In this document: piece by piece, positions 1-46,229 of the stretch
How the letters are laid out: every line of letters starts with the position of its first letter
How positions within the stretch are numbered: the first letter of the stretch is position 1
From: Myxococcus sp.
GTDB taxonomy: Bacteria > Myxococcota > Myxococcia > Myxococcales > Myxococcaceae
Assembly (NCBI GenBank): GCA_014879945.1
Contig: JACSRE010000184.1
Coordinates: forward strand, 1 to 46,229
Direction: 5' to 3'
DNA length: 46,229 nt
Program-made: the position numbers and the translations under genes
Notes under the pieces: generated by a model
Databases searched by the model: none
Seen by the model: only the letters and a program-made list of their open reading frames with translations
What the model was told of the DNA's origin: nothing

Positions 1-89
1 GCCACCGCCGTTCCGGCGCGTGTGGTGCAGACCCTCGCCCAGGCGCCACCGCCGTTCCGGCGCGTGTGGGGCAGACCCTCGCCCCAGGC
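1..89. repeat. Tandem direct repeat, two copies of about 44 bp
   Basis: Copy 1 is 1-44 and copy 2 is 45-89. They differ by one T-to-G change and one extra C in a C run. The array touches the left edge, so more copies may lie outside. The repeat sits upstream of the flavin oxidase start and overlaps no supported gene here. Confidence 0.85.
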
Positions 90-154
90 GTCATCGCCGA
101 TACGGTAAGCGCTGCACGCGCGAACTCGACGAGCGCTCCGGCCCGGCTCGGCGT

Positions 155-160
155 TAGCGT
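155..160 (+). promoter_or_regulatory. Candidate -10 hexamer, leaderless type
   Basis: TAGCGT ends 8 bases before the ATG at 168. There is no Shine-Dalgarno-like sequence between them and no convincing -35. The call rests on the same arrangement recurring at other operon starts in this window. Confidence 0.3.
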
Positions 161-167
161 GGGGCGC

Positions 168-1190
168 ATGAGCCCCGTGGTGATCGTCGGTGCCGGAGTC
201 TCTGGGCTGGCCTGCGCGCAGGCGCTGCGAGCCGCCGGTCGGCCCGTGGTGGTGCTGGAGCGCGCACGCGGCGTCGGCGGGCGGTGCGCCACGCGACGCG
301 TCGAGGGCGTTCCGCTCGACTTCGGGCCTACGTTCCTCCACGGGAGCGCCCCCGACTTCCTCGCGGCGGTGCGCGCGGCGTCGAGCGCTCCGCGGGGCGG
401 GTGGCCCACCATCGTCGAAGGGCAGGGGCAGCCGTGCCAGCCCGACGCGTTCACGCCTGGCGAGCAGCGCTTCGCCCTCGAAGAGGGGGTGGTCGCCTTC
501 CCTCGCGCGCTCGCGGCGGGCCTCGACGTGCGGCTCCAGCAGACGATCACCCGCCTCGAGCCCGCTGGCGAGCAGGTGCTGCTCGAGACCGCTGCCGGTG
601 AGGAGCACCAGGCGCCCGTGGTGGTGCTGGCGCTCGCCGCGGAGCAGTCGAGGAGCCTGCTGTCGACGATGAGCGCGCCCCCGCCGGTGGTGCGCGGCGC
701 CGCCGCGCTGCTGGGGCTCTCTCGCAGCCAGACGTGCCTGGCGCTCCTGGCGGTGTACCCCGAGGGCACGCCCGCGCCCCCGTGGCAGATCTGCTACCCC
801 CGCTCCTCGCGGGTGTTGCAGCTGGTGTCGCACGAGACGTCAAAGCGGCCGGCCGGCGGCCGGGTGGCGTTGGTGCTCCAGGGGCGGCCGGCCTGGTCGC
901 GCGCCCACCTCGACGACCCCGCGTGGAGCGACGCCCTGTTGGCCGAGGCCGGCGAGGTGGTGGGCCCGTGGGCCGCGACGCCGATGGCGCGCTCGGCGCA
1001 CCGCTGGCTCTACGCCCGCAGCGATCGCTCGTCGGAGCTGGTGGCGCCGCTGCTGCTGGAGCTGCCCGGCGGCGCGCAGGTCGGCGTGTGCGGAGACCGG
1101 TTCGCCCCTGGCGGCGGCGTCGAGGCGGCGTGGCACTCTGGGCGAGCGCTGGCGGCGCGCATCATCTCGCAGGCGATGGAGACGACATGA
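168..1190 (+). CDS. FAD/NAD(P)-dependent oxidoreductase, renalase-like flavin amine oxidase
   Basis: This 340-residue protein looks like a soluble flavoprotein of the amine oxidase/renalase group. The N-terminus is a Rossmann FAD-binding fold with VVIVGAGVSGLACAQAL and a following LERARGVGGR. The C-terminus has the second FAD contact, GVCGDRFAPGGGVEAAWHSG. The frame stays open upstream to 66, but that extension lacks homology-like character and runs into the tandem repeat, so I place the start at ATG 168 just before the dinucleotide-binding strand. The stop overlaps the ribA start (ATGA, 1187-1190), so the two genes are probably co-transcribed and translationally coupled. RibA begins flavin synthesis, which makes pairing with a flavoprotein sensible, but the substrate cannot be read from the sequence. 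Confidence 0.85.
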   Translation: MSPVVIVGAGVSGLACAQALRAAGRPVVVLERARGVGGRCATRRVEGVPLDFGPTFLHGSAPDFLAAVRAASSAPRGGWPTIVEGQGQPCQPDAFTPGEQRFALEEGVVAFPRALAAGLDVRLQQTITRLEPAGEQVLLETAAGEEHQAPVVVLALAAEQSRSLLSTMSAPPPVVRGAAALLGLSRSQTCLALLAVYPEGTPAPPWQICYPRSSRVLQLVSHETSKRPAGGRVALVLQGRPAWSRAHLDDPAWSDALLAEAGEVVGPWAATPMARSAHRWLYARSDRSSELVAPLLLELPGGAQVGVCGDRFAPGGGVEAAWHSGRALAARIISQAMETT

Positions 1191-1927
1191 CGATCGACGC
1201 GTTGAGCGCTCTGGTGGAGCGTGATCAGGACCACGAGTGCGGTGGCTTCGGGCGCACGGGGGCGTGCGTGAAGGTCGCCGCGGTGGCCGATCTGCCCAGC
1301 CGCTTTGGAACGTTCCGGTTGGTGGGGTTCTGGAACAACCGCGACGCCAAGGAGCACGTCGCCATGGTGGCGGGGGACGTGCTCAATGGCCACGACGTGC
1401 CCGTGCGCGTCCACTCGGAGTGCCTGACGGGTGAAGTGATGGGCTCGCTGCGCTGTGACTGCCGCGATCAGCTGACCGCCGGGCTCGAGGCGATCGCGCA
1501 GGCCGGGCGCGGGGTGCTCCTGTACATGCGGCAAGAGGGCCGGGGCATCGGGCTGCTGAACAAGATCCGCGCGTACGCGCTGCAGGACCAGGGGCTCGAC
1601 ACGGTGGAGGCCAACCTCGCCCTCGGCTTCCGTGACGACGAGCGGGACTACTCCATCGCCGCGCACATGCTGCACAGCCTCGACATCAAGTCGGTGAAGT
1701 TGATCACCAACAACCCCGAGAAGCTGCGGCAGCTCGCGGAGCACAAGGTGGTGGTGAGCGGCCGCATTCCACACCTCATTCCGCCGAACGAGTTCAACCG
1801 GTTCTATCTCCAGACCAAGGGCACGAAGAGCGGCCACCTGGACCTCGGCCGCACGCGCCTGGCGGAGCAGGGCGACAACGCTCAGGTCGAGGGGGCCGCC
1901 GCGGCCGGGCCCACGGAGAAGCCCTAG
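1187..1927 (+). CDS. ribA: GTP cyclohydrolase II
   Basis: Opens the imidazole ring of GTP to give the pyrimidine precursor of riboflavin, with release of formate and pyrophosphate. The protein is 246 residues. The zinc/catalytic segment HSECLTGEVMGSLRCDC carries the three expected cysteines, and LYMRQEGRGIGLL is the second family signature. Downstream GFRDDERDYSIAAHML and LITNNPEKL are also typical. There is no RibB (DHBP synthase) domain, so it is the stand-alone form. About 45 residues precede the canonical core and include two cysteines (DHECGGFGRTGAC), slightly longer than the usual family of about 200 residues. ATG 1187 overlaps the stop of the upstream flavoprotein. An open frame back to 734 is the antisense-phase shadow of that gene. 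Confidence 0.95.
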   Translation: MTIDALSALVERDQDHECGGFGRTGACVKVAAVADLPSRFGTFRLVGFWNNRDAKEHVAMVAGDVLNGHDVPVRVHSECLTGEVMGSLRCDCRDQLTAGLEAIAQAGRGVLLYMRQEGRGIGLLNKIRAYALQDQGLDTVEANLALGFRDDERDYSIAAHMLHSLDIKSVKLITNNPEKLRQLAEHKVVVSGRIPHLIPPNEFNRFYLQTKGTKSGHLDLGRTRLAEQGDNAQVEGAAAAGPTEKP

Positions 1928-1978
1928 GCCGAGGCGGGGGCGGGCCCTTCACCACCCGCTGCTCGAGCCGAGGGCGCC

Positions 1979-2077
1979 GGGCTCGACACCATCACCGAGG
2001 TCTTCGAGCGCTTCGTGGTCGACGCGCCTGGCTCGGCGGTCCTGGGCTGCCTGCTGTGCAACACCGCGGTCGAGCTG
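1979..2077 (+). pseudogene. Probable TetR-family regulator C-terminal remnant
   Basis: In the frame through 1979, about 33 codons read like the start of a TetR C-terminal ligand-binding domain: a helix TITEVFERFVVDA followed by GCLLCNTAVEL, which resembles the TetR-family GCLLxNTAVEL signature. No helix-turn-helix region precedes it and the sequence after position 2077 no longer resembles the family in any frame I read. I interpret the roughly 320-base space between ribA and the thioesterase gene as the eroded remains of such a regulator. A short intact protein starting at GTG 2015 cannot be excluded. Confidence 0.4.
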
Positions 2078-2248
2078 CGCCCTCGCGCCCAGGGGGGACG
2101 GGCGGCCGTGGCCAGCGCGCAGGAACCAGGCGTGGCACCTGAACGCCCCGTGGATGCGCCGGTGGGCAGCCCGGGAAGGGCCGAGGTTGGCGCGGCTGCC
2201 CCGCGATGGCCGCCACCTTCGTCGCGTCGCGCGCCCCTCGCCCGGGCC

Positions 2249-2764
2249 TTACGCAGCGGGCTGCTGCACCAGCGCCAGCCACCGCGCGCCGCGGTCCTTG
2301 CGGGCCAGGCGATCAGCCCGGCGCTCCATCGCGTCGGCGGCTGCGGCGCGCTCCGCCTCGTTCGCCGCGAGCAGCGCCGGGACCTGCAGCTTCTTCCCCT
2401 CATGGTCGAGCGCGACGAAGGTCAAGAGCGCGCTGGTGGTGAGCTTTCGCTCGCCGGTGTGTGGGTTCTCGCTGAAGACGGTGACGCCGATCTCCATCGA
2501 GGAGTTGAAGGCCGCGATCACCCTCGCCTTGAGCGTGACCGCCATGCCCACCGTGATCGGCGCGTGGAAGTGCAGGTCGTCCATCGAGGCCGTCACCACG
2601 GTCTGGCGACAGTGGCGCTGCGCACAGACGGCGGCGCAGATGTCGATCCACCCCATGACGCTGCCGCCGAACGCCGCGCCCAGCGCGTTCGCGTCGCCGG
2701 GCAACAACAGCTGCGTCATCTCGGTCACCGACTCAGAGGCCTGCTTGGGCTTCAGCTCGCTCAT
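2249..2764 (-). CDS. Acyl-CoA thioesterase, hotdog fold (YciA/BFIT-like)
   Basis: A 171-residue cytosolic protein expected to hydrolyse acyl-CoA to free acid and CoA. The segment GDANALGAAFGGSVMGWID matches the conserved loop and central helix of the YciA/acyl-CoA hydrolase hotdog family, including the N-terminal Asn and the Asp at its end. The following strands (TASMDDLHFHAPITVGM, LTTSALLTFVALD) are also family-like. Length fits a single-hotdog enzyme. Start is ATG at 2764 (on the minus strand). It converges on ribA across the TetR-like remnant. The chain-length preference is not evident. Confidence 0.85.
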   Translation of the reverse strand: MSELKPKQASESVTEMTQLLLPGDANALGAAFGGSVMGWIDICAAVCAQRHCRQTVVTASMDDLHFHAPITVGMAVTLKARVIAAFNSSMEIGVTVFSENPHTGERKLTTSALLTFVALDHEGKKLQVPALLAANEAERAAAADAMERRADRLARKDRGARWLALVQQPAA

Positions 2765-3032
2765 GCGATGCCCATAGTCACCCCAGGGGGGCGTCGGCCA
2801 GCAGGACGGCTTCCTGGTGAGGCTCAGCGAGAGTGTCCGCAGTGGGTTGGGCTGATGATTCCACGAGTGGCGTGGGGCGCGACGCAGCTGGAGGCGCGCC
2901 TTCAGCTGTTTTCTGCTTCGACGTCATGTGGTTGGACGGACGGGAGGAGGGGCGCGCGTGTCGGGCGCGGAGCTGCGCCTTGTCTTGCCTGCTACGCGGG
3001 CCAGCCGGCGCGGCCCAGAGGCGCGTCGCGCG
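2765..3032. other. Intergenic stretch, nothing recognised
   Basis: This 268-base region lies upstream of the minus-strand thioesterase gene and downstream of the FHA gene pair. I see no convincing small gene, RNA or terminator. On the minus strand, GACTAT ends 10 bases before the thioesterase ATG and may be its -10 element. Confidence 0.3.
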
Positions 3033-4259
3033 CTACGGCCCTGGGCGCTGCAGCCCGCTGGCGTGCAGCCTCAGAGACGGCTCCACGCGCACCACGAACC
3101 TGAAGCGCGTTCCGCGAGGCTCCTCGATGACGTCGCCCGGGAGCAGCCGCGTCGGGACGGCAGGGCGCCCGTTGAGCAGCACGCCGTGCTCGACCGGCAC
3201 CAGGCACCACTGCGGCGCCTCCTGTCGGATCATGAAGGTCTCTCGCACTCCCTCGCGCCGCACGCCCGGCGCCATCGCGCGGAGCCTTGTCGGGGTCGCG
3301 CCACCGACCCACACGCCGGTGTGGAGCGGGATTCGCCCGCCCTCGTGTGGCCCGATGATCTCGAACTGCACCGCCTGCGACCGTCGCTCGACCTCGAGCC
3401 AGGCGTGGCGCACCAGCGGCAGCACCTCGACGGGGGCGGTCTGGAGCCGTGGAAACCGGGCCGACAACCGATCGAGCAGCGCCTCGCGGAAGTGCGACGC
3501 GGGCAGCGGGGTCGAGAGGTAGCCGAGAGAGAGGGCCTCGAGCGCAGGGAACTCCGCGCCGCTCAACAGCCCTCGCAGCGCCGCCGCCGCGTCGCTCTGC
3601 AGCCGGCTCGGAGTCGGCATGGTCCAGGTGCAGAGATCGACGGTCAGCGTGCGCAGCCACCGGCAGACGCGCAGCGACGCGAGGCGGCCGAGCAGATCGA
3701 CGTCTTGAAAGGTCGCGTCGCTCGTGCACCGCACCCGCGCGTGCTCCACCAGCCCTGCGCGCCAGTCGAGCTCGACCCGCCCCGCTTCACAGAGCGGCGC
3801 CAGCCCCTCGAGGCACGCCGCGTCGACCACGCCGGTCGTCAGCTGCTCGCCAAGCCCGTCACCGCGCTCGCTCAGCCGGTCAGCCCAGACCTGCCGGGCG
3901 TGCGGGTCGTGCGGCGTCTGGTCGAGCGCGCCCTCGGCGTCGGGGTCGCGGTGCTCGACCCGGTCGAGGAAGACCAGCAGCGTGCCGTAGAGATCGATGA
4001 CGTCGCCGTGAACGAGCCGCGCCCGCGTGGTGCGATGCCCGTTGACCCAGGTGCCGCTCGAGGAGTTCCGGTCCTCCACCGTCCACCCGTCTGGCCCCCG
4101 CACCAGCACGCAGTGCACCCGCGCGACCTGCTGCGCCGAGATCGAGATGGCGTTCTGCTTGGTCCGCCCGATGCTGACCCGATCGGCGTCGTCAGGCAGC
4201 TCGAGGCGCTCGCTCTCGAAGGTCTCGAGATCGACGCGCTTGAGCCACGCGGGCGTCAC
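3033..4259 (-). CDS. FHA-domain protein with degenerate TIGR02996-like segment (paralogue 2)
   Basis: A 408-residue protein with an N-terminal forkhead-associated domain (residues about 5-100). The FHA core has Gly31-Arg32, Arg47/His49 and NSSSGTWVNG, so phosphothreonine binding is plausible although the canonical SxxH serine is replaced. Residues about 117-140 (WADRLSERGDGLGEQL) look like a decayed TIGR02996 repeat-companion domain. The middle, rich in leucine (LEALSLGYLS), recalls leucine-rich-repeat scaffolds. The C-terminal 110 residues look like a second FHA-like beta sandwich with LLNGRPAVPTRLLPGDVIEE. It starts at GTG 4259, overlapping the stop of the upstream paralogue (4256-4258), so the two form one operon. 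No signal peptide or membrane segment is seen. Likely a scaffold in Ser/Thr kinase signalling; partner unknown. Confidence 0.75.
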   Translation of the reverse strand: MTPAWLKRVDLETFESERLELPDDADRVSIGRTKQNAISISAQQVARVHCVLVRGPDGWTVEDRNSSSGTWVNGHRTTRARLVHGDVIDLYGTLLVFLDRVEHRDPDAEGALDQTPHDPHARQVWADRLSERGDGLGEQLTTGVVDAACLEGLAPLCEAGRVELDWRAGLVEHARVRCTSDATFQDVDLLGRLASLRVCRWLRTLTVDLCTWTMPTPSRLQSDAAAALRGLLSGAEFPALEALSLGYLSTPLPASHFREALLDRLSARFPRLQTAPVEVLPLVRHAWLEVERRSQAVQFEIIGPHEGGRIPLHTGVWVGGATPTRLRAMAPGVRREGVRETFMIRQEAPQWCLVPVEHGVLLNGRPAVPTRLLPGDVIEEPRGTRFRFVVRVEPSLRLHASGLQRPGP

Positions 4260-5431
4260 GGGAGCACCTCGAAGCGAAAGGTGCCGGCGCCCTGAATGCC
4301 GATCAGATCGCCCGGCAGCAGTTGGTACACCGAGGTGGTGTGGTTGTTGACGCGCACCTCACCGCGCAGGCGCCCCGCGAAGAGCTTCCACGAGCCGTCA
4401 CCCGGCGCGAAGTGACAAGGGTTGCCGTCGGCGATGAAGGGAATGCCCGGGGGCGACTCGAAGTGGAGCTGGGTGTGCGTGCCTCGGCGAACCCTTGTCA
4501 CCTGGGTGAGGGGGCGAAAGCCCTCGGTCACGCCGATCAGCCGCGCGCCGTCGACGGTCGAGAGCACCCGCAGGCGGGCGTGGCGAACGCTCGCGAAGAC
4601 GTCTTGCCCTCTCAGCCGGGGCACGCGCTGGGCCAGCTCCTCGATGCACGACAGGCGCTGGGAGCGGTCTCCGAGGCGGTAGCCGAGCGACAGGCGCTCG
4701 AGGGTGGCCGGCACCGTGGGCAGGCTCGCGATGAGGCGCTGCGCGTCGATCAGCTCGTCGAGCTCGAGGGGGCGTGGGCCCGCGCGCAGCCTGGGCACGT
4801 CGATCACCAGCTCGCGCAGGAACTGGGCGACGCGGGTGCGCAGCAGCGTGCTGACGGCGTCGTGCCAGTCGTAGGGTAGCTGGCCGACCACCTGGCGAAA
4901 CGTCGCGCGGCGGGCCAGGCCCAGGTGCCAGTCGATCTCGAGCTCGCCCTGGAACAGGCGCTCGCCGAGGGGGCCCAGCCATGAGGCGTGATCGAGGCGC
5001 CCACCGCTGCGCGCCGCCGCCATGCGCTCGCCCAGCGGGTCCCCGCGCTCCAGCAGCCAGTCGGCGTACACCAGCCACGGCTCGAGCGCGTCGGGCTCGC
5101 GGGCGATGGCGTCTCGCAACAGTGGGTCGTCGGCGCGCACCTCGGAGCGGAACCTGAGCTCGACCCGCCCGAACTGGAGCAGATCGCCGTCGAAGAGGGC
5201 GCGCGGGTACCGAATGGGCCTGCCGTTGACCTTCGTGCCCGCCTCGGTGCCCAGGTCCTTCACGCGCCAGAAGACGCCGTCGCTCGACACCTCGCAGTGC
5301 CGGGCCGAGACCAGCGCGTCATCGAAGACGAGCGTGCACTTCGGAGAGCGGCCGTAGACCATCACCGACTTGCCCTCGGGCAGGTCGATGACGTCTCCAG
5401 GAGGGTTGAGCCGCTCGAACCAGCACTTCAC
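4256..5431 (-). CDS. FHA-domain protein with TIGR02996 domain (paralogue 1)
   Basis: A 391-residue protein with the same layout as its downstream neighbour. The FHA domain (about 5-97) has Gly27-Arg28, SARH at 42-45 and TKVNG at 66-70. Residues about 104-137 match the TIGR02996 repeat-companion domain well (EPWLVYADWLLERGDPLGER). The centre has a leucine-rich patch (LERLSLGYRLGD). The last 110 residues end in a second FHA-like fold with VNNHTTSVYQLLPGDLIGI. The start is GTG 5431, preceded 7 bases upstream by CATGAT on the minus strand (5438-5443), consistent with leaderless initiation. The pair probably arose by tandem duplication, with this copy keeping the better preserved TIGR02996 segment. 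Confidence 0.78.
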   Translation of the reverse strand: MKCWFERLNPPGDVIDLPEGKSVMVYGRSPKCTLVFDDALVSARHCEVSSDGVFWRVKDLGTEAGTKVNGRPIRYPRALFDGDLLQFGRVELRFRSEVRADDPLLRDAIAREPDALEPWLVYADWLLERGDPLGERMAAARSGGRLDHASWLGPLGERLFQGELEIDWHLGLARRATFRQVVGQLPYDWHDAVSTLLRTRVAQFLRELVIDVPRLRAGPRPLELDELIDAQRLIASLPTVPATLERLSLGYRLGDRSQRLSCIEELAQRVPRLRGQDVFASVRHARLRVLSTVDGARLIGVTEGFRPLTQVTRVRRGTHTQLHFESPPGIPFIADGNPCHFAPGDGSWKLFAGRLRGEVRVNNHTTSVYQLLPGDLIGIQGAGTFRFEVLP

Positions 5432-5463
5432 CCCGGCATCATGCGCTCAGGGCGAGGCGCGGG

Positions 5464-7302
5464 TCACTCCTCCTTCTCGCGCTTGTGCTCGCGCTCGGCG
5501 CGGTACCGGTCGTTGAAGCCCAGCATGCGCTTGCGCAGCCGAATCGACTTCGGCGTGACCTCGACCAGCTCGTCCGAGCCGATCCACTCCAGCGCCTTCT
5601 CGAGGCCCATCTCGACGGGGGGCGTCAGCACCACGTTCTCGTCGCGGCCGGCGGCGCGAATGTTGGTGAGCTTCTTCTCGCGGCTGGCGTTGACGTCGAG
5701 ATCGTTGGGGTGCGCGTGCTCGCCGATGATCATGCCCTCGTAGAGGGGCACGCCGGGGCCGACGAAGAGCTTGCCGCGCTCCTGAATCGAGAAGAGCGCG
5801 TAGGGAATGGAGTCGCCGATGCGGTCGGCGATCATGGCGCCGTTGGAGCGACGGGGGATGTAGCCCATGTGCGGCTCCCAGCCGTCGAACTGCGACGACA
5901 TGAGGCCTTCGCCCTTGGTGATGGTGAGGTACTGGCTGCGGAAGCCGACCAGGCCGCGCGCGGGGATGCGGTAGGTGACGCGGGTGCGCCCGCCGCCCAG
6001 CTGCACCATGTCGACCATGCGGCCACGGCGGGGCCCGAGGCGCTCGGTGACGATGCCGATGGCCGTCTCGGGCAGGTCGCAGATCACCAGCTCCATCGGC
6101 TCGTGCTTGACGCCGTCGATCTCTTTGATGATCGGCTCGGGGTTCGAGGCGGTCAGCTCGAAGCCCTCGCGGCGCATGGTCTCGATGATCACGGCGAGCT
6201 GGAGCTCGCCACGGGCCACCACACGGAAGGCGTCGGGGCTCTCGGTGTCTTCGACGCGAATCGAGACGTTGCGGTACGACTCCTTCTGGAGGCGGTCGCG
6301 CAGGTTCCGCGAGGTGACGTATTTGCCCTCTTTGCCGGCGTAGGGCCCGTCGTTGACGCGGAAGACCATCATCATGGTCGGCTCATCGACCTTGATGCGG
6401 GGCAGGGGCTTGGGGTTCTCGGGCGAGGTGATGGTGTCGCCGATCGACATGCCCTCGATGCCCGCGACGCAGACGATCTCGCCCGGGCCGGCGTCGGTGA
6501 TCTCGACGCGCTTGAGGCCCGAGAAGCCGTAGAGCTTGACGATCTTGCCCTGCTCGACCTTGCCGCCTTCGCGACAGATGGCGACCGGCATGTTGGGGGC
6601 GAGGCGACCGGAGCTCATGCGGCCGATGCCGATGCGGCCGACGTAGTCGTCGTAGTCGAGGTTGGCGATCAGCAACTGGGTCGGGTTGCCCTCGACCGGC
6701 GCCGGCGGAGGCGAGATGTGCTCGACGATCTTGTCGAACAGCGGCTGCAGGTTGGGGCTGGGCTCGTCGAGCTTGAGCGACGCCTTGCCCTCGCGCGCGA
6801 TGGCGTAGATGACGGGGAACTCGAGGTCTTTCTCTTCGGCGCCGAGGTCGATGTAGAGCGAGTAGACGGCGTCGAGCACGTCGGGGGCGCGCGCGTCTTT
6901 GCGGTCGATCTTGTTGATGACCAGCATGGTCTTGAGGCCCAGCGCGAGCGCCTTCGAGAGCACGAACCGGGTCTGCGGCAGGGGCCCTTCGGCCGCGTCC
7001 ACCAGCAGGAGCACGCCGTCGACCATGCGCAGGCCGCGCTCGACCTCACCGCCGAAGTCGGCGTGGCCAGGCGTGTCGACGATGTTGATCTGGTGGTCCT
7101 TCCACAAGATGGCCGTGTTCTTGGCCATGATGGTGATGCCCTTCTCGCGCTCGAGATCGTTCGAGTCCATCACGCGCTCGGCGACGTGCTCGTTGGAGCG
7201 GAAGGCGCCGCCCTGCTTCAACATGAAATCGACGAGGGTGGTCTTGCCGTGGTCGACGTGGGCGACGATGGCGATGTTGCGGATCTTTTCGCGGGGAAAC
7301 AT
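5464..7302 (-). CDS. typA: Ribosome-associated GTPase TypA/BipA
   Basis: A 612-residue translational GTPase related to EF-G that acts on the 50S subunit during assembly and stress or cold adaptation. Near the N-terminus are the G1 loop AHVDHGKTT, the switch region with [12 protein letters not shown], the G3 [14 protein letters not shown] and the G4 NKID. The C-terminal TypA-specific domain is recognisable from [14 protein letters not shown] onwards, and the protein ends in the usual basic tail. Length is normal for the family. The open frame runs much further upstream (to 9000), but [15 protein letters not shown] is the expected N-terminus, so I start at ATG 7302. AGAGG about 8 bases upstream can act as a ribosome binding site. 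Confidence 0.96.
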
Positions 7303-7395
7303 GGCGCGGCCTCTACACGGGTTGCGGGGGGATGAATAGAGGTACGACGGTTCCCCTTGCCGGTCGTCTCGCCAGGCCATAGGCGGCGCCGACCC

Positions 7396-8013
7396 ATGCT
7401 GCTCCCGATTCACGCCGTACCCGCCCTCCACTCGGTGGACAGCGAGATCTTCACCCTGCGGTACTACCAGGCCTGCATGCAGTGCACGTTCTGCAGCGAC
7501 AGCTGCTGCCAGTACGGCTGCGACGTCAACTCGGGCGAGCGCGATCAGCTGCTGGCGATGAAGGCCGAGCTCGAGCCGTTCCTCGGCATTCCCAGCAGCG
7601 AGTGGTTCAAGCCCGAGGTGTACGAAGACCCCGAGTACCCCACCGGCAAGTTCGTACGCTCGAACACCCGGAAGGGCGCCTGCGTCTTCTTGAGCAAGAG
7701 TGGGCGGGGCTGCGGCATTCACGCCTTCGCGCTGGCCACCGGCCGCGACTACCACCCGTTCAAGCCGATGGTGTGCTGGCTGTTCCCCATCTGCTGGGAC
7801 AAGGGCGTGATGCGGCCCAACTCCGACGTGAAGGACGATCTCGTCTGCGCCGGCACCGGGCCCAGCCTGTACGACGGCGCGCGGGACGAGCTGAGGATCG
7901 CCTTCGGTGACGCGCTGATCGCAGAGCTCGACGCGCTCAAGGCAAAGGTGGACGCGGGGCAGCTCGCCGTCAGCCAGACGGTGCGCGCGGTGCTGGCCGA
8001 GGAGACGGCCTAG
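7396..8013 (+). CDS. YkgJ/DUF3109-like cysteine-cluster protein
   Basis: A 205-residue soluble protein of the zinc/iron-chelating cysteine-cluster type. The N-terminal third has a dense cluster, ACMQCTFCSDSCCQYGCD, and later cysteines occur in GACVF, GCGIH and VCWLFPICW. This pattern resembles the YkgJ (UPF0153) and DUF3109 groups, thought to bind a metal or Fe-S centre; the function is unknown. A TTG at 7357 is in frame, but the residues before MLLPIHA are low-complexity and arginine-rich, so ATG 7396 is preferred. Its stop overlaps the stop of the convergent rhomboid gene by four bases. Confidence 0.75.
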   Translation: MLLPIHAVPALHSVDSEIFTLRYYQACMQCTFCSDSCCQYGCDVNSGERDQLLAMKAELEPFLGIPSSEWFKPEVYEDPEYPTGKFVRSNTRKGACVFLSKSGRGCGIHAFALATGRDYHPFKPMVCWLFPICWDKGVMRPNSDVKDDLVCAGTGPSLYDGARDELRIAFGDALIAELDALKAKVDAGQLAVSQTVRAVLAEETA

Positions 8014-9056
8014 CGCGCGCCTTCTCGAGCCCGCATCACCACCGCCACCAGCAGGCCCAGGCCGAACCCCGTACCGTGCGCGATCCACGCGACGTCGCCG
8101 GCGCCCATCGACGCGAGCCAGAGATCGAAGGCGACGTAGATCACCATCACGAACGGCAGCGGCAGTTGAGCCCGCAAGAGGCCCGGGAGCGGCACCAGCC
8201 ACTTGCCGCGGCGCTGAAGCACCACCGTCAGGCCCATCAGCCCGAAGACGCCCCCGCTGGCGCCGCCGATGAGCGTGCTGGGGTCGGCGAAGGCCGAGTC
8301 GATCAGCAGGGCCAGGGCGCCGCCGCCGAAGAGCATGGCGGGCACCAGCCAGTGCGGGCTCTTTCGCTCCACCGCGTCGCCGAAGAGCCACGCGAAGAGC
8401 AGGTTGCCGAGCAGGTGCAGCCACCCCTCGTGGGCGAACACCGCGGGCACGACGCCGATGACCGCGCCTCGATCGCCCCGGTACGCGAGCGCCTCGAACC
8501 CGAGCGACGCTGGCGCCAGCAGGCCGGCCCCGAAGCCGGCGGCCAGCGCCAGCACCGACAGCCAGGTCGCGACCGATGGCTGGGCGCCCTCGAGCCCGCT
8601 GAGCACGGGCACCCCGACGAGCGCCTGCGCCGTCTGGCCGAGGGTGGGCTGCGCCTCGGGCCTCGGCACGTCCGCCAGGCCCCGGGCGATCTCGCCGCGG
8701 GCGGCGTCGTCCATCGAGGCCCAGGCGTCTTGTCGAGCGATCGACTTCGTCACCAGCCGCAGCGACGCCAGGTCCGCGGCGTCGACCCAGAGCTGCTCGC
8801 ACGAGGGGCACCGCTCGACCCACGCCTCGAGGCGGCCGATTCGCCAGGGGGCCATGCGCTGGGCGCAGTCGGGGCACACGCGGGGCTTGCGCGAGGGCAG
8901 GGCGTCGGCGCGGGCCTCGGGTTCGATCACCGTCGAGGTGCCGGGCACCGCGCCCTCGAGCTGGGCGGCGCTCATCAGGCAGCCGCGGCAGAAGGGGCAC
9001 GCCCGGCCGAGCGCCCCGTCGACGAGCGCTCGCGCGTGATCTGGGCAGTTCGCCAT
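8010..9056 (-). CDS. Rhomboid-family intramembrane serine protease with N-terminal zinc ribbons
   Basis: A 348-residue protein. The C-terminal half is a rhomboid domain with about six membrane segments. It has HEGWLHLLGNLL (His209, His214, Asn218), the catalytic GASG loop with Ser267, and the catalytic His327 in AWIAHGTG, so it should be active in cleaving membrane proteins. The N-terminal 90 residues are cytosolic and cysteine-rich: Cys20/23/26, and Cys61/64 with Cys83/86 forming a TFIIB-like zinc ribbon (CPDCAQ, CPSCEQ). A helical linker joins the halves. I start at ATG 9056; a TTG three codons upstream is possible. Substrates are not evident from the neighbours. Confidence 0.88.
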   Translation of the reverse strand: MANCPDHARALVDGALGRACPFCRGCLMSAAQLEGAVPGTSTVIEPEARADALPSRKPRVCPDCAQRMAPWRIGRLEAWVERCPSCEQLWVDAADLASLRLVTKSIARQDAWASMDDAARGEIARGLADVPRPEAQPTLGQTAQALVGVPVLSGLEGAQPSVATWLSVLALAAGFGAGLLAPASLGFEALAYRGDRGAVIGVVPAVFAHEGWLHLLGNLLFAWLFGDAVERKSPHWLVPAMLFGGGALALLIDSAFADPSTLIGGASGGVFGLMGLTVVLQRRGKWLVPLPGLLRAQLPLPFVMVIYVAFDLWLASMGAGDVAWIAHGTGFGLGLLVAVVMRAREGAR

Positions 9057-9109
9057 GGGCGTCAATTGAGCGCAGCGCTTCGTGCGGCGCCAGCAGGAGC
9101 GAAGCCAGG

Positions 9110-9115
9110 TAGGCT
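9110..9115 (+). promoter_or_regulatory. Candidate -10 hexamer, leaderless type
   Basis: TAGGCT ends 7 bases before the GTG start at 9122 of the methyltransferase gene. No -35 with normal spacing and no ribosome binding site is visible. The 65-base divergent gap also serves the rhomboid gene. Confidence 0.3.
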
Positions 9116-9121
9116 GGTCAG

Positions 9122-9799
9122 GTGGAGGTTCGCGACCGCGAGAGCGCGGAGCTGATTCGTTCGCAGGTGTCGCAGCGGCGGCTTCCGCGTGGCGCGCTCC
9201 GCGCCGCGTTGCTCCGGGTGCCGCCCGCGGCGCGCGATGCCTGGCTCGACCTGGTGTTCGAGGTCGACGGCCTTCCCGACGACGGGCCCGAGCTGCCGCG
9301 AGGCTGCGTTCCCTACCTGCCGTGCGCCGTCGAGGTGCTGCTGCGCGCGGTGCAGGCCGCGCAAATCGACGCCGATGACGTCTTCGTCGACGTCGGCTCG
9401 GGGACGGGTCGGGCGGCTGCGGCGGTGCACCTGCTGACGGGCGCCGAGGCCATCGGGCTCGAGGTCCAGCCGGCGCTCGTGGAGTCGGCGCGAGCCCTCG
9501 CCGCGAGGCTCAACGTCGAGCGGGTCACCACGATCCTGGGTGACGCCGCGGAGCTGACCGGGTCGATGCGCGCCGGCTCGGTGTTCTTCTTCTACTGCCC
9601 CTTCAGCGGCGAGCGGCTCGCGCGCGTCTTCGCCGAGCTCGAGGCCATCGCCCGGCAGCGGCCCATCCGCGTCTGCGCCGTCGACCTCCCACTGCCGCAG
9701 GTGCCGTGGCTCGAGCTCGCCGCCCCGCCGTCGGGCGACCTCGCCGTCTACCGCAGCGTCACGCCAGCTTCGCCAGGAACTGCTCGATCTCGGCGTTGA
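9122..9799 (+). CDS. Class I SAM-dependent methyltransferase
   Basis: A 225-residue predicted methyltransferase. Motif I is VDVGSGTGR (residues 89-97), followed by the acidic end of strand 2 in AIGLEVQ and a motif II-like LGDAAEL. The motif I/II spacing and the helical N-terminus recall DOT1-like class I enzymes, but the substrate cannot be deduced. The start is GTG 9122, the first codon with a plausible upstream promoter. The 3' end overlaps the convergent alpha/beta hydrolase gene by 41 bases, so the last 13 codons are shared on opposite strands. Confidence 0.7.
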   Translation: MEVRDRESAELIRSQVSQRRLPRGALRAALLRVPPAARDAWLDLVFEVDGLPDDGPELPRGCVPYLPCAVEVLLRAVQAAQIDADDVFVDVGSGTGRAAAAVHLLTGAEAIGLEVQPALVESARALAARLNVERVTTILGDAAELTGSMRAGSVFFFYCPFSGERLARVFAELEAIARQRPIRVCAVDLPLPQVPWLELAAPPSGDLAVYRSVTPASPGTARSRR

Positions 9800-10635
9800 C
9801 CAGCCCCGGCCGCTCGAGCGGCGCGGTGTGGCTGCCGCCCTGAACGAAGAGGTACTTCGACTGCGGAAGGTGCTCGGCCATGCGCTGGCTCAGCCACACC
9901 GGCGTGAACTTGTCGATCTCACCGCCCACCACCAGGCTGGGCACGTTCACCTTCGGCAGGTGATCGAGGGCCGAGTGGTCCTTCAGGGAGTCGAGGGTGC
10001 GCACGAAGTACAGCGGGTGCATCTTCGCCAGGTGCTCCATGTACGGGTGGAAGTCGCTGTGGTTGAGCAGCAGGGGGTTGAGCTCGGTGCGAATGCCGAA
10101 CTCCACCGCCAGCTCGGTGCGCAGGAGCTTGCCGGTGGCCATTCTCGCCAGGCCGGGGAAGCGCTCCACGAAGGCCTTCAGCCGGGGGAAGGCGACGCGC
10201 AGCAGCGAGTGATCGTGCCAGGTGTCGAGCGGGGTGCCGTAGGAGCCGCAGAGCAACACGAGGCCGGCGACGCGGGCGGGGTGCCGCCGGTGGAACTCGA
10301 GCGCCATCTGCACGCCCATGGAGTGCCCGAAGATCACCGCGCGATCGAGGCGGGTGTGATCCATCAAGCGCACCAGGTCGTCGCAGATGTACTCGACGCC
10401 GATGCGGGTGTCGTCGGTGGGCACGCCGCTCTTGCCGTGGCCCCGGTAGTTCCAGTGCATCACGCGGCGGCGCGCGGCGAGGGGCTCCCACAGGTAGCGC
10501 CAGATGAACCCGTCGCAGCCCAGGCCGTCGCACAGCACCGCGGGAACGCCGGGCCCCTCGCCGCGCTCCTCGAACCACAGGGGCGCGCCGTCGTCGGTGG
10601 TGAAGAACGACTGGTGAAACGATCTCGTCCCGCCG

Positions 10636-10643
<8 letters not shown>
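9759..10643 (-). CDS. Alpha/beta hydrolase
   Basis: A 294-residue soluble alpha/beta hydrolase. The nucleophile elbow is GHSMG with Ser108, the acid is probably Asp244 in VVGGEIDKFTP and the base is His272 in GGSHTAPLE, so the triad is complete. An HG-type oxyanion segment (LCDGLGCDGF) precedes it. Length and layout fit the epoxide hydrolase/esterase/haloperoxidase-like superfamily; substrate unknown. The GTG start at 10643 overlaps the end of the upstream sigma-54 activator gene by 8 bases. The two form an operon with the hydrolase second. Confidence 0.82.
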
Positions 10644-12243
<1,600 letters not shown>

Positions 12244-12380
12244 GCGGAGGCCTCGAAAGACGGCGCAGGCGACGCTTGACGGCCAAAGTCGTCTGAACCA
12301 ACGACAGGTCTAGCTCAGGCTGTCTGAAGAGTGGACAAGAGACGTGCAGGCGGAAGAGGGGAAAGGTATTCCGAGGTCGC
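12244..12380. other. Divergent intergenic region between sigma-54 activator and rsmD
   Basis: 137 bases carrying both promoters. I see GACAG at 12303-12307 with CTGTC at 12320-12324 as a weak inverted repeat, a TTGACG at 12276-12281 without a matching -10, and TATTCC ending 9 bases before the rsmD ATG. No sigma-54 (GG-N10-GC) promoter was recognised. Confidence 0.3.
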
Positions 12381-12941
12381 ATGCGCATCGTGGGCGGGAC
12401 GGCCAGAGGACGAACGCTGAAGACGCCGAAGGGGTCGGACACCACGCGGCCGACGGCCGACCGGGTGCGCGAGACGATCTTCAACGTGCTGGGGCAGACC
12501 TGCGAGGGCCTGCGGGTGCTCGATCTCTTCGCCGGCACCGGCGCGCTCGGGCTCGAGGCGGTGTCGCGGGGCGCGACCCTGGCGGTGTTGGTGGACAGCG
12601 GCCGTGAAGCGGTGGGCCTGTGTCGAGAGAACGCGAAGGCGCTGGGCTTCGAGGCGCAGGTCGAGATCCTCAGCCAGCCGGCGGTCAAGGCGCTCGCGGC
12701 GCTCGCTGCGCGGGGCGCCCGGTTCGAGCTGGTGTTCTCCGATCCACCCTACGTCGCGCGGGCCGGGCTCGAGGTGCTCGCGGCGCTCGAGGCGCTGGTG
12801 GAGGAGGGCGGGGTGGCGGTGATCGAGCACGAGGCCGCCGAGGTGCTGGGCGAGCACGTCGGCCGTTGGCGGCGCGAAGACCAGCGAACGTTCGGCGCGA
12901 CGCAGGTCTCGATCTTCCGGTTGACCGACCCGGCGGCGTGA
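12381..12941 (+). CDS. rsmD: 16S rRNA (guanine(966)-N(2))-methyltransferase RsmD
   Basis: A 186-residue methyltransferase that modifies G966 of 16S rRNA in the 30S subunit. The N-terminus [16 protein letters not shown] and the following [15 protein letters not shown] are diagnostic of RsmD. The SAM site is [14 protein letters not shown], and the catalytic motif IV is DPPY (in [10 protein letters not shown]). Length is typical. Start is ATG 12381. It lies 16 bases upstream of coaD; the rsmD-coaD pairing is common in bacteria and supports both calls. Confidence 0.94.
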
Positions 12942-12949
12942 ACGACTCT
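12921..12949 (+). promoter_or_regulatory. Candidate internal promoter for coaD
   Basis: TTGACC at 12921-12926 and GACTCT at 12944-12949 are separated by 17 bases, inside the end of rsmD and the rsmD-coaD gap. The -10 ends 9 bases before the coaD ATG, so transcripts from it would be nearly leaderless. The -10 is weak. Confidence 0.35.
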
Positions 12950-12957
12950 GTGCGCCG

Positions 12958-13443
12958 ATGTCCGTCGCCATCTACCCCGGCTCGTTCGACCCGTTGACCA
13001 ACGGCCACCTCTCGCTGATTCAGCGCGGGTTGAAGATGTTCGACACGGTCATCGTGGCCATCGCGGTGAACCCGAAGAAGACGCCGCTGTTCACGGTGGC
13101 CGAGCGCAAGGGCTTCATCCGCGACGCCTTCCCTGACGAGAAGCGCGTCGAGGTCGACGACTTCCAGGGGCTGCTCGTCGACTACGGCAAGCGGCGCAAC
13201 GTGAAGGTGATGCTCCGCGGTCTGCGGGCGGTGAGCGACTTCGAGTACGAGTTTCAGCTGGCCAACATGAACCGCAAGCTCGACCCCGAGCTCGAGACGG
13301 TCTTCATGATGACGGGCGAAGACTACTTCTACGTTTCGTCGAACCTGGTGCGCGAAGTGGCCAGCTTCGGGGGCAACGTCGACGGGCTGGTGCCCGAGAA
13401 CGTCGCCGCAGGGCTTCGCGCCAAGTACGCCAAAAAGGAATGA
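12958..13443 (+). CDS. coaD: Phosphopantetheine adenylyltransferase
   Basis: Transfers AMP from ATP to 4'-phosphopantetheine, the penultimate step of coenzyme A synthesis. The 161-residue protein begins with [16 protein letters not shown], the nucleotidyltransferase T/HxGH motif, and contains [20 protein letters not shown] and [15 protein letters not shown], all typical of bacterial PPAT. Start is ATG 12958. Its stop overlaps the ATG of the aminotransferase gene (13440-13443), so coupling is likely. Confidence 0.96.
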
Positions 13444-14648
13444 ACGCCGTCATGATCAAGCTCGCCAACCGACTCAAGAGCGCCAAGCCCTCGCCCACGC
13501 TCGCCCTCAACGCCAAGGCCAAGGCGCTCGCCGCCAAGGGCGCCGACGTCGTCTCGTTCGCGGCCGGCGAGCCCGACTTCGACACGCCCGCGCACATCAA
13601 AGACGCCATCAAGGCAGCGCTCGACGCCGGCTTCACCAAGTACACCGCGACCGGCGGCATCCCCGAGCTCAAGGCCGCCATCATCGACAAGCTCAAGGCC
13701 GAGAACCGCCTCGAGTACGCGCCCGATCAGGTGCTGGTGTCGGTCGGCGCCAAGCACTCGCTCTACAACATCTTCCAGGCGCTCCTCTCGCCGGGCGACG
13801 AGGTGATCATCTTCTCGCCGTACTGGGTCAGCTACCCCGACATGGTGCGCTTGGCCGACGGCGAGCCGGTGATCGTCGAGACCAGCGCGCACAACAACTG
13901 GGCGCCCGACCCCGCGCAGCTGCGCAAGGCGCTGACCCCTCGCACCCGCGCGGTCATCTTGAACAGCCCGTCGAACCCGACCGGGGGCGTGTACTCGCGG
14001 CAGACGCTGCTCGACATCGCCGAGGCCGTGCGCGGCCATGACTGCCTGCTCATCTCGGACGACATCTACGAGCGGCTGCTCTACGTCGAGGGTGGCTTCC
14101 AGAACATCGCCAACGTCGCGCCCGACCTCGCCCCTCGCACGGTGGTGGTCAACGGCTTCTCGAAGGCCTACGCGATGACGGGGCTGCGGCTGGGCTACGC
14201 GGCCGGCCCGAAGGAGCTGATCGCGGGCATGCAGATGGTGCAGGACCAGTCGACCTCCAACGCCACCTCGGTGATCCAGAAGGCGGCGGTCACCGCGCTC
14301 AAGGGGCCGCAGGAGCCGCTGGACGCGATGGTGAAGGAGTACGCCAAGCGCCGGGTGGTGATGGCCGATGGGCTGAGCAAGATCTCGGGGGTGAAGTGCC
14401 CCCGGCCCGACGGCGCCTTCTACTGCTTCGCCGACGTCGGCGAGCTGATCGGCAAGTCGTACAAGGGCCAGACGATCACCGGCTCCATCAAGCTCTCCGA
14501 GATGCTCCTCGAGGACTTCCTGCTGGCGGCGGTGCCGGGCGAGCCGTTCGGCGCCGACGGCTACCTGCGCTTCTCGTTCGCGACCTCACAGGCCATCATC
14601 GAGAAGGGCCTGGGGCGCCTGGCCGAGTTCACCGCGAAGGTGAGCTGA
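13440..14648 (+). CDS. PLP-dependent aspartate aminotransferase (class I, Ib subgroup)
   Basis: A 402-residue aminotransferase predicted to interconvert aspartate and oxaloacetate with 2-oxoglutarate/glutamate. The PLP lysine is Lys242 in [24 protein letters not shown] holds the asparagine that contacts PLP, and SDDIYE holds the Asp/Tyr pair. YLRFSFATS near the C-terminus has the substrate carboxylate-binding arginine. The N-terminal [11 protein letters not shown] is typical of the thermophile-type AspC subgroup. Start is ATG 13440, overlapping coaD by four bases; a second ATG four codons on is an alternative. It ends 13 bases before the convergent secreted-protein gene. Confidence 0.92.
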
Positions 14649-14661
14649 GCCGGGCCTGACT

Positions 14662-15369
14662 TCAGTCGTGGTAGGCGACGATCTGCCACGTCGAGCCCAC
14701 GCTCTTGAGCACCACGACGGCGGCGCGGCCCGAGAGGTTGGCGACCGCGATGAACTGGCCCTGGGCCTGACGCCACGGCCAGCTCTTGAGGCGGGCGGGC
14801 GGCTGCCCGTACTTCTTCTCCATCTCGGCGGGGGTCAGCACCTCGATGCCGTAGAGCGCGATCAGATCGGTGCGCTTGCTGCGCAGGTGCTTGGCCCAGG
14901 TCGACCGCAGCTCGACCGGCCGCTCGATGCGCCGATCTTCGAGCATGAACGGCACGCCCACGTACTCCACCACCCGGCCGGCGTCGCCCGTCACCAGCGC
15001 CTCGAAGAAGCTGCGTGAGACGACCAGCGCCTGCTCGGCGTCGGTCAGCGAGTAGTAGTCGTCGAGGTTGAAGTCGCGCGGCGGGAGCACCGGGCTCCCG
15101 GTCAGCCCTTCGGCCTTCTTCCGGATCTCGTCCGCGGCCTGCAGCCGCTCGGGCGCCGCCAGCTCCTTGAGCTTGCTCGCCGCCCGCGCCAGCTCGTCGG
15201 CCTGGCGCTTCATGGCGGCGATGGCCGGGTCGGCGCTGCCCCCCGAGCCTCCGGGCGCCGGGGTCGGCGCTCCGTCCGGCGCGGCGACGGGCTCCTCGGG
15301 CACGGGCGTGTCGGCCTCGGCGGGGTCCTGCGCGAGCACCAGTCCGACGGTCAGGGCGATGGCCAACAT
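14662..15369 (-). CDS. Secreted hypothetical protein
   Basis: A 235-residue protein I do not recognise. The first 13 residues (MLAIALTVGLVLA) form a hydrophobic signal peptide with likely cleavage near AQD. A Pro/Ala/Gly-rich linker (about 20-48) and an amphipathic, Lys/Ala-rich helical region follow. The C-terminal half (about 100-235) has alternating strands and could be an NTF2-like fold, ending in VVVLKSVGSTWQIVAYHD, but this is only an impression. Start is ATG 15369, which directly abuts a strong inverted repeat at 15370-15402. It is downstream of the MFS transporter on the same strand. Confidence 0.6.
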   Translation of the reverse strand: MLAIALTVGLVLAQDPAEADTPVPEEPVAAPDGAPTPAPGGSGGSADPAIAAMKRQADELARAASKLKELAAPERLQAADEIRKKAEGLTGSPVLPPRDFNLDDYYSLTDAEQALVVSRSFFEALVTGDAGRVVEYVGVPFMLEDRRIERPVELRSTWAKHLRSKRTDLIALYGIEVLTPAEMEKKYGQPPARLKSWPWRQAQGQFIAVANLSGRAAVVVLKSVGSTWQIVAYHD

Positions 15370-15402
15370 GGGGCGGGACCGTAGAAGAAACGGCCCCGCC
15401 CC
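15370..15402. terminator. Strong GC-rich hairpin between MFS and secreted-protein genes
   Basis: Left arm 15370-15382 and right arm 15390-15402 pair over 13 positions with a single A/C mismatch, around a 7-base A/G-rich loop. The hairpin lies just after the MFS stop on the minus strand and immediately before the next ATG (15369). No U tract follows in the minus direction, so it is not a classical terminator. Read-through RNA could have the downstream start masked. Its left arm also contains a minus-strand TACGGT (15378-15383). Confidence 0.5.
15378..15383 (-). promoter_or_regulatory. Candidate -10 hexamer, leaderless type
   Basis: On the minus strand TACGGT ends 9 bases before the ATG at 15369. 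A transcript from it would start inside the hairpin arm and lack most of the stem, so the start codon would be free. Confidence 0.3.
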
Positions 15403-15416
15403 GCGAGCACCTCACG

Positions 15417-16613
15417 TCAGCCCCGCGCGCGGGCCGGGAGCGCCCAGAGGTACCCGACGGCCGCGAGCGCGCACGCCAGGAAGCACAGGCCCCAGAAGGG
15501 CACCAGCCCCGTCACCACGATGAGCCGCGGGCTGATGATCGGCGCGGTCACCACCGCCAGGCTCCAGGTGAGCCCGAAGGCGCCCTGGTAGCGGCCCCGC
15601 AGGTGCGCCGGGGCGCGATCGGCCACCACCGTCGAGTTCACCGGCGCCATCACGATCTCCCCCAGCGTCCACACCGCGACCGTCAGGGCGAACGCCGGTA
15701 GCGCCGCCGCGAAGGCCGTCAGCCCGAAGCCGACGCCGGTGACCAGCGCCCCCAGCGCGAGCGGGCGGCCTGGGCTCCCGCTGGTGACCGCCCGCAGCAC
15801 CAGCGGCTGCAGCAGCACGATCAACACGCCGTTGGTCGCCAGCGCGATGCCGAACGCCTCGGGCCCCAGGCCCTTCTCGGTCATGTCCTGCGGCAGCGAG
15901 GTGAGGTGCTGCATGAAGACGAAGGCCGTCACGTAGCTGAGCCCCAGGAAGGGCACGAAGGCGCGATCGAGGAAGGGTGTCAGCAGTGAGCCGCGCAGCC
16001 CCTCGGCGCGCTCGGGCCTGGTCTCGGGCACCCCGAGGAAGATGACGCCCGCGCAGGCCAGCGTGGTGGCCGCGTCGGCGAAGAAGAGCACGCCGAAGCC
16101 GCTGCGCGCGACGAAGCCCCCCACCAGCGCCGCGAAGGCGAAGCCGAGGTTGATGGCCCAGTACTGGGTGCCGAAGGCCTTCACGCGGAACTCGGGCGCC
16201 ACCAGGTCCGCCACCAGCGCCTGGCTGGCGGGCCGGAACAGATCGGCGGTGAGCCCCAGCACGAAGACGAGCGCGCCGATGAGCGACAGGTCGCGCGCCT
16301 GCCCGAGGGCCACCATCACCAGCGACGAGGTCACCAGGCTCACCAGGAGCGTGGCGCGCCGGCCGATGCGGTCGGCCAGGGTGCCGCCCAGGGTGGTGCC
16401 GGCGAGCGAGCCGACGCCGTAGAGCGCGAGGATGGAGCCCGCCTCGACGAGCGTCGTGCCCCGCTCGCGCGTCAGGTAGACGGTCATCAGCGGCACGATG
16501 AAGCTGCCGGTGCGGTTGATGAGGAGCCCCGCCCACAGGAACCAGTAGGGCCGCGGCAGGCCCTCTGTGAAGCGGTTCAGCGCGCTGCGTTCAGTCACCG
16601 AGAGCGAAGTCAT
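15417..16613 (-). CDS. MFS transporter, drug efflux-like
   Basis: A 398-residue polytopic inner-membrane protein with about 12 hydrophobic segments. The loop after the second helix carries the MFS motif A-like GTLADRIGRRATLL, and the first helix region has PYWFLWAGLLINRTGSFIVP. These features and the length fit the major facilitator family, in the multidrug-resistance-like subset with few large loops. The frame is open to 16736, but the upstream residues are Arg/Pro-rich and not membrane-like, so I start at ATG 16613. Substrate is unknown. Confidence 0.85.
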   Translation of the reverse strand: MTSLSVTERSALNRFTEGLPRPYWFLWAGLLINRTGSFIVPLMTVYLTRERGTTLVEAGSILALYGVGSLAGTTLGGTLADRIGRRATLLVSLVTSSLVMVALGQARDLSLIGALVFVLGLTADLFRPASQALVADLVAPEFRVKAFGTQYWAINLGFAFAALVGGFVARSGFGVLFFADAATTLACAGVIFLGVPETRPERAEGLRGSLLTPFLDRAFVPFLGLSYVTAFVFMQHLTSLPQDMTEKGLGPEAFGIALATNGVLIVLLQPLVLRAVTSGSPGRPLALGALVTGVGFGLTAFAAALPAFALTVAVWTLGEIVMAPVNSTVVADRAPAHLRGRYQGAFGLTWSLAVVTAPIISPRLIVVTGLVPFWGLCFLACALAAVGYLWALPARARG

Positions 16614-16699
16614 GCGGCCACGACGCGCCGCGTGCAAGGGCTCTGACGGCGCCCACCCGGCCCCGGGCGAAAAGGGCCTGCTTCGCCTCGGCGGGGCAG

Positions 16700-16705
16700 T
16701 ACAGT
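16700..16705 (+). promoter_or_regulatory. Candidate -10 hexamer, leaderless type
   Basis: TACAGT ends 10 bases before the ATG at 16715. The bases between it and the start are pyrimidine-rich and hold no Shine-Dalgarno sequence. Confidence 0.35.
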
Positions 16706-16714
16706 CATTCCTCC

Positions 16715-17881
16715 ATGTCCTCCGAGATCCGCTCACTGTTGGCGGCAGCGCAGGAAGCCGAAGCGAAGGGCGACGTGCCCCGGGCGGTGACCCGGCTCCA
16801 GCAGGCCGCCGCGTTCTACCGCGCCCGGCGAATGGACCGCCGCGCCGCCCAGATGGACCGGCACATCGACCGCCTCGAGGGGCGCGCCGTCACCGAGCCG
16901 CTCGACACCATTCACGACTCCGGCATCGCGCTCTTCGACGAGGTCGACGACGCGGTCTCGCACGTGCTCGAAGACGCGCCCTTCGGGAGCGAGCGCGCGC
17001 TGGGCGATGACGGGCTGGGCTTCGGCGATGAGCTCTTCGAGGCGAGCCGGCGGCCGTCCAGGGTCTTCCGGCCCGATCCGGCGTTCGATCGCGGGCCCCA
17101 GCCGGCCGACCCGGCCATCGACGCCTGGTGCTCGTTCTGCTGTCGGCCCAGGGGCGAGGTGGGGCCGTTGATCGCAGGGCCCGCCGGGGCCTTCATCTGC
17201 GCGGGCTGCGTCACCCTCAGCGCGCGCCTGATGGCCCTGCCGGCGCCCGAGCTCCAGCCCACCGCTCCGAGCCGGCCGCCGGCGCCGCGCGTCGCCACCG
17301 AGCTCCCCGGCCAGCGGAGCGCGCGCGCCACATGGGATCGCCGCAAGCCGCGGGTCGCCCTGGTCGTCGGCCCCGAAGGCGCCGGCAAGTCGGTCTTCCT
17401 CAAGAGCCTGGGCGAGCCGGTGACGAGGCCGTTCTCACGCGCCGACGGCGACACCCTGCTGGTCGATCTCTCGTCCCCGCTGTCTGCCGACGAAGAGGGC
17501 GCGCTCCAGCGCTGGCTCGAGGCGCACCCTCGGCGTCAGGCCGTGCTGGCCGCGCGGGGCGACGCGCCGACGCCGGTGCTGGTGCTCCAGGGGGAGCAGG
17601 GCGAAGAGCCCGTCTACGACACCGAGGCCCTGCACCGCGCCGTCGCCGCGCACCTCTCGCCGCAGGTGCTCTCGCTGGTGGACTCGGTGCTGCCGTTGCC
17701 GTCGCCCGATCGAGACGCGCTGCTGCACCTGGCCCAAAGCCTGCTGGCGGCGCGGGAGATCGAGCTCCCCGAGGGCGCGCTCGACGCGGTGGTGTCCCTC
17801 GCCGAGCGGTCGGGTCGCGGCGCGCGGGAGCTGGCGGCGTTGATCGCCAGAATTCCCTCGGGCCGCTACAAGAGCCCCTGA
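16715..17881 (+). CDS. Protein with ClpX-type C4 zinc finger and P-loop
   Basis: A 388-residue protein of unknown role. Residues 1-57 are helical and TPR-like (AQEAEAKGDVPRAVTRLQQA). An acidic linker follows. Residues 139-165 match the ClpX zinc-binding domain closely, with Cys139/Cys142 and Cys162/Cys165 and the inner sequence LIAGPAGAFICAGC. A Pro-rich linker leads to a P-loop, GPEGAGKS (219-226), followed by LLVDLSSP as a possible Walker B strand. The C-terminus (LPLPSPDRDALLHLAQSLL) looks like a winged or AAA-lid helical part. It lacks the full ClpX AAA+ motifs. The stop overlaps the next start by one base (TGATG at 17879-17883), so it is co-transcribed with the LipB fusion. Confidence 0.7.
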   Translation: MSSEIRSLLAAAQEAEAKGDVPRAVTRLQQAAAFYRARRMDRRAAQMDRHIDRLEGRAVTEPLDTIHDSGIALFDEVDDAVSHVLEDAPFGSERALGDDGLGFGDELFEASRRPSRVFRPDPAFDRGPQPADPAIDAWCSFCCRPRGEVGPLIAGPAGAFICAGCVTLSARLMALPAPELQPTAPSRPPAPRVATELPGQRSARATWDRRKPRVALVVGPEGAGKSVFLKSLGEPVTRPFSRADGDTLLVDLSSPLSADEEGALQRWLEAHPRRQAVLAARGDAPTPVLVLQGEQGEEPVYDTEALHRAVAAHLSPQVLSLVDSVLPLPSPDRDALLHLAQSLLAAREIELPEGALDAVVSLAERSGRGARELAALIARIPSGRYKSP

Positions 17882-18957
17882 TGCGCGCCGTCACGTGGCA
17901 CCGGCTCGGTCGCGTCGAGTACGCCGACGGCCTCGAGCTCCAGCACCAGTTTCAGGCCGCGCGGCGGGCGGGGGCGGTCACCGACACCTTGCTGCTGCTC
18001 GAGCACCCCCCGGTGCTGACCCTGGGCCGCGGGGCCGACGGGGCGAACGTCTTGAAGCCCCGCGAGGCGCTCGAGGCGATGGGGGTCGGCGTCTTCGAGA
18101 CCGACCGCGGCGGCGACGTCACCTACCACGGGCCAGGTCAGGTGGTCGGCTACCCGTTGCTCCACCTCGAGCCGGGTCGCCAGGACGTGCGCCGCTACGT
18201 GCGCAGCCTCGAAGAGGTGATCCTCCGAACGCTTGGCGACTTCGGCATCACCGCGGCGCGCATCGAGCGGTGGCCCGGGGTGTGGGTCGAGCAGTCGCGG
18301 CTCGGCGGCCCGCGGAAGATCTGCGCCCTCGGCGTGCACCTCAGCCGCTGGTACACGCGCCACGGCTTCGCGCTCAACGTCGCGCCCGAGCTCGCCCACT
18401 TCGAGCTGATCGTCCCCTGCGGCATCACCGAGGCCGGCGTCACCTCGATGGCCCAGGAGCTGCCCTTCGCCGCGCCCTCGATGGGCGAGGTCGAGGCGCG
18501 GCTGGTGCACCACTTCGGCGAGGTGTTCGAGAGCGAGCTGGCCGCCGGCGCTCCGCCCACCCAGACCGTCAGCGTGACGCTGGTCTCGCGCGCCCGTGAT
18601 CGGGTGTTGCTGCTCAAGCGCACCGAGGCCCGCGGCGGCTTCTGGCAGCCGGTGACGGGGCGGGTGCAGGCGGGCGAGCGCGCCGATCACGCGGCCGTCC
18701 GCGAGCTGAAGGAAGAGACCGGGCTCGACGCGGCCGTCGAGCCCCTCGAGCTGCCGCACGCCTTCGCCCTGGGGCCCCTCGACGGCGCGCCGAAGGTGGC
18801 GGTCGAGCACCCCTTCCTGGCCCGGCTCGACCCTGCCGCCCCGGTGCGGCTGTCGCCCGAGCACGAGGCCTTCGAGTGGGTGAGCCCCGAGTTGGCGGTG
18901 GCGCGCGTGCCCTTCGAAGGGCTCAAGCGGGCCGTGCGCGCGGCCACGCGTCGTTGA
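17881..18957 (+). CDS. lipB: Octanoyltransferase LipB fused to a NudB-like Nudix hydrolase
   Basis: A 358-residue two-domain protein. Residues 1-215 are LipB, which moves octanoyl from acyl carrier protein to lipoyl domains. The signature RGGDVTYHGPGQ (76-87) and catalytic Lys146 and Cys180 (PCGITEAGVTSM) are present. Residues about 228-358 are a Nudix hydrolase with a perfect box from Gly260 to Leu282 (RELKEETGL). The preceding GFWQPVTGRVQAGE resembles NudB, dihydroneopterin triphosphate pyrophosphatase of folate synthesis, better than MutT. Both active sites look intact. The frame is open upstream to 17128, but that is a shadow of the ClpX-finger gene; ATG 17881 gives a normal LipB N-terminus. 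Confidence 0.92.
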   Translation: MRAVTWHRLGRVEYADGLELQHQFQAARRAGAVTDTLLLLEHPPVLTLGRGADGANVLKPREALEAMGVGVFETDRGGDVTYHGPGQVVGYPLLHLEPGRQDVRRYVRSLEEVILRTLGDFGITAARIERWPGVWVEQSRLGGPRKICALGVHLSRWYTRHGFALNVAPELAHFELIVPCGITEAGVTSMAQELPFAAPSMGEVEARLVHHFGEVFESELAAGAPPTQTVSVTLVSRARDRVLLLKRTEARGGFWQPVTGRVQAGERADHAAVRELKEETGLDAAVEPLELPHAFALGPLDGAPKVAVEHPFLARLDPAAPVRLSPEHEAFEWVSPELAVARVPFEGLKRAVRAATRR

Positions 18958-19025
18958 AGAACACGCCCTCGACGCGGCCGCTTGCCCGGTATGGTGCGCC
19001 GTCCCCGTTGGCCCTCGGAGCTCCC

Positions 19026-19466
19026 ATGTCGCCGCTCATCGTCGCCGTCGGTCTCCTGGTCTCGGCGCCTCCCACGGGCGACGCGGCCGCGTTCGAGCAG
19101 CTCAAGGCGTTCGAGGGCAACTGGAAGGCGGGTGAGAAGGAGAACGCCAGGTTCGTCTCGCTCCGGGTGATCTCGAACTCGACCGCGGTGCTCGAGATGG
19201 TGACGGGCGCCGACCGCACGAAGGTGCTGAGCGCCGCCGTCTACTACCTCGAGGGAGGCAGGCTGGTGCTGGCGCACTACGGGGCCGGCGGCGCGCCGAA
19301 GCTCGAGGCGAAGCCCGGCGGCAAGCTCGAGTTCGAAGGGCGGGGCGGGCCGGTGAGCTCGGTGCGGCTCACCGTGAAGGGCAGCGCGCTGCTGCACGAG
19401 ACCGTCACCACCACCGGCAAGACGGTGCTGGAGCTGACGCGCGAGTACGTCGACACGCTCAAGTAG
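19026..19466 (+). CDS. Small secreted hypothetical protein
   Basis: A 146-residue protein. The first 18-20 residues (MSPLIVAVGLLVSAPPTGDA) look like a signal peptide. The mature part is beta-rich, with FEGNWKAGEKENARF followed by short alternating strands (TAVLEMVTG, RLVLAHYGAGG, KTVLELTREY). This is reminiscent of lipocalin-like barrels that begin with a GxW motif, but the family is not certain. Start ATG 19026 has GGAG about 8 bases upstream; an open frame back to 18876 lies within the end of lipB. The 3' end overlaps the convergent membrane protein gene by 8 bases. Confidence 0.65.
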   Translation: MSPLIVAVGLLVSAPPTGDAAAFEQLKAFEGNWKAGEKENARFVSLRVISNSTAVLEMVTGADRTKVLSAAVYYLEGGRLVLAHYGAGGAPKLEAKPGGKLEFEGRGGPVSSVRLTVKGSALLHETVTTTGKTVLELTREYVDTLK

Positions 19467-21198
19467 GCGCGGGGGCTCGCCGTCGGTCGCGCCACTCGAG
19501 CGCGCCGATCACCAGCGTCAGCACCGTGAAGAGGAAGGCGATCAGGTACCCCTCGGCGAAGCCGCGGTTGAGGTGCTGGTAGGTGTAGAAGCCGATGTAG
19601 GCGGCGAGGAGCGAGAGCAGCATGAGGAAGAAGTGCTTTCCCTGCCGCGACGCCAGGCCCAGCGCCAGCAGCGCCAGCATGTTCCAGTAGTACATGTTCA
19701 CCGTCAGCCAGGTGAAGACCAGCAGGGGCCCGAGCGTGAAGGCCTCGACCGGTGAGGCGCGGCGCACCAGCACCGCCACCACCAGCGTGAAGAGCACGCG
19801 CGCCAGCAGGAAGCCGAACCCGTAGTCCTTGATGTCCACCTCGGCCAGCGACTGCTTGATGACGGGAGGGAAGACGCCGCTCGAGAGCCCGCCCTCGCCG
19901 GGCCCCACCAGCTGGAGGAACACCGTCTTGAGCGAGTGCTGGTTGCTGTAGAACTTCTCGGTCTGGGCCACCTGAATGCGCTCGGCGTACTCGGCCCACG
20001 CCGAGGTCCCGAACATGGCGGTCGCGATGGCCACGCACGCGAGCCCGGCGATGGCGGCGTTGCGACCGAAGGCGAACCACTCCTGCTTGAAGCGCCGGGT
20101 CTGGAGCCACTCGAAGCCGACGCGCACCAGGAGCGCGACCCCGAAGAAGAGGGGGAACAGCTTGGTGGCCACCGCGTACCCGAAGAAGGCGCCGGCGGTG
20201 CCCCACTTCTCTCTCTTGAGGAACACCACCGCGAGCCCGAGGGCGAAGAGCCAGTCCCACCGCAGGAAGCTGCCGCTCAGGTAGTCGAAGACCACCGGCA
20301 CGCAGGCCCACATGAAGAGCGCCACCCCGGCCAGGCGGAACCCGAACGTCTCGTAGAGCGCGATGAACATCGCCAGCATCAAGAGGAGATCGAGCGTGCC
20401 CAGGAGCGACTGGTTCTGCTTCGACAGCGGCACCATCGAGGCGATCGGGCCCGCGATGATCGACCACGCCGGCGAGTTCGAGTTGCCGTGATCGTTCATC
20501 ACCGTGGCCCACGGCATGCCCGGCCAGGTCTGCGCCATGGTCGTCCAGTCGGCCTTGAAGGCGGCCCAGCGCTCGTCCGAGAACCGGGCCCGAATGCGCG
20601 GCGCCTGGGTCAGCGCCTGCTCGACGGGGATCTCTTCGAACGTGCGGTTGTCGCGCGTCTTCGACACGCCCGCCATCACGTTGACCGTCTCGCGGTCGGC
20701 CATGATCGCGGCGGTGTAGAGATCGAACCAGCCGACCTCCCTCTGGTACTTCGCGCCGAGATAGAAGTGGAACTGCTCGTGCTGGTGCACCCAGGCGATC
20801 GCGTCGTTGCGCACGCCCAGCCAGACGAAGCCGAAGGCGATCGCGCCGGCGACCAGCGAGGCCATCACCACGCCGGGCAGCCGGAGGGAGCGGCCGAGGT
20901 CGGCCATGGTGGTCGCGAAGCCCTTCGCGCGCTCACTGAGCTCTCGGCCCGTCGTCGAGCGCACCATCCACGCGCAGAGCCACACCACGCCGATGGCCGC
21001 GAGCTCCCAGCCGAAGCTGGTGCCAGCGCGCCCGACGCCCCAGTTGGTCCACCCGAAGACCATCACGGTGACGAGGGCGGTGTAGGCCAGGTGCTTCTGG
21101 CGCTCCCACTTCTCGGGCGTGAGGCGATCGATCACCAGCAGGGCCATGAAGGCCTCGATGGTGATGATCTTCAGAATGCCAGACAGGTAGTGGCTCAT
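19459..21198 (-). CDS. Polytopic membrane protein, glycosyltransferase 87/DUF2029-like
   Basis: A 579-residue integral membrane protein with about 10-12 hydrophobic helices. After the third or fourth helix there is a large extracytoplasmic loop with FHFYLGAKYQREVGWFDLY, a pattern recurrent in polytopic proteins annotated as GT-C-type or DUF2029 transferases. The C-terminal half alternates short polar loops and helices (LRWDWLFALGLAVVFLKREK, TKLFPLFFGVALLVRVGFEW). This suggests transfer of a sugar from a polyprenyl carrier, but no catalytic motif is certain. I start at ATG 21198, giving MSHYLSGILKIITIEAFMAL. The frame extends to 22317 antisense to the Mrp gene and is not used. Confidence 0.6.
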   Translation of the reverse strand: MSHYLSGILKIITIEAFMALLVIDRLTPEKWERQKHLAYTALVTVMVFGWTNWGVGRAGTSFGWELAAIGVVWLCAWMVRSTTGRELSERAKGFATTMADLGRSLRLPGVVMASLVAGAIAFGFVWLGVRNDAIAWVHQHEQFHFYLGAKYQREVGWFDLYTAAIMADRETVNVMAGVSKTRDNRTFEEIPVEQALTQAPRIRARFSDERWAAFKADWTTMAQTWPGMPWATVMNDHGNSNSPAWSIIAGPIASMVPLSKQNQSLLGTLDLLLMLAMFIALYETFGFRLAGVALFMWACVPVVFDYLSGSFLRWDWLFALGLAVVFLKREKWGTAGAFFGYAVATKLFPLFFGVALLVRVGFEWLQTRRFKQEWFAFGRNAAIAGLACVAIATAMFGTSAWAEYAERIQVAQTEKFYSNQHSLKTVFLQLVGPGEGGLSSGVFPPVIKQSLAEVDIKDYGFGFLLARVLFTLVVAVLVRRASPVEAFTLGPLLVFTWLTVNMYYWNMLALLALGLASRQGKHFFLMLLSLLAAYIGFYTYQHLNRGFAEGYLIAFLFTVLTLVIGALEWRDRRRAPAPT

Positions 21199-21279
21199 CG
21201 CGATGTCCTGCCTTGCGCGGTTGGGGCCCGGGCCGTATTGGAGCGCGACGCTGTACCCGTCAGAAAAACAGGAGTCATC

Positions 21280-22365
21280 ATGAGCGTTCAGGAAAGCGAC
21301 ATTCTCAAGGCCCTCTCGACGGTCATGGACCCCGACCTGAACACCGACGTCGTGAAGGCCGGCATGGTGAAGAACCTCCGCGTCGACGGCGGCAAGGTGA
21401 GCGTGACCATCGAGCTCACGACGCCGGCGTGCCCGATGAAAGAGAAGATCAAGGGTGACGCCGAGGCCGCGCTGAAGGCGGTGGCGGGGCTCACCGAGCT
21501 CAAGCTCGAGCTGACCGCCAGGACGCGCGCCGGGCCGATGGGGGCGTCGAAGGAGTCGCTGCTCCCCGGCGTGAAGAACGTGGTGCTGGTGGGCGCGGGG
21601 AAGGGCGGCGTCGGCAAGAGCACCGTCGCGCTCAACCTCGCCTGCGCCCTCGCCAAGCACGGCGCCCAGGTCGGCCTCCTCGACGCCGACTTCTACGGCC
21701 CCTCGATTCCGTTGATGACGGGCATCAAGCGCAAGCCCGTCAGCCGTGACGGCAAGAACCTCGACCCCCTCGAGGCGCATGGCCTCAAGGTGATGTCGAT
21801 CGGCTTCCTCATCGAGGCCGATCAGGCGCTCATCTGGCGCGGGCCGATGCTGCAGGGCGCGCTGATGCAGCTGGTGCGCGACGTGAACTGGGGCGAGCTC
21901 GACTACCTCGTGCTCGATCTGCCGCCGGGCACCGGCGACGTGCCGCTCACCATCGCCCAGCAGGTGCGCAGCTCGGGCGCGGTGCTGGTCACCACGCCCC
22001 AGGACGTCGCGCTCGCCGACGTCGTTCGCGCCAAGCAGATGTTCGACAAGCTCCACGTGCCGGTGCTGGGCATCGTCGAGAACATGAACCAGTTCATCTG
22101 CCCGCACTGCAACAAGGGCACGCACATCTTCGACGTGGGCGGCGGCCGGCGCGCGGCCGAGATGATGGACGTCGCGTTCCTCGGCGAGGTGCCGCTCGAT
22201 CTGAAGATCCGCCAGGGCGGAGATCGCGGCATTCCCGTCACCGTCGGCTACCCCGAGAGCGACGAGACGAAGGCGTTCATGGGCATCGCCGGCAAGGTGG
22301 CCGCGCGCATCTCGCAAGAGAACATCACCCGCGCGACCGCGGTCGTGAAGCTCCCGACGCTGTAG
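21280..22365 (+). CDS. Mrp/ApbC-family iron-sulfur cluster carrier P-loop ATPase
   Basis: A 361-residue cytosolic protein that binds and transfers Fe-S clusters. The N-terminal 85 residues form a MIP18/DUF59 domain (ILKALSTVMDPDLNTDVV). The deviant Walker A is GKGGVGKST, and DADFYGPSIP, DLPPGTGDV and TTPQDVALADV are ParA/Mrp signatures. The cluster-binding CPHC occurs in NMNQFICPHCNKG. Start ATG 21280 has GGAG six bases upstream, one of the clearer ribosome binding sites in the window. The gene abuts the stop of the convergent fusion gene with no spacer. The 81 bases to the divergent membrane protein gene must hold both promoters. Confidence 0.93.
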   Translation: MSVQESDILKALSTVMDPDLNTDVVKAGMVKNLRVDGGKVSVTIELTTPACPMKEKIKGDAEAALKAVAGLTELKLELTARTRAGPMGASKESLLPGVKNVVLVGAGKGGVGKSTVALNLACALAKHGAQVGLLDADFYGPSIPLMTGIKRKPVSRDGKNLDPLEAHGLKVMSIGFLIEADQALIWRGPMLQGALMQLVRDVNWGELDYLVLDLPPGTGDVPLTIAQQVRSSGAVLVTTPQDVALADVVRAKQMFDKLHVPVLGIVENMNQFICPHCNKGTHIFDVGGGRRAAEMMDVAFLGEVPLDLKIRQGGDRGIPVTVGYPESDETKAFMGIAGKVAARISQENITRATAVVKLPTL

Positions 22366-24036
22366 TCAGGGGGCGCGCACGAACGCCGCGCCGACGCTCG
22401 CGGCCAACAGCTGGTGGGCCTCGGTGGTGCCGACGACGGTGCAGCGGTGCGGCGCCAGCCCGGCCTGGTGACACGCCTCGAGCAGCAGCCCGGGGAGCGG
22501 GGGCCGGCACCAGCAGCTCGGCGGTCCCCCTCCGTGTGGGCAGAGCAACGCCGTCGCCGACAAGCGGGCCGCCTGGGCCTCGACGGCCGCGCGCTCGGTC
22601 TGGGTCCACGCGAAGACGAAGGTGGGCTCGGTGGCGGGCGCGCAGCTCGAAGCGCACTCGAGCGCGATGAAGCGGCCGGCGGCGCCTTCGCGCGGTGCGC
22701 GATGGAAGGGGCGCGTCTCGAGCCAGTCGAAGCCCTCTTTCCGCACCGGCGCCTCGAGCTCGCGCACCGTGCGGAAGTGGGACAGCGGCGTCAGCCCGGT
22801 GTTGTCCCGCTGCTGCTTGAGCTCCTCGGGAGCGAGCAGCCGGCCGTGCGCCGCCAGCATGCGCGAGATGACGTTCACCTGCGCCTCGTGGAGCGGCACG
22901 TCGAGCCACACGCCCCGCACCTTCGCGCCGCGCTGCTTCGCCGTCTCGATCACCGCCGCCCGGGACGCGCGCGTGGTGTACGTGTTGTCGAGCACGACGT
23001 GGGTGGTGCCCGACGCCAGCGCGCGGCCCATCGCCTGCGCGACGTCCTTCAGCGTGCCGCCCAGTTGATCGCGGTTGAAGCGCTGAAACCCGTCGGCGAC
23101 GTAGGCGTCGACGAGGCGTGACTTCCCCGCGCCCTGAACGCCCATCAGCATCACCACCTCACCGCGCGGCCGGGCCTCGAGGGGCGCGACCACCGCGGGC
23201 GGCCCGAGCGCAGGGAAGGCCTCGCGCAGCCGGGCGCGCTCGCCGGCGTCGAAGGTGACCGTGGCGGCGCGCGCGGCGTCGGTGATCGTCTCGGGCCGCC
23301 GGGCGCCGGGGATCACGCAGAGGCGCTCGTCGAGCTCGAGCAGGGCCGCCAGGGCGATCACCGCCGGGGTGACGCCCTTCGCGCGCGCCAGCTCGCCCAA
23401 CAGCGCCGACGCGTCCAGCCTCCCCAGCCGCCGGGGCCCGCCCAGGGGCGTGTGGGCCATCACCTGCAGCCCGCGCTCCAGGCACCGCCCCAGCACGCCC
23501 GAGCGCCGCGCGCGATCGTCGAAGATCGACAGCCCCTGCTGCACGACGGAGATGGGGGCCAGGGCGAGCGCCTCGTCGAGCAGGCGCACCGTGACGTTCG
23601 AGAGGCCGATGGCCCTCGCCAACCCTCGCGCGAGCACCTCGTGGAGCGCGCGCACCGAGGTGGCCCAGGGCACCGCCGGGTCGGGCGCGTGGAGGAGGAA
23701 CAGATCCGCCGGCCGCCCCAGCGCCTCGACGCTCCGCGCCGCGTCTTCGAGGATGGACCTCGCGCGCCCGTCAGGCCGCCACGCGCCGCCGGGCCGACGC
23801 AGGCCGCCCTTGGTGACGACGATCGCTCCACCACCGCGAGCGTGCGTCGCGAGGGCCCTGGCGATCAGCCGCTCGTTCTCTCCCAGGGCGGCGCCGGCGC
23901 AGTAGGCCGTCGCGGTGTCGAAGAGGGTGACGCCAGCGTCGAGCGCGGCGTGGACCACCGCCACGGCCTCCGCCTCTGGCCGTGGCTCGGTCGAGAGCCG
24001 CATGCAGCCGAGGCCGACGCGGGGCAGGGCGGGCAT
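22366..24036 (-). CDS. Aldo/keto reductase fused to PNKP-like kinase and degenerate HAD domain
   Basis: A 556-residue three-part protein (numbering here counts an optional GTG codon one residue upstream). Residues 1-270 are an aldo/keto reductase with the full tetrad Asp41, Tyr46, Lys77, His117 and GLSNVT. Residues about 292-447 resemble the kinase domain of polynucleotide kinase-phosphatase: P-loop GVQGAGKS (300-307), FNRDQLGG, VVLDNTYTTRASR and EAPVRKEGFDWLE. Residues about 455-557 resemble a GmhB/PNKP-type HAD phosphatase. Zinc ligands Cys500, His502, Cys509 and Cys511 are kept, but the catalytic DxD is replaced (IALECASS) and the VGDxxxD motif reads VVGTTEAH, so phosphatase activity is probably lost. 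It lies 9 bases after the HD-GYP regulator gene, in one operon. Confidence 0.82.
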   Translation of the reverse strand: MPALPRVGLGCMRLSTEPRPEAEAVAVVHAALDAGVTLFDTATAYCAGAALGENERLIARALATHARGGGAIVVTKGGLRRPGGAWRPDGRARSILEDAARSVEALGRPADLFLLHAPDPAVPWATSVRALHEVLARGLARAIGLSNVTVRLLDEALALAPISVVQQGLSIFDDRARRSGVLGRCLERGLQVMAHTPLGGPRRLGRLDASALLGELARAKGVTPAVIALAALLELDERLCVIPGARRPETITDAARAATVTFDAGERARLREAFPALGPPAVVAPLEARPRGEVVMLMGVQGAGKSRLVDAYVADGFQRFNRDQLGGTLKDVAQAMGRALASGTTHVVLDNTYTTRASRAAVIETAKQRGAKVRGVWLDVPLHEAQVNVISRMLAAHGRLLAPEELKQQRDNTGLTPLSHFRTVRELEAPVRKEGFDWLETRPFHRAPREGAAGRFIALECASSCAPATEPTFVFAWTQTERAAVEAQAARLSATALLCPHGGGPPSCWCRPPLPGLLLEACHQAGLAPHRCTVVGTTEAHQLLAASVGAAFVRAP

Positions 24037-24045
24037 CACGCTCCG

Positions 24046-25176
24046 TCAGGTCGCGGGCTTCTTCTCGGCGGTCTGGCCGCCCATCAGCGGTGAGGGCGCC
24101 ACCAGGTACTCGCCCCAGCGGCCCTTCTCCTTCTCTTCGAGCTCGCGAATGCGGGCGCGAATGTCGAGCCACTCCTGCGGGTCGATCGAGAGGAACACCT
24201 TCACCAGGTGTGGGTCGAGCTGGGTGCCGCCGAGGCGGCCGATCTCGGCGAACGCGACCTCGGGCGCCGCACCCTTGCGGTACGGGCGATCGGAGGTGAT
24301 CGCGTCGAAGGTGTCGGCGATGCAGAAGCAGCGCGCGCCGATCACGATCTCTTCACCCTTGAGGCCGCGCGGGTAGCCGCGGCCGTCGTAGCGCTCCTGG
24401 TGCTGGTAGACGATCTTCGCCGACTCCTGCAGGTAGGGAATGTTCGCGAGCATGCGGTAGCCCATCTCGGCGTGCTTGCGCATCTCGACCCACTCCTCGG
24501 GCGTGAGCGGGCCGGGCTTGAGCAAGATGGAGTCGCGCACGCCGATCTTCCCGATGTCGTGCAGCAGCGCGCCCTGCTCGATCTGCAGGAGCATGTCGCC
24601 CGCCAGGCCCGCGCCCTCGGCGATGCGCCGGGTGAACTGCGCCACCCGCCACGAGTGCCACTGCGTCTCGGTGTCGCGGTAGTCGAGGGCGCGCACCATG
24701 CCCTCGAGCAGGCCGTTGGTGCGCTCGATGACCTGCTGCTCCAGCACGGCGTTCAGCGACGCGAGGCGCTCGTTGCGCTCGGCGAGCTCCCGGGCCAGCC
24801 GGCGGTTCTCTTTGACCAGCCGGTAGTAGTCCACCGCCTGCTGAATGCCGAACTTCAGGTCCTGCAGCTGCCACGGCTTGCCGATGATGCGAAAGACCTC
24901 GCCGCGGTTGACGGCGTCGATGGCGACCTTGAAGTCGTTCGCGGCGGTGATCATCATGCGCACCGCGTCGGGTCGCTTGGCCCGCAGCACGCCCAGGAGC
25001 TCGATGCCGTTGAGGTTCGGCATCATGAAGTCCGTCAGCACCAGGTCGAAGTCGGTCTCTTGCGCGGCCGCCAGCGGATCGTTGTGCACGATGACCGGGT
25101 GCCCCATCGACTGAAGCACGCGCGTCAACACGTCGGTGATCGAAGGGTCGTCGTCGACCAGCAGAAAGCGTTCCAT
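24046..25176 (-). CDS. Response regulator with HD-GYP phosphodiesterase domain
   Basis: A 376-residue two-domain regulator. Residues 1-120 are a receiver with acidic pocket Asp8/Asp9, phospho-acceptor Asp49, Thr77 and Lys100. A coiled-coil linker (about 118-150) follows. The HD-GYP domain has HDIGKIG (His206/Asp207) and GRGYP (Gly247-Pro249), so it should hydrolyse cyclic di-GMP when activated. A basic/Pro tail ends the protein. No partner histidine kinase lies in the window. Start is ATG 25176; codons further upstream are Arg/Pro-rich and unlikely. A minus-strand TAGACT at 25215-25220 is a candidate -10, with GAGGAA near the start as ribosome binding site. The fusion gene follows in the same operon. 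Confidence 0.92.
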   Translation of the reverse strand: MERFLLVDDDPSITDVLTRVLQSMGHPVIVHNDPLAAAQETDFDLVLTDFMMPNLNGIELLGVLRAKRPDAVRMMITAANDFKVAIDAVNRGEVFRIIGKPWQLQDLKFGIQQAVDYYRLVKENRRLARELAERNERLASLNAVLEQQVIERTNGLLEGMVRALDYRDTETQWHSWRVAQFTRRIAEGAGLAGDMLLQIEQGALLHDIGKIGVRDSILLKPGPLTPEEWVEMRKHAEMGYRMLANIPYLQESAKIVYQHQERYDGRGYPRGLKGEEIVIGARCFCIADTFDAITSDRPYRKGAAPEVAFAEIGRLGGTQLDPHLVKVFLSIDPQEWLDIRARIRELEEKEKGRWGEYLVAPSPLMGGQTAEKKPAT

Positions 25177-25309
25177 GTCGTTGAACTTCCTCGGCAATCT
25201 CGGGCGGGGAGCGCAGTCTACCCTGTGCCTCGGGTTCAAGCGGCGAAAGTGTCGGGGCAACGCTTTTCTGGCCGGTAGCGGCGGGCGTCGTCTACCATCG
25301 GGCGACCTT
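25177..25309. other. Divergent promoter region between HD-GYP regulator and DapB-like gene
   Basis: 133 bases. Minus-strand TAGACT (25215-25220) would give the HD-GYP operon a leader of roughly 35 bases. Plus-strand TACCAT (25293-25298) ends 12 bases before the ATG at 25310. No strong inverted repeat was found. Confidence 0.35.
25293..25298 (+). promoter_or_regulatory. Candidate -10 hexamer, near-leaderless
   Basis: TACCAT ends 12 bases before the ATG at 25310; no -35 match at normal spacing. Confidence 0.25.
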
Positions 25310-26350
25310 ATGCCCAGAGGCACCACGCGCGGGAAGCCGGCTGCACCTTCGACGCCTTCTTCTGCAGGGCGAGTGCCCGTGATCGTGATGGGCCTGGGCG
25401 CCATCGGGCAGGAGATCGCGAGGGCGGCCCTCGCCAACGACGAGGTGGAGCTGATCGGGGTCGTCGACTCGAGCGCGAGGATCGCCGGGCGACCGCTGTC
25501 GGAGCTGCTCGGTCAGGCGGCCGCGTCGATGAAGGTGCACGCGGCCCTGGGCCCCGCGCTCGGCCGTCGCAAGGGCGTGGTGCTGCTCCACGCGACCGGC
25601 TCACGGCTGCCCCAGGTGAAGGATCAGCTGCTCGAGGCCATGGCCCTGGGCCTGCACGTGGTGTCTACCTGCGAGGAGCTCGCGTTCCCCTGGTTCAACC
25701 ACCCCGAGATCGCCGACAAGCTCGAGGCCGCGGCGCAGAAGGCGGGCGTCTCGATCGTCGGCACCGGCGTCAACCCCGGCTTCGTGCTCGACCGGCTGGT
25801 CGCGACGCTGGGGCAGGTGTGCGGGGCCGTCAGCCACGCGAAGGTCTCGCGCACCGTCGATGCCCGGACCCGTCGCGAGGCGCTGCAGCGCAAGGTCGGG
25901 GCGGGCCTGTCGGAAGACGAGTTCTTCTCGCTCGTCGATCAAGGCCGCATCGGCCACGTCGGCCTGGTCGAGTCGGCGGCCCTGTGCGCGCTCGGGCTGG
26001 GCCTCGACTGTGACGACTACGAAGAGGAGCTCACGCCCGTCTTCGCCGACGAAGACATTCCCGGAGGGGCGTTCCTGGTGAAGAAGGGCCAGGTCGCGGG
26101 CATGCACCAGGTGGCCGTCGCCCTCGACGACGGCCAGGAGCGCGTGCGCCTCGAGCTCACCATCGCGCTCGGCGCCGAAGAGCCCGGCGACGTCATCGAG
26201 ATCGACGCCGACCCGAAGGTGCGGGTGTTGATCCCCGGTGGGTTGCCGGGCGATCGCGCGACCGCGCACCTGGTGGTGAACGCTGCCCCCCGTATGACTG
26301 CCTCGCAGCCCGGGTTGTTGACCGTGCTCGAGCTCCCCGCCGGTCGCTGA
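25310..26350 (+). CDS. DapB-like NAD(P)-dependent dehydrogenase (2,4-diaminopentanoate dehydrogenase-like)
   Basis: A 346-residue soluble oxidoreductase. The Rossmann motif is VIVMGLGAIGQEIA (residues 28-33 hold the glycines), preceded by a 20-residue disordered Ser/Pro-rich tail. HVVSTCEELAFPWFNHPE and GTGVNPGFVLDRL are hallmarks of proteins annotated as dihydrodipicolinate reductase N-terminal or 2,4-diaminopentanoate dehydrogenase family. The C-terminal half lacks DapB's substrate site, so lysine synthesis is unlikely. The next genes encode a HadA/HadB-like dehydratase pair and an acyl-CoA dehydrogenase, hinting at amino- or hydroxy-acid catabolism via CoA thioesters. I start at ATG 25310; the open frame to 25136 overlaps the divergent promoter. 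Confidence 0.72.
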   Translation: MPRGTTRGKPAAPSTPSSAGRVPVIVMGLGAIGQEIARAALANDEVELIGVVDSSARIAGRPLSELLGQAAASMKVHAALGPALGRRKGVVLLHATGSRLPQVKDQLLEAMALGLHVVSTCEELAFPWFNHPEIADKLEAAAQKAGVSIVGTGVNPGFVLDRLVATLGQVCGAVSHAKVSRTVDARTRREALQRKVGAGLSEDEFFSLVDQGRIGHVGLVESAALCALGLGLDCDDYEEELTPVFADEDIPGGAFLVKKGQVAGMHQVAVALDDGQERVRLELTIALGAEEPGDVIEIDADPKVRVLIPGGLPGDRATAHLVVNAAPRMTASQPGLLTVLELPAGR

Positions 26351-26364
26351 GGAGAAACGCCGAC

Positions 26365-26811
26365 ATGCTCGATCGCGCCGCCGTAGGAAGAACGACGCCT
26401 CCCACCCTGAACGAGGTCGAGCGCGGCGCCATTCGCCGCTTCGCCGAGGCCCTGGGTGACTACAACCCGATCTACTTCGACGCCGAGTACGCCCGCGCGT
26501 CGGGGTTCTCGAACGTGGCGGCGCCGCCCTCGTTCCCCATCTCGTTCGCCGCCGGCAGCGATCTGCGGGAGCTCGTCGGTGTGCCCTCGCGCAACCTGCT
26601 GCTGGGCGAGGTGAGCTTCGAGTACGAGCGCCCCATCGTGGCCGGCGACCGGCTGCTGGTGACGAGCCGGGTCGCCGAGATCTCCGATCGGGCCGGGCCC
26701 GCGGGCCGCGTCGAGGTCGCCGTCGTCGAAGACGAAGGCCGCGATGAAGAGGGGCAGATGGTCTTCCGCGCCCGCAGGTCCTACGTCGTTCGCGCCACCC
26801 GGGAGTCCTGA
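26365..26811 (+). CDS. FAS1-like/HadA-type hotdog dehydratase subunit
   Basis: A 148-residue single-hotdog protein of the MaoC N-terminal (FAS1-like dehydratase) family. FAEALGDYNPIYFDAEYA aligns with the hydratase-2 motif, but the catalytic His is replaced by Tyr (NPIYFD). GFSNVAAPPSFP is family-like. In mycobacterial HadAB the HadA subunit is also non-catalytic, so this is probably the structural/substrate-binding partner of the next gene. GGAG 11 bases before the ATG can serve as ribosome binding site. Its stop overlaps the next ATG by one base (TGATG). Confidence 0.8.
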   Translation: MLDRAAVGRTTPPTLNEVERGAIRRFAEALGDYNPIYFDAEYARASGFSNVAAPPSFPISFAAGSDLRELVGVPSRNLLLGEVSFEYERPIVAGDRLLVTSRVAEISDRAGPAGRVEVAVVEDEGRDEEGQMVFRARRSYVVRATRES

Positions 26812-27518
26812 TGCCGCCGCGCAAGCTCTACTTCGAGAACGTTCGGGTCGGCGACGAGCTGCCCGCCATGGCGAAGTCGCCCATCGACCGGGTGCAGCTG
26901 GCCCGCTACGCCGCCGCCACCAACGACTACAACCCGCTCCACGTCGACGAGGTGGCCGCGCGCGCCATCGGCATGCCCTCGGTGGTGTCTCCAGCCACGC
27001 TCGGCCTGGGCTTCCTCGGGCAGCTGGTGACCGACTGGGCCCGCGGCGGCCAGGTGAAGCGGGCGTCGGCGCGCTTCACCCGCATGCTGTGGCCTCAGGA
27101 CACGCTGGTCTGCAAGGGCCGCGTGAGCGACCGCTGGGGCGAGGGCGGCCGCTACTTCGTCGAGCTCGACGTCTGGGCCGAGAACCAGAAGGGCGAGCTG
27201 GTGGTGCGCGGCAACGTCACCCTCAAGGTCTTCTACTCGTTCGAAGACGAGACCCGCTTCCGCACCGGCCAGCCGCCACTCATCGTCAACGTGCAGCGCC
27301 AGTCGATTCTGGCCCAGCCGCCTGCGCCCCCGCCCGCCAGAGCCGCCACCAGGGGCAAGGTCTCGGCCGCCAGGCCGCCCGCCCGAACGAGCAAGCCCGC
27401 CAGGGCCGCGAAGAAGCCCGCCAAGGCCGCGAGGAAGCCTGCCAAACCCGCGAAGAAGCCTGCCAAACCCGCGAAGAAGCCCGCAAAAGCCAGCAAGCCC
27501 GCGAAGAAGAAGAAGTAG
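26811..27518 (+). CDS. MaoC/HadB-type (R)-hydroxyacyl dehydratase with lysine-rich C-terminal tail
   Basis: A 235-residue protein. Residues 1-150 are a hotdog enoyl hydratase; NDYNPLHVDEVAA keeps the catalytic Asp39 and His44, so this should be the catalytic subunit paired with the upstream HadA-like protein. The remainder (about 168-235) is a disordered Lys/Pro/Ala tail with repeated KKPAK units, resembling histone H1 C-termini. The tail DNA includes a 21-base tandem repeat. Such tails usually bind nucleic acid or acidic partners; their purpose on a dehydratase is unknown. The gene starts at ATG 26811 and is translationally coupled to its neighbour. Confidence 0.82.
   Translation: MPPRKLYFENVRVGDELPAMAKSPIDRVQLARYAAATNDYNPLHVDEVAARAIGMPSVVSPATLGLGFLGQLVTDWARGGQVKRASARFTRMLWPQDTLVCKGRVSDRWGEGGRYFVELDVWAENQKGELVVRGNVTLKVFYSFEDETRFRTGQPPLIVNVQRQSILAQPPAPPPARAATRGKVSAARPPARTSKPARAAKKPAKAARKPAKPAKKPAKPAKKPAKASKPAKKKK
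27437..27478. repeat. 21-bp tandem repeat encoding the KKPAK tail
   Basis: Two identical 21-base units (27437-27457, 27458-27478) with a diverged partial third copy after them, inside the 3' end of the HadB-like gene. Slippage here would change tail length in steps of seven residues without a frameshift. Confidence 0.8.
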
Positions 27519-27554
27519 CTTTGCTGTTGTGCCGCGGCGCGTCGAAAACCGTTG

Positions 27555-27569
27555 ACTTGAAAATCAAGT
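27555..27569. promoter_or_regulatory. Inverted repeat, operator-like (6-3-6)
   Basis: ACTTGA and TCAAGT flank AAA, in an AT-richer patch after the HadB-like stop. A TTGACT overlaps it at 27552-27557. The site lies about 100 bases before the acyl-CoA dehydrogenase start and could be an operator or part of a small terminator. Confidence 0.35.
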
Positions 27570-27603
27570 GACGCGCAGGATTGGCCCCGTTACGACGCAG
27601 GGT

Positions 27604-27618
27604 GTCACGAGTCGTGAC
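27604..27618. promoter_or_regulatory. Perfect 15-bp palindrome, operator-like (7-1-7)
   Basis: GTCACGA, one G, then TCGTGAC. It lies 48 bases before the ATG at 27666 of the acyl-CoA dehydrogenase gene. A palindrome of this size and place fits a dimeric repressor such as a TetR/FadR-type fatty-acid regulator; no such gene is adjacent. Confidence 0.45.
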
Positions 27619-27665
27619 GAGCACCCGAACTTGAGTCGGGAATGGGCCGTTTCCTGGAGCGACAC

Positions 27666-29507
27666 ATGTCAGCTGGAATCAACCGCTACAAAGCCGATCT
27701 TCGTGAGTTGCAGTTCGTGCTGTTCGAGCAGTTCAACTTCGCGGAGATCGCCGGCAAGGGCCCCTACGAGGGGTGGGACCAAGAGACGGCGAAGACCATT
27801 CTCCAGGAGACCTACCGCTTCGCGCGCGAGGTGCTCGGGCCGCTCAACGGCTCCGCCGACCGCGAGGGGTGCAAGGTCGTCGAGGGCAGCGTCATCACGC
27901 CCAAGGGCTTCAAAGACGCCTGGAAGCAGCTCTTCGAGGCGGGCCTGAAGCAGATCGCGGTGCCGAAGGAGCACGGCGGGCAGGGCGCGCCGTTCGCGCT
28001 CTACGCCATCATCGAAGAGATCACCTCGGGCGCCAACACCGCCTTCAACATGTACCCGGGCCTGGCCTGGGGCGCGGCAGAGGTGATCTCGCAGTGCGGC
28101 ACCGAGCACCAGAAGAAGCTCTACGCCGACCGCATGTTCAACGGCGTGTGGGGCGGCACCATGTGCCTGAGCGAGCCGCAGGCCGGCAGCGACGTCGGCG
28201 CCGCGGTCACCAGGGCCGTCAAGCAGGCCGATGGCACCTTCAAGATCAGCGGCACCAAGATCTTCATCTCGGGTGGCGATCACGATCTCGCCGAGAACAT
28301 CGTGCACCTGGTGCTGGCGCGCATCGAAGGCGCGCCTGCGGGCACCAAGGGGCTCTCGCTCTTCATCGTGCCCAAGAAGCGCGCGAACGCCGACGGCACC
28401 CTGGGGCCCCACAACGACGTGCAGGTCGCCTCGATCGAGCACAAGCTGGGCATCAACGGCTCGGCCACCTGTGTGTTGAACTTCGGCGAGAACGGCGAGT
28501 GTGTCGGCGAGCTCGTCGGCGCCGTGGAGCACCAGGGCATGCCCCAGATGTTCCGCATGATGAACGGCGCGCGCATCGCGGTCGGCATTCAGGGCCTGGC
28601 GATCGCCGCGAGCGCCTACTTGAACGCGCTGGAGTACGCGAAGGACCGCAAGCAGGGCGCCAACTTCAAGTCGTGGAAGGACCCGGCCGCCCCGCGGGTG
28701 CCCATCATCGAGCACCCCGACGTGCGCCGCATGCTGCTCGAGCTCAAGAGCCACACCGAGGGCATTCGCGCGCTGGTGGTGAAGCTCGCCGCGCACCGCG
28801 ATCTCTCGCTCATCTACCAGGGCAAGGACGACGAGAAGGCGACCTACCACGCCAGCCAGGTCGACCTGCTGACGCCCATCGTGAAGTCCTACGCCAGCGA
28901 CGAGGCGTTCCGCCTGTGCGCCATCGCGCTGCAGGTCTACGGCGGCGCCGGCTACCTCAAGGACTGGCCCGTCGAGCAGTACCTGCGCGACGCGAAGATC
29001 TTGAGCATCTACGAGGGCACCAACCACATCCAGGCGATGGATCTCGTCGGTCGCAAGCTGGGCCAGAACGGCGGCGCGAACTTCCAGACGTTCATGAGCG
29101 ACATCGCCACCTTCGTCGAGAAGCACAAGAGCCACCCGATCTTCGGCAAAGAGGTCGCGGCGCTCGGTGACGCGTCCGAGGCGGTGGTCTCGACGGCCAT
29201 GGGCTTCATGGGCTGGAGCCAGTCGGACAAGGTGACGCTGGTGCCGCTGTCGGCCAACCGGTTCCTCGAGATGATGGCGAAGACCACCGTCGGCTTCGTG
29301 CTGCTCGACGCCGGGGTGCGGGCCGAAGAGGCGCTCGCGAAGCTGGGTCCCACCGCGGCCGATCGCGCCTTCTACGAGGGCAAGCGGTACTCCGCGCTCT
29401 ACTACGGCCGCAACGTGCTGCCGCAGGTGAAGCAGCTGGCCGAGCTGGTCACCTTCGAAGACACCAGCCCGATGGACATCAGCGACGCGGCCTTCGCCTC
29501 GTTCTGA
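27666..29507 (+). CDS. Acyl-CoA dehydrogenase, long DmdC-type
   Basis: A 613-residue flavoenzyme that introduces the alpha-beta double bond in acyl-CoA. The catalytic glutamate is Glu450 in [25 protein letters not shown] and FISGGDHD are in the FAD/substrate-binding middle domain, and [21 protein letters not shown] is the usual C-terminal signature. The N-terminal 40-residue extension and extra C-terminal domain of about 130 residues place it in the roughly 600-residue group that includes 3-methylmercaptopropionyl-CoA dehydrogenase (DmdC). The true substrate may be another acyl-CoA. I chose ATG 27666; an in-frame ATG 24 bases upstream is less likely. Two palindromes lie in the 147-base leader and suggest repressor control. 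Confidence 0.92.
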
Positions 29508-29528
29508 GTCGCCCTTCCCAGCGGTCAC

Positions 29529-29567
29529 CGGGCCCGGACGAGCTCCCTCTGAGCGCGGCCGGGCCCG
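29529..29567 (+). terminator. Possible terminator hairpin after the acyl-CoA dehydrogenase
   Basis: CGGGCCCGG at 29529-29537 pairs with CCGGGCCCG at 29559-29567 around a 21-base loop, followed by a moderately T-rich stretch (TCGTCTTGTGTG). The loop is long, so the call is moderate. Confidence 0.4.
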
Positions 29568-29595
29568 TCGTCTTGTGTGACACCATGCGCGCTCG

Positions 29596-30390
29596 ATGCT
29601 TTGGATTCGTCGGGTGGTGACGGGCGTGGTCGGAGCCCTGGCGCTCGGGTGGCTGGCCCTGGTGGCGGTGGCGTTCTTCGCCCAGCGCGCGCTGGTGTTC
29701 CCCGCGCCGCAGGTCGTCCTGCCGGTCTCGGCGGCGCAGCTCGTCGAGCTCCCGCACACGGTGCTGCTGGTGCGCCCGCCGCCTTCTCCTGACGCGCTCT
29801 GGGTGCTGCACTTCCACGGCAACGCCGAACAGCTCGGCTCGGTGGCGTGGATGGCGGACGCCTGGCACGCGCAGGGCGTGGGATTCGTCGCGGTGGAGTA
29901 CCCGGGCTACGGGCTCGCGCGCGAGAAGGGCGCGCCTGGCGAGGCGTCGATCGTCGAGGCCGCGCTCGACGCCGTGCGGCACCTGCAGGGGCCGATGGGC
30001 ATCACCACCGACCGGCTGATCGTCTCGGGGCAGTCGCTGGGCTCGGGGGTCGCCGTGGCGCTGGCGGCGCGCGGCACCGGCAGCCGCCTCCTGCTCTTCA
30101 CGCCCTTCACCTCGCTGCCCGACGTCGGGGCGCGCGCCATGCCGTTTCTTCCCGTGCGGCTCTTGATGCGTGACCGCTTCGACTCGCTCTCGAGGGCAGG
30201 GGAGGTGCGGCAGCCGGTGCTGATCGTCCACGGCTCCGATGACGAGGTCGTTCCGTTCGAGCTGGGGGCGCGGCTGGCGAGCGCCCTGCCGAACGCGACA
30301 CTGCTTCGCATCGCCGGTGGGCGGCACAACGACGTCGCCGGGCGGGCCGAGGTGTGGCGGGCGCTGGGGGCCTTCATCACCGCGCCCTGA
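29596..30390 (+). CDS. Membrane-anchored alpha/beta hydrolase, BEM46-like
   Basis: A 264-residue serine hydrolase. Residues about 7-29 are a signal anchor (VVTGVVGALALGWLALVAVA), so the catalytic domain probably faces the periplasm. LHFHGNAEQL is the oxyanion-hole HGNA motif of the BEM46/ABHD13 group. The nucleophile is Ser147 (GQSLGSG), the acid Asp215 or Asp216 (HGSDDEVVP) and the base His244 (GGRHND). Start is ATG 29596, with CACCAT ending 10 bases before it. It converges on the ExbD gene with a 5-base gap. Function beyond hydrolysis of an ester or thioester is unknown. Confidence 0.82.
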   Translation: MLWIRRVVTGVVGALALGWLALVAVAFFAQRALVFPAPQVVLPVSAAQLVELPHTVLLVRPPPSPDALWVLHFHGNAEQLGSVAWMADAWHAQGVGFVAVEYPGYGLAREKGAPGEASIVEAALDAVRHLQGPMGITTDRLIVSGQSLGSGVAVALAARGTGSRLLLFTPFTSLPDVGARAMPFLPVRLLMRDRFDSLSRAGEVRQPVLIVHGSDDEVVPFELGARLASALPNATLLRIAGGRHNDVAGRAEVWRALGAFITAP

Positions 30391-30395
30391 GCGGG

Positions 30396-30854
30396 CTACT
30401 TGCCCGGCGCTTCCCGCACGCCGATGGCGAGCTGCCCCAGGCCCGCGGCCTTCGCCAGCTCCATCACCTCGACCACCTTGCCGTGCGCGACGCCCTCGTC
30501 CGCCTGCACGATCACCAGCGTGTCGGGGCTCCTGGCCTTCGCGTCCTCGAAGGCCTTCTTGAGCTCCTCGGCGCTGACCACGTCGCCGCTGAGCACCAGC
30601 CGGCCGTCTGCGAGGATCGCCACCGAGAGATCGTTGGTGTTGGCCGCCACGTCGGCCGCCCCGCCCTGGGGCAGGTTCACCTTGAGGCCCGACTTCGCGC
30701 CCTGGCCCTGGTTGACGATCACCGAGCTGGTCACCATGAAGATGATCAGCAGCACCAGGAAGATGTCGGTCAGCGGCGTGATGTTGATCTCAGAGAAGAC
30801 CGCGTCTTCTCCGGTGGGATCATCGGAGCCACCGGGGACCTGGCCCATCGCCAT
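30396..30854 (-). CDS. ExbD/TolR-family biopolymer transporter
   Basis: A 152-residue protein with one N-terminal membrane helix, INITPLTDIFLVLLIIFMV, carrying the conserved proton-path Asp. The rest is a periplasmic ExbD/TolR domain (LSVAILADGRLVLSGDVVS, TLVIVQADEGVAHGKVVEVM). It works as the proton-driven partner of an ExbB/TolQ protein, here the gene immediately upstream with a 3-base gap. No TonB or TolA is in the window, so whether the complex drives import, Tol-Pal function or gliding-type machinery cannot be decided. An ATG two codons inside the start is an alternative. Confidence 0.9.
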   Translation of the reverse strand: MAMGQVPGGSDDPTGEDAVFSEINITPLTDIFLVLLIIFMVTSSVIVNQGQGAKSGLKVNLPQGGAADVAANTNDLSVAILADGRLVLSGDVVSAEELKKAFEDAKARSPDTLVIVQADEGVAHGKVVEVMELAKAAGLGQLAIGVREAPGK

Positions 30855-30857
30855 GGA

Positions 30858-31583
30858 CTAGGCGCCCCCAGCCGGCGCGGGGCTCGCGGTGGTGACAGCC
30901 GAGGGAGGCGAGGGCACCGGAGCCACCTCGGGCGACGGCGTTCCCTGGCGCGGCGCTTCCCGCAGCAGCTCGACGAACTCCTCGGCGATCAGCTTGAGCT
31001 CGACGTTGAGGCGGCCCAGGCGCGCCTGGAAGATGTTGAAGAGCACCACCGCCTCGACGGCCACCACGATGCCGGCGGCGGTGGCGACGAGCGCCTCCGA
31101 GATGCCGATCATCACCGCGGCCGACCCGCCGCTGCCGCCCTGCTCGACGTCGACCCCGAGATCGCGGAACGACTTCATGATGCCCGCGACGGTGCCGAAC
31201 AGCCCGACGAAGGGGGTCGTCGCGCCGATGGTCCCCAGAATCCACAGGCCGCGCTTCATCTTGAGCGCGAGCTGAATGCGCTCTCGATCGACGGCCGCCT
31301 CGAGCGGGGCGCCGGTCGTCTTCTGGGCGCGCTCGAAGCCGGCGCGGAAGAGGTCGGCCGACATCGTCGTCGCCCGCTCGGCCGCCGAGCGCGCCGCGGG
31401 CACGTCACCGCGCAGCAGGTGCCTGGCGATGGTCTGGCCCAGCTCGCGGGCCTTCGAGCCCACGCCCCAGAGCGTGAGGAGTCGTTCGATCCCGACGCCG
31501 AGGGCGAGCACCGACGCGAGCAGAATCACCGCCATCGTCAGGCCGCCGAGGCGGATGTAGTGCATCAGCTCGTCGAAGCTCAT
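30858..31583 (-). CDS. ExbB/TolQ/MotA-family proton channel
   Basis: A 241-residue inner-membrane protein with three hydrophobic helices: near the N-terminus (LGGLTMAVILLASVLALGVG), around 130-155 (LWILGTIGATTPFVGLFGTV) and around 170-195 (ISEALVATAAGIVVAVEAVV). The TIGATTPFVGLFGTVAGI and EALVATAAGI segments are typical of TolQ/ExbB. Start ATG 31583 follows a minus-strand TATGAC. It shares a 40-base divergent promoter with the lipoprotein gene and precedes exbD. Confidence 0.9.
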   Translation of the reverse strand: MSFDELMHYIRLGGLTMAVILLASVLALGVGIERLLTLWGVGSKARELGQTIARHLLRGDVPAARSAAERATTMSADLFRAGFERAQKTTGAPLEAAVDRERIQLALKMKRGLWILGTIGATTPFVGLFGTVAGIMKSFRDLGVDVEQGGSGGSAAVMIGISEALVATAAGIVVAVEAVVLFNIFQARLGRLNVELKLIAEEFVELLREAPRQGTPSPEVAPVPSPPSAVTTASPAPAGGA

Positions 31584-31609
31584 TGATGGACCGGAGTCAT
31601 AGCGGGCCG

Positions 31610-31615
31610 TACTCT
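31610..31615 (+). promoter_or_regulatory. Candidate -10 hexamer, leaderless type
   Basis: TACTCT ends 9 bases before the ATG at 31624, in the 40-base gap shared with the divergent ExbB gene. Confidence 0.3.
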
Positions 31616-31623
31616 CTGGCGCC

Positions 31624-32430
31624 ATGACGCTGCTCCGCGGAGCTTCGGTTCTGCTCCTCTCGGCTGGCCTGTGCGCCTGCCCCCGGTTGCCCCCGCTTGA
31701 TTACGGCAAAGACGGCCCCGCGAAAGACGGGGCCGACCTGCTCAAACGGGTGGAGTTCGCCGAGGCGCAGATCTTCTCGGTGCGAGGCGACGCCAAGCTG
31801 ATCGTCGAGAGCCCGCAAGGGAAGGGGAGCGTCTCGCTCTTCGTGGCGGTGCTTCACCCGGCCCAGCTCCACATCGAGCAGCTCGACTTCTTCGGGCGGC
31901 CCGAGGGCATTCTGGTGACCGACGGGGAGCGCTTCGGCCTCTACGACGCCAAGCAGCGCAAGTACTTCCGCGGGCCCGCGTCGGTCGAGAACATGGCGCG
32001 CTTCGTGCCCATCGCGCTGCCGCCGCGCGAGCTGGCCTCGCTCCTGCTGGGCCGGGTGCCGCGCGTGCCTGCGGAGTCGTCGTCGCTGGCCGTCGACGAG
32101 GCGGCGCGCAGCTACGCCCTGACGTTGCGGCGCGGCGCCATCACCCAGCGCCTCACCGTCTCGACCGGCACCCACCGCGTCACCCGCTCGCGGGTCGAGG
32201 GGCTCACCACCTACGCCATCGACGCCGACGCGCTGACCGCCTTCGGCCCGGCCACCTTGCCGCGGCACCTCACCCTCGACGCGCCCAGCGCGAACACCCG
32301 GGTCGAGCTCCTCTACAAGGACATCACCGTCAACGAGGCGCCCGAAGTCACCCTCTTCGAGCTCGAGCCGCCCGAGGGCATTCCCGTCGTCGAGGTGCAG
32401 GCCAACGGACAGGCGGTCGCGCCGCCGTGA
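31624..32430 (+). CDS. Outer-membrane-type lipoprotein, DUF4292/LolB-like
   Basis: A 268-residue secreted protein. Residues 1-18 form a signal peptide ending in LCAC, so Cys19 is the probable lipidated residue (a near-consensus lipobox). The mature domain is beta-rich with IFSVRGDAKLIVESPQGKGS, LHPAQLHIEQLDFFG and ILVTDGERFGLYDAKQRKYF, the pattern of DUF4292 and LolB/LolA-like half barrels that hold lipids. Its stop overlaps the GTG start of the binding-protein gene by four bases, so it leads the peptide-transporter operon. The link to peptide uptake is unclear. Confidence 0.75.
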   Translation: MTLLRGASVLLLSAGLCACPRLPPLDYGKDGPAKDGADLLKRVEFAEAQIFSVRGDAKLIVESPQGKGSVSLFVAVLHPAQLHIEQLDFFGRPEGILVTDGERFGLYDAKQRKYFRGPASVENMARFVPIALPPRELASLLLGRVPRVPAESSSLAVDEAARSYALTLRRGAITQRLTVSTGTHRVTRSRVEGLTTYAIDADALTAFGPATLPRHLTLDAPSANTRVELLYKDITVNEAPEVTLFELEPPEGIPVVEVQANGQAVAPP

Positions 32431-34070
32431 AGTCGTCAGGCGCGCTGCTGGCGACGGCCCTGGTCTTCGTCGCCTGCGGGCGCTGCTCCTCCAGGAGCGC
32501 CTCGCCAACGCCTGACGCCGCCTGGCTGGAGGGCCGCGCGGTGCCCGAGGTCGGCGCGACGCCCCGCCGGGGCGGCACCTTGACCGTGCGCGTCGGCGTC
32601 GAGCCCAGCGGCTTCACCCGCATTCACGACCGGTACGCCGAAGGCACGATGGTTCGCTACACCACCGGCACGCTCTACGAGACGCTCGGCCGGGTCGACC
32701 CGCGGCACCCCGAGGGGCCGCTGCTCCCGTGGCTGGCGAGCGCGTTCACCGAAGGCGAGGCGCTGACCGTCACCTTGCGCCCCGGCGTCACCTTTCACGA
32801 CGGCAGCCCCTTCAGCTCCTCCGACGTCAAGGCGGTGCTGTCGGCGATCACCGCCGCGCAGAACCCGACGGTGGCGATGCGCGCGGCGCTGGGCGAGCTG
32901 GCCAGCGTCGAGACGCCCGACGCGCTGACGGTGGTGATCCGGTGGCGCGCGCCGCCGACGCCCTTCGCGGTGCGGGCGCTCCTGGGCGGCGTGCCGATGA
33001 TGCCCGAAGAGGCGCTGGCGGGAGACTTCGATACGCTCCCCATTCACCGCGCGCCCGTCGGCACCGGGCCCTTCAAGCTGTCGTCGTTCGTGCCCGCAGA
33101 GCGCCTGGTGTTGGCGCGCTTCGACGGCCATCGCGAGCCGGCCTTTCTCGACGGCGTGGTGGTGCGCTTCGTCAAGGACGACACGGTGGCCGCCCAGCTC
33201 TGGGAGAGGGGCGAGTTCGATCTGATGACGCGCATCCCGCCGGCGACCTGGCGCGCCGTCGAGCAGCAGCCCTGGGCCTTCACCGGGTACCGGCGCTTCC
33301 GCACCGACGAGAACGCCTACGCGTGGATCGGGTGGAACCAGCGTCGCGCGGTGTTCGCCGACGCGCGCGTGCGCCGAGCGCTGGCCATGGCGTACCCCGC
33401 AGAGGTGATCTCCCGCGCCGTCGAGCTCGGGCTCGAGGCTCGCACCACCTGCCCCTTCCTGCTCGGGTCGACCAGCTGCGACCCCGAGGTGAAGCCGATT
33501 CCGTTCGATCCCGAAGGCGCGAAGGCGCTGCTCGCCGACGCCGGGTGGATTGACGGCGACGGCGATGGCGTGCGGGAGCACGGCGGGCAGCCGCTGGCCT
33601 TCTCCTTCCTCATGGTGACGGCCTCGCAGCGGCAGGCGAAGGTGGTGCCGCTCTTCCAGGAGCAGCTCGCGCGCGTCGGCGTGTCGCTCACCGTGGAGCC
33701 GGTCGACGCCGCGCAGAGCATTCAGCGCATGCGCACCCACGACTTCGACGCCGCGGCCATGAGCTGGTCGAGCCCCGACGCCGTCACCGATCAGTTCGAG
33801 CTGTTCCACTCGTCGCAAGCCGATGGGGGGAAGAACTACGTCAACCTGGCCGACCCCGAGATCGACGCGCTGCTGGAGCAGATCAGGGCCGCCCGCGAGG
33901 GCGACGCGCGCGTTGCCCTCGAGCGGCGCCTGCACCGCAGGCTCTTCGACGCGCAGGTCTACCTCTTCCTCACGGCGCGGCCGGCCCTCGACGCCGCCAA
34001 GCGCCGGGTGCACGGCCTGACGCCGTCGCTGGCCTGGTACGAGCTCGCGAAGGTCTGGGTGGAGCCCTGA
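32427..34070 (+). CDS. ABC-transporter extracellular solute-binding protein, family 5 (peptide)
   Basis: A 547-residue lipoprotein. The signal peptide ends in VFVAC, giving lipidated Cys17. The mature protein is a family 5 binding protein as in DppA/OppA: TYLTVR-like opening TPRRGGTLTVRVGVEPSG, LYETLGRVDP, VTFHDGSPFSSSDV, APVGTGPFKL and the closing LTPSLAWYELAKVWVE. It captures peptides or similar solutes and delivers them to the two permeases encoded next. Start is GTG 32427, in overlap with the lipoprotein gene; the next gene starts one base after its stop. Confidence 0.92.
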   Translation: MKSSGALLATALVFVACGRCSSRSASPTPDAAWLEGRAVPEVGATPRRGGTLTVRVGVEPSGFTRIHDRYAEGTMVRYTTGTLYETLGRVDPRHPEGPLLPWLASAFTEGEALTVTLRPGVTFHDGSPFSSSDVKAVLSAITAAQNPTVAMRAALGELASVETPDALTVVIRWRAPPTPFAVRALLGGVPMMPEEALAGDFDTLPIHRAPVGTGPFKLSSFVPAERLVLARFDGHREPAFLDGVVVRFVKDDTVAAQLWERGEFDLMTRIPPATWRAVEQQPWAFTGYRRFRTDENAYAWIGWNQRRAVFADARVRRALAMAYPAEVISRAVELGLEARTTCPFLLGSTSCDPEVKPIPFDPEGAKALLADAGWIDGDGDGVREHGGQPLAFSFLMVTASQRQAKVVPLFQEQLARVGVSLTVEPVDAAQSIQRMRTHDFDAAAMSWSSPDAVTDQFELFHSSQADGGKNYVNLADPEIDALLEQIRAAREGDARVALERRLHRRLFDAQVYLFLTARPALDAAKRRVHGLTPSLAWYELAKVWVEP

Positions 34071-34071
34071 G

Positions 34072-35037
34072 ATGGGCCGCCTGATCGCCACCCGCCTGGG
34101 GTTGATGGTGCCCACCTTCGTGGTGATCACCGCCATCACCTTCGCGGTCGCGCACCTGGCGCCGGGCGATCCGCTCCAGCTGGCTGACGAGGAGCAGGCC
34201 TCCGCGGCCGTGGTGGAGGCGGCGCGACGCGAGCTGGGGCTCGAGCGGCCGCTCGGGCAGCGCTACCTCACCTGGCTTGGGCGCCTGGCGCGCCTCGATC
34301 TCGGGGCCAGCGTCGTCGATCGCGCGCCCGTCACAGAGCGCGTGCGCGAGGCCCTGCCTCGAACGGTGCTGGTGTCGGGGCTGGCGCTGCTGGTGTCGGT
34401 GCTGGCGTCGGTGTTCGTCGGCGCCCAGCTCGCGGCCAGGCACGAGCGGCGCTGGGCGCGCGTCGTCTCGGCGGCGCTCACCCTCGCCTCGGGCGTGCCC
34501 TCGTTCTGGGTGGCGGTGATGGCGCTGCTGTTGCTCGCGACCCCGCGCGGCGTGGAGCTCTTCCCGCTCCAGGGGCTCTCGTCGGGCCCCGGCGCCGGCG
34601 TGCTCGATCTCGCCTGGCACCTGGTGCTGCCCGTGCTCTGCCTGGCGTGGCCCACCACGGCCATGCTGACCCGCTTCGTGCGTGACGGTGTCTCGAAGTC
34701 GCTCGAGCAGGACTACGTGCGCGCCGCCCTGGCCCGGGGCCTCGACGCCCGCCGGGTGCTCTGGCGCCACGCACTGCCCAACGCGCTGGTGCCCGTCGTC
34801 ACCGTCATCGGGCTGCACCTGCCACACGTGGTGGCCGGCAGCGTCGTCATCGAGCGGGTGTTCGGCGTCTCGGGCATGGGCCTGCTGGCCTTCGAGGCCA
34901 TCGGCACGCGCGACTACCCCGTCGTGATGGGCGTGGCCGCGGTGATGGCCGCCGTCACCCTCGCCTCGATGCTGGTGACCGACGTGCTCTCGGCCTTCAT
35001 CGACCCCCGCCTGCGCCTGCCAGGGAGCGCGCCATGA
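34072..35037 (+). CDS. Peptide ABC transporter permease, DppB-like
   Basis: A 321-residue inner-membrane protein with about six helices. The N-terminus GRLIATRLGLMVPTFVVIT and the AHLAPGDP segment are typical of DppB/OppB. The ATPase-coupling EAA loop is RAALARGLDARRVLWRHALP. VFGVSGMGLLAFEAIGTRDYP also matches. Start is ATG 34072. Its stop overlaps the DppC-like start by four bases. Confidence 0.93.
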   Translation: MGRLIATRLGLMVPTFVVITAITFAVAHLAPGDPLQLADEEQASAAVVEAARRELGLERPLGQRYLTWLGRLARLDLGASVVDRAPVTERVREALPRTVLVSGLALLVSVLASVFVGAQLAARHERRWARVVSAALTLASGVPSFWVAVMALLLLATPRGVELFPLQGLSSGPGAGVLDLAWHLVLPVLCLAWPTTAMLTRFVRDGVSKSLEQDYVRAALARGLDARRVLWRHALPNALVPVVTVIGLHLPHVVAGSVVIERVFGVSGMGLLAFEAIGTRDYPVVMGVAAVMAAVTLASMLVTDVLSAFIDPRLRLPGSAP

Positions 35038-35990
35038 GCGCCCGGCTCGGCGCCGCGGTCATCGCGCTGTGGGTGGCGCTCGCGCTGGGGGCCGACCTCC
35101 TCGCCTCCGATCTGCCCATCGCGGTGCGGGTGGACGGGCGCACCTACCTGGCGCCCCTCTGGACCCGGCCGGCCGCGCTCCAGGCCGAGACGCAGCCTGG
35201 GCTGCGCCGCCGCGCGGAGTGGATGATCGGGACCCTGGTCGAGTTCGGGCCGCGCCAGACGCTCGCCACCACGGGGACGACCCGCACCGACGCGCCGCCC
35301 TTCGCGCCCGACGCGCGCCACTGGCTGGGCTCCGACGACATCGGCCGCGACGTGTTCGCCCGCCTGGTGCACGGGGCCCGGGTGACGCTCCTCATCGCGC
35401 TCGGCGTGGTGCTGCTGTCGTCGCTGCTGGGGGTGACGCTGGGCGCGCTGGCCGGGTGGAAGGGTGGGGTGGTCGATCTGCTGCTCTCTCGGGCGCTCGA
35501 GATCGCCTCGACGTTCCCCACGATCTTCTTCCTGATCGTGGTGGTCGCGGCGCTCCGCACGCCGTCGCTGACCGCGGTGGTGCTGGTGCTGGCGCTGACC
35601 CGCTGGCCCGAGCCGGCCCGGCTGATGCGCGCCGAGGTGCTGCGCCTCAAGGGCCTCGACTTCGTGCTGGCGGCCCGCGCGCTGGGGGCCAGCGAGGCGC
35701 GAATTCTGGTGCGGCACCTGGTGCCCAACGCCCTGGCCCCGGTCATCGTGTCGTCGACCTTCGCGGTGGGGAGCGCCGTGTTGCTCGAGTCGGCGCTCTC
35801 GTTCCTGGGGCTCGGCGTCGCGCCCCCGACGGCGAGCTGGGGCGAGCTGCTCCAGCAGGCCCATCGCTCGCTGGTCACCCCGGGGGCCTGGTGGCTCGCC
35901 CTCTTCCCCGGCCTGGCCATCGCGTCGCTGGTGCTCGCGACGCAGGCGGTCGGGAAAGGCCTGGAGCGAAGATTCGACGTGCGCCGCTGA
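35034..35990 (+). CDS. Peptide ABC transporter permease, DppC-like
   Basis: A 318-residue inner-membrane protein that pairs with the DppB-like permease. HWLGSDDIGRDVFARLVHGA is the hallmark N-terminal loop of DppC/OppC. The EAA loop is AARALGASEARILVRHLVPNALAP. ESALSFLGLGVAPPTASWGELL follows. The N-terminal part has an unusually long periplasmic loop (about residues 20-95). Its ATPase subunits are not next in line; two MshEN genes intervene. Confidence 0.93.
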   Translation: MSARLGAAVIALWVALALGADLLASDLPIAVRVDGRTYLAPLWTRPAALQAETQPGLRRRAEWMIGTLVEFGPRQTLATTGTTRTDAPPFAPDARHWLGSDDIGRDVFARLVHGARVTLLIALGVVLLSSLLGVTLGALAGWKGGVVDLLLSRALEIASTFPTIFFLIVVVAALRTPSLTAVVLVLALTRWPEPARLMRAEVLRLKGLDFVLAARALGASEARILVRHLVPNALAPVIVSSTFAVGSAVLLESALSFLGLGVAPPTASWGELLQQAHRSLVTPGAWWLALFPGLAIASLVLATQAVGKGLERRFDVRR

Positions 35991-36001
35991 CCGGGTAGAC
36001 T
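35973..36001 (+). promoter_or_regulatory. Candidate promoter for the MshEN gene pair
   Basis: TAGACT (35996-36001) ends 12 bases before ATG 36013. A poor -35, TTCGAC (35973-35978), stands at a 17-base spacing. It would allow the MshEN genes to be expressed apart from the permease genes. Confidence 0.3.
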
Positions 36002-36012
36002 CACCCCTGTTC

Positions 36013-36783
36013 ATGCCTTCGATTCGTCTCGGCGACCTGCTCGTCAAAGCCAAAGTTGTCTCGGAGAGCCAGCTCAAGGCGGCGCTCGCGGAGCAGCAGA
36101 AGTGGGGCGGCAAGCTCGGCGAGATCCTCGTGCGCATGAGCCTCGTCACCGAGGACATGCTGGTCAAGGCGCTGTCGAAGCAGCTGAACGTGCCGGCGGT
36201 GAACCTCGAGGCGGTGCAGGGGGTGCCCGCGCACGTGCGCGCCAAGATCCCCGCCGACATCGCGCGTGATCTGGTCGCGCTCCCGCTCCAGCTCCGCGAA
36301 GACGGCAAGGCCCTGATGGTGGCCATGGCCGAGCCGCAGAACCTCAAGCACCTCGACACCCTGCGCTCGGTCTCGCGCTGCAAGGTGATTCCCCAGATCG
36401 CGGGTCGTCAGGCGATCGCCCGGGCGTTCGCGCGCTTCTACGATGGCGCCGGCGAGGTCGACGACGTCGAGGGCAGCTTCAAGCTGGTCGACTCTCAAGG
36501 CCACACCATCATCAAGAGCGCCGAAGAGATCGCGGCCAAGCGCACCAGCGAGCGCAAGGCGACGGCCGAGTCGATTCCACTGCCCCGCACGGCCTCGCTG
36601 GCCGACGTGCCCGCCTCGAGCGCCCCGGCGACGTCGCTGACCGGCAAGACGCCGGCCGAGACGCTCAAGGCCATCGAAGAGGCGCAGCGCAGAGAGGTCG
36701 GCGCGCTCAAGGCGATGGTCGAGCTCCTGATTCAGAAGGGCGTGTTCACGCGCGAAGAGTACCTGGCGAAGGTCAAGCGCTGA
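36013..36783 (+). CDS. Stand-alone MshEN (T2SSE_N) domain protein, candidate c-di-GMP receptor
   Basis: A 256-residue soluble protein. Residues 5-28 and 34-57 are two 24-residue MshEN motifs separated by exactly five residues, starting RLGDLLVKAK and KLGEILVRMS. This layout is the known c-di-GMP-binding signature of MshE-type ATPases. Residues to about 140 complete the GspE/PilB N-terminal fold (LVALPLQLREDGKALMVAMA). No ATPase domain follows; instead there is a charged linker and a helical end, EVGALKAMVELLIQKGVFT. The second motif begins with Lys where Arg is usual, which may weaken binding. Start is ATG 36013. The next gene has the same modules. Confidence 0.8.
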   Translation: MPSIRLGDLLVKAKVVSESQLKAALAEQQKWGGKLGEILVRMSLVTEDMLVKALSKQLNVPAVNLEAVQGVPAHVRAKIPADIARDLVALPLQLREDGKALMVAMAEPQNLKHLDTLRSVSRCKVIPQIAGRQAIARAFARFYDGAGEVDDVEGSFKLVDSQGHTIIKSAEEIAAKRTSERKATAESIPLPRTASLADVPASSAPATSLTGKTPAETLKAIEEAQRREVGALKAMVELLIQKGVFTREEYLAKVKR

Positions 36784-36789
36784 GGGCCC

Positions 36790-38538
36790 ATGCGCAAGAA
36801 GCTCGGTGAAATCCTCCTCGCGTCGGGCGTCGTGACGCAGGCCGACCTCGATCTCGCGCTGGGCGACCAGATGGGCGGCGAGCCCGCGCGGCTGGGTGAC
36901 CTGCTGGTGTCGCTGGGGCGGTTGACGCCGCACCAGCTCGCCCGGGCGCTCTCGCAGCAGCACTCGATTCCCTTCGTGCAGCTGCCGCCGGTGCCCGCCG
37001 ACGTCCTCGGCGCGGTGCCGCTCGAGTTCCAGGTGCAGCACCGGCTGGTGCCGTTTCGCCTCACCGGCGACTCGATGTCGGTGGCGATGGCCGACCCCTC
37101 CAACGTCGACGCGATCGAGGAGCTTCGCGCCTCGGTCAACCGCAAGGTGGTGCGGTACGTCGCGTCGGCCGACGAGATCGAGGCGCTCCACAACGGCGTC
37201 TCGGGCGTCGCCGTCGACATGCCGGTCGCGCCGAGCGTGGGCCGCGTCGCACCGGGGCGCGGTTCCTCGCCGACCGCCCAGGAGCTGTTCGGCTCCCTCG
37301 ACCTCGAGGCGCCGGCGCCGCTGGGCGATGATCTGTTCTCGGGGCTCGATCTGCCGCTCCCGACGACCGCCGACGTGCCGCCGCCGCCGGCCGTGGCCTC
37401 GGTCTCGCCGGCGCCGTTCGAGCTGAGCGCGTCCGAAGCGAGCCCACAGCGCGACGAAGAGGAGCCTGAGTTCTTCGAGGCCAGGCCCGTCGTGCAGGTC
37501 GAGCCGGCGCCGCCGCCCCCTCCACGCATCGCGCCCAGCCCGGTGCCCGCGGCCTACGAGCTCAGCGACGTCGCGCTCGAGGGCCTCGAGTCGTCGGGGT
37601 TGACCTCGTCGTCGAGCGGCACCTTCGATCTGACCTCGGCGATCGAAGACGAGACGGCCGCGCGCCCGCCGCCGGCGGAGTCTTCGGGGTCGTTCGAGGT
37701 GTCCCTCTCGGAGGCGTCGGGTGACTTCGCCCCGGCCGCCCCGGAAGAAGAGGCCGTCACCTACGAGGTGGTGGAGGAGCAGTCAGGGGACTTCGGGCCC
37801 CCAGCGGCGCCCGCCGCCGAGTCGTCGGGGAACTTCGAGGTCGCCTTCGACGAGGGCTCGGGTGACTTCGGAAGGGCGCCTGCAGCGTCGGCTGACGACT
37901 TCTTCGCCGCGGCGCCCGCGGCCCCCGACGCGACGACCGGGGCGTTCTCGACGCTCGAAGAAGAGGCCGTGTCGTTCGAGGAGCTGCCCCTGGACTCCAC
38001 GCCCGAGCCGCTGCCACAGGCCGCGGAGGCGTTCTTCGCCGCGCCAGACACCGGAGAAGGGGAGCTCTTCTCGGACGCGGCGTCGACGGGCGCCGACTTC
38101 TTCGCCGAGGCCCACTCCGGCGCCGAGCTGTCAACGGGTGACTCGCTGGTGGGCGTCGACGCCCTCATCGCCGGCACCCCCGCCCCCGCGGCGGCCGAGC
38201 TGTTCGGTGACGCCGGCGCCGCCGCCGACGCGTTCGAGCTGCCCCTGGTCCCCCAGTCGGGTGAGTCCTCGGTGCTGGCGATGGACGAGGTCGTCACCGA
38301 AGCGCCTCAGGCCGAGCCAGCCCCGGCCGTTCCACAGTCGCTGCCGTCGTGGCTGGGCCCATCGGGGGCCTCGGCCGCCGCGACCGCGCCGGCGGTGGTG
38401 CTCACCCCCGGCGAGTGGACCGGGCGCCTCGACGACGTGCCGCCGTCGCGGCTGATCGCGGGCGCCGTGAAGGCCCTGGTGCTCAAGGGGCTGGTGACCG
38501 AGGCCGAGATCCTCGAGGCGCTGGCCAAGAAGCCCTGA
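36790..38538 (+). CDS. MshEN-domain protein with long acidic repeat region
   Basis: A 582-residue protein. Residues 4-27 and 34-57 are tandem MshEN motifs (KLGEILLASG, RLGDLLVSLG) with a six-residue spacer. The GspE N-terminal fold extends to about 135 (LVPFRLTGDSMSVAMADP). Residues about 145-530 are acidic, Pro/Ala/Ser-rich and probably disordered, with recurring SSG-F-EV and SGDF motifs (275-279, 298-304, 310-313, 332-335, 345-351, 357-360). The last 35 residues (AGAVKALVLKGLVTEAEILE) match the C-terminus of the upstream paralogue. No transmembrane segment or ATPase domain is seen. It lies 6 bases after its paralogue and 7 before the ABC ATPase genes. Confidence 0.78.
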   Translation: MRKKLGEILLASGVVTQADLDLALGDQMGGEPARLGDLLVSLGRLTPHQLARALSQQHSIPFVQLPPVPADVLGAVPLEFQVQHRLVPFRLTGDSMSVAMADPSNVDAIEELRASVNRKVVRYVASADEIEALHNGVSGVAVDMPVAPSVGRVAPGRGSSPTAQELFGSLDLEAPAPLGDDLFSGLDLPLPTTADVPPPPAVASVSPAPFELSASEASPQRDEEEPEFFEARPVVQVEPAPPPPPRIAPSPVPAAYELSDVALEGLESSGLTSSSSGTFDLTSAIEDETAARPPPAESSGSFEVSLSEASGDFAPAAPEEEAVTYEVVEEQSGDFGPPAAPAAESSGNFEVAFDEGSGDFGRAPAASADDFFAAAPAAPDATTGAFSTLEEEAVSFEELPLDSTPEPLPQAAEAFFAAPDTGEGELFSDAASTGADFFAEAHSGAELSTGDSLVGVDALIAGTPAPAAAELFGDAGAAADAFELPLVPQSGESSVLAMDEVVTEAPQAEPAPAVPQSLPSWLGPSGASAAATAPAVVLTPGEWTGRLDDVPPSRLIAGAVKALVLKGLVTEAEILEALAKKP

Positions 38539-38545
38539 CGCGATC

Positions 38546-39469
38546 ATGAGCCTCGTGGAGCTCGAGGAGCTCGAGGTCGCCGCCGGCTCGGCCACGCTCG
38601 TCGAAGGGCTCTCGCTGCGGCTGGAGCCGGGCCGCGTCGCCGCGCTGGTGGGCGAGTCGGGGAGCGGCAAGACGGTGAGCGCGCTGGCCCTCGTGGGGCT
38701 CCTGCCGGCTGGGCTGCGCGCGCGGTGGCGCCGGCTCGTCGTCGACGGCGCGCCGGTCTCCGACACGCCTTCGCTGGCGCCGCTGCGGGGTCGAACGCTC
38801 GCGTACCTGCCGCAAGACGCCCTGGGCGCGCTCGACCCGGTGATGCGCGTCGGCCGGCTCATCGACGAGGTGCTCGAGACCGTCGCGCGGGTGTCGAACG
38901 CGCGCGACCGTGAGGCTGCGCGTGAGGCGCTGCTGGCCGAGGTGGGGTTCACCGACCCGCGCGCGGTGTCGCGGCTGTTCCCCCACCAGCTCTCGGGCGG
39001 CATGGGCCAGCGGGTGTCATTGGCGGCGACCCTCGCGGCGAAGCCCCGCGTCCTCCTCGTGGACGAGCCGACCGCCGCGCTCGACGCCTCGCTCCGCCAG
39101 AGCGTGCTCGAGGGCCTGCGGGGCCTGGTCGAGGGCCGCAGGCTCTCGCTGCTCTTCATCACGCACGATCTCGCCGCGGCCGAGGCCATCGCCGACGAGG
39201 TGCTGGTGCTCTACGCGGGCCGGGTCGCGGAAGCCGGCGCGCTCCCTGACGTGTTCTCGTCGCCGCGGCACCCGTACACGGCCGGGCTCCTCGGCGCGCG
39301 GCTCGATCGGGGTGAGGCGAAGGTGATGGCCGGGGCGATTCCTCCGCTGGCGGAGCGGCCAGAGGGCTGTCGATTTCAGCCGCGCTGCGCCCGCGCCTCG
39401 GCTGCGTGCGCGAGCCAGCCGGGGCTCTTGAACGGCGTGGCCTGCTTTCACCCGCTGGTGGCGCGGTGA
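38546..39469 (+). CDS. Peptide ABC transporter ATP-binding protein, DppD-like
   Basis: A 307-residue ATPase. Walker A is GESGSGKT, the Q-loop is LPQDALGALDP, the signature is LSGGMGQR, Walker B is LLVDEPTAALD and the switch His is in FITHDL. The C-terminal oligopeptide-type extension has four cysteines (GCRFQPRCARASAACA) that may bind Fe-S, as in other Dpp/Opp ATPases. It should energise the DppB/DppC-like permeases upstream. Start is ATG 38546. Its stop overlaps the GTG start of the partner ATPase. Confidence 0.93.
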   Translation: MSLVELEELEVAAGSATLVEGLSLRLEPGRVAALVGESGSGKTVSALALVGLLPAGLRARWRRLVVDGAPVSDTPSLAPLRGRTLAYLPQDALGALDPVMRVGRLIDEVLETVARVSNARDREAAREALLAEVGFTDPRAVSRLFPHQLSGGMGQRVSLAATLAAKPRVLLVDEPTAALDASLRQSVLEGLRGLVEGRRLSLLFITHDLAAAEAIADEVLVLYAGRVAEAGALPDVFSSPRHPYTAGLLGARLDRGEAKVMAGAIPPLAERPEGCRFQPRCARASAACASQPGLLNGVACFHPLVAR

Positions 39470-40338
39470 GCCTGCTCTCGGTCGAAGGGCTGACCGTGCA
39501 GCACCCCGGCGCACGCCAGGCCGCGGTGCGCGACGTCTCGTTGGCGGTCGAGCGCGGCGAGGTGCTCGGCCTGATCGGCGAGAGCGGCTCCGGCAAGTCC
39601 ACGCTGCTCAAGGCGTGGCTCGGGTTGATCGCGCCCACCTCGGGGGTGGTGCGCTGGGGCGGCGAAGACCTCTCGACGCTCTCGAACCTGAGGGACCGGC
39701 GCCGGCTCATCCAGCCCGTCTTTCAAGATCCCTCCGCGGCCCTCGACCCCCGGCGCTCGATCGCCGAGAGCCTCGCCGAGCCCTTCGAGATCCACCGGCG
39801 GCCGGTGACGACCGCCGGCCTCGAGCGGCTGTTGGCCGACGTGCAGCTCCCCGCCGATTGTCTGCCGAAGCTCCCGCGGGCGCTGTCGGCCGGACAGCGG
39901 CAGCGCGTCGCCATCGCGCGGGCGCTCGCCCTCGAGCCCGAGGTGCTGCTCCTCGACGAGCCGGTCAGCGCGCTCGACGTGTCGGTGCAGGCGCAGGTGC
40001 TCGCGCTCTTGCGTCAGCTCCGCGCGACCCGCGGCCTGACGCTGGTGCTGGTCTCGCATGACCTGCACGTGGTGCGGGCGCTGGCGACGAAGCTCGCGGT
40101 GATGTTCGCGGGCCGGGTCGTCGAACGGGGCGCGCTCGCCAGCGTCTCGACGTCGCCGCTGCACCCGTACACCCGCTCGCTGTTCGGCGGCGACGTGATC
40201 CCGGCCCTCGACCGCCCCGTCGGCGCCGAGCCGGGCTGCGCCTTTCGTCACCGCTGCCCGTTCGCGACCGACGCGTGCGCCGTCACGCCGCGGCTGTCCG
40301 AGGCCCCGCACGCCGCGGCCTGCGTCATGGTGAAGTGA
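39466..40338 (+). CDS. Peptide ABC transporter ATP-binding protein, DppF-like
   Basis: A 290-residue ATPase, the second subunit of the peptide importer. Walker A is GESGSGKS, the signature is LSAGQRQR, Walker B is VLLLDEPVSALD and the switch His is in LVSHDLHVVR. The C-terminus keeps the oligopeptide-type extension with PGCAFRHRCPFATDAC. An open frame starts at 39406, but the first residues there are the antisense-phase end of the previous gene. GTG 39466 gives MSLLSVEGLTVQHPG, a typical N-terminus, with a GTGA overlap. Confidence 0.92.
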   Translation: MSLLSVEGLTVQHPGARQAAVRDVSLAVERGEVLGLIGESGSGKSTLLKAWLGLIAPTSGVVRWGGEDLSTLSNLRDRRRLIQPVFQDPSAALDPRRSIAESLAEPFEIHRRPVTTAGLERLLADVQLPADCLPKLPRALSAGQRQRVAIARALALEPEVLLLDEPVSALDVSVQAQVLALLRQLRATRGLTLVLVSHDLHVVRALATKLAVMFAGRVVERGALASVSTSPLHPYTRSLFGGDVIPALDRPVGAEPGCAFRHRCPFATDACAVTPRLSEAPHAAACVMVK

Positions 40339-40343
40339 CCCCG

Positions 40344-40751
40344 ATGTTCTGGCTCAGCCACCACACCCGCGAAGAATGGCACCGCTGCTATCGGCTGGGG
40401 CCGCTGCGGGTCTGCGCGCGTTGCCTGGGCGTCTACCCGACGATGTTCGCCGCCCTGGTGACGCTCTTTGCGGTTCAGGCGCCGCTCGAGTGGGCGCACG
40501 ACGTGCCCGTCGTGCTCGCGCTCACCCTGCCCGCGACCGCGGACTGGGCGTTCGGGCGGTTTCGGCCCCACGCCTTCTCGAACCCCTGGCGCACCTTCAC
40601 CGGCGTCTTGCTGGGACTGGGGCTTGGGCGCAGCCTGTTCATCCACCTCCAGCGGCCCTTTCCCGCCGCATTGTTTGCCCAATTCGTCCTCGTGACAGTC
40701 GTGGCGTTGCCTGTCATTCTCGCGACTTACCGCCGCTCACGTCGTGCGTAG
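40344..40751 (+). CDS. DUF2085 membrane protein
   Basis: A 135-residue small integral membrane protein with about three to four helices. The N-terminal part HRCYRLGPLRVCARCLGVYP holds the Cys/Arg pattern seen in DUF2085 proteins. Function is unknown. I take ATG 40344, 5 bases after the ATPase stop. A GTG at 40335 overlapping that stop (GTGA) is an equal alternative and would add three residues. It is the last gene of the peptide-transporter cluster. Confidence 0.7.
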   Translation: MFWLSHHTREEWHRCYRLGPLRVCARCLGVYPTMFAALVTLFAVQAPLEWAHDVPVVLALTLPATADWAFGRFRPHAFSNPWRTFTGVLLGLGLGRSLFIHLQRPFPAALFAQFVLVTVVALPVILATYRRSRRA

Positions 40752-40803
40752 ATCACCCAGGCGCGCCGCTCGTTGAAGAGGGTGCGACACAACGAGGAAA
40801 AGG

Positions 40804-41436
40804 TTGGGACCGCAGACGACCGACGAGCACCTCATGCTCTCGTTCAAGTCGGGTGATGCCCGGGCGTTTGCCACGCTCGTGACCCGTCATCGTCAGGCGG
40901 TCTTCAACTTCATCCTTCGTTATGTCGGTCATCGGCAGCGTGCCGAGGACCTGCTGCAGGAGACGTGGCTGAAGGTGGTGCGCAGCAGCAGCGAATGGGA
41001 GCCAAAGGCCCGGTTCACCACCTGGGTCTATACGATCGCGAGGAACCTCTGCGTGGACAACGCGCGCAAAGAAACCTACCGGGCCACCGACTCGCTCGAC
41101 GCTCCGGCGGCGGGCGACGATGGCGCCGAGGGTCGCTCGAAGGGTGAATCGGTGGCCGACGAGGCCGTCGCCACGCCCGATCGCGGCGCGCACAACGCCC
41201 GGCTGCGGCCGCTGCTCGAGCGCGCCATCTCGGCGCTCCCTGCCGAGCAGCGCGAGGTGTTTCTGCTGCGCGAGTACCACGGCATCGGCTTCAAGGAGAT
41301 CGCCGAGGTCACCGGCGTGAACGAGAACACGGTGAAGAGCCGCATGCGGTACGCCCTCGAAGGGCTCAGGAAGAAGCTGGCGGAGTTCGGGGTCGAAGGC
41401 GAAACGATGGACGCGTCGAGAACGGTGGCGAGCTGA
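40804..41436 (+). CDS. ECF sigma-70 factor
   Basis: A 210-residue RpoE-like alternative sigma factor. Region 2 is FNFILRYVGHRQRAEDLLQETW and following; region 4 is REYHGIGFKEIAEVTGVNENTVKSR. The linker is long and charged. The start is TTG 40804; GAGGAAAA ends a few bases upstream, which supports it, and the alternative ATG at 40834 lacks a ribosome binding site and would cut region 1/2. The anti-sigma gene starts 2 bases after its stop, so the pair is an operon. Its target promoters are not visible here; the Tad operon promoter downstream looks like ordinary sigma-70. Confidence 0.93.
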   Translation: MGPQTTDEHLMLSFKSGDARAFATLVTRHRQAVFNFILRYVGHRQRAEDLLQETWLKVVRSSSEWEPKARFTTWVYTIARNLCVDNARKETYRATDSLDAPAAGDDGAEGRSKGESVADEAVATPDRGAHNARLRPLLERAISALPAEQREVFLLREYHGIGFKEIAEVTGVNENTVKSRMRYALEGLRKKLAEFGVEGETMDASRTVAS

Positions 41437-41438
41437 CG

Positions 41439-43010
41439 ATGAGCGCGGGTGTGCACCACTACGAGGACAAGCTCCTCGACTACGCGTACGGCGAGCTCTC
41501 GGCCCACGAGGCCAGCGCCGTCGACGCGCACGTGCGCACCTGCACGAAGTGCAGCCAGGCGCTGGAGCAGATTCGGGGCGTGCGGTCGGTGTTCGCGCCG
41601 CTGCCCATGGTGGCCGCGCCAGACGCCGGGCTCGAGTCGCTGCTGGGCTACGCCGAGCAGCACGCCAACCGGAGCAAGGCGGCCCGTCAGGCGCCCTGGC
41701 GGCGGTGGCTCTTCGTGTTGGGCTCGGCCGCGGCGCTGGTGGTGGTCGGGGTGGTCGCGGTGCGGGCGAGCGACTCGTCGCCGCAGCACGCCAGCGAGCT
41801 GCTCGCCGCCGCCGAGAAAGAGGCGCGGATGGAGGAGCGCAAGCCGCAGGCCCCCGCCGCCGTTCAGCCGGTCGCCGCCACGCCTGCCGAGGCCGAGCCC
41901 GTCGTCGATGCGCCGACGTGGGACGAGCGCACCGCCAAGCGCGGCAGCCGTGAGGCCGGCGCCGAGGCGAAGGCGAAGTCGATCGCGCTGGGTGATCTCG
42001 CTGAGGAGCAGGCCGAGCCGGCGCGTGATCGGACTGCCGAGCCCCAGAAGGAGCCAGCGCGGAAGCGCCTCGAGGCGGCGCAGACCAGGCAGCCCGCCGA
42101 GAAGTTGGGCGCCGACAAGGGCGGGGCCGACGCGCTGGCAGCGAAGGACCTCACGGGCGCGGGCAGGGCCTCGGCCGCGAAGCGCGAACAGCTCGCGGCA
42201 GGCGGTGAAGAGGAGCTGCGCCTCGACTACGGCAACGCGGGCCGCGGCGTGGCGCTCGAGGGGCTGAAGAGCGCCAAGAAGCGGCCGGCGAACAACATCG
42301 ACGACCAGCTCAACGACGGCACCACCGCGAGGCAGGGGCTCGGTGGCACTGCCAGCGGGCCCGGCTTTGGTGTCTCGACCGGCTCCTCGGGCCTGTTCGC
42401 CGCGCCTGCAGACGACGCGCCGACGGCAGGCAAGAAGGCCGACCTTGCGCGCGCCGAGGCGCCGCCACCCCCGCCAGCCCAGGCGTCGCCCGAGCCCAGC
42501 GCGCCGTCGAAGCCCGCCGCGATGCCCGCGCCCAAGACGGCCCGCAGCGCAGGCTCGAGCTATGGCTTGCCGCGCAGCGCGCCGTCTTCGATGGACGACG
42601 AAGTGGACTCGGCCCTGGTCACCGAGTCGGTCAGCAAGAGCGCAGACGGCGACGCCTCCCGCCAGCGCGCCCAGCAGCGCGACGTCGAGGCGCAGCTCGC
42701 GCAGGCCCGCTCCGCCGCGAACTCGGGCGACCGGCGCGCCGAGGTGATGGCGGCCGTGGGGGCCCTCAACGCAGGCGCGACGGGCTACTCACGCGCCGAG
42801 GCCCTCAAGCGGGCCTGTGACGGCTACGAAGCGATGAGCGAGTTCGATCGCGCGCAGCCCTTCTGCGAGCGGCTGCTGGCCGAGTTCCCCGGCACCGCCG
42901 CCGCCCGGCAGGTCGCCGACCGACGCAAGCAGCTCAAGGCGGGGCCCGCGCGCTCCAAGGCTGCCGCCGACCAGGAAGCCAAGCCGGCAGAGGCGATTCA
43001 GGCCCAGTGA
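41439..43010 (+). CDS. ZAS-type anti-sigma factor with large extracytoplasmic domain
   Basis: A 523-residue membrane protein. The cytoplasmic N-terminus has the zinc anti-sigma motif HVRTCTKC (His31, Cys35, Cys38). One transmembrane helix spans about 89-109. The outside part is long, with Ala/Pro/Lys-rich disordered stretches (about 120-420) and a C-terminal helical, TPR-like segment (ACDGYEAMSEFDRAQPFCERLLAEFPG). Most ZAS anti-sigma factors are far smaller, about 100-250 residues. The protein should hold the upstream ECF sigma factor at the membrane and release it on an envelope signal. Confidence 0.85.
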   Translation: MSAGVHHYEDKLLDYAYGELSAHEASAVDAHVRTCTKCSQALEQIRGVRSVFAPLPMVAAPDAGLESLLGYAEQHANRSKAARQAPWRRWLFVLGSAAALVVVGVVAVRASDSSPQHASELLAAAEKEARMEERKPQAPAAVQPVAATPAEAEPVVDAPTWDERTAKRGSREAGAEAKAKSIALGDLAEEQAEPARDRTAEPQKEPARKRLEAAQTRQPAEKLGADKGGADALAAKDLTGAGRASAAKREQLAAGGEEELRLDYGNAGRGVALEGLKSAKKRPANNIDDQLNDGTTARQGLGGTASGPGFGVSTGSSGLFAAPADDAPTAGKKADLARAEAPPPPPAQASPEPSAPSKPAAMPAPKTARSAGSSYGLPRSAPSSMDDEVDSALVTESVSKSADGDASRQRAQQRDVEAQLAQARSAANSGDRRAEVMAAVGALNAGATGYSRAEALKRACDGYEAMSEFDRAQPFCERLLAEFPGTAAARQVADRRKQLKAGPARSKAAADQEAKPAEAIQAQ

Positions 43011-43071
43011 CACCCGCTCGGGCGGGCTGTGCGATGGAGGCCGACATCGGGTCAGGACGTGTTCTTGTCCT

Positions 43072-43101
43072 TTGACACTGCTGATCTGCGGTCGCTAGCA
43101 T
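43072..43101 (+). promoter_or_regulatory. Sigma-70-type promoter for the Tad operon
   Basis: A perfect TTGACA (43072-43077) and TAGCAT (43096-43101) with an 18-base spacer. Transcription would start near 43108 and give a leader of about 57 bases before cpaB; the rest of the 154-base gap shows a small CCCGC/GCGGG hairpin at 43013-43026 after the anti-sigma stop. Confidence 0.6.
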
Positions 43102-43164
43102 CGCCCCCGCGTTTCCCCGCGAAAATCCACGGCAGACCCTGAATCACCGGGAGATCTCTCCACC

Positions 43165-43986
43165 ATGCTCAAAGGCAAAACTCCGCTCATCGTCGCCCTC
43201 GGCCTCGGCCTGATCGCCGGCGTGATCGCGTACTCGGCCGTCAAGAAGAAGGAGATGGACGTTCGCAAGGGCTGGAACCTCGTGCCCGTCGTGGTGGCCG
43301 CCGTCGACATCTCGGAGGGCACCGTCGTCACCATGGAGATGATCAGCCAGCGCTCCATTCCCGAGCAGTTCGTCACCTCGTCGGTCGTCAAGCCCGACTC
43401 CGCCTCGTACATCGTCAACCAGAAGGTGCTGGTGCCGCTGCAGGGTGGCGACCCGCTGCTGTGGAGCCAGTTCGAGACGACCAAGGCCGCCGAGCGCCTC
43501 TCGACCAAGGTGCAGAAGAAGGCCCGCGCCGTCACCATCGAGACCAAGGGCGCGCAGTCGGTCGGCGGCTGGGTGCGCCCCAACGATCACGTCGACATCA
43601 TCGGCACCTTCAAGGACCCCGCGACGGGCGAGCAGGTCGCCGTCACGCTGCTGCAGAACGTGATCGTGCTCGCCACCGGCAAGATCACCGGCACCACCAA
43701 CATCAACCTCGTGCCCGACGGGCAGCGCGAGTACGCGAACGTCTCGCTGCTGGTGATCCCCGAAGAGGCCGAGATCCTCGTGCTCGCGCAGGAGCTCGGC
43801 GCGCTCACGCTGTCGCTGCGCAACGAAGACGACATCGACGTGCTCGAGGAGCGGGGCCGCGCCACCATCAACACGCTGCTGTCGGGTGAGCGCACCAAGG
43901 TGCTCCAGGCCAAGCGGTTCAACACCATTCAGGTGATCAAGGGCTCGGCCGCGTCCGAGACCCGCACGGCCACCGGGGCGGAGTAA
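43165..43986 (+). CDS. cpaB: Flp pilus/Tad secretion protein CpaB (RcpC)
   Basis: A 273-residue protein. The N-terminal helix (LIVALGLGLIAGVIAYSAV) anchors it in the inner membrane. The rest is the periplasmic SAF/CpaB domain: VVVAAVDISEGTVVTMEMI, ARAVTIETKGAQSVGG and GWVRPNDHVDIIGTF are family signatures. CpaB helps assemble the secretin complex of Tad machines. Start is ATG 43165 with GGGAGA upstream. The usual cpaC and cpaE/tadZ genes do not follow it. Confidence 0.92.
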   Translation: MLKGKTPLIVALGLGLIAGVIAYSAVKKKEMDVRKGWNLVPVVVAAVDISEGTVVTMEMISQRSIPEQFVTSSVVKPDSASYIVNQKVLVPLQGGDPLLWSQFETTKAAERLSTKVQKKARAVTIETKGAQSVGGWVRPNDHVDIIGTFKDPATGEQVAVTLLQNVIVLATGKITGTTNINLVPDGQREYANVSLLVIPEEAEILVLAQELGALTLSLRNEDDIDVLEERGRATINTLLSGERTKVLQAKRFNTIQVIKGSAASETRTATGAE

Positions 43987-43992
43987 CGAACC

Positions 43993-44838
43993 ATGCTGAA
44001 GGGACTCGTCGCACTCCTCGTCACCGGCTCGGTCTTCTTCCTCATCCTGGTGGTGATGGGCGTCTTGTCGAAGGCGTTCGAGCAGTACCAGGAGCGCTAC
44101 ATCGTCAAGTCGATGAACGACCTGTCCGACATGTTCCTCTTCATCGACCCGCGCCAGATGCTGGTGCTCAACATCGCGTCGATGGCGCTGCTGGGGCTGT
44201 TCTCGTACTTCGTGATCAACCCCCTGGTGTGCGTCGGCGCCACCGTCTTCGGCTTCTTCCTGCCGATGATCCTCGTGAAGCACTACCGCAAGAAGCGCAT
44301 CAAGAAGTTCAACCACCAGCTCGTCGACGCGCTCCAGGCCATGGCCAACGCCTTCAAGGCCGGTCTCACCTTCCAGCAGGCGACCGAGCAGATCGCCAAG
44401 GACAGCTACCCGCCGCTGCAGCAGGAGTTCAGCCTGTTCACCAAAGAGGTGAAGCTGGGCGTGCCGATGGAAGAGGCGCTCAACAACATGGCCCGGCGCG
44501 TCGGCAGCGACGACATGGACCTGGTGGCCACCGCGACCAACATCTCGAGGCAGCTGGGCGGCAACATGGCCGAGATGTTCGAGACCCTCTCGACGACGAT
44601 TCGTGAGCGGTTCCGCCTCGAGGGCAAGATCGAGGCGCTGGTGGCGCAGGGCAAGCTCCAGGGCTGGGTGGTGTCGGCCATGCCGCTCATCCTCGGCGTG
44701 GTGCTCAACTACATGCGGCCCGACCTCATGCAGCCCATGCTCGATCACTGGTTCGGCTACGTGCTCGTCGCCGCGATCATGCTGATGGAGATCCTCGGCG
44801 TGATCATCATTCGCCGCATCACCAACATCGACATCTAG
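43993..44838 (+). CDS. tadB: Tad secretion inner-membrane platform protein TadB
   Basis: A 281-residue type II secretion F-domain protein with membrane helices at both ends. KKFNHQLVDALQAMANAFKAGLTF is the T2SSF signature, followed by VKLGVPMEEALNNMARRVGS and LGGNMAEMFETLSTTIRER. It forms the platform on which the Tad ATPase acts. Start ATG 43993 is 6 bases after cpaB. The TadC-like gene follows after 14 bases. Confidence 0.9.
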   Translation: MLKGLVALLVTGSVFFLILVVMGVLSKAFEQYQERYIVKSMNDLSDMFLFIDPRQMLVLNIASMALLGLFSYFVINPLVCVGATVFGFFLPMILVKHYRKKRIKKFNHQLVDALQAMANAFKAGLTFQQATEQIAKDSYPPLQQEFSLFTKEVKLGVPMEEALNNMARRVGSDDMDLVATATNISRQLGGNMAEMFETLSTTIRERFRLEGKIEALVAQGKLQGWVVSAMPLILGVVLNYMRPDLMQPMLDHWFGYVLVAAIMLMEILGVIIIRRITNIDI

Positions 44839-44852
44839 GTCAAGGGACGCCC

Positions 44853-45743
44853 ATGGATCCATTGACGACGATCTTGATGGTGTTGACGGCGATGCTGACC
44901 GTCGGCGCCGTCGCGCTGTTCACGATGAGCATCTACGCGAACATGCTCGAGCAGTTCGTGATCGAGGTGCAGGAGGAGTCGGCCGGTGGCGTGCAGGGCG
45001 CCGGCGCGGTCGCCGTTCGCAAGCTCGGCACCATGAACCGTCGCTTCATGTGGCCGGGCTACGAGTCGAAGATGGGGCGCAACCTCATCAAGGCCGGCGA
45101 GTCGAGCAACTGGAAGCCCGAAGACATCATGGCGTTCCAGGAGATCGGGTTCGTCGTCGGCGTGTTGTTCGGCCTCATCATCGCCAACTTCTTCAACCTG
45201 AACCTGCTCTGGTCGCTGGTGGGCGCGTTGATCGGCATCTTCTACCCGATCATCTGGATCAACGACAAAGTCACCAAGCGCCACCTGGCCATCAGCCGCG
45301 CGCTGCCCTTCAACCTCGACCTGCTGACCCTGTCGGTCGAGGCCGGCCTCGACTTCACCGCCGCGCTCGCCAAGGTGGTCGAGAAGGGCAAGCACGGCCC
45401 GCTGCGCGACGAGCTGAACCTGGTGCTCAAGCAGCTGAAGATGGGCAAGACGCGCGAAGAGGCGCTCAAGTCGATGATCCTCCGCGTCGACCTGCCCGCG
45501 CTGACCCAGTTCGTCACCGCCCTCATTCAGGCCGACAAGATGGGCACCAGCCTCGGCAAGGTGCTGCGCATTCAGTCGACCCAGCTGCGCATCGAGCGCA
45601 CCCAGCGGGCCGAGAAGCTGGCCAACGAAGCCCCCGTGAAGATGCTCTTCCCGCTGATCGCCTGCATCTTCCCGACGGTGTTCATGGTGCTCTTCGGACC
45701 CATCGTGTTCGCCTTCGTGTTCAACAATGCGGCAGGAACCTAG
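44853..45743 (+). CDS. tadC: Tad secretion inner-membrane platform protein TadC
   Basis: A 296-residue T2SSF-domain protein, partner of TadB. AISRALPFNLDLLTLSVEAGLD, LKQLKMGKTREEALKSM and ALIQADKMGTSLGKVLRIQ are typical. Three to four membrane helices are seen, with the last at the C-terminus (LFPLIACIFPTVFMVLFGPI). Start is ATG 44853. It ends 13 bases before the FHA-domain gene. Confidence 0.9.
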   Translation: MDPLTTILMVLTAMLTVGAVALFTMSIYANMLEQFVIEVQEESAGGVQGAGAVAVRKLGTMNRRFMWPGYESKMGRNLIKAGESSNWKPEDIMAFQEIGFVVGVLFGLIIANFFNLNLLWSLVGALIGIFYPIIWINDKVTKRHLAISRALPFNLDLLTLSVEAGLDFTAALAKVVEKGKHGPLRDELNLVLKQLKMGKTREEALKSMILRVDLPALTQFVTALIQADKMGTSLGKVLRIQSTQLRIERTQRAEKLANEAPVKMLFPLIACIFPTVFMVLFGPIVFAFVFNNAAGT

Positions 45744-45756
45744 GAACCGGTCGTCG

Positions 45757-46229
45757 ATGCCTCCTCCGTCGAAGAACCCACCCGCCCGCGCACGCTCGAC
45801 CGGCCAACAGCCGGCCGCCACCCGGCCGCGCCGCACGGGCACCGCCCCAGCTGCGCGCGCGTCGGCGAAGCTGGTGTGCTGCGCCGGGCCCGCGTCGGGT
45901 CAGGAGTTCCCGCTCTCGGGTGACGAGGTCACCATCGGCCGCGCCGCCGACGCCACCGTCTCGGTGCCCGACACCTCGGTCAGCCGCAAGCACGCGCTGG
46001 TGCGCAAGACCGACGAGGGCTGGGCGGTGTCGGACCTGGGCTCGGGCAACGGCACCATCGTCAACGGCGAGCAGGTGTCTGAAGAGCGGCCCCTCGAGAG
46101 CGGCGACGTGATCACGCTCGGCGACAGTGAGTTTCAGTTCGACGGTGGCGCAGGCGCGGGCGCCCAGTCGGCGGCCCTCGCCGCCGCGCCCCGTCGCCCC
46201 CCCGTCCGCACCGCGCGAACGGGCGGCGC
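45757..46229 (+). CDS. FHA-domain protein, partial at right edge
   Basis: The frame from ATG 45757 is open to the end of the window, 157 residues so far. A basic, Pro/Ala-rich tail (1-36) leads into a canonical FHA domain (about 38-128) with Gly61-Arg62, SRKH at 76-79, SGNGT at 96-100 and Asn103-Gly104, so phosphothreonine binding is likely. An Ala/Pro-rich linker begins after 130. The place directly behind tadC is where the Tad ATPase (CpaF/TadA) might be expected, so an FHA-ATPase fusion or a separate FHA adaptor are both possible. The rest lies outside the window. Confidence 0.82.
   Translation, partial: MPPPSKNPPARARSTGQQPAATRPRRTGTAPAARASAKLVCCAGPASGQEFPLSGDEVTIGRAADATVSVPDTSVSRKHALVRKTDEGWAVSDLGSGNGTIVNGEQVSEERPLESGDVITLGDSEFQFDGGAGAGAQSAALAAAPRRPPVRTARTGG

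Follow-up and report, generated by a model that had tools for sequence, protein, structure and literature searches.

Results

The window, by which we mean the whole stretch of 46,229 nt from Myxococcus sp. analysed here (its genome is labelled G000), carries a gene that encodes an aldo/keto reductase (AKR), a PNKP-type kinase and a degenerate HAD domain in a single protein (Table 1). A first-pass annotation had described such a fusion of three domains in one frame without stating the strand, and we find one intact open reading frame of 557 amino acids with no internal stop, whose alternative ATG start agrees with the span 22366–24036 given there. Domain searches of the full protein matched the AKR in Pfam, the kinase as AAA_33/PNK-3'Pase and a HisB/GmhB-type HAD in NCBIfam. 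Since the same three domains recur in the same order in 12 further genomes, and the frame is thus kept in independent genomes, a frameshift or an assembly error joining separate genes is ruled out.

Table 1. Positions of the three-domain gene, its parts and its neighbours in the window
Feature	Position	Strand	Details
Three-domain gene	22366..24039	-	GTG start 24039, alternative ATG 24036; stop 22366-22368
AKR domain	23188..24039	-	residues 1-284; tetrad D41/Y46/K77/H117
PNKP-type P-loop kinase domain	22705..23166	-	residues 292-445; Walker A 300-307, NRD 322-324, DNT 351-353, R357, R360
Degenerate zinc-HAD (GmhB/PNKP-like pseudo-phosphatase)	22369..22704	-	residues 446-557
Zinc-loop motif CPHGGGPPSCWC	22507..22542	-	residues 500-511, retained
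Response regulator with HD-GYP-type output	24046..25437	-	upstream neighbour; Pfam Response_reg + HD_5
Mrp/NUBPL-type Fe-S carrier gene	21289..22365 (start approximate)	+	PF10609 1e-98, PF01883 3e-23; neighbour, not part of the fusion

The start codon of the fusion gene lies directly 3' of the stop of the same-strand response-regulator/HD-GYP gene, only a few base pairs away, and the two are perhaps co-transcribed, while the end of the convergent Mrp-type gene abuts the stop of the fusion. A conserved operon was rejected, the response-regulator/HD-GYP gene being the sole kept neighbour and this within the genus only; in the synteny comparison the surroundings of the gene change from genus to genus and no neighbour conserved beyond the genus was found. 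Comparison of the neighbourhoods across carriers likewise revealed no conserved repair gene beside the myxobacterial fusion and no conserved sugar-metabolism gene near it. The PADLOC models of anti-phage defence gave no match to the fusion protein at E up to 1.

The N-terminal part is matched by PF00248 over residues 8–273 (4e-43, profile positions 2–288 of 291). All four residues of the tetrad Asp41/Tyr46/Lys77/His117, from which the domain had been called intact, are present and, together with many further AKR positions, invariant in 13 homologues. In the AlphaFold model the N-terminal domain fits AKRs with Z up to 32, and the value of about 28 obtained against Kv-beta is comparable to that for all AKRs. 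The best NCBIfam model for this part is PRK10376 (YdbC-type oxidoreductase) at 2e-19, below the cut-off of the model. AKR13-type reductases and YdbC/PdxI share the fold and the tetrad, but are standalone enzymes without a kinase. We additionally observed a match at 5e-27 between the AKR domain and phrog_8735, a PHROG family without an assigned function, from which it follows that a related AKR family is carried by phages. The linker between AKR and kinase varies in length among the aligned homologues.

For the central domain, the quoted motifs GVQGAGKS (300–307), FNRDQLGG (321–328) and DNTYTTRASR (351–360) could be located. Across 14 aligned sequences, Walker A, NRD and DNT show little or no variation, and further arginines are conserved. 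AAA_33 matches residues 295–412 (3.5e-11, Pfam) and the PNK-3'Pase model TIGR01663 covers kinase residues 293–397 (1e-12, NCBIfam). In profile comparison, the match to mammalian PNKP (2.6e-20) spans the whole domain and takes in the C-terminal 'EPPxxDEGFxxLExxPF' element; T4 PNK is matched at 4e-5 to 2e-4. By sequence similarity and motifs, the domain is thus of the PNKP subfamily, in agreement with the PNKP resemblance given in the first-pass annotation, and it is predicted to be active. It is only mildly basic.

In the C-terminal domain the putative zinc ligands C500, H502, C509 and C511 (CPH...CWC) are invariant in 13 homologues, and the surrounding PP..CWC..P.PG is nearly so. HisB/GmhB-type HAD models match weakly (1e-4 to 1e-3) over residues ~485–552 in NCBIfam, and a profile of the fusion HAD tails finds a GmhB-type HAD as its closest match (2e-5). 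The loss of the DxD and VGDxxxD aspartates that had been noted is confirmed and extends further: in comparison with intact phage relatives, none of motif I DxD, motif II S/TNQ, the lysine of CRKP (motif III) or motif IV GDxxxD is kept. The catalytic motifs are gone in all 13 aligned members, and L061 alone retains a remnant of motif I (FVDAD). Because a fold search with the full model was filled by AKRs, the last 115 residues were folded separately (pLDDT 90, pTM 0.84). HAD folds were matched by this model at a Foldseek probability close to 1; the VIA-align Z values were 8.4–9.9, with GmhB (9.1), the T4 PNK phosphatase (8.9) and mouse PNKP (8.5) among them. The last ~110 residues are thus HAD-like, as the first-pass annotation had it. 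In sequence and model, the domain therefore keeps the fold and the zinc loop and is devoid of the residues of the HAD mechanism. With DxD, S/TNQ, K and GDxxxD all lost, we do not class the fusion protein as a bifunctional PNKP. Nei–Gojobori dN/dS values between congeners are 0.16–0.40 for the AKR, 0.10–0.30 for the kinase and 0.17–0.46 for the HAD, so that purifying selection acts on each of the three domains, including the dead HAD, for which it is mildly relaxed.

The whole-protein AlphaFold model (mean pLDDT 89, pTM 0.55) indicates that the individual domains are well modelled, while their mutual packing is uncertain.

The survey for the same order of domains yielded the 12 further genomes at 40–78% identity, all of them Myxococcota and falling into two distant groups of the phylum. 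Full-length homologues are present in 5/6 other genomes of the genus of the window (68–78% identity), and elsewhere in G024, G018, G090–G092 (another genus) and G162 and G163 (a distant family of the phylum). G010 probably carries the three-domain protein split over two contigs, since two of its contigs end in an AKR fragment and in a kinase+HAD fragment, respectively. In the 195 Myxococcota genomes scanned, an AKR was attached to every full-length kinase+HAD match, and no separate full-length kinase+HAD without AKR was found. When set against the closest standalone AKRs that were sampled, the fused AKRs group as a single clade with a support of 100/99, which, taken together with the distribution, points to a single ancient fusion event followed by losses or transfers. 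Coverage beyond Myxococcota consisted of one close-relative scan of genome contigs and of phage, plasmid and viral collections. A mobile origin of the window gene was rejected: no plasmid record spans the whole protein and none the kinase+HAD part, and among the matches listed, those on plasmids cover the AKR portion only.

The closest relatives of the kinase+HAD part are kinase+zinc-HAD proteins of ~310 amino acids from large phages (LR756511, LR756500 and IMG/VR), which match PF08645 PNK3P and AAA_33. A viral scan with the LR756511 protein alone gave no match, while an alignment-based scan recovered 20 full-length loci in IMG/VR. These proteins share the kinase, the domain order and the zinc loop with the fusion and can be aligned with it end to end. 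However, they have no AKR, and their HAD motifs DxD, S/TNQ, RKP and GDxxxD, all of which are lost in the bacterial fusion, are intact. Loss of the catalytic residues is therefore specific to, and common among, the bacterial fusions. The surroundings of the phage kinase+HAD genes contained no AKR, and an RNA_ligase (PF09414) gene lies within 4 kb in 5/20 distinct phage loci, 4 of these 5 being Pfam-confirmed.

Several further features of the phage loci were observed. One of the 20 IMG/VR loci (L099:3950-4963) kept the catalytic motifs and lost the zinc ligands, the reverse of the pattern in the bacterial fusion. In LR756511, the next large gene downstream of kinase+HAD (L075:6898-8577) resembles an NAD synthetase of the glutamine-hydrolysing kind. 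Four other phage relatives have a CinA-like gene nearby, and a protein with WGR and PARP catalytic domains lies near kinase+HAD at L088:6273-7559 and L081:7443-8717.

RNA ligases were also compared between genomes with and without the fusion. In two genera, the 9 genomes that carry the fusion possess PF09414 ligases at E<1e-9, in contrast to G001, G089 and G021, which lack the fusion; the genome of the window has weaker RNA_ligase-like genes only. A DraRnl-like ligase (PHA02142 OB fold and RNA_ligase) at 71–100% identity occurs in G002, G004, G005, G006, G090, G091 and G092, all of them fusion carriers, and its loci (L111, L115, L116, L117, L119 and L120) were seen in fusion-bearing genomes only. 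However, this ligase is missing from G000 and G003, a relative of ~50% identity is frequent among genomes that lack the fusion, and a second ligase family is patchily distributed, rendering the co-occurrence only suggestive. It comes from two genera and is unclear across the family once lineage is counted in.

Two further architectures were seen in the genome of the window. An RNA ligase (PF09414) and an aminoglycoside-phosphotransferase-like APH domain (PF01636) are joined in one 538-aa frame (L112:2456-4069; G000:C14, about 22285-22731), with a related ligase match in the congener G006 (C64). A WGR domain and an ATP-dependent-ligase-like domain are combined at L113:2171-3316 (G000:C190), as well as at L118 and L121, with similar proteins in G091 and G006.

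Discussion

In this study, we analysed a three-domain protein of Myxococcota with respect to sequence, predicted structure, distribution and surroundings. The first-pass annotation knew of no described system with such an architecture, and we likewise found no description of it in the open-access literature that we searched for fusions of AKR and kinase and for domain architectures in RNA repair. Mammalian PNKP has a kinase of the same subfamily and also an HAD phosphatase partner; its phosphatase is, however, active and precedes the kinase, and an FHA domain is found where the fusion has the AKR. The likeness to phage T4 Pnkp that had been noted holds for the kinase-then-HAD order and for a similar HAD fold. 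Beyond this the comparison does not extend, since the kinase is much nearer to mammalian PNKP, and the HAD of the fusion is of the zinc-containing GmhB/HisB kind, while that of T4 Pnkp is active and without a zinc loop; an AKR is missing in T4 Pnkp as well. GmhB/HisB-N phosphatases in turn share the zinc loop CxH...CxC and the fold, but possess the catalytic aspartates that are missing in the fusion. That a polynucleotide kinase of bacteria can be joined to a second catalytic domain is known from DRB0098 of Deinococcus radiodurans, for which 5'-kinase activity was shown; it carries an HD domain in contrast to the AKR and HAD found here, and a ligase-like gene belongs to the same operon (PMC1997131).

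We tentatively propose, at a probability of roughly 0.4, that the fusion is a PNKP-like end-healing enzyme in which the phosphatase has decayed and a reductase was gained. Using NADPH, the AKR would reduce the aldehyde or ketone group of a sugar, and the kinase would phosphorylate, from ATP, the resulting hydroxyl or an existing 5'-OH, while the pseudo-HAD may bind or position the substrate or stabilise the kinase and would remove no phosphate. The substrate may be a nucleic-acid end or fragment, since the nearest relatives are large-phage pairs of kinase and active HAD, some of them located near RNA ligase genes. These RNA ligase genes make the role at nucleic-acid ends suggested previously plausible, although no repair gene is conserved beside the myxobacterial gene. 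Consistent with end healing are the invariance of the AKR tetrad and of the kinase motifs across 13 divergent members, the match to mammalian PNKP, the phage pairs, the ligases, the AKR attached to every full-length kinase+HAD of Myxococcota, the single clade of fused AKRs and the dN/dS values. Besides the missing repair gene, the lack of a DraRnl-like ligase in the genome of the window and the mildly basic character of the kinase count against it, as do the AAA_33 kinases that act on small molecules.

Reduction followed by phosphorylation appears to be the likeliest logic of the fusion. Conversion of a 5'-aldehyde end to a 5'-OH and further to a phosphorylated end would make chemical sense of it, the particular substrate being a guess. 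In its most specific form, this would amount to direct-reversal end repair, in which an oxidised sugar at the end of a DNA or RNA break, e.g. a 5'-aldehyde, is reduced to the 5'-hydroxyl by the AKR, the kinase forms a ligatable 5'-phosphate and the dead HAD serves as an end-binding module. We consider this form improbable, and we are not aware of any established NADPH-dependent reductase that is dedicated to the ends of nucleic acids.

A close rival of end healing, possible albeit doubtful, is a reductase/kinase acting on small molecules. Here, the AKR would reduce a free aldehyde or sugar (an aldose to a polyol, or a vitamin aldehyde), the kinase would phosphorylate the alcohol, and the zinc HAD, derived from a sugar-phosphate phosphatase, would now only bind the product. 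AKRs usually act on free small molecules, and the YdbC-type PRK10376 as best NCBIfam model fits this, as does the closeness of the HAD profile to GmhB, a sugar-bisphosphate phosphatase, and the fact that repair genes do not adjoin the fusion. Yet the kinase groups with PNKP and the phage kinase+PNK3P proteins and not with known sugar kinases, and no conserved sugar-metabolism gene is found nearby. It is the phage relatives that place end healing slightly ahead of a free-metabolite substrate.

A role of the AKR as a redox sensor is unlikely. AKR folds do serve as NADPH-sensing regulatory subunits, and the domain model matches Kv-beta, as it does all AKRs, so that the NADPH/NADP state could control the kinase with the turnover of the AKR itself being of little matter; the full tetrad and the many AKR positions invariant in 13 divergent members are, however, as expected of a working enzyme. 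That two activities without a common substrate were joined for co-expression only is a poor prospect, as every full-length member retains the fusion despite deep divergence and a kinase+HAD on its own was not seen in the phylum, although fusion alone does not prove a shared pathway, the linker between AKR and kinase varies in length and the packing of the domains is uncertain.

Conclusions

The protein combines redox chemistry and an enzyme of the polynucleotide-kinase type within a single conserved chain, and its divergent homologues, together with the phage relatives with intact HAD motifs, constitute ready controls. If the reductase prepares the substrate of the kinase, the fusion would represent either a new metabolite pathway or a means of repairing nucleic-acid ends that were oxidised, and additionally a pseudo-phosphatase that was retained with a new role.
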